Shown here: piece after piece, positions 1 through 60,696 of the stretch
How positions within the stretch are numbered: position 1 is the first letter of the stretch
Layout of the letters: each line of letters begins with the position of its first letter
Source of the DNA: Bacillota bacterium
GTDB taxonomy: Bacteria > Bacillota > Bacilli > Alicyclobacillales > SLC66
NCBI GenBank assembly: GCA_021805735.1
Contig: JAJZEE010000006.1
Location: 1-60,696, forward strand
DNA: 60,696 nt
Direction: 5' to 3'
Translations under genes and position numbers: made by a program
Notes under the pieces: generated by a model
Seen by the model: only the letters and a program-made list of their open reading frames with translations
Databases searched by the model: none
What the model was told of the DNA's origin: nothing

Positions 1-230
1 GTTGCAGTTGACCACGCTTCAGACATGGCTTTGCTTTCGCTGACCATAGTAGGTCGTAGAGGCTAGCCCCGCATCTTGGGGAGTCGGTTCCCCCTCACGG
101 GTACATTGTTAGATGGGCTTCAGACCCTGGGTTTGCTCCGACCCAACGCATGCCATCCTAGCCTTGGCGAGATGAGGTACTCGCCAACCACGTATCCGTG
201 GCTTCAATAAACAGCGCCTCATGGCGCAGT
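1..230 (+). ncRNA. Candidate HEARO/omega-type structured RNA, no adjacent IscB
   Basis: No reading frame is credible here, but hairpins follow one another closely: GCCCC/GGGG (66-81), GGG/CCC (115-127), GGGT/ACCC (129-144), GGCGAG/CTCGCC (166-185), CCACG/CGTGG (188-201) and GCGCC/GGCGC (214-227). The unpaired CCTCACGGGTACATTG at 93-108 resembles, from memory, the conserved ACGGGTA-type segment of IscB-associated RNAs. In that family the nuclease gene lies downstream of the RNA, but none follows; the next gene is convergent. The 5' end is cut by the window edge. It could instead be another structured RNA or a mobile-element end. A covariance search with the HEARO model would decide. Confidence 0.35.
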
Positions 231-309
231 GGACTAACCTGCCCTTTAGCGACAGAACCTCGTTCCCCAACAACGGCCACTTATGCGTGAGGGCACGAAC
301 AATCTCCGA

Positions 310-513
310 TCATCCCGCCCTGCTTCGACCCACAGACACACCGACCACGTGTACGACTCCATTTTCCGATGTACAGCGGCTACACCTTCGAGCGTGCTCT
401 AATGCAAGCGGGATGCCAAGAGCCGCTTCTATTCCTTGAAGTGGTTCAATATTGTGTCGCTCCCATTCGACCTGATCAGTCACGGGAATCCCGTCATCAT
501 CTACTTCGGGCAC
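310..513 (-). CDS. Small hypothetical protein (67 aa)
   Basis: This short frame begins 14 bp after the DNA glycosylase stop codon on the same strand. A GTG start is preceded at good spacing by AGGAGG, the main reason for calling it. The product is mostly polar and probably cytoplasmic, with a plausible amphipathic stretch (VEWERHNIEPLQGIEAALG) and a CSRC pair near residue 50. No signal peptide or membrane segment is visible. I do not recognise the family. It may be translationally coupled to the glycosylase gene, or it may be the remnant of a longer protein. Confidence 0.42.
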   Translation of the reverse strand: MPEVDDDGIPVTDQVEWERHNIEPLQGIEAALGIPLALEHARRCSRCTSENGVVHVVGVSVGRSRAG

Positions 514-527
514 GGCGCAGCCTCCTG

Positions 528-1304
528 CTATTCGGCGCTCGGGCACATAGCGCAAAGCGGGCACTCACGGCAACGCGGACGTTTTTTCAGGCACAGCGAG
601 TGGCCGAGCGCGTCGATCAGAGCGTGATATTGATTGTACAGAGCAACATCGGCCGTCAAGTGGCGCATGAAAAACGCGCGCAACTCATCGTACGTCGCCT
701 TTTCTTCCATGAGGCCAAGCCGGGAAAAAATGCGGCGGGTATAGGTATCGATGACAAAGGAAGGCTGATTGGCGGCATATAAAATGATATCGTCGGCGGT
801 CTCTGGACCGATGCCCCAAACGGCAAGCAGCCGCGCGCGCAGTTCGTCCGCCGGGAGCGCGAGCATGAGGCCCGCGTCGCCTGCGAACTCCGCTTCCACC
901 ATGGCGGCGAACGCCTGCAGTTTGCGCGCTTTCATGCGATAGTAGAGTGTTGAAACTATGCATTCCTCCACTTCTTCTATCGGCGTTTCACGCAGAGCGC
1001 GAAGAGACAGCCAGCCCTTTTCGCGCAAGCGGGCAATCGCCGTTTCAACGTTCTTCCAGGCCACATTCTGTACGAGAATGGCCCCGATAATCACTTCTTC
1101 CGGCGTGTCGGCCGGCCACCAACGGCGATCGCCGTAGTGCGCGAACAGCCGCTCGTAAATGTCCAATAGACGAGTCGTCACGATGCCATTTGCGCGACGT
1201 GTGTGGCGTTTCTGGACAGATGCCCCTCGCCCTGCGACTCGTCCGACCGTTGTCACTGCTTGCTCACTCATGGCGTACTCCCTTGTCCTCATTTGCTCAC
1301 TCAT
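528..1304 (-). CDS. Endonuclease III-related DNA glycosylase (MagIII-like)
   Basis: Helix-hairpin-helix GPD glycosylase with a C-terminal iron-sulfur cluster, expected to remove damaged (probably alkylated) bases in cytoplasmic base excision repair. The HhH region reads VWGIGPETADDI. The conserved catalytic aspartate lies in FVIDTYTRR. The lysine of bifunctional endonuclease III is Glu here (GPETAD), so a monofunctional glycosylase without lyase activity is expected, as in the COG2231/MagIII group. Four cysteines with spacing C-x6-C-x2-C-x5-C close the protein and should bind [4Fe-4S]. Two in-frame ATGs, at 1304 and 1271, have identical upstream sequences with GGGAG, giving 258 or 247 aa. Function within the superfamily is confident, substrate is not. 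Confidence 0.85.
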   Translation of the reverse strand: MSEQMRTREYAMSEQAVTTVGRVAGRGASVQKRHTRRANGIVTTRLLDIYERLFAHYGDRRWWPADTPEEVIIGAILVQNVAWKNVETAIARLREKGWLSLRALRETPIEEVEECIVSTLYYRMKARKLQAFAAMVEAEFAGDAGLMLALPADELRARLLAVWGIGPETADDIILYAANQPSFVIDTYTRRIFSRLGLMEEKATYDELRAFFMRHLTADVALYNQYHALIDALGHSLCLKKRPRCRECPLCAMCPSAE

Positions 1305-1317
1305 GGCGTACTCCCTT
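1260..1317. repeat. Direct repeat duplicating a ribosome site and start codon
   Basis: A 25-bp sequence occurs at 1260-1284 and again, identical, at 1293-1317, with a period of 33 bp. Read on the minus strand each copy carries AAGGGAGTACGCC followed by ATG AGT GAG CAA. Because 33 is a multiple of three, both starts feed the same frame and the longer product begins with two MSEQ copies. Confidence 0.9.
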
Positions 1318-1368
1318 AACAACATCAAGGGTGCGTCTTGAGCAAACAAGCGTTTCGTTAAAGTTCGC

Positions 1369-2922
1369 TCATTGGAACGTCCTGATCTGTTCCCTGAGCA
1401 GATATTTTTGAATCTTGCCGCTGGCGTTGCGCGGTAACACATCGACAAATACATACCGACGCGGACGTTTGTACCGTGCAAGCTTCGCATTGTCCCGACA
1501 GAACTGCTCCAGATCTTGCTCAGTCAACGACGAGTCCTTTCGCACGATGACTGCGACCACTCTCTTGCCCCACTTTTCATCCGGCTCGTCAATCACCGCC
1601 GCGTCCAATATTCCTGGGTGTTCGTAAAGTACATCCTCGACCTCGCGCGGATAAATATTCTCTCCGCCGCTGATAATCATATCGTCGACTCGATCTGCGA
1701 TCCATAGATAACCGTCTTCATCGACATACCCGAGATCCCCGGAATGGTACCAGCCCTTATACAGAACCCGCTCATTCAACTCATCGCGATCGTAGTACCC
1801 TATCATCATGCATGGACCCCGAACAATCACTTCACCAATCTCACCGATTCCCATACGATCCTCCGGATCGCTCGGTCCGTCCTCACGCGGTTGCACGACG
1901 CGAACCTCGTGGTTCAAACACGCCTTGCCCGCAGACCCAGCCTTCGGCAATTGTTCATCCTCGAACAGCATGGTGACCGCAGGCCCCATCTCGGTCATCC
2001 CGTAAGCCTGTATCAAATCAATCCCGAGTTGATCGTGACAGGCGCGCACAAGCGCCGGCGCCATCGGAGCGGCTCCGTACAGTCCTAAGCGCAAAGACCG
2101 CAGGTCATAGTGCCTAAGATCTTCTTGCAACAACATGTTCCACATTGTGGGCGCCGCGAAAAATAAAGAAACCTTCTCTGACTGAATCAACCGCAACACG
2201 ACGCTCGGATCAAAATGATGCAGGATCACGCTGCTGGCGCCGATATGCACACGCGGCAGAAACGCGCAATGCAGTTCTGCGCAATGAAACATCGGGCCGG
2301 TGACCAATCCGCGATCATTCCTGCCAAGATCTGTGGCATTAATGAGAATCAGGCTCTGCTCTACCATATCACGATGGCGATGCATGACGCCCTTTGGCCG
2401 ACCAGTGGTGCCGCTCGTATACATGATCCCGTAGACGTCGGTTTCCTCCACAATCACATTGGGGCGTGTATCTGCCGCCGCTGCGACCACTCGGTGATAA
2501 TCCACCGCATACTGCGGGACGTGCTCGTCAATAAACCAGAAACCAGTGTCCTGGAAGCGACCGTAAATCGCTGACAGTTTCGGCTCCACTGCGTGTTCAA
2601 AAATCACAACTTCAGGTTGCATTTCTGTCAATATGTACGAAATCTCCTCTTCGCCAAGACGAAAATTGATGGGATTGAACACTGCCCCCAGCTTGGCGCA
2701 GGCAAAGAATGTCGTGGCCAATTCCTCCGTATTGAACAGAACAGTAGAAACCCGGTTCCCTTTTTGCACTCCGGACGCCTGCAAGGCGTTTGCCAACCTG
2801 TTGACCTGCAGATCCCACTCGGCATACGTCCAGCGCACCCCGGAACGGACATCATAGATTGCCTCTTTCTCTGGGTACTTCTGAACCGTCTGCTCAAAAA
2901 TGTCACGAATCGTAGTATACAT
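1369..2922 (-). CDS. AMP-forming acyl-CoA synthetase (fatty-acid-CoA ligase type)
   Basis: Member of the ANL superfamily, 517 aa, cytoplasmic or membrane-associated. It should activate a carboxylic acid to an acyl-adenylate and then to acyl-CoA. Signatures in order: the adenylate-binding loop YTSGTTGRPKGVMH (about 175-190), YGMTEMGP (about 325), the GWYHSGDLGY and IADRVDDMIISGGENIYP hinge region (about 400-435) and the catalytic-lysine segment NASGKIQKYLL near the C-terminus. The ATG at 2922 was chosen because GGGAGG lies 11 nt upstream; an in-frame ATG at 2976 lacks a ribosome site. The gene is tandem to the ABC importer but has its own promoter with a palindrome. Chain length specificity cannot be read from sequence. 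Confidence 0.9.
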   Translation of the reverse strand: MYTTIRDIFEQTVQKYPEKEAIYDVRSGVRWTYAEWDLQVNRLANALQASGVQKGNRVSTVLFNTEELATTFFACAKLGAVFNPINFRLGEEEISYILTEMQPEVVIFEHAVEPKLSAIYGRFQDTGFWFIDEHVPQYAVDYHRVVAAAADTRPNVIVEETDVYGIMYTSGTTGRPKGVMHRHRDMVEQSLILINATDLGRNDRGLVTGPMFHCAELHCAFLPRVHIGASSVILHHFDPSVVLRLIQSEKVSLFFAAPTMWNMLLQEDLRHYDLRSLRLGLYGAAPMAPALVRACHDQLGIDLIQAYGMTEMGPAVTMLFEDEQLPKAGSAGKACLNHEVRVVQPREDGPSDPEDRMGIGEIGEVIVRGPCMMIGYYDRDELNERVLYKGWYHSGDLGYVDEDGYLWIADRVDDMIISGGENIYPREVEDVLYEHPGILDAAVIDEPDEKWGKRVVAVIVRKDSSLTEQDLEQFCRDNAKLARYKRPRRYVFVDVLPRNASGKIQKYLLREQIRTFQ

Positions 2923-2994
2923 ATGGACACTTGCCTCCCGAAGCACACTGAAATAAAGAACCGTGGCACTGCCCACTGTTCGCTTTGTATATTC

Positions 2995-3023
2995 AGTCTA
3001 TTTCGTTTGTATACAAATTGCAA
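2995..3023 (-). promoter_or_regulatory. Promoter with palindromic operator before acyl-CoA synthetase
   Basis: On the minus strand a -35 TTGCAA (3023-3018) and a -10 TAGACT (3000-2995) are separated by 17 bp. The spacer contains the perfect 12-bp palindrome TTTGTATACAAA (3006-3017). A half copy, TTTGTATA, recurs 21 bp away at 2985-2992. A palindrome inside the spacer is a classic repressor site, for example for TetR-type regulators of fatty acid genes. The regulator itself is not identifiable here. Confidence 0.45.
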
Positions 3024-3139
3024 TCGCGCGAGTCTGCGAGTCTGCGCCAACATTCACGTCCACCCGCAAAGCGCGAATACGCGCGCCTTCCACCAAACTG
3101 TCACCCCCTGGTTCACCCACAGCGAGCACATACCATCAT

Positions 3140-4042
3140 CTACCCTTTCACGCTTCCTGCGGTCAGGCCGCTGACGATATATTTTCCAAAGAACAGGACG
3201 ATCAGTACGGGCGGAATGGCTGACAGAACGCCTCCGGCCGCAATCTCGTTGTTTAAGTGCAGGTACTGTCCGCTCAGCGAATAGATGAAAAAGGGCAGGT
3301 TGTAGGCGCTGGAATCCGGACCGAGGACGAGCGGCAATATAAAGTTATCCCAGGACATCAGGAACGTCAACAAACCGGTTGCCAGCAGACCCGGAACCGT
3401 AAGCGGCAGGATGATGCGAATCAGCGAGACCAATCGGCTCGCCCCGTCCACCCGCGCCGCCTCCTCTAACTCGATCGGAATCGATGCAAAGTATCCCCGC
3501 ATAATCCAGATGACCAAACCGAGCGAAAACGAGGTGTACAAAATCACCATCAAGGTATTGGTGTCGTAAAGGTGCAGTCCGCTCAGGTAGGTGACCGTCA
3601 GGACATAAAAGGGAATAATCAGCGCTACCGTCGGCAACAGGTTGGAAGCCAGAAAGATCATCGTGATCGCATTTTTCCCGCGCATGCGCGCCCGCGCCAG
3701 CACATAGGCGGCCGCCGATCCAAAGACCAGATTTAGCACAGTGGTCGCCGTGGAGGCGATGACTGAATTGCGCAGGGCATGCAAGAAGCGATAGCTGATG
3801 CTGTCCGGGCTATAGTTGGTAAACATGATCGCATAATTATTCCAGGTAAACGGGGTGGGCAGCCAGGGCAAAGGATACGCGATGGTTCCCACGTATTGCT
3901 TGAGGCTTGTGATTACCAGAAAGTATAGGGGAGCGAGCGTCCACGTCAAGACCAGGAGGACGAGCGCGTACACGCCGATCCGGCTCCACTTGATTGTGCG
4001 CCGGGGGCGCGCTTGATGAGGTTGTGCGGCCATTGCGTCCAT
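3140..4042 (-). CDS. Carbohydrate ABC transporter permease, MalG type
   Basis: Inner-membrane permease of 300 aa with six hydrophobic segments. It has the MalG-type cytoplasmic EAA loop EEAARVDGASRLVSLIRIIL, which contacts the ATPase. A TAATG junction makes its start overlap the stop of the upstream permease by one base, and GGGAGG precedes the ATG. The frame remains open further upstream, but that sequence is the antisense of nothing useful and runs over the partner gene. It forms the import channel with the 4042-5040 product for a ligand captured by the 5152-6456 protein. Confidence 0.9.
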   Translation of the reverse strand: MDAMAAQPHQARPRRTIKWSRIGVYALVLLVLTWTLAPLYFLVITSLKQYVGTIAYPLPWLPTPFTWNNYAIMFTNYSPDSISYRFLHALRNSVIASTATTVLNLVFGSAAAYVLARARMRGKNAITMIFLASNLLPTVALIIPFYVLTVTYLSGLHLYDTNTLMVILYTSFSLGLVIWIMRGYFASIPIELEEAARVDGASRLVSLIRIILPLTVPGLLATGLLTFLMSWDNFILPLVLGPDSSAYNLPFFIYSLSGQYLHLNNEIAAGGVLSAIPPVLIVLFFGKYIVSGLTAGSVKG

Positions 4043-5040
4043 TAGAGTTCCTCCCGGTACAGACGTTTGATGTAAAAGTACGCGATGACAAGGGCGATGA
4101 GCCCGATGAGAAACGACACGGCCGAACCCATGCCAAAAGAGCCAAAGGAAAACGCCTGTTGGTACGCCTGAATCGAAAGTACAGGCAGGCCAAATTGCTC
4201 GAGAGTGAAAATGAGCGTAAACGCGCGCATGAGTTGCATGGTGCGCAGGATCAGCACGACCGTCAGAACCGGCGCGATGAGCGGCAAGGTAATCTGCCGA
4301 AACTGCCGCCAGGCGGAAGCGCCCTCGACCCGCGCCGCCTCGTAATATTCGTGAGGGATGGTTTGCAGGCCAGCCAGCACGAGGATGGCCACAATCGGGA
4401 GCGTTTTCCACTCGTCGCCAACAATGATCGAGTTCATGGCGAGGTTCGAGCCCAAGTAGGACAGCGCGTTTGACAACCAGGGAATCTGCGGGAACAGCGC
4501 CGACGGGTTGAGCCAGACGATCGGACTTTGAATCACATGCCATTGCAGCAAAAGATCGTTCAGCGCCCCAAAATTGTCGCCGTCAAAGATCATCCCCCAG
4601 AGCATGGCGTTGACCACCGTGGGGATGGCCCAGGGAATAAACACGATGACGCGAAAGATCCGGCGGCCAAAGAACGACTGATTCATGAGCACCGCCATCC
4701 CGATGCCTACCGTAACCTCGATGAAAATGGACACGACCCAAAAATACAGGGTCTCGCGCAACGCCTGCCAAAAACTCGGATTTTGCAACAGGGAGAGATA
4801 GTTTTGCAACCCAACCCACTGATTGCTGATGGTGCCCCGCCCGCCGAGAACGACGATACTGGTGTTGCCAAGGCTCATCTGAAAGGCAAACAGCATCGGG
4901 ATCAAGATGACCGCGACCAGGATCAGGAGGGAAGGCAGCAATAACAGATACAGCCAGAAGTATTCGCCTGAGAGCGTGCGAAATAACCGATGACGCAAAG
5001 TGGCGCGTTTTGGTGGGCTCTCCACGGGCATAGACGTCAT
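4042..5040 (-). CDS. Carbohydrate ABC transporter permease, MalF type
   Basis: Membrane permease of 332 aa with a hydrophobic N-terminal helix (about 30-55) followed by the CUT1 permease domain and an EAA loop YYEAARVEGASAWRQFRQIT. The ATG at 5040 is chosen because AAGGAG lies 6 nt upstream; an in-frame ATG at 5058 precedes that site and would hide it. It lies 111 bp after the binding-protein gene, with a large inverted repeat between. No ATP-binding subunit is encoded in the operon, so a shared MsmX-type ATPase elsewhere is expected. Confidence 0.9.
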   Translation of the reverse strand: MTSMPVESPPKRATLRHRLFRTLSGEYFWLYLLLLPSLLILVAVILIPMLFAFQMSLGNTSIVVLGGRGTISNQWVGLQNYLSLLQNPSFWQALRETLYFWVVSIFIEVTVGIGMAVLMNQSFFGRRIFRVIVFIPWAIPTVVNAMLWGMIFDGDNFGALNDLLLQWHVIQSPIVWLNPSALFPQIPWLSNALSYLGSNLAMNSIIVGDEWKTLPIVAILVLAGLQTIPHEYYEAARVEGASAWRQFRQITLPLIAPVLTVVLILRTMQLMRAFTLIFTLEQFGLPVLSIQAYQQAFSFGSFGMGSAVSFLIGLIALVIAYFYIKRLYREEL

Positions 5041-5061
5041 GATGTTCTCCTTACTCATTCT

Positions 5062-5104
5062 TCATGAAACGCACGAAGCCTCGGTGCGTTCGTGCGTTTC
5101 ATGA
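5062..5104. promoter_or_regulatory. Intergenic 16-bp perfect inverted repeat (hairpin)
   Basis: Arms at 5062-5077 and 5089-5104 are perfectly complementary over 16 bp with an 11-nt loop. No T-run follows on either strand. It sits between the binding-protein stop and the first permease start. In many ABC operons such a hairpin stabilises or partially terminates the message so that binding protein exceeds permease. That role is inferred. Confidence 0.7.
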
Positions 5105-5151
5105 GAATGTATGATATTCGTGGTTTTGATCGTCCTGTCAACGCGCTGTTG

Positions 5152-6456
5152 TTACTTGGGCAGCGACTCGATCTGTTGCACCATGTCGTTGGCCGCCGTT
5201 TTGACCGGTATCGTTCCGCCGATGGCTTCGTGTACGTACTGCTGGATGATGCTGCTGACCGTCAGGTAGTTGGAGACGGCCGGACGGTTGTACACCGCGT
5301 TCAGGTTTTGCTGATACACTTTGTACCAGGGATTCAGGTGTTTCTCTTGGGGCGAAGTGGCCACCGACGACCATATGGGCCACTCGCTGTGCAGGTGTTG
5401 CGCTTGCACGGCCGGCGATGTCGCAAACTGAATCCACTTCCACGCCCACGGCTTCAGACTCGCGGGAGTATTGGCGGCAATCGCGAGTCCCTGGAACCCG
5501 GAGATGCTCGCCGACAGTGTGGCCCGATTGGTGCCCGGCGCCACAGGGAATCCACTGACCACGCCCTGTCCCACGATCTTGGACTCGGACTTGTTGTTCA
5601 TGATCCCCGTGACAAATGTCCAGTTGGTGTTAAAAGCGGCTTGACCGGACGCAAACGCGTTGGCCGCGGTGGGTTCGTCGGCCGCCAGCGAGTTGGGGTT
5701 GGCGAGTCCGTCTTTGTACAGCATGCGCATCCACTCGAGCGCCTTAAGCGCGGCGCCCTGATTCATGATCGGTTGACCCTTCGCGTTAAACAGGTTGCCG
5801 TTTCCGAATTCCCCTGCGGTGCGCACATAGTCGCAGACCAGACCCTCCGCCTGCAGCCACGAGTCTTCATAGGGATACTGAACAATATGTTTGGCCTTGA
5901 GCACTTGCATCTGATGCAGCCACTGAGCCATGGTTTTCGGTCCGGATTTGAACCCCGCTTCGGCCAGCATCTTCTTGTTGTAATAGAAGTTTTGGAAGTT
6001 GGCCAGGAACGGCATGGCCATCACTTTCCCGCCGACCGACAAGCCGTTCCACACTGATTGCGGAATTCCCTTGGGATTCTTGATGTATTGGCGGATATAG
6101 TTGTTCAGCGCAACGGTGTATCCTTTGGCGGCAAATTCACCGGTCCAGATCAGGTCGGACAGCACCACGTCATACTGCGCGACAGGCGCCGCGGCCGACG
6201 TGAGAATGGCGCTGTGCAACTGGGGATACGGGAGATAAGTAAATTCGATGGTGACGTTCGGGTGCTCTTTATGAAATTCCGCTCCCATCTTATTCAGGAC
6301 GGCCGTGCTGTATCCCTGTTGACTCATGTACAAAACCTTTAAAACCACTGGCTGTGGCGCTGCCTTCGCCTTTGCCATCGCCGCGCTGCTTGCTCCGGTC
6401 AGCAATAGACTCGCGCTCATGGCGCTCATCAAGACCTTGGTCCACTTGTTTCTCAT
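5152..6456 (-). CDS. Extracellular solute-binding protein of a carbohydrate ABC importer
   Basis: Family 1 solute-binding protein of 434 aa. A Sec signal peptide is visible: RNKWTK, a hydrophobic core SAMSASLLLTGASSA, and likely cleavage after AMA (residue 28). There is no lipobox cysteine, which is unusual for a Gram-positive binding protein that must stay near the membrane. The mature domain opens with VVLKVLYMSQQGYSTAVLNK and contains typical lobes with many Trp residues. AGGAGGG precedes the ATG. It is the first gene of a three-gene importer operon and is divergent from an RpiR-type regulator and gluconate genes, so a sugar-acid or related carbohydrate ligand is likely but not proven. Confidence 0.88.
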   Translation of the reverse strand: MRNKWTKVLMSAMSASLLLTGASSAAMAKAKAAPQPVVLKVLYMSQQGYSTAVLNKMGAEFHKEHPNVTIEFTYLPYPQLHSAILTSAAAPVAQYDVVLSDLIWTGEFAAKGYTVALNNYIRQYIKNPKGIPQSVWNGLSVGGKVMAMPFLANFQNFYYNKKMLAEAGFKSGPKTMAQWLHQMQVLKAKHIVQYPYEDSWLQAEGLVCDYVRTAGEFGNGNLFNAKGQPIMNQGAALKALEWMRMLYKDGLANPNSLAADEPTAANAFASGQAAFNTNWTFVTGIMNNKSESKIVGQGVVSGFPVAPGTNRATLSASISGFQGLAIAANTPASLKPWAWKWIQFATSPAVQAQHLHSEWPIWSSVATSPQEKHLNPWYKVYQQNLNAVYNRPAVSNYLTVSSIIQQYVHEAIGGTIPVKTAANDMVQQIESLPK

Positions 6457-6594
6457 TCTCTTACCCTCCTGTTATGAAATACAGCTAACGCGTCCGCGAC
6501 GACGTGATCCACTCCCTGATCGGGTGGGTAATCGGTTTCATCTCGATCATCCCCATTTCTATCGATCACGTAAATGACGGGTCGTTCTGCTTGT

Positions 6595-6623
6595 ATACTA
6601 TATGACGCACTCCACTATTGCAA
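6595..6623 (-). promoter_or_regulatory. Promoter of the ABC importer operon
   Basis: Minus-strand -35 TTGCAA (6623-6618) and -10 TAGTAT (6600-6595) are separated by 17 bp. The -35 is embedded in an ATTGCAAT palindrome. Confidence 0.45.
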
Positions 6624-6705
6624 TAAGTTTTTTTCTAGAGTTATATCATTACGAAAAAAATTTTGATATACTTGACTTGCGGGTTTGGTATATTTACATT
6701 GCAAT
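6617..6705. promoter_or_regulatory. Pair of ATTGCAAT palindromes, candidate RpiR operators
   Basis: The palindrome ATTGCAAT occurs at 6617-6624, overlapping the importer -35, and at 6698-6705, overlapping the -10 and start region of the divergent regulator. The centres are 81 bp apart. Their placement on both divergent promoters suggests they are binding sites of the RpiR-type regulator encoded at 6763. This is inference from position and symmetry. Confidence 0.4.
6672..6700 (+). promoter_or_regulatory. Promoter of the rpiR-gluconate genes
   Basis: TTGACT (6672-6677), a 17-bp spacer and TACATT (6695-6700) lie 63 bp upstream of the regulator start in an AT-rich divergent region. Confidence 0.5.
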
Positions 6706-6762
6706 GGAGTTCTGAATAGTTGGTTGAACGTGTTGGGGATAGAGACGAGTCAATCGAGGTGA

Positions 6763-7623
6763 ATGGTGTTGCTGGACGGTACAGGGAGCATTTATACGCG
6801 GATCCGGGCCATGACAGAGAAACTGCCTGCGACAGAAGCGCGGATTGCGCGCTATATATTGGAACATCCAGATGAAGTGATTCGGCAGTCCATCACGGAA
6901 ATAGCCGAAACATGCGGTTGTGCGGAGGCCACGATCTTCCGGCTGTCAAAGCGGCTGGGGTTGCAGGGATTTCAGGCTCTGAAGATTGCGCTCGCCTCGG
7001 AAACGAGCGAACCATCCCTCGGTATTCACGAAGAAGTCCATGAAACGGACGCTATTCTATCTGTTGCTGAAAAGATATTCCGAGCGAATATACAGAGTAT
7101 CGAGGATACCCTCAGCTTATTGGACGCCGGTTTGATGGAGAAGGCGGTCTCTTTGATTTCCGGCGCGAGACGACTGGAGTTTTACGGTTGCGGCGGCTCC
7201 GCCATGCTGGCGCAAGACGGTTATCACAAGTTCATGCGCACGGGAATCCCTTGCATCGCGCAGACGGACAGTCACTTTCAGGTGATGTCCGCCGCATTGC
7301 TCGGACCTCAGGACGTGGTTATCGCGATTTCGCACTCAGGCACCAATAAAGACATCTATGAGGCTGTTGCAGTCGCCAGCTCCCGAGGCGCAAAAACGAT
7401 CAGCTTAACCGATTATTCCAAGACGCCCATCGGGAGGATTTCCGATGTCTGTCTTGTCGCCACGAGCCGAGAGAGCCGCTATCGGACGGAATCCATGGCG
7501 GCCCGGTTTGCCCAACTGAGCATACTGGATGCTCTGTATGTCGCTGTAGCGATCCGGCGACAACAGGAAACCATCACAAATCTCGCCGAAATCCGCAAGG
7601 TGATCGCAAAAAAACGCTTTTAG
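6763..7623 (+). CDS. MurR/RpiR family transcriptional regulator
   Basis: Cytoplasmic regulator of 286 aa. An N-terminal helix-turn-helix of the RpiR type occupies residues 1-77 (CGCAEATIFRLSKRLGLQGF is the recognition region). A C-terminal SIS phosphosugar-binding domain follows at about 125-255, with the glycine-rich YGCGGSAMLAQDG and SHSGTNKDIYEAV. It therefore should sense a sugar phosphate or phospho-sugar acid. It lies upstream of gluconokinase and 6-phosphogluconate dehydrogenase, so 6-phosphogluconate is a reasonable ligand. The start is uncertain: GAGGTG is very near the ATG, and TTG two codons later has better spacing. Confidence 0.9.
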   Translation: MVLLDGTGSIYTRIRAMTEKLPATEARIARYILEHPDEVIRQSITEIAETCGCAEATIFRLSKRLGLQGFQALKIALASETSEPSLGIHEEVHETDAILSVAEKIFRANIQSIEDTLSLLDAGLMEKAVSLISGARRLEFYGCGGSAMLAQDGYHKFMRTGIPCIAQTDSHFQVMSAALLGPQDVVIAISHSGTNKDIYEAVAVASSRGAKTISLTDYSKTPIGRISDVCLVATSRESRYRTESMAARFAQLSILDALYVAVAIRRQQETITNLAEIRKVIAKKRF

Positions 7624-7671
7624 CGCCTCCCAAGGGTAACCACCGAACCACGGTGCTGGGAAAACTGAAGT

Positions 7672-7776
7672 CGCTCGCCAGGACGGATCATGCATTGCAC
7701 TGCAGCGAGTTTTGCGGCCTTTGGGCCGCACATGTTTGAGCGGCAGTGCAATGCATGATCCGTCCTGGCAGGCAGG
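7672..7776 (+). ncRNA. Variable-stem hairpin family, member A
   Basis: A perfect 27-bp inverted repeat (7677-7703 and 7743-7769) encloses a 39-nt loop. The loop starts with AGCGAGTTTTGCG and ends with ATGTTTGAGCG. It contains an inner GCGGCC/GGCCGC stem. The structure is bordered by CGCTCG on the left and GGCAGG on the right. Loop and borders match the two elements at 18808-18996, while the stem sequence is unrelated. It lies between the regulator and gluconokinase genes in their reading direction. No T-run follows, so it is not an ordinary terminator. Confidence 0.7.
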
Positions 7777-7820
7777 GGACCAAGTAGGTTCGAGTTCTAA
7801 CAGACTGTCGAGGTGACACC

Positions 7821-9380
7821 GTGGCCGAAAAAGTGATCCTGGGCATCGACCTTGGCACGACAAGTGTAAAGGCAGTCGCATTCCTGCATACCGGAGAAGA
7901 GGTCGCGCAGTGTCAAGTATTCTATACGCATCGCCATCCACAGCCGGGGTGGACGGAGCAGGACCCGCGCGAACTCGCTGACGGCGTATGGGAAGCCACT
8001 CGCTGCGTGGCGCGCAAGGCGGCTGCACGCGGCGCAGTGATCGAGGCGATCAGTTTCAGCGCGATGATGCACGGTATATTTGCGGTCTCGAGCGAGGGCT
8101 CGCCGCTCACTCCGATGTTGACCTGGGCGGATACGCGCAGCGCTTCGCAAATGGAACAAATTCGCTCTCGGTTGGGCCTGCCGTTATACACGAGAACAGG
8201 CACGCCGCTGCATCCGATGTCCCCGATCTCAAAACTCGCCTGGATGCGCGATGAACGTCCTGACGTCTACCGCGACGCGGCTCGGTTCGTATCGATCAAG
8301 GAATGGATCATCTGGCTGCTGGCTGGGGAGTGGTTGGTCGATTACTCAACTGCTTCGGCCACAGGACTGTTCAATATTCACTCCTTAACATGGGATGAGG
8401 AGGCCTTGAAGTATCTCGGATTGGATGCGTCGCGTCTCAGTAGACCGGTGTCAACGACAACAGTGCTGTCGATCGTCGACCAAAAATTGCGTCAGTCATT
8501 GAATTTGCCGGACGGGGTGCTGATCGTAATCGGCGCCACCGATGGCGTGCTTGCGAATTTGGGCACGGGTGTCATTCACCCGTATGAGCTGTCCCTGACC
8601 ATGGGCACCAGCGGCGCGGTGCGAATGGCTGTTGGGTCGCCATGGACAGATGTTTCAGGGAGAACATTCTGTTATGCCTTAACCGAAGATCACTGGGTCA
8701 TTGGCGGGGCGGTCAGCAGTGGCGGACTCACCCTGCAGTGGCTGGCCGACCATCTGGCGTCACCGGATGATCCGTTTCCGGCAGGCAACCGCACGGCGGT
8801 CGACAAACACCTGTTTGAAATGGCGGCGCAGGCGCCTGTCGGATCGGAAGGTCTGCTGTTTCTGCCGTACCTGGCGGGAGAACGGGCGCCGATTTGGGAT
8901 GAGCGGGCCCGCGGAGTTCTGTTTGGCCTGGGACTTCATCACACCCGCGCGCATATGATCCGCGCGGCGCTTGAAGGGATGGCGTATGCTCTGTACTCAG
9001 TATACGCCGTGCTCTCTGAGCAGGGTTCGCAGGCCGGAATCGTCAAAGCGTCAGGGGGATTTGCGCGGTCGCCTCTGTGGCGCGAGATCATTTGCGACTT
9101 GTTTGACATAGAGCTGCACGTTCCGACGATAGAGGAAGCGTCCTGTTTTGGCGCCGCCGCGTTGGCCCTGCATGCTCTCGGATACTTGGAACGCTTGACA
9201 GACGTAAGCAGCCTCATCCGTATAGCAAGCGTTCATTCCCCGCAAACGAAAAATACGGAGATCTATCGCTCGTACTACCCGCTGTTTAGTCGTTTGTACG
9301 ATCAAATAAAAGATTCCTACAGGGAACTCGGCATCCTCATGGCAAGACTGAATTTGACCACCGGGAGGCAAGACAGGTGA
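7821..9380 (+). CDS. gntK: Gluconokinase, FGGY family
   Basis: Sugar kinase of 519 aa expected to phosphorylate D-gluconate to 6-phosphogluconate with ATP in the cytoplasm. The ASKHA phosphate loop ILGIDLGTTSVKAV is at the N-terminus, SFSAMMHGIF and TWADTR follow, and the second domain carries GATDGVLANLGTG (about 235-247) and the adenosine-site KASGGFARSPLW. The GTG start is preceded by GAGGTG at good spacing. The next gene overlaps it by four bases, so the pair is co-translated. Gluconate is chosen over other FGGY substrates because of the phosphogluconate dehydrogenase neighbour. Confidence 0.88.
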   Translation: MAEKVILGIDLGTTSVKAVAFLHTGEEVAQCQVFYTHRHPQPGWTEQDPRELADGVWEATRCVARKAAARGAVIEAISFSAMMHGIFAVSSEGSPLTPMLTWADTRSASQMEQIRSRLGLPLYTRTGTPLHPMSPISKLAWMRDERPDVYRDAARFVSIKEWIIWLLAGEWLVDYSTASATGLFNIHSLTWDEEALKYLGLDASRLSRPVSTTTVLSIVDQKLRQSLNLPDGVLIVIGATDGVLANLGTGVIHPYELSLTMGTSGAVRMAVGSPWTDVSGRTFCYALTEDHWVIGGAVSSGGLTLQWLADHLASPDDPFPAGNRTAVDKHLFEMAAQAPVGSEGLLFLPYLAGERAPIWDERARGVLFGLGLHHTRAHMIRAALEGMAYALYSVYAVLSEQGSQAGIVKASGGFARSPLWREIICDLFDIELHVPTIEEASCFGAAALALHALGYLERLTDVSSLIRIASVHSPQTKNTEIYRSYYPLFSRLYDQIKDSYRELGILMARLNLTTGRQDR

Positions 9381-10282
9381 ACTTGAGTCTGATTGGTTTA
9401 GGAAAAATGGGTGTCGGTCTCGGCCGGAACATGGTTGCGCATGGATATGAGGTCGTTGCGTATGATCAGGACCCTGCGGTTCGCGAGGCTGCGCGAGAAT
9501 ATCTGCGTGTCGTGGATACACTGCGCGATACAAAACAAGGATCCGGATCGACGGTATACTGGTTGATGATTCCAGCCGGCAAGCCGGTGGATGACGTATT
9601 GGCGGGATTGCAGGATGTGCTCGCGCCTGGAGATCTCGTGATCGACGGCGGGAACTCGAATTACAAGGACACATTGCGTCGCCATCAAGAGTTGCTTGAG
9701 CGGGGGATTCACTTTCTCGACGTGGGTGTAAGCGGCGGAACTGACGGGGCCTTGCATGGCTGTTGCGTGATGGCCGGAGGAGATGAGAGCGTCATCGCGC
9801 AGGTTCAGGCGCTGCTCCGAGACATTGCTGTGCCCAATGGCTATCTTCATGCCGGTCCGGTAGGTTCCGGGCACTTTCTAAAAATGGTCCATAACGGCAT
9901 TGAATACGGCATGATGCAGTCGATCGCGGAGGGGTTTGATATCCTGGAGAAGGGACCTTTTTCCTATGATTACGAGCAGGTGGCCAGCGTCTGGAGTCAC
10001 GGCTCTGTCATCCGCGGATGGTTGATGGAACTTTTGATCGACGTGTTTCGTAAAGACGCTCATCTGGACGACATTCAGGGAATCATGCATTCTTCCGGCG
10101 AGGGCAAGTGGAGCGTCGAGACCGCTCTTGAATATCAGGTTGCCGCTCCGATCATCACCATGAGCTTATTGGCGAGATATCGTTCCATGGATGCTGACCC
10201 ATTGGCCGGGAAAATTGTCGCCGCGTTGCGCAATCAGTTCGGCGGACACGCCATCGTCCGCAAGACGGGGGAACCTGAGTAG
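9377..10282 (+). CDS. gnd: 6-phosphogluconate dehydrogenase, decarboxylating, short form
   Basis: Oxidises 6-phosphogluconate to ribulose 5-phosphate and CO2. It shows an N-terminal dinucleotide fold LIGLGKMGVGLGRNM, a substrate-site GVSGGTDGA (about 115-123) and the catalytic-lysine segment FLKMVHNGIEYGMMQ (about 170-184). At 301 aa it belongs to the short YqeC/GndA-like class, which often prefers NAD+, rather than the ~470-aa form. The GTG start sits in a GTGA overlap with the gluconokinase stop. With the kinase it completes gluconate entry into the pentose phosphate pathway. Confidence 0.92.
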   Translation: MNLSLIGLGKMGVGLGRNMVAHGYEVVAYDQDPAVREAAREYLRVVDTLRDTKQGSGSTVYWLMIPAGKPVDDVLAGLQDVLAPGDLVIDGGNSNYKDTLRRHQELLERGIHFLDVGVSGGTDGALHGCCVMAGGDESVIAQVQALLRDIAVPNGYLHAGPVGSGHFLKMVHNGIEYGMMQSIAEGFDILEKGPFSYDYEQVASVWSHGSVIRGWLMELLIDVFRKDAHLDDIQGIMHSSGEGKWSVETALEYQVAAPIITMSLLARYRSMDADPLAGKIVAALRNQFGGHAIVRKTGEPE

Positions 10283-10365
10283 TTCCCTCCTCTCAGGTTT
10301 GCGCGGCGGCAGATAGAAAATGGGTCGAAGGCGACGACTCGCGGGCCAATACGGTCGGAAAACCG

Positions 10366-11517
10366 CTAGCGGTAGAGGTGGTCGCGCGTCAGGGCTATGT
10401 CGTTAGCAGTTCCGTTCGAAAATAGAATCTGGTGAAGATGCAGGCCTCCCAGACGAAAGGATGCGGCGCTGGACTGCAGATAGAGACGCCACATGCGGAC
10501 AAAACGTTCATCAAACATCTTTCGTGTCTGTTCAACGGAGTTCTCATAGCGACTTGCCCAGTGGTCCAGCGTCAGAGCATAGTGACTTCGCAGGTTTTCG
10601 ATATCCAGTGGGTCAAATCCAAACTCAGGAAGAAACGCTACCACTTCCCGCAACGAAGGGATGTAGCCGCCAGGGAAGATATATTTTTGAATCCACGGAT
10701 CAGTGGGCACTTCTTTCGCCTGAGTAATCGTGTGAAGCAAAGCCATACCCCTGTTTTTGAGCAGGGTCTGAACTGCCTTCATGAAGGCAGGAAAATTCTG
10801 CTGCCCCACGTGTTCGAACATACCTACGATGGATATTTTATCGAACTCATCACCTCTTGCCGCTAGCTGGCGATAGTCCACTAACTCAACTTCCGCCTGA
10901 TCCTGCAGCCCCTGTTCCGCAATCCGCTCCCTGGTCTTTTTATATTGCTCCTTGCTCAATGTGATCCCTTTTGCCTTGACCCGATATTCCTTCGCTGCCC
11001 GGATAATCAGCCAACCCCAACCGCTGCCGATATCCAGCAGAGTTTCCCCAGGGCGGAGTTGAAGTTTCTTGAGGACATAGTCAATCTTTTGCAACTGGGC
11101 CTGTTCGAGCGGGTCTTCTGGGGAACGGAAATACGCGCAGGAATAGCTCATGGTCTCATCAAGCCACAGCGAATAAAAATCATTTCCGACATCGTAGTGA
11201 TGCTGGACATTTTCCCTTTCTTTTAACAGGGAGATCCCCTTTTGCAAACTGGAGGCGGTGTTGTTCCGAACTAATCCTCCGTTTGCCGATGCCAGTTCGA
11301 TCACATCTTCGATCCTTCCTTCAATATCAACCGCACCGTTCATATACGCCTCTCCAAATGACATGACGGGGCTTCGCAACCACTTCATGAGAGGAACCTT
11401 CTCTTTAAACGCGAGGGTAAATCGCGGCTCCCCTTCCCCGTACGTCACAGTACTGCCATCCCAATAGCGAACCTGAAAAGGGAATGACTTCATGCCTGTG
11501 AACAGCTTCTCCATCAT
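10366..11517 (-). CDS. cfa: Cyclopropane-fatty-acyl-phospholipid synthase
   Basis: SAM-dependent methyltransferase of 383 aa that adds a methylene group across the double bond of unsaturated membrane phospholipid acyl chains. Family signatures are QHHYDVGNDFYSLWLDE (about 105-121), the SAM loop LLDIGSGWGWL (about 160-170) and SIVGMFEHVGQQNF (about 230-243). Cyclopropanation is a known membrane adaptation to acid stress. The start at 11517 lacks a clear ribosome site; the next in-frame ATG, eight codons on, follows GGAG at a long spacing. It stands alone, flanked by a gene on its left in the opposite orientation. Confidence 0.93.
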   Translation of the reverse strand: MMEKLFTGMKSFPFQVRYWDGSTVTYGEGEPRFTLAFKEKVPLMKWLRSPVMSFGEAYMNGAVDIEGRIEDVIELASANGGLVRNNTASSLQKGISLLKERENVQHHYDVGNDFYSLWLDETMSYSCAYFRSPEDPLEQAQLQKIDYVLKKLQLRPGETLLDIGSGWGWLIIRAAKEYRVKAKGITLSKEQYKKTRERIAEQGLQDQAEVELVDYRQLAARGDEFDKISIVGMFEHVGQQNFPAFMKAVQTLLKNRGMALLHTITQAKEVPTDPWIQKYIFPGGYIPSLREVVAFLPEFGFDPLDIENLRSHYALTLDHWASRYENSVEQTRKMFDERFVRMWRLYLQSSAASFRLGGLHLHQILFSNGTANDIALTRDHLYR

Positions 11518-11623
11518 ATATTTTTGCGTAACGTTCAGTCCTTCCCATGAATGAATTCCGTCCTATAGCCACTAATTCATATGACCAGAACACCAGTACC
11601 TAAAGTATACTTTTTTCCAAACA

Positions 11624-11658
11624 ATGATACCAACCCCCGCCAGAAGAGTTGGTATCAT
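11624..11658. repeat. 11-bp perfect inverted repeat
   Basis: ATGATACCAAC (11624-11634) and GTTGGTATCAT (11648-11658) flank a 13-nt loop. It lies downstream of the dehydratase-like gene on the minus strand and upstream of cfa. There is no T-run, so a canonical intrinsic terminator is not supported, although it may act as a transcript 3' end. Confidence 0.55.
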
Positions 11659-11710
11659 CCCGGTCATAGTTGTCTGCAGGGAGGCGCACCCGCCTGCCAC
11701 CTGGCTGCAG

Positions 11711-13282
11711 TCAGTTCGTTTCCCGGCGGCGAGGTTTATGGACGCCGTATATCGCATTTGCGGCTGTGCAGGCAACAACATCGCGAGGGGATTTCAACGG
11801 ACTGTTGAAATTCGCATGGCCGCAAAGTTCCGTGAGTTGTTCTGCGGTAAACCCCGTTTCCGCCAACGCTTGAGCATACTCGTTCTGTGCAACCTGCCTG
11901 GCCTTAAAGAGCATCATCTGTATCCGACTGTAGACGTTGATCGCCCCATCGCCCGTCGTTTCGACTGGTAAAAAGATCGCTTCAGGGTACATATCTGTCA
12001 CCAACGATTGCACGCCGTCGGAAATACCCGACGATGGCATGCACCCGAACGGTTTCACCGAGATCGTCATATTGGCCTTCCGTTTCAATACTGTCAGGAT
12101 TAATTTTCCAACTTCCATATGCCCTTCCCCGCCCCGGAGGTGGTTATTGTACAACGGATCCGCAACTCGAGCGATCTCATCCATGTTGGGCAAACGATAT
12201 CCATAGAGTCCGATGACTTTCGCGTAGATTTGGAACTGAATTCGGACCAAATGATCCGCCATTCGCAACATGATCAGCCGCCAGGCCGGGCGCTTCCCTT
12301 TCAGGCCCTTGCGACCGGAATCCGCCGCGCGCAGGCGCGTTCGTTCGAATGTATCATAGCGCGCGGCCCAAATGAGATATAGGGCCCAAGCCGCGAGGGG
12401 TTGCGTTTCTGTCTCTGCTCCTTCGGCTTCCAGAAAGCGCGATAACCGATAATTCCCATCTCCTTCAGTCGTCATAGCCCAAAACTCTCCGATGATGCTT
12501 ACTTTCGGTTTGACGCGGGTCCGGTCGATCTGAACACTCCCCAGCACTTTGCGGCATTGCCGCAAGGCCGGTACGATCCATTTCCGTTTTCGGAGCGCCT
12601 CGTACAGATGCTTGTTACAATGGGCCACAGCCCTGTCGGTCGAACCTGATTCAATCTCGTAGGGGCGAATGCGGTAAGTGAGCGCGTTCAATATGTCTCC
12701 CAGAAGAATCGCCTTTAACATACTGATCACAAATGTGGCGTTGCATAGGAGCGCATTGTCTTTTCCCGCCACCTGTTTGAGGCCTTGCTCCTGTTGGAAA
12801 AGGAGCACCCGAAAATCGTCAAATCCGGCGTCGCGCAAAGCCTTGCGGTATTCCGTGATGTAAGCGCCGAAGCGGCAGGGCCCACACGAATCGCTCGTAA
12901 TGAACACATAATGACCGATAATCTCTTCTTTTGATTTTCCCTCGACGTCGCGCAGGCGGCACAAGTATTTGATGAGGTTTCCCACGGTGAAATAAGCTGG
13001 ATTGCACTGTCCCCGATTGCCGAACTCTTTGCCATACCGAAACGATTCCGTATCCGGGCAATCCAGATGCTGCGCGCGATACCCCAGTCCGAGTAACGCC
13101 CCTTCCAACAGGAAGTCATGAGACATTGTGAGCCCTCCGAAAAGAATCGTGGTGGAGGTCTTGTTTTCGGCTAAAAACTGGCGCGGTAGCGGATCGAACC
13201 ACTGTTCTCTTTTCTTTCGCAATGCACTGAACTGACTGTCCTGTTCAATCTGCAGCAACTCGTCTTCTCTTCGTACCACCAT
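11711..13282 (-). CDS. Acyl-CoA dehydratase-related protein, partner of the large activase
   Basis: Protein of 523 aa resembling the COG3581 group, related to 2-hydroxyacyl-CoA dehydratase (BcrBC/HgdAB) subunits. Cysteine-bearing segments suited to iron-sulfur binding include FGNRGQCNPAYFTVGNLI, TSDSCGPCRFGAYITEYR (about 150-170), KPFGCMPSSGISDG and ELCGHANFNSP. It starts 15 bp after the 1139-aa activase stop, with GAGGAG upstream, so the two form one operon. Homologues of this pair occur widely in anaerobes and some aerobes, and their substrate is unknown. I infer an ATP-driven low-potential electron transfer or reductase role. Confidence 0.8.
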   Translation of the reverse strand: MVVRREDELLQIEQDSQFSALRKKREQWFDPLPRQFLAENKTSTTILFGGLTMSHDFLLEGALLGLGYRAQHLDCPDTESFRYGKEFGNRGQCNPAYFTVGNLIKYLCRLRDVEGKSKEEIIGHYVFITSDSCGPCRFGAYITEYRKALRDAGFDDFRVLLFQQEQGLKQVAGKDNALLCNATFVISMLKAILLGDILNALTYRIRPYEIESGSTDRAVAHCNKHLYEALRKRKWIVPALRQCRKVLGSVQIDRTRVKPKVSIIGEFWAMTTEGDGNYRLSRFLEAEGAETETQPLAAWALYLIWAARYDTFERTRLRAADSGRKGLKGKRPAWRLIMLRMADHLVRIQFQIYAKVIGLYGYRLPNMDEIARVADPLYNNHLRGGEGHMEVGKLILTVLKRKANMTISVKPFGCMPSSGISDGVQSLVTDMYPEAIFLPVETTGDGAINVYSRIQMMLFKARQVAQNEYAQALAETGFTAEQLTELCGHANFNSPLKSPRDVVACTAANAIYGVHKPRRRETN

Positions 13283-13297
13283 CTTTCAGTCAACTCC

Positions 13298-16200
13298 TCA
13301 TGGTCCTAATTCATCATGGCTCTGTTCACACAAGAACTGAAGGCGCTCTTCGTAAAGTTTCAGGCTGTGGGCATAAGTCTTTACCCGCAACTTAATGGAA
13401 CCGCCCGGCTTGTTGGCATCGATGTCGTGCAGAGCCATATACGGGATTCCCGCAGTGGAGACGATCGAATCAATCAATCCATAGGTGGGAGCGTCATGCC
13501 CACATTTGAAGCTGGACAGGTCCAATACGGCTATGTTGGAATGACGCGCGGCAAATTTGGCGGCCCAGACTTTTTGCACGCTGTTCGAACTGAAGTTTTC
13601 CGGCCACACGTCGCTGACTTCGAGTGCATGCTTGACACGTCCGCTTCTCAGGTCATCGCTGAAAAAACGCCGTAACCAGGCCTCGTCTTTGGGGATGGAT
13701 CGCATGGAGAGAATGGGATAGCCAAGCATCTGAAACTCTTCCAGTACACCATGATGAAGATGCGGATCAGAATGATACGGTCGGCCAATGACCATCAGGG
13801 CAAGGCGGTTCTCCTTCTCCACCCGCTCCAGGATAACCCGGCCTCTCTCCTGCATGTCGGCATCAAAAAGCTGCATGGCGATCCAGCCTTGTTCCACGGA
13901 AAAATCACTCTCGTCTTCCGTGATTCGCAAGTGGTCTTTAAGGGCTTCATACAGTTGTTTTTTCATTAGATTGGGTTCCGTAAATGTGACAGCCGGATCG
14001 AGATAGGCGACCCCCTTTTCCGCAAAGAGGTTCTTCTCCTTGGTGAATACCGCCTTACTCACATTTGGCGCGCCCGCAACGATCGGACAACTGGTCAGAT
14101 CCATCACATTGCGGACATCGTTTGGAATATGGGTGATACAGGGGAAAAAGATGAAATGGAGAGGTTTTTGTTCGTGCAGTTTAAACAGCAAGTTGTGAAT
14201 GTGAGCTTGAGCCACCTTCGAGGGATAGCAGGGGTCAATCGATCCGTACATTCCGCCTTCTCTCCACAGTTGCTCACTGGTATAATCACTGAACGAGATG
14301 TTCCGCTGATCGATGCCCAGCGTCTCAAAATAGGTCTGCCAAAAAGGCGCGGTAGACCACATGGAAAGCACCCGGGGAATTCCGATCCGCAACTGCTTTC
14401 TATATTCTGCAGCTTCCCTGGAAGAACGCCGAAATGGCCGTTTTGCGGAAAATTTCCGTGCCCATCGCAGTTCCACCCAGTTTTGCTTCATTGGCAGGTG
14501 ATCCGCCTGTAGCTCCGGTTCGGGTAGAGGCTGTGGATTGTAAAAGTGCTGGAACATGCGACGCGCTTCATATTCCACGAGATTGGGATGTTGTTTTTTT
14601 ATTTCCTGACGTTCCTTCGTCAATAAAATGACCGCTTCCCTGCTTTTTGCAGTTCCTTTTTCGCAATTGAAGCCGGATATGTACAGATCGGTTTGTCCAT
14701 CCGGGGTCTCAGTGTCGATGAAGGTGCGACTGCAGTGATTCGGGCAGAAGGTACAGCGAGTCGATTCGTCGTTGCGGGTCGAATAGCGCAGTGTAAGCGC
14801 CGCCTCTAAACCTATAAACGTGGAATAACCGCGCTGTCGCACGATGCGCCATGCTTCCATCGCCGCGCCGATTGCTCCCGCTTCTCCCGTATGCGGATGA
14901 ACATATACTTCCGCCTCGGGAACGCGCGTTTTGATGTAATCGACCTGTGCCTTGACCGCGGCCAGATTATGCTGCGTTCCTCCCTGCAGGACAAATCTCC
15001 GCCCCAACCTGGCCATATTCGGAACTTGGGCTACATATTGCCATATGTTTTTAGGTAAAACAAAAGCCAATCCAGCAAGCAATTCTTCTTTAGAGAATCC
15101 TTCTTTCTGGAAGTTAACTCGATCCGCATCTAAAAATACAGCACACCCATAGGAAAATATGGGCGATAGTTCCGCTTTAAATGCGGTGTCGGCGTATTCC
15201 TGGATAGGAAGGCCAAACTGATCGGCCATAGTTTGCAGCAGCATGCCATTTCCGGCAGAACACTGGTTGGATAAACGGAAGTTGCGGATGTCCCCATTTT
15301 TAAGAAACAGAACCTTGATATCCTGTCCACCGACATCGCAAATGACGTCAACTTCACCAAAGTAGTAAACGGCGCTTGTCATGTGAGCAATCGTTTCTAC
15401 GATATTGACATCTGCTCTTAATGTTTTCTCCAGGACATCCCCGGCATAGCCTGTAACGCCAAACCCGATAATCTCCAACTCGGCTCCACGCGCCGTTGCC
15501 TGATCCAGCATGTTTTGCAGGATTTCTTTTGTGTCCTGTATGGGATTGCCCTTGGAAAGTTGGTATGCCTTAAACAAGACATGTTTGTGTTCATCAACCA
15601 ATACCGCTTTCGATGAAGTCGAACCTCCGTCAAGTCCAAGGACCGCTCGCACTTTTTGCCCCGGTATGAAGTTTCGCGCCTGAAACGGCGGGATTCCGTA
15701 GATCCGGCGAAAGCTGTCCAATTCCTGTTGACTATTGACGAGGGGCGGTCCTGCCTTTTCGCCCAGTCTTGTTTTCCGGCCGTGAGCAATGAAGTCCTGT
15801 AGATCGGTCAAACCTTTGTAGTCGCCGACCCGAGCGGGTTCCTGCAGGCCATATATGACCGCCCCGTAAGCCGCATAGTACTGGGAGTTCTCAGGTACAA
15901 AAATCAGATCCTCAAGGCGTGCATCTCCCGGATCATCGTATCCGCGTTCCTGCCATATTTCTCGGATTTTCCTGCGCCAACACTCTTGCAGGAAAGGCAA
16001 ATACGTGTTTGGACCGCCCAATAAAAGAACTCGATGACGAAGCGTATTGCCGCGAGTCAGTACGGACAGGTTCTGCTTTACGATAGCATCGGCCAGGGAG
16101 CACATGATTTCCTGGGCCGGCACACCGCTTTTCAGGAGGTTGACAATGTCGGTTTCTGCAAATACACCGCACTTCGCAGCGACGTGGTGCAACCTCGCAG

Positions 16201-16717
16201 CGTCAAAATGCAACTGGCCGGCCTCTTTTGCAGACATGCCTACTTTAATCATGCACTTGTCAATAATAACCCCCGTACCCGACGCGCATTTGTCATTCAT
16301 GGACGTGATGGATTGCCTGGCGCCGGTTTTCTGATTTACTTTGAAAATGATGATTTTAGCGTCCTGGCCTCCCAGTTCAATCACGCTGCCCACGTCGGGA
16401 TGGAGTTGCTCGACTGCCATCGTCACGGCGTTTACTTCCTGCACGAATTTGGCCCCGATATGCTCGGCGATAGCCCCGCCGCCGGAACCCGTTATAAATA
16501 TTCTGATATTTTCCTGTTGTATGTAGGGAAACTCGTCGCCAATGCGCTTCAAGACTTCCAGGGTCTTTTCCGCCTGTTTTGTATGGTGACGTTCATAGTT
16601 CTTCCAAAAGATCTCCTTACTGTGCGGATCTACTGCCGTTACTTTGGTGGTCGTTGATCCGACATCGATTCCGATGATCATCGATTTTCGGCGTCGGTTC
16701 TCCAAACGGTTTCCCAC
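13298..16717 (-). CDS. Large acyl-CoA dehydratase activase-type protein (two ASKHA domains plus DUF2229)
   Basis: Cytoplasmic protein of 1139 aa. Two consecutive BadF/BadG/HgdC-like ATPase domains are seen: the first opens with MIIGIDVGSTTTKVTAV (about 13) and the second with RAVLGLDGGSTSSKAVLV (about 355). Each has a cluster cysteine pair: DKCASGTG with AAKCGVFAETD, then NQCSAGNG with SYGCAVFLDAD. A middle CTFCPNHC motif (about 665) and a C-terminal DUF2229-like region (about 760-1000, IDPCYPSKVAQAH, FFPCITHIPND) follow. The GTG start has GGAGTGA upstream. It should use ATP hydrolysis to drive electrons from its [4Fe-4S] clusters to the partner encoded downstream. The metabolic substrate is not known. 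Confidence 0.88.
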   Translation of the reverse strand: MGNRLENRRRKSMIIGIDVGSTTTKVTAVDPHSKEIFWKNYERHHTKQAEKTLEVLKRIGDEFPYIQQENIRIFITGSGGGAIAEHIGAKFVQEVNAVTMAVEQLHPDVGSVIELGGQDAKIIIFKVNQKTGARQSITSMNDKCASGTGVIIDKCMIKVGMSAKEAGQLHFDAARLHHVAAKCGVFAETDIVNLLKSGVPAQEIMCSLADAIVKQNLSVLTRGNTLRHRVLLLGGPNTYLPFLQECWRRKIREIWQERGYDDPGDARLEDLIFVPENSQYYAAYGAVIYGLQEPARVGDYKGLTDLQDFIAHGRKTRLGEKAGPPLVNSQQELDSFRRIYGIPPFQARNFIPGQKVRAVLGLDGGSTSSKAVLVDEHKHVLFKAYQLSKGNPIQDTKEILQNMLDQATARGAELEIIGFGVTGYAGDVLEKTLRADVNIVETIAHMTSAVYYFGEVDVICDVGGQDIKVLFLKNGDIRNFRLSNQCSAGNGMLLQTMADQFGLPIQEYADTAFKAELSPIFSYGCAVFLDADRVNFQKEGFSKEELLAGLAFVLPKNIWQYVAQVPNMARLGRRFVLQGGTQHNLAAVKAQVDYIKTRVPEAEVYVHPHTGEAGAIGAAMEAWRIVRQRGYSTFIGLEAALTLRYSTRNDESTRCTFCPNHCSRTFIDTETPDGQTDLYISGFNCEKGTAKSREAVILLTKERQEIKKQHPNLVEYEARRMFQHFYNPQPLPEPELQADHLPMKQNWVELRWARKFSAKRPFRRSSREAAEYRKQLRIGIPRVLSMWSTAPFWQTYFETLGIDQRNISFSDYTSEQLWREGGMYGSIDPCYPSKVAQAHIHNLLFKLHEQKPLHFIFFPCITHIPNDVRNVMDLTSCPIVAGAPNVSKAVFTKEKNLFAEKGVAYLDPAVTFTEPNLMKKQLYEALKDHLRITEDESDFSVEQGWIAMQLFDADMQERGRVILERVEKENRLALMVIGRPYHSDPHLHHGVLEEFQMLGYPILSMRSIPKDEAWLRRFFSDDLRSGRVKHALEVSDVWPENFSSNSVQKVWAAKFAARHSNIAVLDLSSFKCGHDAPTYGLIDSIVSTAGIPYMALHDIDANKPGGSIKLRVKTYAHSLKLYEERLQFLCEQSHDELGP

Positions 16718-16746
16718 GAAATCACTCCATGCCTTAACGGGATCAG

Positions 16747-16770
16747 GACGACACGATTGACGACACGATT
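16747..16770. repeat. Tandem 12-bp repeat
   Basis: GACGACACGATT is repeated twice without gap, upstream of the activase operon. The surrounding 236 bp (16718-16993) hold no gene; it is an AT-rich divergent promoter region in which I could not fix a convincing -35/-10 pair. Confidence 0.8.
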
Positions 16771-16993
16771 ATTTTTAACGGTCACAGCGAGTTATGATGC
16801 ACACGTTTTTCAAACCTATACGTTACACTTTTGTGAACACAGCAGGATAACACGGAACATATTGGCAGGCGCCCGCTGCATAGTTGCGGCTGAATTCCAC
16901 CATGCTACCGAAGAAAATATACGGTAGTCCGTTCCGAACAATCGATGGTCACTGATGAGCGAAAAACATTGTGCGAGGGGTGATCCATACGAT

Positions 16994-18733
16994 ATGCGCC
17001 TACTGTACACCGCGTTGCTTGTTCTGAACTTGCTTTTCTTATTGCTTGTCGCGAATCATCCCGTTCGTCACATACGGCTAAATATGCGCCGGTCCGCTAA
17101 ATTGGAACGTTGTCCTCTTAGGACAAAGGTCAACCGATCCATTAAAGCATCGTTGATTGCCATCGCGGCGGTCACCCTTATCGCCAGTTGTACGATTCAC
17201 CCACAAGGTGCGCAGCCAGTTCTTCCCGTGGGGCGCAAAATCGTCGTGATCGTTGTAGACTCCTTGACAAATCAAGCGTTACAACATGCGATCCGATGCC
17301 CAGATTTTCCGGCCTTTCGCTATTTGATCAGACATGGACATTACGTTCCCAATATAATTTCTTCATTCCCATCCATGACGGTTTCTGACGTCAGCACTAT
17401 GTTAACTGGATCATATCCCGAAGATCATCGCATTCCTGGATTGATATGGATTGATGTGAACCGAAGAGAGGTTGTGAATTACGGGAACAATCTCAGACAG
17501 GCTCTGCAACTGGGAGTACGGCCAGTTGTGGAAAATACGCTCTATAATTTGAATCAGACTCACCTCTCGAAAACCGTGCATACGATTTTTGAGGATCTGC
17601 AGGACAACGGATATACGACCGGAGCGATCAATATGCTCGTCTACCGGGGCAGAACCTCGCATCGGTTGTCACCGCCGGTCTATGTTCGTCCGTTGTTGCA
17701 TCGCGCGTCTTATCCCGTTCAGGGACCTGATGTGCTGGTCTTTGGCAAACTCGCTGAGCAAAGTTTCGCTGAAGGGAAAGACGGGATATTTCATCGGTTC
17801 GGTCTTCATGATGACTTTTCCGTTCAGTCTCTTGTCGCCATCATGAAGCAGGGTCAACTGCCTGACTTTACGATGGTGTATTTGCCCGATAATGACAGTT
17901 ATGTCCATAAGTATGGCGTAGGCCAGATGAAAGGTGTTATAAGGGTAGAAAAAAACCTTCGGCGGGTTCTGGGCGCATTCGGGAAGTGGAGCGACACGTT
18001 AGGCCATATTACCCTGATCGTGATGGGGGACAGCGGTGTTACTCCAGTCTTGCCCGCGAAACGGCATCCAACTATTATGTTAAAGGATCTTTTTCAGGGT
18101 TACGCCGTCTATCGATGGGGCAAACCCTTTAATGACAAGGACGATGTCGGTTTTGCGGTCAATTCCAGAATGGCGTATGTGTATATATTCAATCAAAACA
18201 TCCAACATCCAGAGATGATAAGGCGATTAACCACGGATCCACGGATTGATGTCATTGCTTGCTTATACAGGAACGCCGTTTTCGTAACGAATCCAGAAAA
18301 TCGGACGAGCCAGTTCATTTTCTATAAAAACGGGAACACGAAGGATGTCTATGGACAGTCCTGGAAACTGAAGGGAAATATCAGAATACTTGACCTTCGC
18401 ATCGGAGGAGACGGCCGTCTTCAGTACGGGAGATATCCGGACGTGCTGCAGCAGCTATGGAGCGCTTCCCATTCCCATAAAGGAAGGTATCTCATCGTGA
18501 CAGCCAAAAAAGGGTATCAATTTGGCGACGACCAGTCACCAGAACACGATGGCGGTGCGCAACAGGGGTCCCTTCTCAAAGAAGACGTTCTGGCGCCGAT
18601 CATTATCGTCGGCGCCAGACAGGCTCCCCAGAGTTTAAGTCGCTTTGTCGATTTAAAAGCGTACTTTGTTTCACTTGTCAAATCACAGGTGTCCAGGGAT
18701 AAATCAAGGCAGCCACGCACTTCTTTAGACTAG
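16994..18733 (+). CDS. Membrane-anchored type I phosphodiesterase/alkaline phosphatase-like protein
   Basis: Protein of 579 aa from this start. Two hydrophobic N-terminal segments are present: LLYTALLVLNLLFLLLVA and, about 45 residues on, ASLIAIAAVTLIASC, which resembles a lipobox. It is therefore extracytoplasmic and anchored. The catalytic domain follows: VVIVVDSLTNQAL (metal Asp), SSFPSMTVSDVSTMLTG (nucleophile region), VYLPDNDSYVHKYG, VMGDSGVTPV and a late PEHDGGAQQGSL histidine. The usual GDHG motif reads GDSG, so one metal ligand may differ. GAGGGGTG precedes the chosen ATG at about 11 nt; a later Met, 30 residues on, would turn the second segment into a lipoprotein signal. Substrate unknown. 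Confidence 0.75.
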   Translation: MRLLYTALLVLNLLFLLLVANHPVRHIRLNMRRSAKLERCPLRTKVNRSIKASLIAIAAVTLIASCTIHPQGAQPVLPVGRKIVVIVVDSLTNQALQHAIRCPDFPAFRYLIRHGHYVPNIISSFPSMTVSDVSTMLTGSYPEDHRIPGLIWIDVNRREVVNYGNNLRQALQLGVRPVVENTLYNLNQTHLSKTVHTIFEDLQDNGYTTGAINMLVYRGRTSHRLSPPVYVRPLLHRASYPVQGPDVLVFGKLAEQSFAEGKDGIFHRFGLHDDFSVQSLVAIMKQGQLPDFTMVYLPDNDSYVHKYGVGQMKGVIRVEKNLRRVLGAFGKWSDTLGHITLIVMGDSGVTPVLPAKRHPTIMLKDLFQGYAVYRWGKPFNDKDDVGFAVNSRMAYVYIFNQNIQHPEMIRRLTTDPRIDVIACLYRNAVFVTNPENRTSQFIFYKNGNTKDVYGQSWKLKGNIRILDLRIGGDGRLQYGRYPDVLQQLWSASHSHKGRYLIVTAKKGYQFGDDQSPEHDGGAQQGSLLKEDVLAPIIIVGARQAPQSLSRFVDLKAYFVSLVKSQVSRDKSRQPRTSLD

Positions 18734-18807
18734 ACTCTAATGGAGCTGACGCGTCACCATCAGTGGAATGAAAAAGGCGCCGCGAGGTTTTTCACGGATT
18801 CAAGGCC

Positions 18808-18898
18808 CGCTCGGGGAGGAGTCATATATTGCGCCCGTCGCGAGTTTAGCGACAGCGGTGTCTGAGCAGGGGCGCAATATATGACTCCGACCGGCAGG
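18808..18898 (+). ncRNA. Variable-stem hairpin family, member B
   Basis: Perfect 19-bp arms (18818-18836 and 18870-18888) enclose a 33-nt loop that contains GCGAGTTTAGCG and GTGTCTGAG. Borders are CGCTCG and GGCAGG. The stem shares no sequence with members A or C. It lies between two convergent genes, ten bases before member C and in the same orientation. Confidence 0.7.
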
Positions 18899-18908
18899 AA
18901 CATTTACC

Positions 18909-18996
18909 CGCTTGGCCGAAATCGTATGCTGTGCCGAGGCGAGTTCAGCGCAGCCGTGTTTGAGAAGCGGCGCAGCATACGATTTCGGCGGGCAGA
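18909..18996 (+). ncRNA. Variable-stem hairpin family, member C
   Basis: Arms of 20 nt (18916-18935 and 18969-18988) pair completely if one G-U pair is allowed. That pair is possible only for the plus-strand transcript; the minus strand would have an A-C mismatch. The 33-nt loop contains GGCGAGTTCAGCGC and GTGTTTGAG, aligning with member B with one indel. Borders are CGCTTG and GGCAGA. Confidence 0.7.
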
Positions 18997-19018
18997 GACG
19001 ATCGATTTTCCGGGATTA

Positions 19019-20857
19019 TCAAGCGATTATGACCTGACTTTCAATGTTCCACATAGTTCGATAGATCCCGTTCTGGGCAAGCAAAACATCATGGGCGCCC
19101 CGCTCCACGATGCGCCCCTCTTGCATAACGACAATCTCGTCCATTTTCGCAAGACCAACCAAGCGATGGGTGATCAGGAGCAGCGATCGGCTGCGGGCTG
19201 CGTCCAGTATAGCGGACATGACCTTTTGTTCCGTGACGGCGTCAAGTCCATTTGTCGGTTCATCCAGTATAAGCACAGGCGACGATTGAAGAAACACCCG
19301 GGCCAACGCAATTCGCTGTCGCTCGCCCCCGGAGAGAGCGGCGCCTTGCTCCCCCACGAGAGTCTCATAGCCTTCGGGCAGTCGGGCGATCATCTCGCTC
19401 AATTGCGCCAATGCGATGGCCTGTTCGAGTTCGGAATGAGTCGCATCCGGTTTCGCGATTCGCAGGTTCTCAAGGACCGTGGTGTGAAACAGGTACGGTT
19501 GCTGGGGAACCGCCGAAATCAGGGCCCGCACCGCCTCTGCGTTGTAGGCGCGCAGTTCGCCGTCGCCAAACAGGATGGATCCTTCGTACTCCCACAGGCG
19601 CAGCAATAGGCTAGCAATGGTGCTCTTGCCCGATCCGGACGCACCCACAATCGCGAGATGCTTGCCGTATGGAAGATCGAACGAGACGCCGCGCACCACC
19701 TCCCGGGCTGACTCCTGATACCGGAACCGCAAGTTTCGCACCAATAGGTTATAGTGTGCCGGCATGGGATGACATGCCGCATCTGACGCGCCAGGTTCGT
19801 TCGGCAAGTCTGTATCGTCGGGCAAGCTGTTCTCGCCGTCCACACTCGTCATCGTGACATGCCTGTGCCTATCTTCGCGCCAGACTGGATCGCGCACGAC
19901 TGCTTGCCTGGCCGCCAGTGCCGACACCCGTCGGGCGGCCTCCATGGTCTGCCCCAGGGATTGAAACGCTGCCGGCAATGGCCCAACCGCTTCGAAGCTG
20001 GCGAGTGCGGTGAGGACGAGCGCCGTCATCGTCACACCGCTTAAATGCCCCGTGTGAACAAGCGGGATCGCCATGACCAGCACAGCCAAAGCTGCGAAGT
20101 TTTGCACCCACGCGGATAACCCCACGCTGACGCCGCTGACCTGACTCAGCCGAATCTGTTGCCAAGACAGCTGAGCCTGACTCGCTTCGAGTCTGGCGAA
20201 AGCATCATCCATCCGATTAAAGGAAACCACCTCGGTCATTCCCTCGACGACATCAAGCAGCTCAGTGTACATTTGTCCGCGACTTTGAATAACACCCTCG
20301 TTGTCACGTTGACTTAAGCGATGAGTCCAGAAGGGAACGACCACACCCGCGAACAACAGCAGCCCAAGCAAAACAAGGGCAATAGGCAAGTTGAAATGGG
20401 CAACCATGACATACACTAACGCGAGGATCAAAACGCCAACCAGCGGAGGCGCAACTACGCGCAGGTACAAATTTTGCAAGGTATCTACATCACCAGTCAG
20501 AGTGGTCAGAACCTCCCCGCTTTGAGTGTTTTGCAGCGCCGCGGGCGCAACGGGTTCGATTTTTTCATACAGCCACACGCGAAGCCTCGTGAGCATGCGA
20601 AACGTGAGGTCATGGGACACGTATCGTTCCACGTAACGAAAGACCGCCCGTGACAGTCCGAAAAATCGGACTCCAACAATCGGAACCCACAGCAATAAAA
20701 TGGTGGATGGATGCAATGCGGCTTTCGCAATTAGATACCCCGAAGTGAACATGAGACCGGTGCCCGCTGCAATAGTGGAAAATCCGAGCAAAACAGACAA
20801 CGCCATGCGAAACTTGAATGGGCTAAAGAAACGCCACAGTTGACCGATAATTTTCAT
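19019..20857 (-). CDS. cydC: Thiol reductant ABC exporter subunit CydC
   Basis: ABC half-transporter of 612 aa. Six membrane helices occupy about 1-300, followed by an ATPase domain with Walker A GASGSGKST (about 405), signature LSGGERQRIALAR (about 510) and Walker B VLILDEPTNG. With CydD it exports glutathione/cysteine-type thiols needed for cytochrome bd assembly. A polar insert of about 40 residues (ENSLPDDTDLPNEPG) separates the two domains. Its ATG overlaps the cydD stop as ATGA. It ends the cydABDC operon. Confidence 0.93.
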   Translation of the reverse strand: MKIIGQLWRFFSPFKFRMALSVLLGFSTIAAGTGLMFTSGYLIAKAALHPSTILLLWVPIVGVRFFGLSRAVFRYVERYVSHDLTFRMLTRLRVWLYEKIEPVAPAALQNTQSGEVLTTLTGDVDTLQNLYLRVVAPPLVGVLILALVYVMVAHFNLPIALVLLGLLLFAGVVVPFWTHRLSQRDNEGVIQSRGQMYTELLDVVEGMTEVVSFNRMDDAFARLEASQAQLSWQQIRLSQVSGVSVGLSAWVQNFAALAVLVMAIPLVHTGHLSGVTMTALVLTALASFEAVGPLPAAFQSLGQTMEAARRVSALAARQAVVRDPVWREDRHRHVTMTSVDGENSLPDDTDLPNEPGASDAACHPMPAHYNLLVRNLRFRYQESAREVVRGVSFDLPYGKHLAIVGASGSGKSTIASLLLRLWEYEGSILFGDGELRAYNAEAVRALISAVPQQPYLFHTTVLENLRIAKPDATHSELEQAIALAQLSEMIARLPEGYETLVGEQGAALSGGERQRIALARVFLQSSPVLILDEPTNGLDAVTEQKVMSAILDAARSRSLLLITHRLVGLAKMDEIVVMQEGRIVERGAHDVLLAQNGIYRTMWNIESQVIIA

Positions 20858-22608
20858 ATCCGGGCGCCTCCGCCCTGCGCAACTTCCACCCCGGTGTAGG
20901 CTGTAAACAGGCGTTGGTACAAGGGGTGTGCGCGCAGCAGATCAACGTGCCGACCCTGCCCAACGATACGCCCTCCATCCAGCACAAGAATCCTGTCTGC
21001 ACTGATGATCGTGGGAAGTCGGTGCGCCACAATGAGTGCAGTCCGTGACTGTAACAGGAGCTCCAACGCAGTTCGGATACCCAGTTCACTTTCTGGGTCA
21101 AGGTGCGCAGTCGGTTCATCCAGGATCAATATGGGGCTGTTCTTCAGAAATGCCCGTGCCATCGCGATTCGTTGCGCCTGTCCGCCGCTCAGACCCGCGC
21201 CGCCTTCGCCAACGACCGTATTGAGACCCTGCGGCAATTCTCGGATGAATGCCTCTGCGTCGGCTAAACGACAGGCTGCCTCCATGTCCGCTGTCGAACA
21301 TGTCGGTCTCGCCAATCGAAGATTATCCGCAATCGTTCCGTGTAACAAGTGGGTGGTTTGTGGCACATAGGCCACCTGATCCCGCCACCAGGACATCGAG
21401 AGATTGTCGAAAGCAACCCCGTTCAGGCTAAGCCGACCCGATTGTGGTTGCAAGAATCCGAGCACGAGATCAATGACGGTCGATTTCCCGGCGCCGCTGG
21501 GCCCCACAATGGCGACTGTTTCACCAGGCGCAATGCGAAAGGATGCATCGGTCAAGGCATTTGTTCTTGATCGAAGATAGCGGAACGTGACATTGGTAAA
21601 CTCAATCGATAGTGGAACGCCTGTCAGAACCTCCCCTTCAGGTTTGTCTTCCAGGCCGAGAGGCTGTATTCCCAGAATGTCCAGGATTCGGTTCGCTGCG
21701 GTGACACCATTTATGCTGGCGTGAAACTGTGCGCCGAGTGCGCGAATGGGGGCATAGAACTCCGGCGCCAGCAGCAGCACCACGAGGCCGTCTACGAAGG
21801 AAAGGTGTCCTGACAAGAGGCGAAGGCCAATGCCAACCGCAACCATGGCCGTTCCGAGCGTTGCCATCAGTTCAAGCGCGAACGACGACAGGAACGCCAC
21901 ACGTAAGACGCCCATAGTCGTTTTTCGATAGTCATCGCTGATACGGGCAATCACAGCGACTTGCGCCCGACTGCGATTGAATACCTTTAACGTGGTCAAC
22001 CCGCGCAACACGTCAAAAAAATGTGCACTCAGGACACTCATGGTCTTCCACTGCCTATCAGTGACAGACTGTGCAGTCTTGCCAATTAGAATCATGAATA
22101 GCACGATGATCGGCGCCGTAACTGTGAAGATGACGCCAGAGAGCAGATCCCTGCCAAAAGTCACCACCAAAATGGCAAGTGGAACCAGGGTGGATAACGA
22201 GATCTGCGGCAGATACCGAGCCAAATACGGTTCTAATTGCTCCACCCCTTCAAACGCGGTGTTGACCAGCTCCCCGCTTTGCTCTTGTCTCAAGAAGGCG
22301 GGTCCAAGGCGAAACAGATGCCGGACGAGCCGCAACCGCAGTTCTGCCTTGATCCGAATGGCCAGGCGCAGAGCTGTAATTTCGCTTGACCATCCCAGTA
22401 GTCCGCGCAAGACCACCAGGATGAAAAGGGCAACCAGGAATGGCCAGACTGCGACCGTACCCTGTTTGCCCAGAAACACCGCATTCACCACCCGTGCGAG
22501 GAGAATCGCCTGCCCTATAATCAGAAAGCCGGCAGCCAGGCCCAGCGCCACGGTCAGAACAAGCAAATGACGAACTGACCTCACTTCCCGCACCAGCCGA
22601 CGATCCAT
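20854..22608 (-). CDS. cydD: Thiol reductant ABC exporter subunit CydD
   Basis: ABC half-transporter of 584 aa with an N-terminal membrane domain and an ATPase domain: Walker A GPSGAGKST, Q-loop region VAYVPQTTHLLHGT, signature LSGGQAQRIAMAR and Walker B ILILDEPTAHLDPES. The ATG at 22608 lies one base after the cydB stop and is preferred; the frame stays open upstream only inside cydB. It forms a heterodimer with CydC for periplasmic-side redox control and haem assembly of cytochrome bd. Confidence 0.93.
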   Translation of the reverse strand: MDRRLVREVRSVRHLLVLTVALGLAAGFLIIGQAILLARVVNAVFLGKQGTVAVWPFLVALFILVVLRGLLGWSSEITALRLAIRIKAELRLRLVRHLFRLGPAFLRQEQSGELVNTAFEGVEQLEPYLARYLPQISLSTLVPLAILVVTFGRDLLSGVIFTVTAPIIVLFMILIGKTAQSVTDRQWKTMSVLSAHFFDVLRGLTTLKVFNRSRAQVAVIARISDDYRKTTMGVLRVAFLSSFALELMATLGTAMVAVGIGLRLLSGHLSFVDGLVVLLLAPEFYAPIRALGAQFHASINGVTAANRILDILGIQPLGLEDKPEGEVLTGVPLSIEFTNVTFRYLRSRTNALTDASFRIAPGETVAIVGPSGAGKSTVIDLVLGFLQPQSGRLSLNGVAFDNLSMSWWRDQVAYVPQTTHLLHGTIADNLRLARPTCSTADMEAACRLADAEAFIRELPQGLNTVVGEGGAGLSGGQAQRIAMARAFLKNSPILILDEPTAHLDPESELGIRTALELLLQSRTALIVAHRLPTIISADRILVLDGGRIVGQGRHVDLLRAHPLYQRLFTAYTGVEVAQGGGARI

Positions 22609-22609
22609 A

Positions 22610-23623
22610 CTAATAATCCAGGTGGTCCGCAGGTTTGACGCGTTGCCGAAAAACCCAGTAATTCCACAACTGGTAGGCAAGAACGAACGGAATGACCGTT
22701 AAGGCAATGATCGTCATGACCTGCAGAGAGTAATGGTTGGAAGCCGCGTTATAGATGGTGAGGCTCCAGTTCGGGTTTAGAGAACTGATCATGACCCGTG
22801 GAAACAAACCGAGAAACACCGTTAAGGTCGACAGAATGATGGTGACGCCCGTCATCCCAAACGCCCATCCGAGGTGCCTTGAACGGGTGAGAAAGCGTAC
22901 GGAGATAAGTGCAATCCCGGCAGCTACTGGCACCGGACCGGGATCAATCCCTTTCTTCGTGAACATATCCGTCCAGAGGTAACTGAGAACCAAAAACACG
23001 AATAACAGCACCGTGGTTAGACCACCGATGCGAAGCGCAGCGGCCCGTGCCCGCTCGCGCAGAACCCCTTCCGTTTTGATGGTCAGGAACAATGCTCCAT
23101 GAAGAACGAACAATAGGACGGTTGCAACGCCCGCAACGACCGAATACACGTTAATCAAGTTCCAGAAGCCGCCCACATAGTTCATTCTAGCGTCGATGGG
23201 AACGCCTCTCATGATGTTGGCGAGGGCTACCCCCCACAACAGAGGCGGCAACAGACTGCCAAAAAAGATGACCCAGTCCCAGGTTCGTCGCCAGGTTGAA
23301 TTGTCGACCTTACTGCGGAACTCAAAGGCTACGCCTCGACCAATCAGCGCCAGGAGCATCAAAAACAGCGCAAGGTAAAATCCGCTAAACAGTGTGGCGT
23401 ACCAGTTGGGAAAAGCCGCAAACATCGCACCGCCCGCAGTGAGCAACCACACCTCATTGGCATCCCAAAACGGCCCGATACTGTTTATCACAATACGTCT
23501 CTCGACATCCTTGCGACCGAGGAACGGCAGCAACATCCCGACGCCGAAGTCAAATCCTTCAAGGAAGAAGAACCCCATGAAAAGGACGACAATCAAGGCA
23601 AACCACAGAATGTTCAGGTTCAT
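22610..23623 (-). CDS. cydB: Cytochrome bd quinol oxidase subunit II
   Basis: Integral membrane protein of 337 aa with about eight to nine hydrophobic segments. Typical features are LEGFDFGVGMLLPFLGR near the N-terminus, GPFWDANEVWLLTAGGAMFAA with the conserved Trp-Asp region, and RGVAFEFR. It forms the structural partner of CydA in the oxygen-reducing bd oxidase. It follows cydA by 22 bp with a GGAGG site and leads directly into cydD. Confidence 0.95.
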   Translation of the reverse strand: MNLNILWFALIVVLFMGFFFLEGFDFGVGMLLPFLGRKDVERRIVINSIGPFWDANEVWLLTAGGAMFAAFPNWYATLFSGFYLALFLMLLALIGRGVAFEFRSKVDNSTWRRTWDWVIFFGSLLPPLLWGVALANIMRGVPIDARMNYVGGFWNLINVYSVVAGVATVLLFVLHGALFLTIKTEGVLRERARAAALRIGGLTTVLLFVFLVLSYLWTDMFTKKGIDPGPVPVAAGIALISVRFLTRSRHLGWAFGMTGVTIILSTLTVFLGLFPRVMISSLNPNWSLTIYNAASNHYSLQVMTIIALTVIPFVLAYQLWNYWVFRQRVKPADHLDY

Positions 23624-23645
23624 CCACAGGACCTCCTCTCGTGCG

Positions 23646-25031
23646 TCACAGGTTAGGTTTCGTTACCATAGATTCCGTAGACAAAACGTGCTGCTCTGCA
23701 TCCGGGTGTTGCTTCAGAAACTTGATCAGCAGGAACGCATCCACAACCGCAAGTACGCCGTAGACTGCGGAAAAACCAATGAACGTGGTGAGAACCGACG
23801 CGGCCGACACCGTCGGGGAGACCCCAGTCTGAGTTCTGAGCAGACCATACACGGCCCATGGTTGTCGTCCCATCTCTGTCATAATCCAGCCCATTATGTT
23901 TGCTATTAACGGAAGCGAGACGGCCCAGATCAACGACTTGAGGAACCACTTCCTGTTTAATAGACGATCCTTCCAGGAGACGTAGAATCCGTATAAGGCA
24001 AGCAGTATCATCAGCACGCCTGCCAAAACCATGATCCGAAAGCTCCAGAAGGTGGTTCGTACAGGCGGAATGTAGTTCCCGGAACCGTACTGCTTTTCAT
24101 ACTGCGCCTGCAACTGGTTGATACCCTCAACTTTGCCCGAGAGGTGATTGTAAGCGAGAACACTCAGAGCATACGGAATCTTAATCGAAAACGAGTTCCG
24201 GTGCTGTGCCGGGTTGATGTCCGCCATAACGGTCCAGGGCGCGTGCTCTGGGCTCGTGTTCCAAAGAGCCTCTGAAGCCGCCATTTTCATGGGCTGTACC
24301 GTCATCAGATGCTGCGCCTGTTCATGTCCGAGCACCGCAACCAGGATGCTCGACACGACGGCCAGAGAGATGCCAAGGTGGAAGGAGCGCTTAAATATCT
24401 CGGTTGAGTTCCGCCGCAAAAGGTGATACGCGCTGACACCCGTAACAAAGAACGCGCCCGTAGACAGAGCGCCAAGCCAAACGTGCGGAAATTCGAGCCA
24501 CAATTGCGGGTTGGCAATCAGGGCAAAGAAGTTCGACATTTCCGCGTGCCCATGGCGAAGCGTGTATCCCACGGGCTCTTGCATAAATGCGTTCGCGGTC
24601 AGAATCCAGAAGGCAGACAATGTCGTGCCGATCGCCACCAACCAAATGGTGAGCAGATGGACCCTGGGGGAAAGCTTCTCCCAACCGAACAACCATATGC
24701 CAAGGAATGTCGATTCTAAAAAAAAGGCCACCAGAGCTTCAACTGCCAGGGGAGCTCCAAACACGTCTCCTACAAAACGAGAGTAACTTGACCAGTTCAT
24801 CCCGAACTGAAACTCCTGAATGATGCCGGTAACTACACCAACGGCGAAGTTGATGAGGAAGAGCTTTCCCCAGAACTTGGCCATTTTTTTGTATGCGTCG
24901 TTTCCTCTCATCACGTAGACGGTCTCCATGACGGCAATCAGTAAGACCAGGCCGATGGTCAGCGGCACAAAGAAGAAGTGGTAGACCGTGGTGACTCCGA
25001 ATTGTAACCGGGCCAGAAACAGATTACTCAT
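23646..25031 (-). CDS. cydA: Cytochrome bd quinol oxidase subunit I
   Basis: Haem-carrying subunit of 461 aa that oxidises quinol and reduces oxygen to water. Visible ligands are the N-terminal His in TTVYHFFFVPLTIG, the conserved glutamates in AFFLESTFLGIWLFGWEK (about 99-107), His in GHEQAQH (about 186) and the methionine ligand region VQPMKMAASEALW. GWIMTEMGRQPW marks the family near the C-terminus. The quinol loop is the short form common in Bacillota. First gene of the operon. High-affinity oxygen use under low oxygen is its known role. Confidence 0.96.
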   Translation of the reverse strand: MSNLFLARLQFGVTTVYHFFFVPLTIGLVLLIAVMETVYVMRGNDAYKKMAKFWGKLFLINFAVGVVTGIIQEFQFGMNWSSYSRFVGDVFGAPLAVEALVAFFLESTFLGIWLFGWEKLSPRVHLLTIWLVAIGTTLSAFWILTANAFMQEPVGYTLRHGHAEMSNFFALIANPQLWLEFPHVWLGALSTGAFFVTGVSAYHLLRRNSTEIFKRSFHLGISLAVVSSILVAVLGHEQAQHLMTVQPMKMAASEALWNTSPEHAPWTVMADINPAQHRNSFSIKIPYALSVLAYNHLSGKVEGINQLQAQYEKQYGSGNYIPPVRTTFWSFRIMVLAGVLMILLALYGFYVSWKDRLLNRKWFLKSLIWAVSLPLIANIMGWIMTEMGRQPWAVYGLLRTQTGVSPTVSAASVLTTFIGFSAVYGVLAVVDAFLLIKFLKQHPDAEQHVLSTESMVTKPNL

Positions 25032-25142
25032 CGTTCCGCTCCTTTCTGTACAGTAGTCTGTCCATTCTATGCAGGATCATCCTGTCAACCCGCAGTGGAT
25101 GCCACAGAAAAAAAATAAACCCTCTCTGCGTTCAAATATGTC

Positions 25143-25170
25143 TTGATTTACGTCCGAATATTATTATAAT
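25143..25170 (+). promoter_or_regulatory. Promoter of the dipeptidase-alr cluster
   Basis: TTGATT (25143-25148), a 16-bp spacer and a perfect TATAAT (25165-25170) lie about 80 bp before the dipeptidase start. I did not find an equally good promoter for the divergent cyd operon in the same 217-bp gap. Confidence 0.6.
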
Positions 25171-25189
25171 GCATATATATCATTAAGAA

Positions 25190-25203
25190 TTCAATATATT
25201 GAA
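25190..25203. promoter_or_regulatory. 14-bp palindrome, candidate operator
   Basis: TTCAATATATTGAA is a perfect palindrome about 20-33 bp downstream of the -10 of the dipeptidase promoter, a typical position for a repressor roadblock. The XRE-cupin regulator in the same cluster is a possible ligand-responsive partner. Confidence 0.4.
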
Positions 25204-25248
25204 ACTGATCGCTGCTTTGACGTGGTGGACAGAAAGGGTTGAGACAAC

Positions 25249-26304
25249 ATGATAGATTCAACGACCTCCGACATGATTCCCAACTCTTTTGTGTTCGATC
25301 TTCATTCGGATATCGCGACTGACGTCTCTCTACGTCGGGCTCGTGGAGAACGAAAAGTCTTTCAGCGCATCTTCTGTGATCGACTTCGGGCAGGCGGCGT
25401 TCAAGGATTAATCTCCGTCCTATGGGTGGAACCACAGTATCGGCAACGCAGCCCGGAACGCTTGCTCCAACTGCTGGGCAGCCTTCTCTCGGATGTAGAG
25501 GAAAGTTCGGATTGCGTCCAAATCGTCACCGACGCGAAAGCGCTTGCCAACACCATCCGTCAAGGCAAAATCGGATTGTTTCTCGGCGTCGAAGGTATGA
25601 CATTTATTGAGCAATGGCCGCTGCTGGAACTCCCACGTGAATCCGACGAAGGTCTTTATGAACGTTTTCGGCAGCCCTTATCCGTGCTTGGGAAGGCCGG
25701 ATTGCGACATGCAATGTTGACCTGGAACGAGCAGAACCAATTGGCGTCTGGGTCCGATTCAGCAAATGCACCGCGAGTCGTCGCTGAAGGGCTGACCCCG
25801 TTTGGCCGGGAAGTGACGCGCGAACTGCATCGACGGGGCATAGCGATCGATGTATCTCATCTCGACGACACTTCCATTGACGGTGTACTCGAAGAGGTGG
25901 ATGGAACCATCATCGCGTCCCACTCCAATGCGCGGACGCTATGTGAGGTGCCGCGCAATCTTAGTGACCGCCATATTCTCGAAATCGGGCGCCGGGGAGG
26001 TGTTGTCGGAATTAATGCTTATGCAGGTTTCATCGATTCGGTGCGACCGACTTTGGATCGATACATCGACCACATCGTATACGTGGCGGAACGAATTGGC
26101 ATTGACCACGTCGCGTTTGGTTTCGATTTTACGGATTACCTTGAAACGCAGGAATTATGGCATACGGCGGAGCCTGAACAGAGGCTGGAACGTGTGGAGG
26201 ATGTTCCACGGCTCCTTCGACGGCTGACTGAACGGGGATTTTCGAAACAGGAAATAGACAAGCTTTCTTATGTGAACACTCTCCGAGTCATGGGAAAGCT
26301 TTAG
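25249..26304 (+). CDS. Membrane dipeptidase (peptidase M19 family)
   Basis: Zinc dipeptidase of 351 aa from the renal dipeptidase family, which cleaves dipeptides, including those with a C-terminal D-residue. Metal ligands are seen in FDLHSDIATD (His-x-Asp, about 20), LGVEGMTF (bridging Glu, about 110), DVSHLDDTS (about 200) and IIASHSNARTLCEVPRNLSD (about 220-240). No signal peptide is visible, so it is probably cytoplasmic despite its name. The following permease and alanine racemase suggest a role in using D-amino-acid-containing peptides, such as peptidoglycan fragments. Confidence 0.92.
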   Translation: MIDSTTSDMIPNSFVFDLHSDIATDVSLRRARGERKVFQRIFCDRLRAGGVQGLISVLWVEPQYRQRSPERLLQLLGSLLSDVEESSDCVQIVTDAKALANTIRQGKIGLFLGVEGMTFIEQWPLLELPRESDEGLYERFRQPLSVLGKAGLRHAMLTWNEQNQLASGSDSANAPRVVAEGLTPFGREVTRELHRRGIAIDVSHLDDTSIDGVLEEVDGTIIASHSNARTLCEVPRNLSDRHILEIGRRGGVVGINAYAGFIDSVRPTLDRYIDHIVYVAERIGIDHVAFGFDFTDYLETQELWHTAEPEQRLERVEDVPRLLRRLTERGFSKQEIDKLSYVNTLRVMGKL

Positions 26305-26397
26305 AAAAGGAGGTGAGGACCACCAGGCATCCGGATACTCGTAATACTGTTTTGAAAGATGCGGTCTCCAGTCCATCATAAAGGGAGTGAATGTAAC

Positions 26398-27771
26398 GTG
26401 GTCAACGCCAGAGAAGTAAATGGGAAAGGGTTTCAGCCCGCGCTTGGCTTGCTCCCGGTTTTGTCGATTGCCATCGCGGCGATTTCACCGACCACGTCCG
26501 TCTTTCTCGTGTACGGAGCGGGTCTCGGTTCGGCCGGTACGGGTGTCTTCTGGGCGTTCATCATCGGTGCCTGTATCGCTATTTCCATGGCCTTTTGTTA
26601 TGCTGAACTCGGTTCTGTACATCCGCGCGCAGGCGGCGCGTACAGCATTGTACGCAAAGTATTGGGCGGACCACTCGGCTTCGTCGCCGGCCTTTTGTTT
26701 CTCGTTCTTGGGGTCGTCAGCACCGCCAGCATTCTGGTTTCCGCAGCCACCTATCTGAATTCGCTCGTGCCGCAGATCCCGGTAAACTGGGCCGCTGTGT
26801 TTATGATGCTGATCATTACTGTGTTCTCGCTCGAGCGGATTGGCACCGCGAGTTGGGTGGCCGCCGTGATGCTCGCCATCGAAATGGTTGTCATCACCGC
26901 GTTTATTATTGTAACGTTTGCTGCGGCCCATCATCCACTCTCATTTTTATTGAGTCCCACAACGCTGGACCCCAAGGGACACCTTATGGGCGTCGGACTT
27001 GCCGGCATGATGGCAGCGGTGGTTCCAGCGCTATTTGCCTTCAACGGCTATGACTGGCCGTTGTATTTCGCGGAAGAGACGTTTGAACCCCGGCGCACGT
27101 TGCCGCGTGCTGTTATGTTCGCGGTAGTAGCGTCTGTGGTCTTTGAAGTGCTGGCGGTCATCTCAGCCACGCTGGCGATTCCAGACTTGAGTAAGGCGCT
27201 CGGTTCAGCCGCGCCGCTCGTGTACATCGCGCAGTCTGTTGTGGGCCCGGTCGGAACAACCATCCTCCTTATTGGAGTGGTGATTGCCATGTTTGACACT
27301 GGTCTCAGCGCCAACTTAGGGTATGCCAGGATTTATCTGGACACCGCGCGTGAAGGAAGCTGGCCAGAACCCATCAATCGATTCTTCGCCAGCATGAACC
27401 GCCATCGGGTGCCCAAATGGGGTTTTGTCTTCCTCGGCGTCGGAAATGCCATCCTTTGTTACTTCACGTCATTGAACAACCTGATTACGTTCACCGGCGT
27501 GATCATTGTGGTCATTTACCTGCTCATTGCCGTTTCAGCGATCGTGAGTCGAGTTCGCAACCGCTCGACGGAACGCCCGTTCCGAATGCCTATTTGGCCC
27601 ATCCCTCCCATCGTCGCCATCATTGGAGTCATTTTGGCGCTGACGCAACAGGCGTCCAGGGATTTGATCACCACTACTGTCATCATCGTCATCGCGTTAC
27701 TCTATTGGCTTGCATATTTGCGAGGAAAGTTGGAAACTGGAGCGAAGGGCCTGTCTGGCGGCGACATCTGA
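26398..27771 (+). CDS. APC-family amino acid permease
   Basis: Membrane protein of about 457 aa with twelve hydrophobic segments and the APC signature start LLPVLSIAIAAISPTTSVFL followed by HPRAGGAYSIVRKVLGG. A GTG at 26398 preceded by GGGAGTGA is the best start; an ATG at 26359 has no ribosome site. It should import an amino acid by proton or sodium symport. Its position between a dipeptidase and alanine racemase makes alanine or a D-amino acid a sensible but unproven substrate. Confidence 0.9.
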   Translation: MVNAREVNGKGFQPALGLLPVLSIAIAAISPTTSVFLVYGAGLGSAGTGVFWAFIIGACIAISMAFCYAELGSVHPRAGGAYSIVRKVLGGPLGFVAGLLFLVLGVVSTASILVSAATYLNSLVPQIPVNWAAVFMMLIITVFSLERIGTASWVAAVMLAIEMVVITAFIIVTFAAAHHPLSFLLSPTTLDPKGHLMGVGLAGMMAAVVPALFAFNGYDWPLYFAEETFEPRRTLPRAVMFAVVASVVFEVLAVISATLAIPDLSKALGSAAPLVYIAQSVVGPVGTTILLIGVVIAMFDTGLSANLGYARIYLDTAREGSWPEPINRFFASMNRHRVPKWGFVFLGVGNAILCYFTSLNNLITFTGVIIVVIYLLIAVSAIVSRVRNRSTERPFRMPIWPIPPIVAIIGVILALTQQASRDLITTTVIIVIALLYWLAYLRGKLETGAKGLSGGDI

Positions 27772-27786
27772 CGGCGATAAAGCATG

Positions 27787-27842
27787 ATTCACCGGATCGC
27801 CCCCTCAGAGCCCAGTGGCCAGAGCGGGGCTTTCCGGTGAAT
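27787..27842. repeat. Hairpin between permease and regulator genes
   Basis: ATTCACCGGA/TCCGGTGAAT (27787-27796, 27833-27842) and an inner GCCCC/GGGGC (27799-27803, 27826-27830), separated by a 2x2 internal loop, enclose about 22 nt. No T-run follows. It may reduce read-through to the regulator gene or protect the upstream message. Confidence 0.6.
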
Positions 27843-27868
27843 GACAGCCTGAGGAGGGAAAGTAGCCT

Positions 27869-28414
27869 TTGGAATTTGATTACCAGAAACTTCGCAAGGT
27901 TCGTCAGGACAAAGGGTTAACCATACAGAGGCTGGCGGACGCCTGCCAAGTAAGCGCCAGCCTCATCAGCCAGGTGGAACGCGGCAAAGTAACCCCGACG
28001 CTTACTGTTTTCTGGAACATGTGCGAGGCGCTTGACATTCCCATGCATTCCTTTTTTCAAAAGGAAGCGGATGAGAGCATGGTCGTACGCAAGAATCAGC
28101 GAAAAATCATTCAATTTCCGGGTTCGCACGTTCAGTATCAACTCCTCAGTCCTCATCTGCAGGGCCAAATTGAGTTCTTATTGGTAGAACTGATGCCCGG
28201 AAAAGCGCATGATCCGGAAGGCATGGTAACTCACATCGGCGAAGAGTGCGGGATGATTCTGGAAGGGGAACTGATTGTCAAGCTGGGAACGCAGGAGATT
28301 CATCTGGAGCAGGGAGACAGCATCTATTTTCCATCCTCCACTCCGCATCGCTTTGTCAACCCGGGAGGCGTCGTCAGTCGATCGATTTGGGCCATGACAC
28401 CCCCCACGTTCTAG
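27869..28414 (+). CDS. XRE-type regulator with C-terminal cupin domain
   Basis: Regulator of 181 aa. A helix-turn-helix spans about residues 5-60 (TIQRLADACQVSASLISQVE is the core) and a cupin barrel spans about 108-175 (GEECGMILEGELIVKLG, IYFPSSTPHRFVNPG). Such HTH-cupin proteins sense small metabolites and often control amino acid or polyamine use. The TTG start follows GGAGGG at 10 nt. Located inside the dipeptidase-permease-racemase cluster, it is probably its local regulator. Confidence 0.9.
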   Translation: MEFDYQKLRKVRQDKGLTIQRLADACQVSASLISQVERGKVTPTLTVFWNMCEALDIPMHSFFQKEADESMVVRKNQRKIIQFPGSHVQYQLLSPHLQGQIEFLLVELMPGKAHDPEGMVTHIGEECGMILEGELIVKLGTQEIHLEQGDSIYFPSSTPHRFVNPGGVVSRSIWAMTPPTF

Positions 28415-28552
28415 GTCAGGTGATGGGCGATGGTTGGTTTTGCGGGATAGACGAGCCAGTAAACAGGAGAAGAAAGAGTGGCTGCGCCATTCAGGAGAAT
28501 CAGGACATGCGCCTCTTTACGTCATAGCGGGTGAAACGGGGATCATGAAATA

Positions 28553-29671
28553 ATGTACCGTGATACATGGGTGGAAGTTGACCTTGGGCGCATCGCTGAC
28601 AACGTCCGAACAGTAAAAGCGCGGATCGGGTCCAACGTACGCCTGATGGCCGTAGTGAAAGCTGACGGATATGGCCATGGCGCGCTCCCGGTCTCTTTGA
28701 CAGCGCTGGCGGCAGGAGCGAACTGGCTGGGCGTGGCAACATTGGACGAGGCTCTGGAACTGCGGCAGGCGGGAATTGTTGCGCCGATTCTGGTGCTTGG
28801 CTACGTCGCGGCCGAATACGCCAACGTCGCTGCCGAGTATGACATCGTTTTAACTGTGGTGTCCGTGTCGCATGCAACCGCGCTTGCCCGCATGACAATA
28901 CATCGACCGCTGCAGGTGCATTTGAAAATTGACACCGGAATGGGCAGGCTCGGAGTGCGTACCGCGAACGAAATCGAGCGGTGTTGCGCCATTCTCCGCG
29001 GTTCAGGCGCGCGAATCACCGGCGCCTTTACCCATTTCGCCGAAGCGGACAGACAGGACAGACACCGCGCTCTCGACCAATTTGCGCTTGCGCAGGCCCA
29101 TTTTCTCATCTTGAAACAGTGTATGGACGACTCCGATGAACTCGTCCTTCATGCGGCTAATTCAGCGGCGACTCTCGGCATCCCTGAAGCCCATCTCGAC
29201 ATGGTTCGTTTCGGGATAAGCCTGTATGGGGTTCCCCCTTCCGATGAAGTGGACATTCACCACGTTCCCTTGCGCCAGGCTCTTCGGCTCTTCACGCGCA
29301 TTGTTCAGTTGAAGACTGTCGAGGCGGGAACGGCCATTGGCTATGGAAGTACGTACGTAACAACTGCGAAAACATGTGTGGCAACCCTGCCCATCGGGTA
29401 TGCGGACGGAATCCCGCGCACACTGTCCAATAAGGGGTACGTGATGGTGAGAGGCCACATTTGCCCCATTTTGGGTCGCGTGTGCATGGATCAGGTGATG
29501 GTCGACGTCTCCTCGGTTCCAGACATTGAGGAGGGGGACATGGTCACGGTCTACGATGAACATTCGCTAGTACACCTGTCCCGTTTGGCTGGAACAATTC
29601 CCTATGAGCTTCTGTGCGACATTTCAAAGCGAGTTCCAAGGAAGTATATTCCACTTTCTCCGGTTCCGTAG
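28553..29671 (+). CDS. alr: Alanine racemase
   Basis: PLP enzyme of 372 aa that interconverts L- and D-alanine. The PLP lysine lies in AVVKADGYGHGA (about 38), the N-terminal barrel continues to about 245, and the catalytic tyrosine is in GTAIGYGSTYVT (about 260) before the beta domain (CPILGRVCMDQVMVDVS). Its place downstream of a dipeptidase, permease and regulator suggests a catabolic or recycling racemase rather than the sole cell-wall enzyme, but both are possible. The ATG has only a weak GGGGAT upstream. Confidence 0.94.
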   Translation: MYRDTWVEVDLGRIADNVRTVKARIGSNVRLMAVVKADGYGHGALPVSLTALAAGANWLGVATLDEALELRQAGIVAPILVLGYVAAEYANVAAEYDIVLTVVSVSHATALARMTIHRPLQVHLKIDTGMGRLGVRTANEIERCCAILRGSGARITGAFTHFAEADRQDRHRALDQFALAQAHFLILKQCMDDSDELVLHAANSAATLGIPEAHLDMVRFGISLYGVPPSDEVDIHHVPLRQALRLFTRIVQLKTVEAGTAIGYGSTYVTTAKTCVATLPIGYADGIPRTLSNKGYVMVRGHICPILGRVCMDQVMVDVSSVPDIEEGDMVTVYDEHSLVHLSRLAGTIPYELLCDISKRVPRKYIPLSPVP

Positions 29672-29767
29672 ACGGACAGATCCGCCGCCAACTGTAAGAA
29701 ATGCTCCCTGGCGGAGGCGGGAACGGCGTACGGACCGTCTCCCGGTCACAGGTCGGCCGATAATGGG

Positions 29768-30529
29768 CTACTGAACAAAACCTTGTTTGCGCAGGTAGTC
29801 AAAGCTGATTGCGACACTCTCCAGTGGATCTCCGTTGCACACATCCTGCTCGACGATCAACCAGTCAGCGCCACTGGCGCTTGCAGTTTCAATGATTGCA
29901 GGAATATCGAGAGTGCCCCGACCCAATTCTGCAAAGGAACGCGTCTCATCATTGGCCATATCCTTCAAGTGTACAAGGGGACAGCGTTTCGCGTACTTGC
30001 GCAGATACGCCAGTGGGTCCAGATTCCCTTTTGCGACCCAGTACGTATCCAATTCCGCCTGCAGATGAACTGCTGAGGTGTTTGCGTAAATTTCATCGAG
30101 AGCATTGACGCCTGTGTCTGATGTCAATTCGAACTCGAAGGCATGGTTGTGATAGCACAGAATGATTCCCTGCCGCGCGCACTTCTCTCCGATCTGCTCC
30201 AATGTTTCGGCCAGTTGCCGGTATTGCTCCATGGTCTTGCGAAGTTCTTCTGGCAGCCAGGGGCAAACGACATAGGAAAGACCCAACTCCTTTGCATATT
30301 CTAATTCCTGCTCCGTATTTTTAAGCAAATCGAGAGGAAGGTGGCTCGACACAGGCGTGATGCCCAGTTCAGATGTGATATGGCGCAGTTCCTTGGCGGA
30401 GAATCCCCCGTAACCGGCAAACTCCACACCACGGTACCCGATCGCAGCCACCTTTTCGAGTGTACCGACAAAATCGACGCTCATTGCTTCGCGCAGCGTA
30501 TATAACTGAAGACCAATTCGTTTTTCCAT
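29768..30529 (-). CDS. Sugar phosphate isomerase/epimerase-like TIM barrel protein
   Basis: Protein of 253 aa of the AP-endonuclease-2/IolE superfamily. It begins KRIGLQLYTLREAM and shows metal-site segments GVEFAGYGGFS, CYHNHAFEFEL (about 125), LDTYWVAKGNLDP, LVHLKDMAND (about 190) and a late VEQDVCNGD glutamate. The ATG at 30529 has GAGGGG seven bases upstream and is preferred over the one at 30547. Reaction unknown; isomerisation or dehydration of a sugar or inositol derivative is typical. A reading-frame-like stretch ends just upstream of it. Confidence 0.82.
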   Translation of the reverse strand: MEKRIGLQLYTLREAMSVDFVGTLEKVAAIGYRGVEFAGYGGFSAKELRHITSELGITPVSSHLPLDLLKNTEQELEYAKELGLSYVVCPWLPEELRKTMEQYRQLAETLEQIGEKCARQGIILCYHNHAFEFELTSDTGVNALDEIYANTSAVHLQAELDTYWVAKGNLDPLAYLRKYAKRCPLVHLKDMANDETRSFAELGRGTLDIPAIIETASASGADWLIVEQDVCNGDPLESVAISFDYLRKQGFVQ

Positions 30530-30560
30530 GACTCTTCCCCTCTTCATTTTCTATCTTTGC

Positions 30561-30815
30561 TTACAATTTTGCGAGAAGTGATTCCGCGAGTGAAAAAGCG
30601 TGGTGGGCGAGTTCTTCCATATGAGTCATTGTGTGCTCGCTCCCATCGATTCTGCAGACCCGGCGCCACCGGTTCGCTGGCAGTCCGGCCACGGCAGGCT
30701 GCTGGATCCGCGTTGGCGTAATGGCGTTTCGAGGCTGATGAACAGATGATACGCCAATACCGAAGGGAACTACAATGATAAATTTGCGATCGCGATGCCA
30801 GAAGATCAGGGATTT
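30561..30815 (-). other. Reading-frame-like stretch without a start codon
   Basis: One minus-strand frame is open for about 85 codons and ends in TAA at 30563-30561, 31 bp before the isomerase-like start. It reads like protein, for example LIFWHRDRKFIIVVPFGIG and MEELAHHAFSLAESLLAKL. There is no ATG, GTG or TTG near its beginning and no ribosome site. It may be the tail of a truncated gene. I do not recognise it. The remaining sequence to 31017 holds only the hairpin at 30888. Confidence 0.25.
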
Positions 30816-30887
30816 TGGCGCCGAAGAAGTCGTTTACCGATTCCGCCGACCTCAGTCGTCCAACGTGAGACTATGCGATCGTCAAGA

Positions 30888-30912
30888 AGAGAAGGTCTGA
30901 TCGACCTTCTCT
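30888..30912. terminator. Hairpin, possible bidirectional transcript end
   Basis: Perfect 10-bp arms AGAGAAGGTC (30888-30897) and GACCTTCTCT (30903-30912) with a 5-nt loop. It is placed downstream of amt on the minus strand. Pyrimidine-rich but not poly-T sequence follows, so terminator function is plausible only. Confidence 0.4.
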
Positions 30913-31017
30913 CCACTCCTCTATCTATTGGTCATGCCCGGCACGCGGACACCCCCGATTTCTGCAACAAATTCCCCCGCCGCGTTTACGCAGTCTACTG
31001 GCATCGACTCCGCAGCG

Positions 31018-32442
31018 TTACCCGTCCATCTCCGAAGAAGGTCTAGGACTTAACACCTGCGCCATTGCCGGACTTGGAATCAGTGGACCGCGATGTCCGG
31101 ACGGTTCATCATATTCCACACCCATATCGTCTGCGGTTTCTCCGTGTACGACTGCATCGCCTCTCCGGAGTTCTTCATCGGACATCCGCAAAGGCACGAC
31201 CAGACCAATCAGTTTCAGGATGGCAAACGTGAGCACCCCATCATAGATAACTACAACCAGCAGTGCGATCAACTGAACGACAAACTGGTGCGGATTGCCG
31301 TATAGCCAGCCTGTTATAGAGGAATTGGCCGTACCCTTCGCGCCGATATATTCGACAATGTTGGGATCGGCGAGAATACCCGTCAGGAGACCTCCGATGG
31401 CGCCAGCGAATGCATGAGTGTGTATAACTCCCAGCGTATCGTCTACTTTTTTGAAGATGCCTACGTTACTCAACTTGTTCATGGTCAACCACGGAATCAC
31501 GCTCGCCACCACACCGATGATGATCGCCCCGTAGCCATTCACATATCCGGCGGCTGGCGTTATGGCGACCAATCCGCACACCATGCCATTGATCGATCCT
31601 ACAAGAGACGCCTTCCCGGTATTGAACATATCCATAAACAACCACACGACGAGAGCGACAGCAGCTGCCAGATTGGTATTCAACACGGCCGCTGAAGCGT
31701 CTGCATTGGCGAAATAAGGATCGCCTCCGTTGAAGCCGTTCCAGCCGAGCCATAGGATTCCGGCGCCAGCCAGAGCCATGATCAGGTTGTTCGGATTAAA
31801 GTTCTCGCGATCCGCCTTGAGTCGCGGACCTACGACAGCCGCAGCGACAAAGCCAGATACACCAGCCGCCACATGAATCACGTACCCGCCGCTGAAGTCG
31901 ACCGCTCCCATTTGGGCAAGCCACCCGCCGCCCCACAGCATAAAGGCGTTGACCGAGTATACAAAGGTGGACCACAGCGGCACAAATATCATCCACGCCT
32001 TGAAATTCATCCGGCCCAGCACGCTGCCTGCCAGAATGACGGGAGTGATGGCCGCAAACACAAACTGGAAGTACACCATGGATGATTCAGGGAAACGAAT
32101 ACTCGGCATTGCGCCACTCAGCAGGGGTATGGACGCCTGACCCTGTTCCATGGTGGATGTGAGCGCAGTTTGCGGCACCCCCACGATCCCGGACAGGAAC
32201 CCTTTTCCAAGAACGAGAGGATTGCCGAATCCCATGCGAAATCCCCACAACGACCAGACGATCAATACCATGGCAAAAGCGTAAAATGCCATTATCGCAG
32301 AATTGATCGCCCATTTTTTCTTTACGATGCCGCCGTACAGAATAGCCAACCCAGGCACAGACATCAATCCCACCAAAGTGGCAGACGTCAATTGCCATGC
32401 CGTATCGCCCGGTTGTAAATACGATGGATCCGGTAGAAACAT
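31018..32442 (-). CDS. amt: Ammonium transporter
   Basis: Amt/MEP/Rh channel of 474 aa with about eleven membrane helices. The conserved pore histidines lie in DFSGGYVIHVAAGVSGF (about 165) and HTHAFAGAIGGLLTG (about 325). AAGGAGGT precedes the ATG. The C-terminal cytoplasmic tail is long. No PII (glnK) gene is adjacent, unlike the usual amtB-glnK pairing. A GlnR/TnrA-type box overlaps its promoter, which fits nitrogen control. Confidence 0.95.
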   Translation of the reverse strand: MFLPDPSYLQPGDTAWQLTSATLVGLMSVPGLAILYGGIVKKKWAINSAIMAFYAFAMVLIVWSLWGFRMGFGNPLVLGKGFLSGIVGVPQTALTSTMEQGQASIPLLSGAMPSIRFPESSMVYFQFVFAAITPVILAGSVLGRMNFKAWMIFVPLWSTFVYSVNAFMLWGGGWLAQMGAVDFSGGYVIHVAAGVSGFVAAAVVGPRLKADRENFNPNNLIMALAGAGILWLGWNGFNGGDPYFANADASAAVLNTNLAAAVALVVWLFMDMFNTGKASLVGSINGMVCGLVAITPAAGYVNGYGAIIIGVVASVIPWLTMNKLSNVGIFKKVDDTLGVIHTHAFAGAIGGLLTGILADPNIVEYIGAKGTANSSITGWLYGNPHQFVVQLIALLVVVIYDGVLTFAILKLIGLVVPLRMSDEELRRGDAVVHGETADDMGVEYDEPSGHRGPLIPSPAMAQVLSPRPSSEMDG

Positions 32443-32624
32443 CGCAAGACCTCCTTCGTGAGTTATTTTTCATGACTTCTCGGTTTCTGCACAGAGTTTC
32501 ATGTCTGACGCAAACCGCCAATCCGCATTACATTCGGAATTCTTCAATTGCATGTTATGTTCTTTGACATGCACCCCCTTGTAAAGGCGATTCAAGCAAG
32601 GCCAAAATAGCAAAGAGACATTAA

Positions 32625-32661
32625 TGTCACTATACATAACATACGCTGTATAGTGTGTCAA
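32625..32661 (-). promoter_or_regulatory. amt promoter with GlnR/TnrA-type box
   Basis: On the minus strand TTGACA (32661-32656) and TATGTA (32638-32633) are 17 bp apart. The sequence 32625-32641 fits TGTNAN7TNACA exactly, the known GlnR/TnrA consensus, and covers the -10. A degenerate second copy with two mismatches lies at 32648-32664. Overlap with the -10 argues for repression. The message would have a leader of about 180 nt. Nothing gene-like is seen from 32665 to 32891. Confidence 0.6.
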
Positions 32662-32891
32662 CATGAAGAACGCAAGAAGTCATGTCTGCGTAACTGTTCC
32701 TAATGCCTGTTCCGAGAATTTCCGCCGTTTCAGCTAGTACTCATCGGGCGCATTGAGCACTTGCAGAGAATTGCCTATGTATTGGGTGATCCGGTTGATG
32801 GGGCATTGTTCTGTGTGGAGGTGTGGGGTATGAAGCGCAGGGCGCTCTCTGAAAGATCTCCTACGCCTGAGAGAACAGATGTCACAGTCTG

Positions 32892-33728
32892 TTAGAGTTC
32901 ACCGAATTTTCCGGTTCGATAGTCCTCAATCGCCTGGAGTATTTCTGTCCGTGTATTCATAACAAATGGTCCATACGCAACAACGGGTTCCCTGAGCGGC
33001 CTACCAGCGTAGAGCAATACGCGCATGGACTCATTTGCATGGACTGCGATTTCACTGGCTATGTCCGCTTCACAGGATCCCAACCACAGAGCTTGCCCCT
33101 TGTGAGCCTCAACCCGATTAGACCCGAACGTACCACGACCTTCCAGCACAAAGAGAAAACCGTTATAATCCCCGGGGAGGTCTTGCGCAATGCTAGTTCC
33201 TGATTCGAGATTGATTTCCACCATGGTGACAGGGACATGGTTTTTTGTGTTGGATTGAATGCCTGCTGAAGAACCGGAGAAGATCCGGATCAAGGCGCCG
33301 TTTTCACGCCGGACAGGCATGTCTGGACTGCGCAAGTTCTGGTAGCGCGGCTCAGTCAATTTATGACTGCGAGGGAGATTGACCCACAGTTGCAGACTAT
33401 GGACTGTGCTGCCCTGTTCAGGATCCTCCTTATGGATTACTCCATGTCCTGCGGTCATCCATTGCACATCTCCAGGCGATAATTCGCCTTCTCCGAATCG
33501 GTTATCGTAATGCTTGAGTTTCCCTTCAATTACATACGTCACTGTTTCAATCCCTCGATGGGGGTGCACATCAAACGTTCCCTGCTGGAACCAATCTTCC
33601 GCCAAAAACAGAAATGGGTCGCAGGCTTTGAACTGCCCTGGTTCAAGTACCATGGCAGCTGCATGAATCGCGCTGTTTTGGTGTGGTTCGGCCGTCCAGA
33701 CTCGTGTGATGTCGCGTTGCACTGTCAC
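32892..33728 (-). CDS. Pirin family protein
   Basis: Bicupin of 278 aa. The N-terminal cupin carries the metal ligands FDVHPHRGIETVTYVIEG (about 50-68) and TAGHGVIHKE (about 95-104); the C-terminal cupin starts near 160. Some pirins act as quercetin 2,3-dioxygenases or as redox-sensitive co-regulators; which applies here is not visible. It is monocistronic and divergent from a secreted repeat protein. Confidence 0.92.
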   Translation of the reverse strand: MTVQRDITRVWTAEPHQNSAIHAAAMVLEPGQFKACDPFLFLAEDWFQQGTFDVHPHRGIETVTYVIEGKLKHYDNRFGEGELSPGDVQWMTAGHGVIHKEDPEQGSTVHSLQLWVNLPRSHKLTEPRYQNLRSPDMPVRRENGALIRIFSGSSAGIQSNTKNHVPVTMVEINLESGTSIAQDLPGDYNGFLFVLEGRGTFGSNRVEAHKGQALWLGSCEADIASEIAVHANESMRVLLYAGRPLREPVVAYGPFVMNTRTEILQAIEDYRTGKFGEL

Positions 33729-33776
33729 GATGATGACCTTCTCCCTGAAAGTGTCTATGGTCCTGTGCTATCTTAA

Positions 33777-33802
33777 TTATTATAACATAGTGACTATAAT
33801 AA
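33777..33802. promoter_or_regulatory. Inverted repeat at the pirin promoter
   Basis: TTATTATA (33777-33784) and TATAATAA (33795-33802) flank a 10-bp centre, with a second symmetric core ATAGTGACTAT. The shape recalls MarR/DUF24-type operators such as those of quinone-responsive regulators, which often control pirin genes. TATAAT-like -10 sequences are inside it. Confidence 0.4.
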
Positions 33803-33883
33803 AGTAATGATCGAATAAGATGACTGTCACTAAACGTCCGTCCGTTCGTCTATAGAGTAACCATGAGAAAGGTGATGAACAAC

Positions 33884-35749
33884 GTGAAAACTCGATTCAA
33901 ATGGGCGGCGTTAGGCGCAAGTACTCTGATCCTGACGGCAGTCGGCGTCCAGGCGGCGCCTCGAAGGGCGGCGCAAACGGCGAGCCGTGACCCAGGCAAC
34001 CGCACGATTGTCATGCGCATCACACCGTCAGGCGCCAATGCGTTTACCTCTGTGGACTTCTGGAATTCGCGACTCGGTTTGGCCTTGAGCACTGACAGCA
34101 TCTACCTCACGCGCAACGGCGGCAAGACGTTTTCGCGTGAGTACACTTCTGCCAACGCCCAACTATACGGGATCCAGACGCTGTCGTCCGAAGAGATATG
34201 GGCGTTCGGTTACAACTCCATTTTGCATACGGCCAATGGTGGAATCAGATGGCAGACACTCGCGGCGCCACCCGGCCCGGGCGCCATTTCGGATGTCGCA
34301 TTTGGTTCACCCATGGTTGGCTATGCGGTTAAGGGAGACATCACATCGGGGCCGACACACGTATGGAAGACGATCAATGGGGGGCGCACATGGCATGCTT
34401 CCACCACACCCGCTGGCACGAGTGAACTCGCGTGGTGCGATCCGCTTGACGGTTTTTTGTTGACGGGGGCAGGCGAGCTTTATGGAACGACCAACGGCGG
34501 CCAGACGTGGCGTATGACTGCAAAGTTGCCAAAGGAGCAAGGGGAATATCCGGCGGCCGGCCGTTTGATCGCCGACGGTCCGCGCGACGCTTGGCTACTT
34601 CTATTCGGTGGCGCGGGGATGTCGCAAGGATCGTACGCGGTGTTTCATACGACCAATGGCATAAACTGGAGACCGGTGCTCGGCGTGTCAACAGCAGGAG
34701 CGGGACCTGCCCCGGGCGGCGCGTCGAATGCCCCGGCCGGTCCAGGCTCTTCACCGGGCGGACTGGCGGTCGTAAATTCGCGCATCGCCTATATGTCCGG
34801 CGGTTGCGAAGCATGCGGATTCGGAACCGTACAGGTGGACGGCACGGCCAATGGCGGGCGCAGTTGGTCACATGGCAGCGTTATTTTTGGCGCAGGCGCC
34901 AGTGTCTACGGCTACTGGTCTCTGTCGTTTCCGAACCAGAAAGACGGATGGCTGGCGACTCAGGCGGGCCTTCTTCATACGACAGACGGGGGCGGAAAAT
35001 GGCGAGAAGTGTACCCACTATCTGCTGTGACGCCAGTGACTGCTTCTTTTGTAACGCCGACGCTGGGGTACGGTGTGGGAATTGTGGGTGACGCAAACAC
35101 CGTGGTGCGCACCACAGATGGCGGACATGACTGGGCTCCAGTCGGTAAACTGCCCGGACATCCTGCGAACAGCAACGACTGGAACACTGGAACATCTGTC
35201 TCGTTCTCCAGCGCAGACCACGGTATTGCCACTCTTTACGGTCACGTATACCGGACTGTGGATGGCGGCCGACACTGGCAACTCATACAGTTGCCAGATA
35301 AGACGGGCTATGGCTACGCATCGGTGCAGTTTCTTTCCGCGCAGCTCGGCGTCATTGGACAACCCTCATACGGTGATCAGCAACCGATTTGGGTGACGAC
35401 CAATGCCGGCAGGACGTGGCATTCGGTTTCAGGGAACCTTTCAACCGTCAAAGAGACGCTGCTCGGCCGCACCCTCAGGCAACAGTTGGCTGCACTTACT
35501 GGGAACGGCCAGGCCACACTGGACGGCACGTGGAGTGGCCGGTTGGCCTGGTTGACAACCTCCAGAGGCGAGATCGAAGTGACGACTGACGGGGGCCGGA
35601 AATGGACAACGCTTACGTTTCCTGCAACATTTCAGCCCCAGGTGAGTGAGATGCAGTTCCTGACGCCACTGGTCGGCTGGCTGCAGACGCAATCCGGAGG
35701 CTGGTACCGCACGACAGACGGCGGTCGCGCGTGGACATGGTTGGGCTGA
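33884..35749 (+). CDS. Secreted YCF48/BNR-repeat beta-propeller protein
   Basis: Protein of about 621 aa with a signal peptide (KTRFKWAALGASTLILTAVGVQAA). It is built of repeated units ending in T(T/A)(D/N)GG(R/K)xW, for example LTRNGGKTF, KTINGGRTWH, GTTNGGQTWR, RTTDGGHDW, RTVDGGRHWQ and RTTDGGRAWTW. This is the Asp-box signature of YCF48/sialidase-like propellers. Related photosystem assembly proteins bind other proteins; in this non-photosynthetic context the role is unknown. GTG at 33884 follows AAAGGTG; an ATG at 33863 is possible. A paralogous protein is encoded at 52364. Confidence 0.85.
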   Translation: MKTRFKWAALGASTLILTAVGVQAAPRRAAQTASRDPGNRTIVMRITPSGANAFTSVDFWNSRLGLALSTDSIYLTRNGGKTFSREYTSANAQLYGIQTLSSEEIWAFGYNSILHTANGGIRWQTLAAPPGPGAISDVAFGSPMVGYAVKGDITSGPTHVWKTINGGRTWHASTTPAGTSELAWCDPLDGFLLTGAGELYGTTNGGQTWRMTAKLPKEQGEYPAAGRLIADGPRDAWLLLFGGAGMSQGSYAVFHTTNGINWRPVLGVSTAGAGPAPGGASNAPAGPGSSPGGLAVVNSRIAYMSGGCEACGFGTVQVDGTANGGRSWSHGSVIFGAGASVYGYWSLSFPNQKDGWLATQAGLLHTTDGGGKWREVYPLSAVTPVTASFVTPTLGYGVGIVGDANTVVRTTDGGHDWAPVGKLPGHPANSNDWNTGTSVSFSSADHGIATLYGHVYRTVDGGRHWQLIQLPDKTGYGYASVQFLSAQLGVIGQPSYGDQQPIWVTTNAGRTWHSVSGNLSTVKETLLGRTLRQQLAALTGNGQATLDGTWSGRLAWLTTSRGEIEVTTDGGRKWTTLTFPATFQPQVSEMQFLTPLVGWLQTQSGGWYRTTDGGRAWTWLG

Positions 35750-35770
35750 TGGATTTGCCTAGCGCCGAAC

Positions 35771-36286
35771 CTATTGTAATCCACTCTCCCTCATACCCTC
35801 ATAGAGTCTTCGAATCCGGTCCATTTGCCCCAACGTGTAAGCAATATGGCACAGGTCATGGACAATGACCCACACGGGCGTTCGCCCCCCGGGAGGCATG
35901 GTTCCCCAGGACAAAACACCTCGGCTTAAGTCGAGGGGTGCTGGTTCCAAATGATTTGGAGTCAACCCATCCAACGTACGTTGAGTGATGTTCCTTGTCT
36001 CTGCCAGAAAGGCTTTTAACTCTTCAAGTGTTCCGGTTCGTCCAAACTCCTCATCACGAATACGATGAGTGGGAATCTGACCGACCCTATCGCCAATCCA
36101 GTACCGGGCGGAACCCAAGAGGTGATTCGTCAGGGTATATATGTTGTTATTCATGTGCGGAGAAATCCAGTTCAATCCTTCTTCGGGAAGAGAGTTTATT
36201 AAGACTTCCACATCATCCAGCAGAGCCTCAGCGATGGCTTCCAAATCTGAAGCAAGGAACTTAACTGCATTGTCTGTTTGCGACAT
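35771..36286 (-). CDS. DinB family protein
   Basis: Four-helix-bundle metalloenzyme-like protein of 171 aa. Metal-binding histidines typical of the family are seen in LTNHLLGSARYWIGD (about 50) and WVIVHDLCHIAYTLGQMD (about 145). Bacillithiol/mycothiol-dependent transferases belong to this superfamily, but function here is not assigned. ATG at 36286 has AAGGAGG seven bases upstream; the frame stays open upstream without a site. It follows the PLP-enzyme gene by 26 bp on the same strand and is probably cotranscribed. Confidence 0.88.
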   Translation of the reverse strand: MSQTDNAVKFLASDLEAIAEALLDDVEVLINSLPEEGLNWISPHMNNNIYTLTNHLLGSARYWIGDRVGQIPTHRIRDEEFGRTGTLEELKAFLAETRNITQRTLDGLTPNHLEPAPLDLSRGVLSWGTMPPGGRTPVWVIVHDLCHIAYTLGQMDRIRRLYEGMRESGLQ

Positions 36287-36312
36287 AAAATAACCTCCTT
36301 GGGATACCTCGA

Positions 36313-37323
36313 TTATTCGACGAGAAGACTGTTGCCATGAAAAAACGTCAAAGGTAGTCCACCCGTCATGCAAAAAATGATTGGACTATAGTGCTGAAGT
36401 TCTCCGCGTTTCGCCATATCGATCAACGCTGCCATTGCTTTCCCGGTGTATACGGGGTCCAAGATAAGACCTTCTGTTCTGGCCACGAGTTGAATTGCAA
36501 AGCGAGCTTCCTCCGTCATTTCACCGTACCGTGGCCCGATGTGTTTGTCTTCGATAACCACGAGATCGTCAGGAATGTTCCGCTCGTTCCCAAGTAACCG
36601 CAGAGTCTCCACAGCGACCTGTTTTGTCTTTTCTTCCTTAATCCGCGTATTTCCGCTAATGCTCACGCCTATTACTCTCAGGTCCACGCCATAATGGACA
36701 ATTCCCGCTAAGAGACCGGCATGCGTACCACACGTTCCTGTTGCCGCCACGAGGAGAGGATGGTCAATAGGCGCTTCGGAAATACCTTTCAATTGTTCTG
36801 TCAATTCCTCTACTGCAAGCACATATCCCACAGAACCGATTACATCTGTTCCTCCTTCTGGAACGATGTAGGGTACTCCCCCCTTGGCTCTTATGTCATC
36901 GGCAAGACCGTCCATCACCCGGTTCATGGTGAGGAGGGGCGGCAATTCTGGGTCGGGCGCCACCTCATGAATTTCAGCGCCCATTAGCATGTCCAGCAGC
37001 AAATTTCCGCGCGCGTCCTGCTCCAAAGTTCCGGCCAATGCCAGCACAGGCTGCATACCGACACGACGTGCAGCGGCCGCAGTTAAATGTGCGTGATTGG
37101 ATTGAATGGCGCCGGTAGTAATGACATGGGTGGCGCCCAACCGCTTTGCCTCGGCCAGTTGAAATTCTAATTTCCGCACCTTGTTTCCGCCAGCGCCTAG
37201 ACCTGTCATATCGTCTCGCTTAAAGAAAATTGGACAATTCAGGACTGATGACAGATGATGGGCGTAGAGGAGCGGAGTCGGCCAATTCCCGAGATTCAAG
37301 CGTGGTAAGCAATGAAGGACCAC
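36313..37323 (-). CDS. D-cysteine desulfhydrase / ACC deaminase family PLP enzyme
   Basis: Fold-type II PLP enzyme of 336 aa. The PLP lysine is in GAGGNKVRKLEF (about 45), ITTGAIQSNHAHLTAAAA follows, and the phosphate-binding TGTCGTHAGLLAG lies at about 200. Members break D-cysteine to pyruvate, ammonia and sulfide, or deaminate ACC; sequence alone does not separate these reliably. The GTG start has AAGGGGGTG upstream. A LysR regulator is divergent and DinB is downstream. Confidence 0.88.
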   Translation of the reverse strand: MVLHCLPRLNLGNWPTPLLYAHHLSSVLNCPIFFKRDDMTGLGAGGNKVRKLEFQLAEAKRLGATHVITTGAIQSNHAHLTAAAARRVGMQPVLALAGTLEQDARGNLLLDMLMGAEIHEVAPDPELPPLLTMNRVMDGLADDIRAKGGVPYIVPEGGTDVIGSVGYVLAVEELTEQLKGISEAPIDHPLLVAATGTCGTHAGLLAGIVHYGVDLRVIGVSISGNTRIKEEKTKQVAVETLRLLGNERNIPDDLVVIEDKHIGPRYGEMTEEARFAIQLVARTEGLILDPVYTGKAMAALIDMAKRGELQHYSPIIFCMTGGLPLTFFHGNSLLVE

Positions 37324-37471
37324 GCGCGCACCCCCTTCTTGTTTGTGTGGTCTGACAATAACATTGATGCAGCCGATCTGTGAAACAACGATTCATGATG
37401 GTACGCATTGAAAAACGTTGTGGGTGAAGAAGGAGACGAGGACTAACAAACCAAAGATTTATACTTTAAAA

Positions 37472-37490
37472 TGAGAATAACTCATTCTCA
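37472..37490. promoter_or_regulatory. LysR-type operator candidate
   Basis: TGAGAAT (37472-37478) and ATTCTCA (37484-37490) form a dyad with a 5-bp centre, 23 bp before the LysR gene and in the divergent gap to the PLP enzyme. LysR proteins bind T-N11-A type dyads in such positions. Confidence 0.5.
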
Positions 37491-37513
37491 AACTCTCATA
37501 AGAGGTGTTTATA

Positions 37514-38419
37514 ATGGATCTGCGGCTTTTAAAGACGTTTAAGGCAGTCGCGGAAATGTCAGGCTTTACTCGGGCTGCTCGTGAACTGCACCTCACGCAA
37601 TCTGCAGTTTCCGCTCATATTAAGGCGCTGGAACGGGAACTGAACGCCCCTCTTTTTAAACGGGATTTTGCTGGGGTGTCCTTGACAAAGCAGGGTGAGA
37701 TCTTATACGAATATGCACGGCGCATTCTCGCATTGGCCTCCGAAGCACAGGAGAAGATTTCCACGGCCGTTACAGAAGATACGGTACGGGTTTGCCTCGG
37801 CGTTACGGATATTAGTTCCACCTATATACCGCCTGTAATCGGACTATTCCGTGAAAGATACCCTCATGTTCAACTTTCAGTCCAAGAGAACTGCACCGGA
37901 AACCTGATTCGTAAAATCCGAGAAAACGAGTTGGATTTAGCTTTAATTCTGGTGCCCGATACGCGTAGTCACATGGAAATAACTTCTTTGTTTGAGATTG
38001 AGCTGGCATTGGTCTGCCCACCCAAACATACGCTTGCGATGAGAGAAAGCGTTATGGTGGAGGATATCACGAATGAAACACTTATTCTATACGAAGAGGG
38101 TTGCATGTATCGACAAATCGTCGAGGATGAACTCCGGGCCATCGGGGCAAGTCCAAAGGTGGGCATGGAAAGCAATTGCGCAAGTTCAATTCTGCAAGCT
38201 GTAAGGAATGGGTTGGGTGTCTCCATTCTACCCAAAGTTATTTTGCGCGATGGCAAGTATCAAGAAACCCTTGTAACAAAACCAATTCGAGGAATTGCAA
38301 CGCGGCTCTATCTCGGCATGCTTTTAACACGGAAGCCCGATATACCCGCTCCAGTTTTGGGGATGGCGGACATGATCAAGCGCATGACCGCCCCGCTGGA
38401 CCAAGTATCCAGCGTTTAA
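37514..38419 (+). CDS. LysR family transcriptional regulator
   Basis: Regulator of 301 aa with an N-terminal winged helix (LLKTFKAVAEMSGFTRAARE, LTQSAVSAHIKALEREL, residues 3-60) and a periplasmic-binding-like effector domain from about 90. AGAGGTG lies before the ATG at 37514. It is divergent from the D-cysteine desulfhydrase-like gene and probably activates it in response to its substrate. Confidence 0.94.
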   Translation: MDLRLLKTFKAVAEMSGFTRAARELHLTQSAVSAHIKALERELNAPLFKRDFAGVSLTKQGEILYEYARRILALASEAQEKISTAVTEDTVRVCLGVTDISSTYIPPVIGLFRERYPHVQLSVQENCTGNLIRKIRENELDLALILVPDTRSHMEITSLFEIELALVCPPKHTLAMRESVMVEDITNETLILYEEGCMYRQIVEDELRAIGASPKVGMESNCASSILQAVRNGLGVSILPKVILRDGKYQETLVTKPIRGIATRLYLGMLLTRKPDIPAPVLGMADMIKRMTAPLDQVSSV

Positions 38420-38858
38420 TAATGCACTCCATGAATGTACATTCCCCATGAAGATGGATGCCGCCGTACCACCAACAGCTGGGAACATTGGTTCGTGAAA
38501 CTCACCCAAAATGCCCCGTTCAGCCGCGTTCCACAACTCATCCGCCAACAGCGACCATGCAACCGCTTCGGGTTTCTGCGCCAAACGCACCACTTCCCAT
38601 ATATAGATCCACCCGCAACTGCAAAATTCATGCGCGTTGGCTCTTCGCGCCGGAAGTATTGTCGCTCCGACTGAACTTTTGTCCATGTCGTAGCGCACAA
38701 CTATGGAATAGAGTGTGACAGACCGTCATGAAGGAGAACCGCTTTGAAAACTTCAGGGTGTCTTTGTGTATAAAGCGTCAGTACACGGAACATTCAGCGT
38801 GTATGTGAGATCGACTATTTTAAGTCACTTTTGGCGTGACGGATTGGGAGGAAGCCTA
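38420..38858. other. Intergenic region without a supported gene
   Basis: Open minus-strand frames exist here (38324-38698 is the longest) but they lack ribosome sites, and that one overlaps the lysR 3' end by about 95 bp. No repeat or hairpin was noticed. Confidence 0.5.
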
Positions 38859-39257
38859 ATGACACCGAAGCGCATTTGCATTCAGGACCTCAATGCGGCG
38901 ATTGCCTTTGCCAAACAACTCAAGGTTAACATCGCGCAAGGCAAGTACAGACTGGCGATTGACGGAATCTCAGACGTACTGTTCGTTTTGGGGCGGGCAT
39001 TGACTTGCATCAACCGACTGGAGTTCATTCACGGAAAAAAAGCCATCCCATCCATTGCGCCTATTCCGGCTGTCAGGTCAAAGACAGTCCATTCCCGTAA
39101 CAAAGCCGAGTGCATTCATCTCGTGGACCTTGCGATATCCAACTTTGAGACAGCCAGGCAGTTCGTCCGACAGGGCAGGTATGAAGACGCTGAAAACACG
39201 ATCGCAGCGACACTGACTGGCAAAATACTCCGCTGCGTCAATCACTTGCGTTCGTAA
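38859..39257 (+). CDS. Hypothetical helical protein with two similar halves
   Basis: Protein of 132 aa, cytoplasmic, mostly alpha-helical. GGGAGGA six bases before the ATG fixes the start. The halves resemble each other: AIAFAKQLKVNIAQGKYRLA...ALTCINRLEF (about 11-55) and AISNFETARQFVRQGRYEDA...ILRCVNHLRS (about 88-132). The spacing of Ala, Gly-(K/R)-Tyr and Cys-(I/V)-Asn-(R/H)-Leu is shared. This points to an internal duplication of a TPR-like or four-helix unit. Family not recognised. It faces the RNA repair operon tail to tail. Confidence 0.7.
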   Translation: MTPKRICIQDLNAAIAFAKQLKVNIAQGKYRLAIDGISDVLFVLGRALTCINRLEFIHGKKAIPSIAPIPAVRSKTVHSRNKAECIHLVDLAISNFETARQFVRQGRYEDAENTIAATLTGKILRCVNHLRS

Positions 39258-39322
39258 AGATGAACGGGTTGCGCGGGCGATCCGCTGTCACATCTCCCAC
39301 AACTGCTATCAATCGCCACCCC

Positions 39323-41932
39323 CTACAGGCGCGGATCCACCGATTCGGCCTCCAGAGCCAGCGAGGCCAGCACGCATTCGTGCATGAGTTCCAGCGGTTC
39401 ACCGCGCACGAACCGCTCCACGCTCTCTACGCCGAGCGCAAACTCCATCAGCGCATGGCGCTGCTTGCGCGTCACGGACCGCTGGCGCAGGCGCGCCAGG
39501 TTCTCCGGTTCCAGATAGTCCATCCCGTAGATGATGCGCAGGTACTCGCGACCCCGCACCTTGATCGCGGGCTGCAGCAGTCCGCCCTTGGAACCCCGCG
39601 GAACAAAGACGTCCGGCTTAACCACGCACCCCTCATGACCGTCCGCCGTCAATTCCATCCACCAGCGGATGGCCGACTCTTCGGACGCCTCGTCCGTCAC
39701 GATCCTGTACTCAGTTCCGACAAACAGGTCCGACGCCTCGGCCAGTTCCCGTCCCTGTTCCATGTGCCACACATGCGGTCGGTCAAAGCAGGTCGCGCCC
39801 GTGAGCGCCAGCGTGTGAAACGGCGCGATTTGGATCCCTTGTATCCCTTCCGTGTTCCAGCAATACGCCTGAAATACTTTGGAAAATGCGTGCGTGCTGT
39901 CCAACTGCGCCTCCGCCTCGGTCATCCACCGGTCCACGGCGAGCCCCGCCGCATGCGCTCGTCGGAGATCCGTGAGGCGGTGCTCGCGGTCCAACTGCGC
40001 CATCGCGGCGACATGCGCGTACTGCCGTTCGATCAAGTCCCGCGCCTTAAGGTTCCACGGCATAATCTCCGCGTCCAACAGCACCAGATCCGTCTCATGG
40101 CGCACAAAATATCCTGCCTGCGTCAGATCCCGATGCAATCGCGCCAGCACTTGGTCGCGCAGTTCGCGCGCGAAAAACGGCCGACCGGTCCGCGTCTGGA
40201 TCGTTCCCAGCGTCGCCCGCCCGACATGGCGCCGTCCAGCCTCCTCGTCGGCAAACAGAAGCAGCACCGCCCGGCTGCCCATGTGTTTTTCTTCCACGAC
40301 CAGCGTCGTCACACCCTGCTCCCGGTAGTAACGAAACGCCTCGCGCGGGTGTTCCAGCCACCCCGGAAGAGCGGACGACTCCGGCGACGGACTCATCGTC
40401 GGCGGCACGTACACCATTTCCTCCAGAGGCGCCGCAAATCGCGACACGATTTCCAAAGCGGCCCGCGCGTGCTCAGGTCGGATCTTCACGACGCCCCGAT
40501 GAATGCTCGTCTCCACTTGAAAGCCGTCCACGAAACGGCCGACGTCAGGCGGTCGGAACCGCTCGATGTGACCGCGCGACAAGGGAGACTCGGTTGCGCC
40601 GACGTAGTCGCGATGCGCCTTGACGGAGACCAACTCCCGCTCTGGAAAGCGAAAAGCTGTGAGAGCGCCTCCGAACACCACGCCCTGATCGATATTCACG
40701 GTTCGCTCTATCACCAATGGCTCTTGGCGCGGGTCGTGACCCCACACGATCCACTCCGGGGACGCATGCTCGCGAAACCAGTCGCGACGGATCGGCCGAC
40801 CACCTTCGTCCATGCCCTCCACATCGCCGTACCGGCAAAAGTCGCGAATCTGGTCCGAGTTCCGTCCGATGTAGGCATCACGGATGCCAGCATGCACCGC
40901 GACGACCTGCGGCCAGCCGTCTCGCGTAAAGACGAGATGCGACGGCGCCGTCAGAAGAAAATTCCGCAGCCTGGCGCGCAGCCGCTCTGTTTCCTCCTGG
41001 CCATGCGTCCGCTCGTACTGCGCAAACTCCTCCGCCACTTTCTCGTCGCCGTGTGTCAGCGTCACGTTTCGGCCGTCGAGCCAACGGGCGATCTTCCACC
41101 CGTGGTTGCTGTCGATCATGTACGCGGCGTCCGCCTCGACATGGTCCACAGCAAACCGCATCGCGGGCAGCGACTGCGGTCCGCGGCTCATGACGTCCCC
41201 CACGGACACAAAGCGGCGTCCCTGCGGATGCCGGTACACGCCGGACTCATCCGGCGCGTATCCGAGGCGCGTCAGCAGTTCTATCCACTCGTCCATGCAT
41301 CCGTGCACATCCCCGATGAAGTCCAGACCGTCCGACACCTCGTGCACCAGTGGGTTGCCAAGCCGCACAAACTCGCACTCGTTCAGGTCCCGCTCGCTCA
41401 GCACATGCACCGCAGCGAAACTCTCCGTTTTCAGCGAGCGCAGGTGACGCCTGAACTGCTCCGACTGCTGCCGCACGCGCTGCTTGCCCCGCGGGTATGC
41501 GCGGGCCGCGTCGCGCGCCAGCAGAGTCGCAAGAGGCACATCCAGCGCGATGGCCATCGTCGGCACGTGGTGGTCGCGTGCGATACGCGCGAACCGCGCG
41601 CGGTCTTCCGGCCACAGATTGGTCGCATCGATCACCGTCAGCCTGTCAAGCGCCGCTCGGGCCCGCACGATCTCCCCCATGACGGCAAACGCCTCGTCCG
41701 TCACTCGCCGATACCGCTCGCGCGCGCTCTGCGCCTGCTGCCTCCCCAGGCCCTCCATGCCGATATGCTCGACGTCTGCGACCGCCACTCGGTACTGGTC
41801 CGAACCCGCGATCTCCGACAGCCGCAGCGTACCGGCTGCGACAAGCTTCGCCAACAGCGTGCTCTTACCGCTTCCCGACGCCCCGACAAGCAGCACGATC
41901 CCGGCATGCGGAAGCGATATGCATTTAGCCAC
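39323..41932 (-). CDS. pnkp: Bacterial polynucleotide kinase-phosphatase-adenylyltransferase
   Basis: RNA end-healing and sealing enzyme of 869 aa, close to the 870 aa of the Clostridium thermocellum protein. Kinase domain (1-170) has the P-loop LLVGASGSGKST. Metallophosphatase domain (about 210-450) has DFIGDVHGCMDEW, SVGDVMSRGP and MIDSNHG, where the usual GNHD is SNHG and DRG is SRG, yet Asp, His and Asn ligands remain. The ligase-like adenylyltransferase domain (about 500-869) has the nucleotidyl lysine in VVEEKHMGSRAVL. GTG at 41932 overlaps the hen1 stop by eight bases. Acts with Hen1 to repair RNA cut by ribotoxins and mark the repaired 2'-OH. Confidence 0.93.
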   Translation of the reverse strand: MAKCISLPHAGIVLLVGASGSGKSTLLAKLVAAGTLRLSEIAGSDQYRVAVADVEHIGMEGLGRQQAQSARERYRRVTDEAFAVMGEIVRARAALDRLTVIDATNLWPEDRARFARIARDHHVPTMAIALDVPLATLLARDAARAYPRGKQRVRQQSEQFRRHLRSLKTESFAAVHVLSERDLNECEFVRLGNPLVHEVSDGLDFIGDVHGCMDEWIELLTRLGYAPDESGVYRHPQGRRFVSVGDVMSRGPQSLPAMRFAVDHVEADAAYMIDSNHGWKIARWLDGRNVTLTHGDEKVAEEFAQYERTHGQEETERLRARLRNFLLTAPSHLVFTRDGWPQVVAVHAGIRDAYIGRNSDQIRDFCRYGDVEGMDEGGRPIRRDWFREHASPEWIVWGHDPRQEPLVIERTVNIDQGVVFGGALTAFRFPERELVSVKAHRDYVGATESPLSRGHIERFRPPDVGRFVDGFQVETSIHRGVVKIRPEHARAALEIVSRFAAPLEEMVYVPPTMSPSPESSALPGWLEHPREAFRYYREQGVTTLVVEEKHMGSRAVLLLFADEEAGRRHVGRATLGTIQTRTGRPFFARELRDQVLARLHRDLTQAGYFVRHETDLVLLDAEIMPWNLKARDLIERQYAHVAAMAQLDREHRLTDLRRAHAAGLAVDRWMTEAEAQLDSTHAFSKVFQAYCWNTEGIQGIQIAPFHTLALTGATCFDRPHVWHMEQGRELAEASDLFVGTEYRIVTDEASEESAIRWWMELTADGHEGCVVKPDVFVPRGSKGGLLQPAIKVRGREYLRIIYGMDYLEPENLARLRQRSVTRKQRHALMEFALGVESVERFVRGEPLELMHECVLASLALEAESVDPRL

Positions 41933-43346
41933 GCGGCGCACCCCCTCTCGTGAAAACCGCCATCTGCGTCGGCTGCCCGAACTGCTCCGAGACCTCTCCG
42001 ACACCCTCCAGCGTCACCGCATACCCATGCCGCTGCGCCCAGCGTTCGCAGTGCATGCGAAACTCATCGCGTGTCCATTCGAACCGGTGGTCGTCGTGCC
42101 GCAAGTCCGTTCTCATGCGGTAGAGCGCATTCCATTCGCGATTGGGCGTCGTGATGATCAGCGACCTCGGCGCGTACAGACCCAGCACCGTGTGCACCGC
42201 ATCCTCCACGCGCTCTTCATCGATGTGCTCAATGACCTCGCACAGAACCATCACGTCCGCTCCCGCCAGCCGCTTGTCCGCGTACAGCAGCGATCCCCAA
42301 AGGGGAGCGATGTCGGCGTCTCCTGACGGCAGGGCGGCCTCATCCAGCCGCTTCGCCATTCGGCGGTGCGCCGCCTCGGACGGTTCCACAGCCAGTATCC
42401 TGCGCACGCCAGGGATGGCCCCAAGCCGGATGGATAGCTTTCCCTCTCCGGCGCCCATGTCGACCACCACAGCGCGCTCCGGAAGCTCGGCCACCCGCTG
42501 CGCGACTGCTTCATAGCGCAGGTCATTCAGTCTGATAGACGGTCCGGACCTCACGCCGTCCCCGTCAGAAGGGGCCCGATCACCCTCCGACGGGGCGCCC
42601 GGCTCCTGCCATGACACTTCGTCAAACCACTGGAATCGCTCGCGCGCGAGCCGGATCAGATCGCCAAACCGCAGCGACCGACGGACGACGAATCCACGCA
42701 GCGGGTGCTCGGAAAGCCATCCCTCGCCAAAGCGCTCGAGGCGCTCCAGTTCAGCCTCGTCAAGGAAATGGTGCCGGTAATCGTCCATCACCGGGATCAG
42801 CACGAAGAGTTGCCGCAGTGCGCGCTGCACCGTGGCGGTTCCGCGCAGCGTCAGCCAGCGCGCCGTGGGATCGTCTCGTTCCGCCCGCGCCGACGAGACA
42901 ACCTTGCGCTCGCAGACGATCTCATATCCCAGGGGGTGAAACAAATCCGCGATGCCCTCGTCCGACAGTTCGGAGGCCACAGGTCCGAAAGACAGCGTCA
43001 TGGCAAACGGGTGATTCACCCACCCGCGATAGTCCTCTTGACAGCGGCCGCTTAGCGCGGTGGCAAGCGCCTGTCGAGCGAAGGAGCAAAACAGGCTGCT
43101 TATGGCAAACTGCCTGTCATTGATGTGGTGCGTGATGTCATAGGAATCGGGACTGCCTGTCACCAGTTCGATCGGATCCGGCGTGACATACAGCACCGCC
43201 TCCGCCTCCGTCGGAGCACATACAGGATAAAAGAGACGGACTCGATGGCCTTTCTCCTGACGGTCGTATAGGTTGGCGGGGTTCTTGGCGAGCAAAAAGG
43301 AGAGGATATCTGCGCCCTCTCCGGTGACGCGAATCGACAGTTGCAT
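41925..43346 (-). CDS. hen1: 3' terminal RNA ribose 2'-O-methyltransferase Hen1
   Basis: Protein of 473 aa. The N-terminal half activates ligation by Pnkp. The C-terminal methyltransferase (about 260-470) carries the SAM loop VVDMGAGEGKLSIRLG and the Hen1 metal site LCEVIEHIDEERVE, followed by ITTPNREWN and HDDHRFEWTRDEF. It methylates the 2'-OH at the repair junction before ligation, preventing re-cleavage at the same site. First gene of a two-gene operon with an extended -10 promoter upstream. Confidence 0.93.
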   Translation of the reverse strand: MQLSIRVTGEGADILSFLLAKNPANLYDRQEKGHRVRLFYPVCAPTEAEAVLYVTPDPIELVTGSPDSYDITHHINDRQFAISSLFCSFARQALATALSGRCQEDYRGWVNHPFAMTLSFGPVASELSDEGIADLFHPLGYEIVCERKVVSSARAERDDPTARWLTLRGTATVQRALRQLFVLIPVMDDYRHHFLDEAELERLERFGEGWLSEHPLRGFVVRRSLRFGDLIRLARERFQWFDEVSWQEPGAPSEGDRAPSDGDGVRSGPSIRLNDLRYEAVAQRVAELPERAVVVDMGAGEGKLSIRLGAIPGVRRILAVEPSEAAHRRMAKRLDEAALPSGDADIAPLWGSLLYADKRLAGADVMVLCEVIEHIDEERVEDAVHTVLGLYAPRSLIITTPNREWNALYRMRTDLRHDDHRFEWTRDEFRMHCERWAQRHGYAVTLEGVGEVSEQFGQPTQMAVFTRGGAPRG

Positions 43347-43418
43347 CAGACACTCTCCGTCTCACGTGCATGGGCGGCGTCCGATCCGCTTCACAATCGG
43401 CCGCCACGGAACAACCAC

Positions 43419-43427
43419 ATTATACCA
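43419..43427 (-). promoter_or_regulatory. Extended -10 promoter of hen1-pnkp
   Basis: Minus-strand TGGTATAAT (43427-43419) combines an extended TGn and a perfect -10. No good -35 at 16-18 bp was found. It lies 73 bp upstream of the hen1 start. Confidence 0.5.
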
Positions 43428-43519
43428 TACGGCGTCAGTTGAGGGAGTACACAAGAAAACTCTAAGCTGGATCGGGTAAACAGTACCATGAAATGTGAAG
43501 GCAAATCATTTTGAACCAC

Positions 43520-43550
43520 TTGACTTCGAGTTTGCTCTAACAAATACAAT
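43520..43550 (+). promoter_or_regulatory. MerR-type promoter with 19-bp spacer
   Basis: TTGACT (43520-43525) and TACAAT (43545-43550) are separated by 19 bp, the over-long spacing that MerR regulators correct by DNA distortion. The spacer holds the GAGTTTGCTC dyad. It drives the oxidoreductase and merR genes. Confidence 0.65.
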
Positions 43551-43588
43551 GCAGACAGCAATCATTCTCATGCTCGGGAGAGATGCAC

Positions 43589-44599
43589 ATGTTAAATACT
43601 CGCCAGATTGTAACCAGATATGGAGGTTCAGAAGTCCTTGAAGTGGTACAGGAGCCTTTGCGCACCCCGGACAAAGGGGAGATTCGGGTTAAGGTACAGA
43701 GTGCCGGGGTCGCCCTGGCGGATATCATGAGAAGAGAGGGCAAGTATCCCTCGTCCCCAACTCCCCCTTTTACACCTGGATACGACGTGGTAGGCATTGT
43801 TGATGAGTTGGGAGATGGAGTAAAGCAATATTCCATAGGGGAAAAAGTTGCGGTCTTTTTTAATGGTACTGGTGGCTATGCAGCGTATGTATATGCGAAT
43901 TCGGATGAAGTGGTCTCTATTCCGGCGCATATTGACGCCACATCAGCGAATGCGGTTATACTGAATTACGTAACCGCCTATCAAATGCTGCACCGCATTG
44001 CGAAGGTATCTCCGGGTGAGAGCATTCTTATCCATGGAGCAAGCGGAGGAGTTGGCACCGCACTACTGGAGCTCGGAAGACTCTCGAATTTGAGAATGTT
44101 CGGTACGGCTTCTTCCACCAAACATTCCGCGGTTTCGCGTTTTGGCGCAATGCCAATTGATTATCGTAATGAAGATTTTGTAGACATTCTCCGCATCCAG
44201 GCTCCAAATGGCATAGATGCCGTGTTTGATTCGATCGGGGGACAAAACTATGAACGTTCACTCCGAACTTTAAGCAGGAATGGACGATTCGTAGGATACG
44301 GCTATACTTCGATTCTTGAGCAAGGCGAAGCAAAGGATTGGGCGGAAAGCTGGAAGAATCTATCGAACAGGCGAACTACGGATACAGGTAATCCTATCTA
44401 TCTATACAGCATCACGTCTCTAAAAAAAGAACGGTTGGATTGGTTCCAGGAGGATGTTCAGTTCCTCGTATCCCTGTTAGACGAAGGGAAAATCAACCCT
44501 TTAATTTCCCACCGCATTCCCTTACGGGAAGCTGGACGGGCGCAGGAATTGCTTGAAAAGTCTTTAGCTGTCGGGAAGATCGTTCTTGTTAATGATTAA
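43589..44599 (+). CDS. Zinc-free quinone oxidoreductase-like MDR enzyme
   Basis: Medium-chain dehydrogenase/reductase of 336 aa in the quinone reductase subgroup. The NADPH fold shows ILIHGASGGVGTALLELGR (about 143-161) and PPFTPGYDVVGIVDELG (about 60) is the N-terminal landmark. Cysteine ligands for structural zinc are absent. The ATG at 43589 has GGGAGAG six bases upstream. It is followed after 21 bp by a MerR gene and expressed from a MerR-type promoter, so it is probably induced by electrophiles such as quinones or aldehydes. Confidence 0.88.
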   Translation: MLNTRQIVTRYGGSEVLEVVQEPLRTPDKGEIRVKVQSAGVALADIMRREGKYPSSPTPPFTPGYDVVGIVDELGDGVKQYSIGEKVAVFFNGTGGYAAYVYANSDEVVSIPAHIDATSANAVILNYVTAYQMLHRIAKVSPGESILIHGASGGVGTALLELGRLSNLRMFGTASSTKHSAVSRFGAMPIDYRNEDFVDILRIQAPNGIDAVFDSIGGQNYERSLRTLSRNGRFVGYGYTSILEQGEAKDWAESWKNLSNRRTTDTGNPIYLYSITSLKKERLDWFQEDVQFLVSLLDEGKINPLISHRIPLREAGRAQELLEKSLAVGKIVLVND

Positions 44600-44620
44600 C
44601 GAAAGAAGGTTGAATACCCA

Positions 44621-45073
44621 ATGCACTCGATTGGCGAGGTATCCAGATTGACGGGCATTACAGCATTTACCTTGAGGTACTATGAAAAAATCGGGCTTAT
44701 TCCCAATCCTTCACGTCAGTATGGGAAGAAAAATGGAGTTCGGCAGTACAGCGATGAGGATCTACAGTTCATTTACTTCATTCACGGGTTAAAACAAACG
44801 GGGATGAAACTGCAGGACATCGTAACGTTCACGAAGCACGGTTGTCTACGGAGCCAAGACAATGCTTCGATAGACATCAATGGTATATTAAGCAAACGTA
44901 TTGAAATTTTGGATCGGCATATCGAGGAACTGGAGCAACAAATGCAGCGGCTAGAAACCATAAACAATATTGCGAAGGAGAAGAGAATGATTTATTCCGA
45001 CATGCTCCAAGAACAGGCTTCCAGATCAGGCACGAGTGTAATCAAAATAGCTGTTGGACAAGCGCCTGATTGA
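44621..45073 (+). CDS. MerR family transcriptional regulator
   Basis: Regulator of 150 aa: winged helix IGEVSRLTGITAFTLRYYEK at the N-terminus, YSDEDLQFIYFIHGLKQTGM, and a dimerising coiled coil (about 85-130, RHIEELEQQMQRLETINN). A conserved-looking Cys is present in KHGCLRSQ (about 70), as in AdhR/NmlR proteins that sense electrophiles. It probably controls its own operon through the 19-bp-spacer promoter at 43520. Confidence 0.92.
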   Translation: MHSIGEVSRLTGITAFTLRYYEKIGLIPNPSRQYGKKNGVRQYSDEDLQFIYFIHGLKQTGMKLQDIVTFTKHGCLRSQDNASIDINGILSKRIEILDRHIEELEQQMQRLETINNIAKEKRMIYSDMLQEQASRSGTSVIKIAVGQAPD

Positions 45074-45102
45074 GGGACAGATGAGCCTGGATATTGAACT
45101 CG

Positions 45103-45279
45103 ATGCTGAAACTCATTGACCCGGTCCATGTTCGGATCATCGGATGTCATGCGAACCGAGACATCGGCAAGCTTCTCAGGCAATCCCAACTACAAATTGT
45201 TAAGCACGAACGGTATTGGCTTGACATGATGCATCTCATCTGGGCAACGCCCACTCGACAGGCGTTTCGCAATCAGTAG
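45103..45279 (+). pseudogene. C-terminal remnant of a class I SAM methyltransferase
   Basis: The 58-codon frame reads LIDPVHVRIIGCHANRDIGKLLRQ and KHERYWLDMMHLIWATP. This matches the conserved tail of UbiE/PmtA-like methyltransferases (Leu-Asp-Pro, Gly-x-x-x-Asn-Arg, final Ala-x-Pro). The SAM-binding domain that should precede it is absent; the merR gene ends just upstream. It is therefore a truncated relic, probably not translated because no ribosome site is seen. Confidence 0.5.
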
Positions 45280-45380
45280 CCCTGTTTCTCTCTTTTATTC
45301 AGCCATCAACAAGAGGATTTCGGCGCAGACATTCGGCCGTAAACACCCGCGTCAGGTGGGCCTGACTACGGTTCTTGTTT

Positions 45381-45428
45381 GGTGAGTGCAGTTGAATTCC
45401 AAGTTCCTGGTTGGCAACTGCACTCACC
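45381..45428. repeat. 14-bp perfect inverted repeat
   Basis: GGTGAGTGCAGTTG (45381-45394) and CAACTGCACTCACC (45415-45428) flank a 20-nt loop, between the methyltransferase relic and the end of the convergent membrane-protein gene. CTTTGC follows rather than a T-run. Its loop does not match the variable-stem family. Confidence 0.6.
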
Positions 45429-45445
45429 CTTTGCAGTCGCTTTAT

Positions 45446-45943
45446 TTAGAAATCATTGTTATCGAAAAAGTCGCTGTCTTGGTTGATTTCCGATAGGACT
45501 TTTGCGATTCGTTGCTTAGTCGATTGTCTGCGATTATCGGCTCCCCCATCTGTTTTCGAACCTCCCCAAGTGTCTTCACGGAATTTTTGCGGAACGCCTC
45601 TGTATTGCGTCTCGCTTCCATATCCCCAGACAAGGAACATAATGGAGAACACGATGTCACTGATGGGCAGCATGGCCCATAGCATCCACCAACCACTTTT
45701 GCCGTATGCGCGCAGAAATTTCACGCCCCAAATAATCGCGAAAACGACGTTCGCGATGGGAACCAATTGCCAAAGGACGTTCCAACCGCTCTTCCCGATC
45801 ACCCACAACTGCCCGATCGTACTGCAAATCGGGATAAAAGCAAACCACGGATATTTGATGCCCGCCTTTCTAAATAGGCCATACAACGCCCCGGCAAAAA
45901 GAAAGTAAATGATGACATAGAGCAGTGCAACAAGCGCTGACAC
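45446..45943 (-). CDS. Small membrane protein, DUF5684-like
   Basis: Protein of 165 aa with four hydrophobic segments: ALVALLYVIIYFLFAGALYG, YPWFAFIPICSTIGQLWVIG, VLWQLVPIANVVFAIIWGVK and WWMLWAMLPISDIVFSIMFL. A polar C-terminal tail ends in acidic residues (SDFFDNNDF). The alternating W-x-x-x-P(I)-x-N segments recall DUF5684 proteins, whose function is unknown. GTG at 45943 is seven bases after AGGAGG; the ATG two codons earlier is too close to it. A consensus promoter lies about 250 bp upstream. Confidence 0.75.
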   Translation of the reverse strand: MSALVALLYVIIYFLFAGALYGLFRKAGIKYPWFAFIPICSTIGQLWVIGKSGWNVLWQLVPIANVVFAIIWGVKFLRAYGKSGWWMLWAMLPISDIVFSIMFLVWGYGSETQYRGVPQKFREDTWGGSKTDGGADNRRQSTKQRIAKVLSEINQDSDFFDNNDF

Positions 45944-46074
45944 AAGCATTCCTCCTTTGTTGTTAGTCCTGGTTTTCTCTGTGGCATGTTCGCTGTTGAG
46001 CAGGCGAGACCTGCCTGGTACAAAATGCCACGACCCTCGTTCCGATGAGCGGCTACGAAGGCCGTGCTGCGTCA

Positions 46075-46158
46075 TTACCTCCCGCCGAATGAATACACGC
46101 CCCACGCCGTTCCGGCATACAAGACCCCATTCATGACGAGCAAGGCGGTGACGTTCGT
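46075..46158 (-). pseudogene. C-terminal remnant of a second propeller protein
   Basis: Minus-strand codons read TNVTALLVMNGVLYAGTAWG then VYSFGGR and a stop. This is the same half-blade that ends the intact propeller protein at 46617-48638 (ALVAVGETLYAGTNWGVF). Homology stops abruptly upstream. It shows that a paralogue once lay here on the opposite strand and was almost wholly deleted. Confidence 0.6.
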
Positions 46159-46191
46159 ATACGGACGTTTATTTACTGCTAATAATTCTAA

Positions 46192-46219
46192 ATTATATGA
46201 TTCCTGAAGACGATGTCAA
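46192..46219 (-). promoter_or_regulatory. Full-consensus sigma-A type promoter
   Basis: Minus-strand TTGACA (46219-46214) and TATAAT (46197-46192), both perfect, are 16 bp apart. It points toward the DUF5684-like gene through about 250 bp of leader that includes the propeller remnant and a GTGGCAT/ATGCCAC stem. The remaining gap up to 46616 contains no other supported gene. Confidence 0.6.
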
Positions 46220-46521
46220 GGTGTTATCCGACAAAAATCAAGACTCGGTCGCGTTCCGTCAAGTGGTGTAGTGTGCTAGCGTTTGTCGTCGATGTCGTCA
46301 ATCTCAAATACACCTTTGAACAGGTGGCTGCCATCATCGAACTGCACAGTCGCAAACAGTAAGAGGCAACGCTCAAGCACACTTCAGCGAAATTAGTGCA
46401 ATATTGTGTTCTTTCAGTATATGTGATAATAATGAGATGCTGGCCAATCATCTGTGTTCCCCTTGGTGTTCTTCTCGTCGTTCGACCAAGCGTTCACTGT
46501 GCTGTCATGATACGCACCAAG

Positions 46522-46548
46522 CCCTCTAGCCCTCTAGCCCTCTAGCCC
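46522..46548. repeat. Octamer tandem repeat CCCTCTAG x3
   Basis: Three exact copies of CCCTCTAG followed by CCC lie 70 bp before the propeller gene. Copy number may vary between strains. Confidence 0.85.
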
Positions 46549-46616
46549 GCTAAGTGTATTGACAGTTTTATAGGTTCGTGTAGTCAGCATTCGACGCTTT
46601 CTTGGGAGGAATGCAA

Positions 46617-48638
46617 GTGGCCAGGTCCAGGCAGTCGCTGCGCAAGGTTCTCAATATCGTAATGTGCGTCCTCATGATTTTGTTACTGTCAGGAAGTTTC
46701 GCGAATCGCTCGCATGCAGCATCCATGCCAAATGTAAACTGGAGCATGGTGGGCCCATCGCCTTATTTGTCTGGATACGTACCCCATCTGGGAACGGCGC
46801 TCGTTTCCATGAACGGTGTTCTGTATGCGGGGAGCAACCTCGGTGTGTACTCGTACACACACGGATCGTGGAATCCCGTCGGATACATAGGAAATCACTC
46901 CCCAGTAGAAAGCAATAACAGCCCCAAGGCTGTACAGACCCTTGCGAACATCAACAGTGTGCTATATGCCGGAACCACCAACGGAGTGTACTCCTATGCC
47001 GACGGCGCCTGGCGCATGGTGGGAACATCGCCCATTCTGCACGCTGATCCTTCGACGGGGTCCAACTCTCTTTCGGCGCAAATCCACTCCCTTACGGGCA
47101 TGAACGGCGTCATCTATGCGGCCACCGCGTTTGGAGTTTACGGGTACGAAAATGCCTCCTGGCGCCTCGTAGGAACATCGCCCTATATAAATCAGTACGA
47201 CCCGCTGACGGCTGATGTCCATTCGTTGGCGGTTGTCAATGGTGAATTGTACGCGGCCACCGACGGAGGACTATACACATTTCACAACGGCTCCTGGCAA
47301 TTGACTACGACCTCCCGGTATCTCTCGGGAAGTGCCTACGACTATACCGACGAGGTTAAAACCTTGCTGAATGTCGACGGCGTGTTGTACGCCGGGTCGG
47401 CCAATGGCGTGTATGCCGATCATAACAGCACGTGGAGCTTGGTGGGAACTTCCTCATACCTGTCCGGGAAAGATAGTGATTCCAGCAACTATATTCAAAC
47501 ATTGGCATACCGCAATGGAACGCTGTATGCCGGTACGCAGGCCGGTGTGTACGAGTACCGTGGGGGCTTGTGGCGACAGCTCGGATCCGATGTTCACTTG
47601 TCCGGGAACGACAGCGATGGATCCAGCACAATTCAAGCCTTGACCCTCCAAAACAATGAACTGGTCGCAGGAACCGTCCAGGGGCCCTACGAATACAGTG
47701 GGGGTGTCTGGTACCCACTCGGCGTCTCTGCCAATGAACCCGGGAGTGGCGCGGACAACTCCAACCGGATCCTCTCCATGGCGTACGCAAGCGGTGTGCT
47801 GTACGCGGGAACCAACGGCGGCGGAGCCTACTCATTTAGCAACGGGCGATGGAAACTGGCGGGAAAGTCTACGCACCTGTCCGGAATCAACACCGATGCC
47901 ACGGACATCGTACCGTTCTTGGTGAACTTCCATAACGTCCTGTACGCCGGTTCTGGAAACACCGTCTATTCTCTCAACCACGGCCAGTGGCATTTGATCC
48001 ACACTTTCCCTAATGTTACACGGAACGGCAAGGTTGACACGAATACGGTGCATGCTCTGGTGACCATCAACAGCGTGTTGTACGCGGGGACCAATTTCGG
48101 AGTGTATACATACGACAACAAATCGTGGAGATTACTGGCCTCTTCGACAATCCCAATCGTCGCTTTGACACAGGCTGGCGGGACGCTCTATGCAGCGACA
48201 GGCACCGAGGATGTCGGCTCGGGCAATGACATATTTGCCTACCTTCACGGCGCGTGGAAAGAAATTGGATATTCCGGCTATCCGGTGGTGGCCTTGACAA
48301 ACGTGGATGGTGTACTCTGTGTCGGGGCGTTGGACGGAGTGACTATGTACAGCAAGGGAGTTTGGAAATCAATGGGGAAGCAAAGTCAAGTGTTCATTCC
48401 CCTAGAACAAGAACTCATCTCTTTAATTTCCATTCGTGGGGTATTGTACGCTGGAACGCTCGGTGGCGGCGTTTATACGTATCACCGGGAAACGTGGACG
48501 CAAGCGGGCGCCTCTCCCGAATTGTCGGGAGACAGTTCTGCCGACGGATCCGGTCAGATTCCCGCGTTGGTCGCTGTGGGCGAAACACTCTATGCGGGAA
48601 CGAACTGGGGCGTGTTTTCCACTCCTTTGCGCCCCTGA
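46617..48638 (+). CDS. Secreted 14-blade beta-propeller-like repeat protein
   Basis: Protein of 673 aa. Signal peptide: SLRKVLNIVMCVLMILLLSG with cleavage near SHA-A. The mature chain is made of thirteen units of about 45-50 residues with pattern LxxxNGVLYAGTxxGVY(S/T)Y, xGxWxxVGTSPYLSG and a Ser/Asp-rich linker. A last unit stops after NWGVFSTPLRP, lacking its W-x-x-V-G half; that half is found alone at the mature N-terminus (NWSMVGPSPYLSG). Joined they give fourteen blades, consistent with two seven-blade propellers or one ring. GTG at 46617 follows GGGAGG. Function unknown; probably cell-surface binding. Confidence 0.8.
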   Translation: MARSRQSLRKVLNIVMCVLMILLLSGSFANRSHAASMPNVNWSMVGPSPYLSGYVPHLGTALVSMNGVLYAGSNLGVYSYTHGSWNPVGYIGNHSPVESNNSPKAVQTLANINSVLYAGTTNGVYSYADGAWRMVGTSPILHADPSTGSNSLSAQIHSLTGMNGVIYAATAFGVYGYENASWRLVGTSPYINQYDPLTADVHSLAVVNGELYAATDGGLYTFHNGSWQLTTTSRYLSGSAYDYTDEVKTLLNVDGVLYAGSANGVYADHNSTWSLVGTSSYLSGKDSDSSNYIQTLAYRNGTLYAGTQAGVYEYRGGLWRQLGSDVHLSGNDSDGSSTIQALTLQNNELVAGTVQGPYEYSGGVWYPLGVSANEPGSGADNSNRILSMAYASGVLYAGTNGGGAYSFSNGRWKLAGKSTHLSGINTDATDIVPFLVNFHNVLYAGSGNTVYSLNHGQWHLIHTFPNVTRNGKVDTNTVHALVTINSVLYAGTNFGVYTYDNKSWRLLASSTIPIVALTQAGGTLYAATGTEDVGSGNDIFAYLHGAWKEIGYSGYPVVALTNVDGVLCVGALDGVTMYSKGVWKSMGKQSQVFIPLEQELISLISIRGVLYAGTLGGGVYTYHRETWTQAGASPELSGDSSADGSGQIPALVAVGETLYAGTNWGVFSTPLRP

Positions 48639-48914
48639 GCCCTTCCATCGAAGTTAAACATCCAAACCTGGGATGAGCACGCAGGGATGGTGGAACAACG
48701 GTGCGGGGAGTTTTCGAGCGTGATGGGTTCCCGTAGGCGGAACGTCAAGCCCAGTGTTTGGGCATGGACTTGGACGCATTGGATAGAGGTTGGGGGCGCT
48801 GCGTCACAGCAGATTGGGAAAAACGGTGTACCAACGCAAATCCTATGGTCGCCAAAAGGGATATTGACCGTTTCCACAGCGTCTTTGACGTGGCAATTCC
48901 AACCGTAATATGTG

Positions 48915-49148
48915 GTAATCTTATGTGCGAGATGAGTTCGGAAGTCCGCCGTAAGTTCAAGCACATGCCGGCACAGACGGTCGTCGTCAAGCACGTGCAA
49001 TACATCTACGGTTGCCGCTCGCAGGTGCTGCACGAACCGGGCCGGCCAGCCGAAGTCCTCTATGTGGTTGTATCGAAGCGGGCGGAACGGGCCGTTCCTG
49101 GAGAACGGGAACCTGGAGTTGGATAACAACCGGGGAGAACGGGCCTGA
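48915..49148 (+). pseudogene. IS66-family transposase relic
   Basis: Two pieces of an IS66 TnpC-type transposase are fused out of frame. The first (48915-49077) reads [28 protein letters not shown] and [11 protein letters not shown], as in the zinc-finger and following region. The second (49089-49148) reads [17 protein letters not shown], the conserved C-terminal motif. The catalytic core between them and both ends of the element are gone. It lies immediately upstream of the glucuronidase gene. From 48639 to 48914 nothing else is recognised. Confidence 0.65.
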
Positions 49149-49218
49149 CGATATGAAAAGGCACGTTGTTACGCCTAGCCCCGGTCCTAATTGTTCGTCA
49201 CAAAAGGAGAATGGTACC

Positions 49219-51030
49219 ATGCTTTTTCCACGGGAATCCTCAACGCGCGAGCAGAAAGACCTAAATGGTATTTGGCGCTTCAAGCCGGACTGGCATGGCG
49301 AGGGAGAGCGCGCAGAGTGGCATGCTCATGAATTGACGGATGCCATCCTGATGCCTGTTCCCGCCAGCTATAACGACATCACTCAGGATGCGCGTCTACG
49401 CGATCATGTGGGTGACGTCTGGTACGAACGGAAATTCTGGATACCTGCATCTTGGAGGGAGAAGCGGTTGGTTGTACGCGTGGGCAGCGCGTGTCATCAT
49501 GCATCCATCTGGGTGAACGGACATCATGTCGCGCAACACCGAGGCGGTTTTCTACCCTTTGAGGGGGAGGTTTCGTCGCAGGTCATGTTTGGCGGCGAGA
49601 ACAGAATTACCATCAAAGTGAATAACGTGCTCGACTGGACGACATTACCGCCGGGCCTTGTTGATGATGTGGACGACTTTGGCCAACCGTTGAACCACAG
49701 ACGTCAAAAGTACTTCCATGACTTTTTTAACTATGCGGGCATTCATCGGCCGGTGACCTTGTATACGACGCCCCAGAGATACATCGACGACATTACGGTA
49801 CGCACTGACATTGAGGGTGCGACGGGTCTTATCCGCTACGAAATCCATCAGGCAATCAGCCAAGAAGGATGCCGACGCCATGGTGAAGAAGGGCAACCCG
49901 TTAACCTGCAAGTGTGCCTTCTGGATTCGAGTGGTGTCAAAGTTGGCGTCTGCCACGGGGCATCCGGCACAATAGTCGTACCAGACGCCCACTTCTGGGA
50001 GCCAGGCGCCCCTTACCTGTACTCGCTCGTGACTCAGTTGGCGGACCCAAGGAACGGAATTGTCGATGAGTACCCTTTACCGGTTGGAATTCGCACGGTG
50101 CATGTCAGTGAGCAGGGCTTTTTTATTAACGGCAAGGCGTTCTATTTCCGGGGCTTCGGCAAGCATGAGGATGCCGACATTCGCGGCAAGGGGCTTGATG
50201 CGGCATTAAACATCAAGGACTTCAATTTACTGAAGTGGATTGGCGCGAATTCTTTTCGCACGTCACACTATCCGTATGCAGATGAGATCATGGATCTGGC
50301 GGATCAACTGGGTGTGGTCGTAATCGACGAGGCGCCCGCTGTGGGATTAAATATGTGGGACCGGAACCAGACTGTGTTCGTTCCGGATCGTATTGGCGAC
50401 ACATTGCTCGAAACGCACATCCATCAACTGCAGGAGTTGGTGCAACGGGACAAGAATCACCCCTGCGTCGTCATGTGGAGCGTAGCCAATGAGGCCGCCA
50501 CCTACGAGTCAGGCGCCCGCCCCTACTTCGCCCGCGTCGCAGAGGCCATGCGCCAACTGGACGCTACCCGTCCCACGGCTATTGTCGAATACACATTACC
50601 CGACGAGTCAAACGTGGCCGATCTGTTCGACGTTCTATGCGTCAACCGCTACCTCGGCTGGTACACGGACTCGGGTGACATTCAAGTCATTGAGACGCAA
50701 TTGGAAGACGATTTACGGCGTTGGCACGAGCGATTCGGCAAGCCCATTCTCATCACTGAGTACGGCGCCGACACGGTGGCCGGATTCCACCAGGACCCGC
50801 CCGTCCTGTTTACAGAGGAGTTTCAGTGGGAATTTCTATCTCGGTATCATCGCGTCTTTGATAGACTCGACTTTGTCATCGGAGAACACGTATGGAACTT
50901 TGCGGACTTTGCCACAAAACAAAGCCCGACCCGTGTTCTTGGCAACCGCAAGGGCATCTTCACACGCCAGCGACAGCCCAAAGCGGCTGCGTATCTGCTA
51001 CGATCCCGCTGGACGCACCGCGAGAGCTGA
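49219..51030 (+). CDS. uidA: Beta-glucuronidase (glycoside hydrolase family 2)
   Basis: Cytoplasmic enzyme of 603 aa, the same length as E. coli UidA, hydrolysing beta-D-glucuronides. An N-terminal sugar-binding domain (LNGIWRF, VGSACHHASIWVNGHHVAQH), an Ig-like domain and a TIM barrel (from about 280, GFGKHEDADIRGKG) are seen. Catalytic acid/base Glu is in MWSVANEAATYE, nucleophile Glu in ILITEYGADTV. The NxK motif that recognises the glucuronate carboxylate appears as LGNRKGIF, supporting glucuronidase over galactosidase. AAGGAG precedes the ATG. It stands alone without an importer, unlike most uidA operons. Confidence 0.92.
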   Translation: MLFPRESSTREQKDLNGIWRFKPDWHGEGERAEWHAHELTDAILMPVPASYNDITQDARLRDHVGDVWYERKFWIPASWREKRLVVRVGSACHHASIWVNGHHVAQHRGGFLPFEGEVSSQVMFGGENRITIKVNNVLDWTTLPPGLVDDVDDFGQPLNHRRQKYFHDFFNYAGIHRPVTLYTTPQRYIDDITVRTDIEGATGLIRYEIHQAISQEGCRRHGEEGQPVNLQVCLLDSSGVKVGVCHGASGTIVVPDAHFWEPGAPYLYSLVTQLADPRNGIVDEYPLPVGIRTVHVSEQGFFINGKAFYFRGFGKHEDADIRGKGLDAALNIKDFNLLKWIGANSFRTSHYPYADEIMDLADQLGVVVIDEAPAVGLNMWDRNQTVFVPDRIGDTLLETHIHQLQELVQRDKNHPCVVMWSVANEAATYESGARPYFARVAEAMRQLDATRPTAIVEYTLPDESNVADLFDVLCVNRYLGWYTDSGDIQVIETQLEDDLRRWHERFGKPILITEYGADTVAGFHQDPPVLFTEEFQWEFLSRYHRVFDRLDFVIGEHVWNFADFATKQSPTRVLGNRKGIFTRQRQPKAAAYLLRSRWTHRES

Positions 51031-51410
51031 TATAAGAGGAGCGTCAAATCCGGCGCACATTTTGCTCTTCTGGCAGTCAATATTCATATAACCTATCAAT
51101 CACCATATTCCTGATGCCATCCAAAATAAAACGTTTCCCGAGAGCAGCTGTCGTATTGACGGGCGTATGGCCGGCTACGCTGCGAAAGAGCGCTGGATCA
51201 CGGGCGAATCCGGCCGCAGAGGAGGTTGGCTGAGGGTGTTGCTCCGGCAGGCAGCTTCTCCGTCAGTCGCATTTGGCACGGCAACCTCGGCGCCCGAATC
51301 ACCACACAGCTCATGAATTTTATGGTATGGCGCCGATGAGAAGAGGGAGTGGTGCATTTGTCCAATGCGCGTGGGTGGACGCGCTCCGTCGCGGGCAAGC
51401 GGACGGGAGT
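51031..51410. other. Intergenic region without a supported gene
   Basis: After the glucuronidase stop an imperfect AGAGGAGC/GCTCTTCT stem spans 51036-51075 with a long loop. A short 26-codon GTG frame after AGAGGAGG near 51236 is unrecognised. No other signal noticed. Confidence 0.4.
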
Positions 51411-51887
51411 ATGGGGGGATGGTTGGTGGAAGGTGTTTCTATTCGCCGTTTGCGCGCTGGTGAAGGGTACCCGATCTCCTTGCTTTTGCAGGCCGACCCG
51501 TGCGAGGAGGTTGTGCGGAGTTACATCCGTCGCGGGCAGTGTTTTGTCGCCGCTCGGGATGCGCAAACCGTCGGTGTATATGTGTTGATCGATACCCGTC
51601 CGCAAACGGTCGAACTTGTCAATGTGGCGGTTGCGGAAGCGGAGCGTGGCCAAGGCATCGGAAAACGCTTGGTGTGCCACGCCATTGACACTGCGCGTTC
51701 CATGGGCTGCAGGACGGTGGAAGTCGGAACGGGCAACTCTAGCCTCGGACAACTGGCGCTCTATCAGAAATGCGGGTTCCGCATGGTTGGGATCGACACG
51801 GACTTTTTTATCAGGCATTATCCCGACCCCATCTACGAGAACGGGATTCAGTGCCGGGACATGGTTCGCCTTTCATTATACTTGTGA
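51411..51887 (+). CDS. GNAT family N-acetyltransferase
   Basis: Acetyl-CoA-dependent transferase of 158 aa. The acetyl-CoA loop is VNVAVAEAERGQGIGKRLV (motif A, R/Q-x-x-G-x-G/A), followed by ARSMGCRTVEVGTGNSS and LALYQKCGFRMVGID (motif B). The substrate is unknown. Possible starts are ATG at 51411 and GTG at 51426, the latter with GGGGGG at better spacing; the frame is open further upstream without a site. Confidence 0.86.
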   Translation: MGGWLVEGVSIRRLRAGEGYPISLLLQADPCEEVVRSYIRRGQCFVAARDAQTVGVYVLIDTRPQTVELVNVAVAEAERGQGIGKRLVCHAIDTARSMGCRTVEVGTGNSSLGQLALYQKCGFRMVGIDTDFFIRHYPDPIYENGIQCRDMVRLSLYL

Positions 51888-52038
51888 ACCCCCTGTGTTG
51901 CGCAGCGGTATAGGAACACGCTTCATAGTTCGGACTCACGACTCGCGGCATTCGCTCATCCGGATCAGTAGTTCCGAATGGATACGAAGAATGGTGAAGT
52001 CGTTTATCATAGCAGTCTGCGCATAAACGAAACCGCAC

Positions 52039-52253
52039 TCATGATAAGGCAAGTTCGAGCGCCGTTTTCGCCTCGCGCAGTTGCAGCGCATTGTCGATAT
52101 CGCGCGCGTGCACCAGCAGGTACAGATTCACGTAGAGCGCCCGAAACCGGGCAAGGTTCCAGGTCTCGTCGTCCAGATCGCTGGATGGCCAATATGCACG
52201 TCTCCCCAATCAATGACGCCTGACAGTGTTCCCTCCGCATCGGGTCGCTTCAT
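52039..52253 (-). pseudogene. Phosphotransferase (APH/choline-kinase-like) C-terminal relic
   Basis: Minus-strand codons read EGTLSGVIDWGDVHIGHPA, the catalytic-site metal motif of aminoglycoside/macrolide phosphotransferases. A one-base frameshift at about 52180 then leads to DLDDETWNLARFRALYVNLY and a stop at 52039. The N-terminal two thirds are missing. It is a decayed gene. The gap 51888-52038 holds nothing else recognisable. Confidence 0.6.
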
Positions 52254-52363
52254 GGGAACCCCCTGTAGTCGAATGCGGATTCGTTCATTATTATATGGGA
52301 AAAGATGTCTTTGTCACCTCCGTGCGGGTTTTCTCGTCTGTTGTCTTGAAGGGGGTTTTTGAT

Positions 52364-53848
52364 GTGACTTTTATACGGATCTTAAGCGCAGTCGCAATGA
52401 TGGCGCTGCTTACTGTCACCACAGGCTGCGGCGCGATAAATTCCGCAGTCCCTTCAGAACACGCGGCCGTGAAGAAGATGGCGGGCGTCCTCGTGCGGAC
52501 GACGGGAGCCACTTTCGGGACCGTGGATTTTGTGAACGGTAAAGACGGGTGGGCGGCGGGAACGGGGATCATCCTCGCGACGAGAGACGGCGGCGCGACG
52601 TGGTACCGGGTGTACTCGCGACCGGGAACGGTGATGCAGCTTGACATGATGAGCGCTGAGGCGGGTTGGGCGCTGCAGGGCGGCTGGGCTTCGCAGGGCG
52701 AACGCTTGTTGCGTCTTCGCGGGCAGAAGTGGATTCAGGTTCCAAACACGCGCCTCTTGTCGCAGATCGATTTTGTAAAAGGGAACCTGGGTTTCGGAAT
52801 TTCCAGAGGGCTCGTCGTTCGGACGACGAACGGAGGGAAGGATTGGTCCAACACGGGCGGTCCCACCGGAGTTTACTCGATCTCCTATGCGGACGGCCAG
52901 TTATGGGCGGCCGCCAACCGGAGCGTGTGGGTGCGCGATTCTCAGGGTCGCAAGTGGAGGCGGGTTTTTCAGGCCCCTATCTCTCGTGGGCAAAACATGA
53001 CTTGGTCACCAACCGTAGGCGCCAACGGGAAACACGTGTGGGTATACTATAACGCGAACACTGCGGCCATGAGCCAATCCGCCTACGTCGTCTACGCGAC
53101 GAGCGACGGAGGAAAAACGTGGCGCGCCGCGTTTGCCGAGAGCGCGTTTGCAACGGTACTCTATCCAGGGGCGCGCGGAGCGCCGGCGATTGACGCGTAC
53201 CCGGGTCCGTTTGCGGTCGGTCCGAACGGGCGGGCCGAATTTGCCGGGGCCTGTCCAGCCTGCGGCATGGGGACTGCTTCGCTCACCGTCGCTTCTCCAA
53301 AAGTCGCGCGGGCGGTGACGCTCCCAGGCATTCATAACGTTGCGGCGCTCTCCTTTCCGACTGCGCAACAAGGGTGGGTCGTGTCCAATAATGCGGAAAA
53401 TCGCGGGCAAATTCTCCATACGACAGACGGAGGCCGTACATGGACCCTGCAGTTTCCGGCGAACGGCGGAGTCGCGCCCACGACCATGTCGCCCGAGCGT
53501 TTGCTGTCGCCAGGCGAGACGCAGAAATTGCCGTGGCATTGGTCCAATCATTTCACCGCCGTCTGGCAGGACGGTCAAGTTCGCGCGGGTGGGAAATGGT
53601 GGCCTCTGTATGTCGAGTCGGGAGCCGCAGGAGACGGAGGCTATATCGGGGTCTCCTTGCCGAGCGCGAGCCATCGAAGTCTGGACTATACCTATCAGTT
53701 TGTGAGTCCGCGATCTGTTGGAACCCTCACGGTGAGCGGGTTTGCCGATAGGGGAAGAGTGGTGCATTTTCACTCTTCAATCGGTGTCATGGGCCAGTTT
53801 AACCTTGGAGATTTTCGGTGGACGTATTTCGCGGGCGGGCACAGGTAG
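52364..53848 (+). CDS. YCF48/BNR-repeat lipoprotein-like secreted protein
   Basis: Protein of 494 aa, paralogue of the one at 33884. N-terminus TFIRILSAVAMMALLTVTTGCG looks like a lipoprotein signal with Cys near residue 22, though the -3 position is Thr rather than Leu. Asp-box repeats follow: ATRDGGATWYRV, RTTNGGKDWSN, ATSDGGKTWRAAF, HTTDGGRTWTLQF. The unit FAGACPACGMGTASL parallels GGCEACGFGTVQV in the paralogue. GTG start with AAGGGGG eight bases upstream. Exported; function unknown. Confidence 0.83.
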   Translation: MTFIRILSAVAMMALLTVTTGCGAINSAVPSEHAAVKKMAGVLVRTTGATFGTVDFVNGKDGWAAGTGIILATRDGGATWYRVYSRPGTVMQLDMMSAEAGWALQGGWASQGERLLRLRGQKWIQVPNTRLLSQIDFVKGNLGFGISRGLVVRTTNGGKDWSNTGGPTGVYSISYADGQLWAAANRSVWVRDSQGRKWRRVFQAPISRGQNMTWSPTVGANGKHVWVYYNANTAAMSQSAYVVYATSDGGKTWRAAFAESAFATVLYPGARGAPAIDAYPGPFAVGPNGRAEFAGACPACGMGTASLTVASPKVARAVTLPGIHNVAALSFPTAQQGWVVSNNAENRGQILHTTDGGRTWTLQFPANGGVAPTTMSPERLLSPGETQKLPWHWSNHFTAVWQDGQVRAGGKWWPLYVESGAAGDGGYIGVSLPSASHRSLDYTYQFVSPRSVGTLTVSGFADRGRVVHFHSSIGVMGQFNLGDFRWTYFAGGHR

Positions 53849-53869
53849 TGGATATCTGGGTTTTTTCCC

Positions 53870-54031
53870 ATGAGGAACATAGAGTTATTGGCTTATATGG
53901 TTCGCAAGAGACGAATGAGCTACATGGGCATGGAGGACTGGGAATTCGATGAAGAGGGACTCATGAAACGCCGGGACATGAGTGCGAACGACTATCCGAT
54001 TGATGAGGCAGAACGTCGCTATCGACAGTGA
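53870..54031 (+). pseudogene. DUF1348 (NTF2-like) C-terminal remnant
   Basis: A 53-codon frame contains MGMEDWEFDEEGLMKRRDMS and ANDYPIDEAERRYRQ. This matches the conserved end of DUF1348/nuclear transport factor 2-like proteins (W-E-F-D-x-x-G-L-M-x-x-R, then N-D-x-P-I). The rest of the ~150-aa domain is absent and no ribosome site precedes the ATG. Truncated relic. Confidence 0.5.
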
Positions 54032-54126
54032 TAAAGGGGATCGTACGCGATTCAGCCAGGCGTTGAAGCCGAGTTCGCCCATTCCATCACGGAGTCATAG
54101 TGTACAAGGAGGTTGAAAAAGGAGTG

Positions 54127-54699
54127 ATGGAAACTTACAGGGCGTTCCCGCTCATTTCTGGCCATCTCTCCCTTGATCTGGTGAACACCGAGGTGAATCG
54201 ACGTGGTGTCCGGCATGATCTGCTTGTGTCCGATGGGGATCTCGAGCAATGGATCAAAACCATGCAGAAATCAGGGAGTTTGGCGTATGAGCCATGCGCT
54301 GGGGGATGCATCGTACCGGGTAGCCTTCACCCTTTGCGGGCAGTTCGTACGTTCTTGAGAACTGGCTTTGAAGAGATGGCGGACGACAGGCCGGTCGATC
54401 ATAGTTGGGTTGCCTATCTCGAAAATCTGATTGAACGGGCGCCATTTTCGTACAAAGTCCAGGCTGACGCGTTGGTGCCGGTTCCTGTTGGGCGCCCGCC
54501 CGATGCGTTGGCTTCTCTTATTGCAGTGGATGCGCTCCGCTTGCTGGTGTCTGGAGAGTTGCGCACGCTTCACCGCTGCGCGAACCCAGATTGCGTTTTG
54601 TTGTTTATGGACGCAAGTGGCCGACGCAAATGGTGTTCGATGAAAATTTGCGGCAATCGGATCAAAGTTGCCCGTCATACAGCTCACCGACGGACTTAA
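54127..54699 (+). CDS. CGNR zinc finger (ABATE domain) regulator-like protein
   Basis: Protein of 190 aa. An N-terminal ABATE stress-sensing domain begins LISGHLSLDLVNTEVNRRG; the C-terminal zinc finger is HRCANPDCVLLFMD and KWCSMKICGNRIKVARH, the CGNR signature. Members are predicted DNA-binding transcription factors. Start is uncertain: ATG 54127, GTG 54124 or GTG 54100 all have AAGGAG sites at imperfect spacing. Flanked on both sides by gene relics. Confidence 0.87.
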   Translation: METYRAFPLISGHLSLDLVNTEVNRRGVRHDLLVSDGDLEQWIKTMQKSGSLAYEPCAGGCIVPGSLHPLRAVRTFLRTGFEEMADDRPVDHSWVAYLENLIERAPFSYKVQADALVPVPVGRPPDALASLIAVDALRLLVSGELRTLHRCANPDCVLLFMDASGRRKWCSMKICGNRIKVARHTAHRRT

Positions 54700-54776
54700 C
54701 ATTTGACGACGCGGACGTTGCTGACGATCAGGTTGACAGAGTGCTTCAGCCTGATCTCTTCATCGTGTGCGGCGAA
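54672..54776 (+). pseudogene. Uma2-family nuclease fragment
   Basis: Overlapping the CGNR stop in another frame is PSYSSPTDLTFDDADVADDQ then VDRVLQPDLFIVCGE. This is the core of Uma2 (DUF820, PD-(D/E)XK-like) proteins around VVQPDLFVVCD. Sequence beyond, up to 54865, no longer matches. Only about 35 residues remain. Confidence 0.5.
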
Positions 54777-54869
54777 TCGCATAGAGAGATGAAAGTCGTG
54801 TGGGCGCCGTCACCTATCGCCTGGGGCTGGGGGGAAAGGAACAGCAGAGCAGCTAAAAGCGTGTTTGAG

Positions 54870-54897
54870 TTGCAAGGTTCATTTGGCGCGGTATACT
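54870..54897 (+). promoter_or_regulatory. Promoter of the AbiEii-type pair
   Basis: TTGCAA (54870-54875), a 16-bp spacer and TATACT (54892-54897) lie just upstream of GAGGAG and the first gene. Confidence 0.5.
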
Positions 54898-54928
54898 GAT
54901 TTTAACAACACTGAGGAGACGATGTTCT

Positions 54929-55237
54929 ATGGGCGTGCCCGACGTCATTCGACCGTTGTTCCACAACTACGAACCGGACAGTCTCGATCTGGACCGCGAT
55001 TGGAAGCTCGTCATCAAGACGATTATGCAAGGCGGAGAATGGGAGCAAATCCATTGGGCGGCCCAATACTATGGAAGAGAGAAATTTGAGGAAGTCCTCC
55101 GGTCGGATCTGGAGGGGAACCAAACGCTTGCGCGGCCTGTCGCAAATTTTTGGTCTGTGGTGCTTTGGAGAAAATCGCTTCCTCCCTTGCAAAAAGGCGA
55201 ACGCTGGCGTCCCACTCGAAAAATCCCGGGGGTGTAG
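54929..55237 (+). CDS. DUF6922-like antitoxin partner of AbiEii toxin
   Basis: Protein of 102 aa, polar and tryptophan-rich: FHNYEPDSLDLDRDWKLVIK, QGGEWEQIHWAAQYYGREKF and NFWSVVLWRKS. These resemble the small DUF6922 proteins encoded before nucleotidyltransferase toxins; the assignment rests on this and on the four-base gap to the toxin gene. GAGGAG lies 10 nt before the ATG. Predicted cytoplasmic antitoxin or regulator. Confidence 0.72.
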   Translation: MGVPDVIRPLFHNYEPDSLDLDRDWKLVIKTIMQGGEWEQIHWAAQYYGREKFEEVLRSDLEGNQTLARPVANFWSVVLWRKSLPPLQKGERWRPTRKIPGV

Positions 55238-55241
55238 CGGC

Positions 55242-55913
55242 ATGATTTCTTGGGACAGCATCGATCCGAAGGCTGCGCATGTGTTGAAGCGGTTCAAGGA
55301 TACGGGTCTCATGGAGAAGTTCTATTTGTCGGGCGGCACTGCGTTAGCCTTGCAATTAGGGCATCGAGTTTCTGTTGATCTCGATTTTTTTAGCCAGAAA
55401 TCATTACACAAAATCCAAACTGAGGAGATCATGACCGCGCTCGAGAAGACATTTCCACAAACTAAACTGCCCGTTTCATTCCGCGCGGCGGATCAAATCT
55501 GGTTGGAGATTGAGGAGGTCAAAACGACGTTCCTGGCGTACCCCTTTGAGCGGAAACATCCGCTTATACGCGCCGATGGCATCCTGCTTGCTGATGTTCG
55601 AGATATCGCTCTGCAAAAGGCGTTTGCCGTTGGGAGAAGGGCCGCGGCTCGCGACTACGTTGATCTGGCTTGCATTCTGCGCAGCGGTGCGACGACTCTC
55701 GAAGAAATCAATGCCGATGCCCGCGAAGTGTTTGTCGAAGACGAAGAGCGTCTGTTTTCACCAAGATTGTTCATGCAGCAGTTGGTGTATACCGAGGATC
55801 TGGAGGATAGAGACGCCGTCATCCGATTGATGCGCGGTTCGTATGATTTTGACAGCCTGATCGACGAGTTGCGTCTCGCAACGGGCCAAACAGGAGCTAG
55901 ACTGTGGTCATGA
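55242..55913 (+). CDS. Nucleotidyltransferase, AbiEii/AbiGii toxin family
   Basis: Protein of 223 aa. The nucleotidyltransferase motif FYLSGGTALALQLGHR plus VSVDLDFFS (G-S/G-x9-D-x-D) lies at about 26-50, and RDIALQKAFAVGRRAAARDY (Lys, Arg-Asp-x-x-Asp) at about 125-145. Such enzymes add nucleotides to tRNA or proteins and cause growth arrest, giving phage defence in AbiE systems. GGGGGTG precedes the ATG. It forms a compact operon with the 102-aa gene. Confidence 0.85.
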   Translation: MISWDSIDPKAAHVLKRFKDTGLMEKFYLSGGTALALQLGHRVSVDLDFFSQKSLHKIQTEEIMTALEKTFPQTKLPVSFRAADQIWLEIEEVKTTFLAYPFERKHPLIRADGILLADVRDIALQKAFAVGRRAAARDYVDLACILRSGATTLEEINADAREVFVEDEERLFSPRLFMQQLVYTEDLEDRDAVIRLMRGSYDFDSLIDELRLATGQTGARLWS

Positions 55914-56072
55914 AATGGATGCGCGATGATGTAACGGCTGCCAGACACGAACCGGCCATCAAGGGGCTTCAGGGCAGGAACAGAATGGTGACCCCTTGCG
56001 GAGACTTGGTTCGCTTCAGACCGTTCCCATGCGTCTTTCCAACGGGCCGCGCGCACGGTCTGCGCAAAGGGG

Positions 56073-56250
56073 TCACGGGATGACGAAGGGCAACACCCAG
56101 TGTCCGCGAATTCCGAATAGCCCACGAATGACCAGCTCGTATCGCCCGGGCGCCGTGATGGGCGTGACCAACAGATTTCCGACAAGCTGATGTGCGAAGA
56201 CGCTGGAACGCGCATTCCACGATATCGGAAGTTGTATCCAATGGATGTTC
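56073..56250 (-). pseudogene. Degraded exported-domain fragment, possibly FixH/CopC-like
   Basis: A minus-strand frame without a start reads WNIHWIQLPISWNARSSVFA, HQLVGNLLVTPITAPGRYEL and VIRGLFGIRGHWVLPFVIP before a stop. The P-G-x-Y-x-x-x-x-G-x-F-x-x-x-G-x-W strand pattern recalls the C-terminal half of FixH/YtkA-like or CopC-like beta domains. A second frame upstream (HVNYHYAHSVDKSG) suggests a frameshift. Nothing else is supported between 55914 and 56312. Confidence 0.25.
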
Positions 56251-56312
56251 CACTCTTATCGACCGAATGTGCGTAGTGGTAGTTGACGTGACATGGCCTC
56301 CCGAACGCGCGT

Positions 56313-59219
56313 TTATCGAACCCGCAACGTCCATCCGGCGGTTTGTGCATAAAAGACTTCCTGCACCGCCGCGGGGATCTCTCCGGAGATTCGCACCGCC
56401 ACGGTTTTGTCCGCCAGAAACACACTGGGTTGGGCGGTCATGGGAATACCCGCCTTGCGCAGCAAGTGATCGACGAGCGCCACGAGGGCTTGCTGGTTGA
56501 CACTTTGCGCCACCTGCACCGGAACGCCGATCTGTTTGAAGCACGCCTTCAGCCATTCACCATGGGTGTTCCCCAATTCCGGAGTCAAGAATCCCAGTTC
56601 CACACGATCTCCATACCAGGATTTGCGATATAGTGCAATGTTTCGTTGCTTCGCCTCGTGCTCGATCCACGTCAACGCATCGTGCATCGTCATCGCGCCG
56701 GGTTTTACCGGACGGTCTTGCCCACTGCTTTCGTCCGTCGAACGAAGCCGCAATTCCCATCCGGTCTCCCTGTGAAACGCTGTTTTCGCCGCTTCCCAAG
56801 CCGGGCCAGTTCCGTCCGTCCTGACCTCCACTGATTTGTGAGCCGGATGCAGGGATGGTTGAGCCAGCACGCGTCCGCCCGCTTGCTCCATGCATGTATG
56901 AACTGCGATCGAGAGTTGCGTCTGGTTGGTGGTCGTGCCCCACTCGACGCGCCAACCGGTCTCGCGTTCAATGTGCTCTTCGCATGCCTTGGCCTCGGGG
57001 GTGTTGATCACTGCGTCCGGGAACCACACGATGACCCGCAGAATTCCGGCCGCCGGATCCACGCCAACTTTGGACACGTGAAAGGATTCCGGCAGGCGTG
57101 CCTTGGCGGCCCGCATGGCATCGTTTTGCTCCACGCGTGTCGAAGAGGTCGGCGACGAGGCTTTCAGTTGCAACGAGACCGCACCGCCAACGATCTGTGT
57201 CAACTCGGTCTCCACTGCGGAACGAACCGCATCCGACACTTGGCCATACACGGGCATGACGATGCGTTGTTCGTCTGTAAACAGTTGCGGTCCGCCAACG
57301 GTCACCGCGACACCCTGCTTTTGCAACATCCGTTCGACGTGGTGAATCAGCGTCGGTGCGTGGACAAACGGTTCAATGCGGTACGGCCATCCGTCCCAAG
57401 CGCGATCTTCGACCTGTTTGCGCAGATCCAATGGAATCGCCCAGGGAAAAGCCAGAAACACCCGATGTTGTTTGTTCCGACGATCCGCCTCAATCTTACG
57501 AAGTCCGTAAGGTTCCAACTTCTGCGCGATCCAATCCTGTCCTGTGGCATCCGGGGGCACGACCGTGCCGCGCTGTCGGGCCATATGGTATGCAATGCGT
57601 TCAGTCGGCCGGTATCCGTACAAGCGATTCTCTGCCGCGCTGGCTTCTGCCGCTTCCCACAGACCAAGCAGGTAGCGACCGGGAAGTTCCCCCGAAGGCA
57701 CCCGCCCCAGCGTCTCCAATACACCGGCGCTCTCCGTTTGAACTACCGTCTGATTCCACTGCTCAATGGAGACCGTCTCTCCCTCGATGGCTCGAATTAC
57801 ACCCAACGCCAGCGAATCTTCCCATACGCATAACGCAATCTGTCCGGGTCGAACGAGTCCGCGTATCGGCTTTCTTCGGGTTTTTGGGACGACTTGCAAC
57901 GTGTCGCCAATGCGGGGTATCTGCACGACACACGAGGCCAGTTCCCGCTTTAGAGCCTGCTTCGCCTCGTCATCGCCATGCACCAGCCAGACCGCTTCCG
58001 GTTCGACCTGTTGGACCAACTGGGCCAGTTCGCGGCGGTCAGCATGCGCGGACAAGCCATACAATTCGACGCGCCCCTTCACGGAGACGACCCGGTCCGG
58101 CAGGATCCAGCGCCGCTCCCCGACGGGTTGCTCGACGAGCCGAAGCAGTTGCCGGCCCGGAGACTCCTCGTCCTGGTAGCCACACAAAAAGACGGCGTTT
58201 TGTTCGTTTCCCATGATACCCTGCGCATACTGCACGGACGGACCGCCGCTCAGCATGCCGGACGAACTGATGATACAGGCCGGCTTGCCCTGAAGAACTT
58301 GCTGCCGTTCTTCCCCGCGGCGAATGAACTGGACGTCATCAAGCGGAAACAGGCGGCCTTTTTCATGCAGCTTGCGCTTGGCGGCGCCGCGCAGCAGGTG
58401 CGGATAGGATTCGTACACCGGACAGATCGAGCGCACCAAGCCATCCACCACGATCGGGAATTTGGGAATAGAGCGATTGTGCGCCATTGCGTCCAGCAGA
58501 ATCATCAGCACTTCTTGCGCCCGCCCGACGGCGAATGCGGGGATCAGAACGAATCCCCCTCCCTCGATCACCTGGGACACCTGCTCGACGAGAGCGCGTT
58601 CTTGCAACGCCCGCGAATCGTGCAGACGCGCGCCGTACGTCGATTCCGTAATCACTACATCGTACGTGTCCCCTTTGGCGATATGCGCTCCTCCGATCAG
58701 TCGGCCCGGTGTGATCGACACGTCTCCGGTGAACAGGACGCGTCCTTCGTCCGTCGCAAAACCGATGGCCACCGCCCCGAGAATATGGCCGGCGGTGTAC
58801 GTTGCAATCTGGATGTCGTTCCACTCCAGCGTGCGATCCTGCGGGAGGATGCGTACACGATCCCACAGGGCGCTAAACTGCGCCTCCGTGAAAAGGGCCG
58901 TCTTCCCTTCGGTCTCCCCCAAGCGCAAGGCATCCTGCAACATGATCCGTACGATGTCTACCGTGGGCGCCGTCATGAAAACCGGTGCATCCGGGTACAG
59001 GTGGGAAACGGTCGGCAGCGCGCCAATGTGGTCGTGATGGGCGTGGGTGATGAAGATGGCCTGGATGTGAGCCTGCTCCCGTTCCAGGACGGCCAGATCC
59101 GGGAGCGGGTTTTGCTCGTCCATGCGAGCGCCGGCGTCAACGAGCCACTGCGCCTGTTGTGTCCGAAACCAAAGGCAGGTGGCGCCAATGTCGGCGCCGC
59201 CGAGAAAGGTGACTTGCAT
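56313..59219 (-). CDS. Beta-CASP metallo-beta-lactamase nuclease with triple-repeat extension
   Basis: Protein of 968 aa. Metallo-beta-lactamase core with FITHAHHDHIGALP (about 56-69), GHILGAVAIGF (about 145), VLFTGDVSIT (about 160) and a beta-CASP cap with IPAFAVGRAQEV (about 225); the closing histidines are in YGLSAHADRRELAQL (about 395) and LVHGDDEAKQAL. This is an RNA-processing exo/endonuclease of the CPSF-73/RNase J superfamily. Residues ~470-968 are extra: three units of ~108-114 residues (573-686, 713-826, 861-968) share V-x-x-x-FP, AG-x-x-x-x-x-QPS(L/V) and ETGW-x-LR-(L/V)-(R/K). No known domain is recognised. GAGGAG precedes the ATG. Confidence 0.85.
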   Translation of the reverse strand: MQVTFLGGADIGATCLWFRTQQAQWLVDAGARMDEQNPLPDLAVLEREQAHIQAIFITHAHHDHIGALPTVSHLYPDAPVFMTAPTVDIVRIMLQDALRLGETEGKTALFTEAQFSALWDRVRILPQDRTLEWNDIQIATYTAGHILGAVAIGFATDEGRVLFTGDVSITPGRLIGGAHIAKGDTYDVVITESTYGARLHDSRALQERALVEQVSQVIEGGGFVLIPAFAVGRAQEVLMILLDAMAHNRSIPKFPIVVDGLVRSICPVYESYPHLLRGAAKRKLHEKGRLFPLDDVQFIRRGEERQQVLQGKPACIISSSGMLSGGPSVQYAQGIMGNEQNAVFLCGYQDEESPGRQLLRLVEQPVGERRWILPDRVVSVKGRVELYGLSAHADRRELAQLVQQVEPEAVWLVHGDDEAKQALKRELASCVVQIPRIGDTLQVVPKTRRKPIRGLVRPGQIALCVWEDSLALGVIRAIEGETVSIEQWNQTVVQTESAGVLETLGRVPSGELPGRYLLGLWEAAEASAAENRLYGYRPTERIAYHMARQRGTVVPPDATGQDWIAQKLEPYGLRKIEADRRNKQHRVFLAFPWAIPLDLRKQVEDRAWDGWPYRIEPFVHAPTLIHHVERMLQKQGVAVTVGGPQLFTDEQRIVMPVYGQVSDAVRSAVETELTQIVGGAVSLQLKASSPTSSTRVEQNDAMRAAKARLPESFHVSKVGVDPAAGILRVIVWFPDAVINTPEAKACEEHIERETGWRVEWGTTTNQTQLSIAVHTCMEQAGGRVLAQPSLHPAHKSVEVRTDGTGPAWEAAKTAFHRETGWELRLRSTDESSGQDRPVKPGAMTMHDALTWIEHEAKQRNIALYRKSWYGDRVELGFLTPELGNTHGEWLKACFKQIGVPVQVAQSVNQQALVALVDHLLRKAGIPMTAQPSVFLADKTVAVRISGEIPAAVQEVFYAQTAGWTLRVR

Positions 59220-59576
59220 GGTACAACGCTCCTCTTCGTTGGGGCTGTTCTGCCGAGGTATTCGGACTGTGGAGAGCCAATCCTGGCGGTCCGCTCACGA
59301 CAGGAAAAGGATTGGAGCAACTCGACAGTTGTCATCACATCGCCTTTTTGATATGCGGTTCTGCTGTTTTCGGTCATCTCTCGAACCTCAGGATCTGCTT
59401 GCACTTCGGGCCCAATGGAGTCTGATTCATCGGCTTGAAGCTCAGTGCTCGCCTGAGTCCATTATACAGCTACTGGACCCTATCTTCCTCTTGTGTGGGT
59501 TGCCTGATATTTCGAGATCCCGTTCGATGGGGTGGAGGATACAGGCCAATCGACAAGTATCACTGCACTTCTCTGT
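59220..59576. other. Intergenic region upstream of the nuclease gene
   Basis: A minus-strand -10 TGTATAATGG lies near 59460. An open minus-strand frame with VQADPEVREMTENSRTAYQK and GDVMTTVELLQSF (about 59300-59404) resembles the tail of a small antitoxin, but it has no clear start and runs out of frame into the nuclease gene. No feature is firmly supported. Confidence 0.3.
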
Positions 59577-60696
59577 TCACTCGAAAGCCATGGCCCGAAT
59601 TGCCAGAAACAAAGCCACCACCAAGGTCAACGCCCCATACGTCCAAGCGTAGCGCACCCCGACGACCGACAACGAGGTGGCGGCGACCAGCGAAAAAGAC
59701 AGTAAACTCGACCCAACCGCCGTATCCACTGCAGTTCCGAGATTCAGCCCCATCCTCTGCACCGCACCCAGTGTCGATTGTACATCCGTTCCGGCCGCCC
59801 CGAGTAGAGAGGACAAATTACTCGGGAAGAAGATCCCTGCCCCCATCCCGTAACTAAAGAGCAGCGCGGCCATGACAAGCGCCGAAGAGCGGGGGGATAG
59901 GACTGCGAGCGTTCCGAAAGAGATTGCCATCACAAGAAGGCCGAAAGCGGTAAGTCGCATCGCCCCCACACGCACGATCCAGCGCCCGGACGGACGTGAT
60001 AGCAGAATTAGGCCGAGAGGAGCCGCCATATTGACCAAACCTGTCGCAGGTGGAGACATGTGCTGCACGCGTTCGAGCACAAACGGGGGGATCAAAAAGC
60101 CGAGCGATGTCGCCCCGCCGACAGCCATAATACCGATGAGTGACGCCGCAAAGGTGTGGTTTCGCCAGAGTGTATGCGGGATGATCGGCGTCCGGTCAGT
60201 TCGCTCCCACCGCCATAACAAAACCCCGCCCGCGATCGCCAGGAGCGCCCAAAGCAGACGCATGTCGGGGTTCATATTCCCACCGGTCGCCAGCAGCACC
60301 GTGAGCACGGTAAAGGCGAGCCAAGCGTTCCCGGTCACATTGAGCGAATGGGTTCCCAGTGTACGCGGCACGCGGTGACGCAGCCGATAGCCATAGAACC
60401 ATGTGACTGCGATGATGGGTAGATTGATCCAGAAAAGCCACCGCCATCTGAGTACCGAAAGAATCAGACCACCGACGCTTGGACCTGCAATCGGTCCCAG
60501 GCCTTGAAACACCGCCAGGGCGCCAAGCGACACACTGCGTCGCTCAGGCGCGATGGTCGTGGTCACAAGCGACGCCGCCGTAGCTTGTACCATTGCCGCG
60601 CCAAGCCCTTGTACAGCGCGTGCGGCGATCAGCATAGCGAGTGATGACGACGCTCCGCACAAGGCAGACGAGAGACCGAAAAACAGGAGCCCCCAC
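59577..60696 (-). CDS. MFS drug/multidrug efflux transporter (partial)
   Basis: The frame runs off the window, so the N-terminus is missing; about 373 residues are present. Ten or so hydrophobic segments remain, with the DHA-type motif IAARAVQGLGAAMVQATAAS and FQGLGPIAGPSVGGL (motif C of drug antiporters) followed by RWRWLFWINLPI. This fits a proton-driven exporter of the EmrB/QacA group. Substrate unknown. The end at 59577 is a clear stop. Confidence 0.88.
   Translation of the reverse strand, partial: WGLLFFGLSSALCGASSSLAMLIAARAVQGLGAAMVQATAASLVTTTIAPERRSVSLGALAVFQGLGPIAGPSVGGLILSVLRWRWLFWINLPIIAVTWFYGYRLRHRVPRTLGTHSLNVTGNAWLAFTVLTVLLATGGNMNPDMRLLWALLAIAGGVLLWRWERTDRTPIIPHTLWRNHTFAASLIGIMAVGGATSLGFLIPPFVLERVQHMSPPATGLVNMAAPLGLILLSRPSGRWIVRVGAMRLTAFGLLVMAISFGTLAVLSPRSSALVMAALLFSYGMGAGIFFPSNLSSLLGAAGTDVQSTLGAVQRMGLNLGTAVDTAVGSSLLSFSLVAATSLSVVGVRYAWTYGALTLVVALFLAIRAMAFE

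Follow-up and report, generated by a model that had tools for sequence, protein, structure and literature searches.

A beta-CASP nuclease of Bacillota with a C-terminal arm of six predicted KH domains

Introduction

The closest described relative of the protein reported here is the archaeal ribonuclease aCPSF1/FttA (TIGR03675, arCOG00543; PDB 2ycb, 2xr1, 3af5, 9bct). It is nearly universal in archaea and combines an MBL, beta-CASP and RMMBL core with a tandem pair of type II KH domains, which is N-terminal (PMC3095777). This pair binds U-rich RNA, and termination requires it: in Methanococcus, its deletion abolishes normal termination (PMC8716108). In FttA, KH1 and KH2 touch U-rich RNA at two stretches of three nucleotides, or about 3 nt for each KH domain (PMC11616081). 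The KHa domain of an aCPSF1 orthologue lacks the GxxG motif, and paired KH domains on beta-CASP nucleases have been described as exclusive to aCPSF1 orthologues of archaea (PMC3095777). The eukaryotic 3'-end nucleases CPSF73 and INTS11 share the core and the motif set and also carry extra domains after the core, but these are dimerisation sequences and not KH arrays (PMC11616081). Bacterial beta-CASP RNases without KH domains, such as TTHA0252, RNase J and the Herpetosiphon, Nostoc and Deinococcus plasmid homologues, have the core fold in common with all of these.

Here we analysed a gene in a 60,696-nucleotide stretch of a Bacillota genome (contig JAJZEE010000006.1; hereafter the window). Its product has the core of aCPSF1/FttA with all catalytic motifs, but differs in what surrounds it. 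The core starts at residue 1, and instead of two N-terminal KH domains there are, across the family, four to six putative ones on the C-terminal side, with a small beta-barrel and a helical linker added; the protein is bacterial and patchy in occurrence. The first-pass annotation of this DNA had stated that known relatives end in KH domains, which is incorrect for the N-terminal pair of aCPSF1. With members in many Bacillota families, the gene represents a bacterial protein family in which four to six predicted KH domains follow this core instead of preceding it, and it is a candidate for a sequence-selective bacterial RNase.

Results and discussion

A predicted nuclease core of the aCPSF1 type

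The longest frame at the locus is a 968-aa ORF on the minus strand (Table 1), exactly as given in the first-pass annotation, and AAGAGGAG lies a few bases 5' of its ATG. Full-length orthologues were present in 7 of the 41 genomes searched (the window's own genome counted), and full-length relatives from other genomes of the same family and order were 94-95%, 74% and 49-50% identical to it. Since it is the longest frame at this position and has full-length relatives in other genomes, the ORF is not a chance frame.

Table 1. Positions of the gene and of its predicted domains in the window.
Feature	Position	Strand	Basis
Whole gene, 968 aa, ATG start	56313..59219	-	ORF call and full-length orthologues
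MBL + beta-CASP + RMMBL nuclease core, aa 1-445	57885..59219	-	Pfam, TIGR03675, motif alignment
Small beta-barrel, five strands, aa 455-508	57696..57857	-	AlphaFold tail model, block pLDDT about 87-95
Helical hairpin, aa 509-555, clade-conserved ER..Y, after conserved LGRVP.GE motif	57555..57695	-	Model and alignment
KH-like unit 1, aa 556-619, six-unit clade only	57363..57554	-	Secondary structure; profile vs unit 3 95.3%
KH-like unit 2, aa 620-690, six-unit clade only	57150..57362	-	Secondary structure; profile vs unit 6 74.8%
KH-like unit 3, aa 694-764, nearest aCPSF1 KHb	56928..57140	-	hhalign 93.3% over 59 columns; pLDDT 94.8
KH-like unit 4, aa 765-830	56730..56927	-	Profile comparison, AlphaFold, Foldseek
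KH-like unit 5, aa 838-907	56499..56708	-	Profile comparison, AlphaFold model, loop alignment
KH-like unit 6, aa 908-968, protein's C-terminal end	56316..56498	-	Profile comparison, AlphaFold model

Pfam identified MBL (1.2e-10), beta-CASP (3.6e-23) and RMMBL (3.3e-14) domains in the core, the Beta-Casp and RMMBL matches exceeding the Pfam cut-off. All catalytic positions were kept in the motif alignment (D28, H59, H61, D63, H64, H145, D166, E192, H392 and H414), and the core has MBL motifs 1-4 as well as beta-CASP motifs A-C, as expected of the MBL/beta-CASP ribonuclease superfamily. Motif A is E192, the same as in aCPSF1. The top family model was that of archaeal aCPSF1 (TIGR03675, 292.7 bits over aa 2-429), and the top PDB matches were aCPSF1 (2ycb, 2.9e-56) and INTS11. 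Judged by its sequence, this part of the protein is an intact MBL/beta-CASP nuclease, nearest to aCPSF1, INTS11 and CPSF73. The protein is nevertheless not an aCPSF1, since its score is below the TIGR03675 cut-off of 580.2 bits and the KH domains of that family are N-terminal.

Other families with a beta-CASP core were more distant. RNase J forms a distant branch with D at motif A, where the present protein has E192, and its model scored 47 bits against a cut-off of 400. The model of the type VII CRISPR protein Cas14 (NF045584) reached 231.7 bits, short of its cut-off of 800, and matched only aa 1-444, leaving the tail without a match. The Herpetosiphon, Nostoc and Deinococcus proteins were about 33-37% identical in the core, and none of the three tails inspected resembles a KH array.

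Fold of the C-terminal arm

No significant Pfam match was found in aa 446-968. A confident AlphaFold model was computed for this tail on an alignment of 35 relatives (mean pLDDT 86.5); in it, a five-strand barrel and a helical hairpin are followed by six units, each running helix-strand-strand-helix-strand. According to the AlphaFold secondary structure, only some units keep the short first member of the helical pair. Units 3 and 4 modelled alone gave a pLDDT of 94.8 and a pTM of 0.85; the pTM of the whole-tail model was low (0.36) and lends no support to a rigid ruler for length measurement.

When nuclease-free models were compared with the PDB by Foldseek, the best hits were the N-terminal KH domains of FttA/aCPSF1 (probability 1.00, E about 2e-5 to 4e-5); NusA came next, and the KH domains of ribosomal protein S3 ranked lower. 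NusA KH1-KH2 is likewise a tandem type II KH pair, but NusA has no nuclease and matches the arm in fold only. The likeness to aCPSF1 is one of single domains: the two KH domains of a pair are placed differently from those of the aCPSF1 pair (TMq about 0.41, rmsd about 8.7 A), and whole-pair TM-scores are near 0.4 because the inter-KH angle differs.

Profile comparisons connect the arm to the same archaeal family. Over its whole length, unit 3 matched aCPSF1 KHb with a probability of 93.3% (hhalign), against 0.2% for the reversed control, which makes the two homologous by profile. TIGR03675 matched 11 of the 35 tails after these had been stripped of the nuclease (best 4e-4), and in one orthologue its KH positions 46-143 fell on the tail. 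A HMMER comparison of the unit HMM with aCPSF1 N-termini gave a match too weak to be decisive by itself (2ycb, 0.0037), and the tail profile found nothing meaningful in the PDB by sequence. For units 1, 2, 4, 5 and 6 the KH homology runs mainly via unit 3 and each other, and units 1, 2 and 6 connect to aCPSF1 solely through other units.

Two other assignments were discarded. Weak matches of the tail to the Pfam IPP transferase and other families were scattered, mostly over 1-3 members. The ring-building domain of type III secretion systems (Foldseek rank 7 and below) has a similar topology and was rejected as a homologue because the aCPSF1 KH domains rank first and have sequence-profile support.

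By profile comparison and modelling, then, the six units belong to the type II KH domains, though none has a clear GxxG loop. AlphaFold, Foldseek and profile-profile comparison rule out the unknown fold that had been proposed for them. The first-pass annotation was correct in seeing a beta-CASP nuclease that continues into a repeated C-terminal arm. Its claim of a new architecture holds in part: the observation that it had named as a refutation, a match to a domain known from beta-CASP proteins, has largely been made for the domain type, which aCPSF1/FttA carries, but not for the copy number or the position. No Pfam or NCBIfam model covers the KH arm, and we found no description of C-terminal KH arrays on a beta-CASP nuclease in the literature searched.

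Six units in three pairs

The arm had been described as three repeats of about 110 residues (573-686, 713-826 and 861-968). The repetition is real and non-random, but the actual unit is about 60-70 aa long and occurs six times, in three pairs, and the earlier boundaries left out the first helix of every pair. By single-sequence alignment, 713-826 versus 861-968 gave z=17.6 and 573-686 versus 861-968 gave z=8.6, in both cases with 0 of 1000 shuffles scoring as high; 573-686 versus 713-826 was not significant by single-sequence alignment alone, and this relation emerges with family profiles. The proposed landmarks AGx..AQPS (about 779-788 and 923-932) and ETGWELRLR (about 818-826) are found in the second and third repeats but are absent from the first.

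With family profiles, odd units best match odd units and even units best match even units (U3~U5 98.8%, U4~U6 98.8%, U1~U3 95.3%, U2~U6 74.8%). Odd and even units are also related to each other (U3~U6 96.9%, U3~U4 94.8%), and all 15 reversed-sequence controls for unit pairs were at or below 6.7%. This pattern points to an ancestral unit that was doubled to a pair, which was then doubled again.

How the arm might act on RNA

GxxG is absent from the expected loop position in all units of the window's protein, and it is kept family-wide in no unit. Unit 5 has a family-conserved Y(K/R)(K/T)S and, in many members, a partial GxxG (G-x-x-Y/H). The net charge is between -2 and +2 per unit and -12 for the core, so the tail is not basic. 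The missing GxxG, the lack of positive charge and a KH placing unlike that of aCPSF1 are points against an RNA-binding arm. Absence of GxxG does not rule out RNA contact, however, since aCPSF1 KHa is without it while FttA KH1 and KH2 contact RNA.

We consider it probable that the protein is a bacterial beta-CASP RNase of the aCPSF1/CPSF73/INTS11 type whose C-terminal six-KH arm selects and feeds single-stranded RNA. By analogy with aCPSF1, we infer that the core cleaves RNA, that the arm binds it, and that arm and active site cooperate; the protein may well work like aCPSF1. The two-zinc MBL/beta-CASP core would cut single-stranded RNA, and the KH arm, mounted on the small beta-barrel and the helical linker, would grip several short stretches of one RNA. 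Such a grip would provide affinity and sequence preference and would feed the strand to the active site, and with six KH domains, a longer sequence or one in several parts could be held.

KH-like folds are also used for protein-protein contacts. The degenerate units might thus form an assembly arm that dimerises the enzyme or docks it on the ribosome, RNA polymerase or an RNP, without reading RNA. This is the main rival, a possible though doubtful one. In its favour, the arm is not basic, GxxG is gone from all units, and the arm takes up the place of the C-terminal dimerisation motif of aCPSF1 (PMC8716108), for which it could substitute. The ring-building type III secretion domains retrieved by Foldseek, whose fold is similar, oligomerise. 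Against an assembly role, the closest profile relative of the arm, the aCPSF1 KH region, binds RNA, and its GxxG-less KHa appears to touch RNA too; moreover, unit 5 retains the conserved Tyr/Lys and the partial G-x-x-Y.

Distribution and origin

The profile search for the spread of the unit, which the first-pass annotation had suggested, found the tail in 31 of 398 Bacillota genomes and in 8 of 59 genomes of the window's order; with the pair profile, 10 of 300 genomes of the window's class were positive. Two further families of the class also have full-length relatives (G471, G530), and the tail had no match in the plasmid and phage collections. Most members have four KH units (two pairs) after the linker, and the clade that includes the window has a third pair, giving six units. 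Member length is mostly 820-930 aa, with a few proteins of about 1,000-1,100 aa. In several four-unit members (L082 and L088 among them) the linker before the KH units resembles the winged helix of RNase II (PF25255, E about 1e-4, below the cut-off). Proteins with 0, 2, 4 and 6 KH domains form a natural series in which to test how the choice of RNA and the site of cutting by CPSF-type nucleases depend on the number and position of the KH domains.

In a tree of the core, computed without RNase J and a paralogue whose long branches had spoiled an earlier tree, the KH-tailed proteins cluster (86/85) separately from the tail-less Herpetosiphon, Nostoc and Deinococcus homologues, with a six-unit clade (100/100) and a four-unit sister (97/97). 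A single origin of the KH-tailed proteins is only suggested by this tree, because tail-less bacterial cores are thinly sampled.

The arm hardly ever occurs apart from the nuclease. The one free-standing case is a 169-aa KH pair on the minus strand in genome G685 (L173:4140-4649). It lies near a resolvase-like gene, and the 8 kb retrieved contained no beta-CASP gene. At L094:2868-5362 (G338), a one-base deletion relative to L095 leaves a nuclease ORF and a KH-tail ORF that overlap by 4 bases, which may be a sequencing error, decay or a real split.

The protein could be a bacterial functional counterpart of FttA, which would cut nascent RNA near RNA polymerase and drive transcription termination. 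It shares its core and KH type with FttA, and NusA, also KH-bearing, comes next in Foldseek. Such a role is possible but distinctly unlikely, because the occurrence is patchy at the level of order, class and phylum alike, as would not be expected of a general termination factor; furthermore, one genome has several copies, partly beside a plasmid-type recombinase (see below). A related reading also appears unlikely to us: the protein would be a cleavage-based, KH-guided RNA 3'-end or transcription-termination nuclease of Bacillota, analogous to FttA/CPSF, and its four to six KH domains would recognise a long single-stranded RNA signal and determine where the cut falls.

Genomic context and mobility

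In the window, the nuclease gene stands by itself, flanked by an MFS gene and, oppositely directed, a gene for an AbiEii-type nucleotidyltransferase. In other lineages the neighbours vary (EamA transporter, FAA hydrolase, lactate racemase, creatininase and others), and since they differ from lineage to lineage, no pathway can be read from the context. The AbiEii-type toxin gene (54929-55913, + strand; Pfam 6e-15) lies near the 3' side of the nuclease gene, and a small ORF that precedes and overlaps it may be the antitoxin. At 56299, 14 bases past the nuclease stop codon, the 94% nucleotide identity with a sister genome (G001) stops, as if the toxin-bearing flank had been exchanged or inserted at this point.

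Genome G012 has about three near-identical copies of the gene, two nearly whole and a third in contig-end pieces. The 5' side of each adjoins a plasmid-type tyrosine recombinase, with different DNA between the two, and degenerate second copies are present in G002 and G010. From the G012 copies, the recombinase and the variable DNA it follows that, in the window's clade, the gene is accessory and sometimes mobile.

We give little credence to the idea that in this clade it is mainly a mobile accessory nuclease for plasmid stability or RNA-based defence, with a KH arm for element-specific RNA recognition. The G012 copies beside the recombinase, their variable cargo including an MNT/HepT pair, and the degenerate copies would fit it. 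However, in other families the gene has contexts common to a genus, and no recombinase of this type was detected near the window gene.

The repeated segment of G012 (L033:3148-8910, L168:10880-15427 and L174:1-3249) consists of the nuclease-KH gene, a junction with variable cargo, a plasmid-type tyrosine recombinase of ~196 aa, a protein of 97 aa and an HU-like frame that is broken, and has a sharp end at CTCATGACCGACC. In one copy the junction holds the MNT/HepT pair; otherwise it contains about 1.1 kb of other DNA or is empty. The second copy in G002 is a decayed KH tail (L167:11701-12951) on a contig that begins with a plasmid-type recombinase. Elsewhere in the window, two ORFs of ~890 aa lie on opposite strands at 39260-42004 and overlap almost fully; at least one of them is probably a shadow frame.
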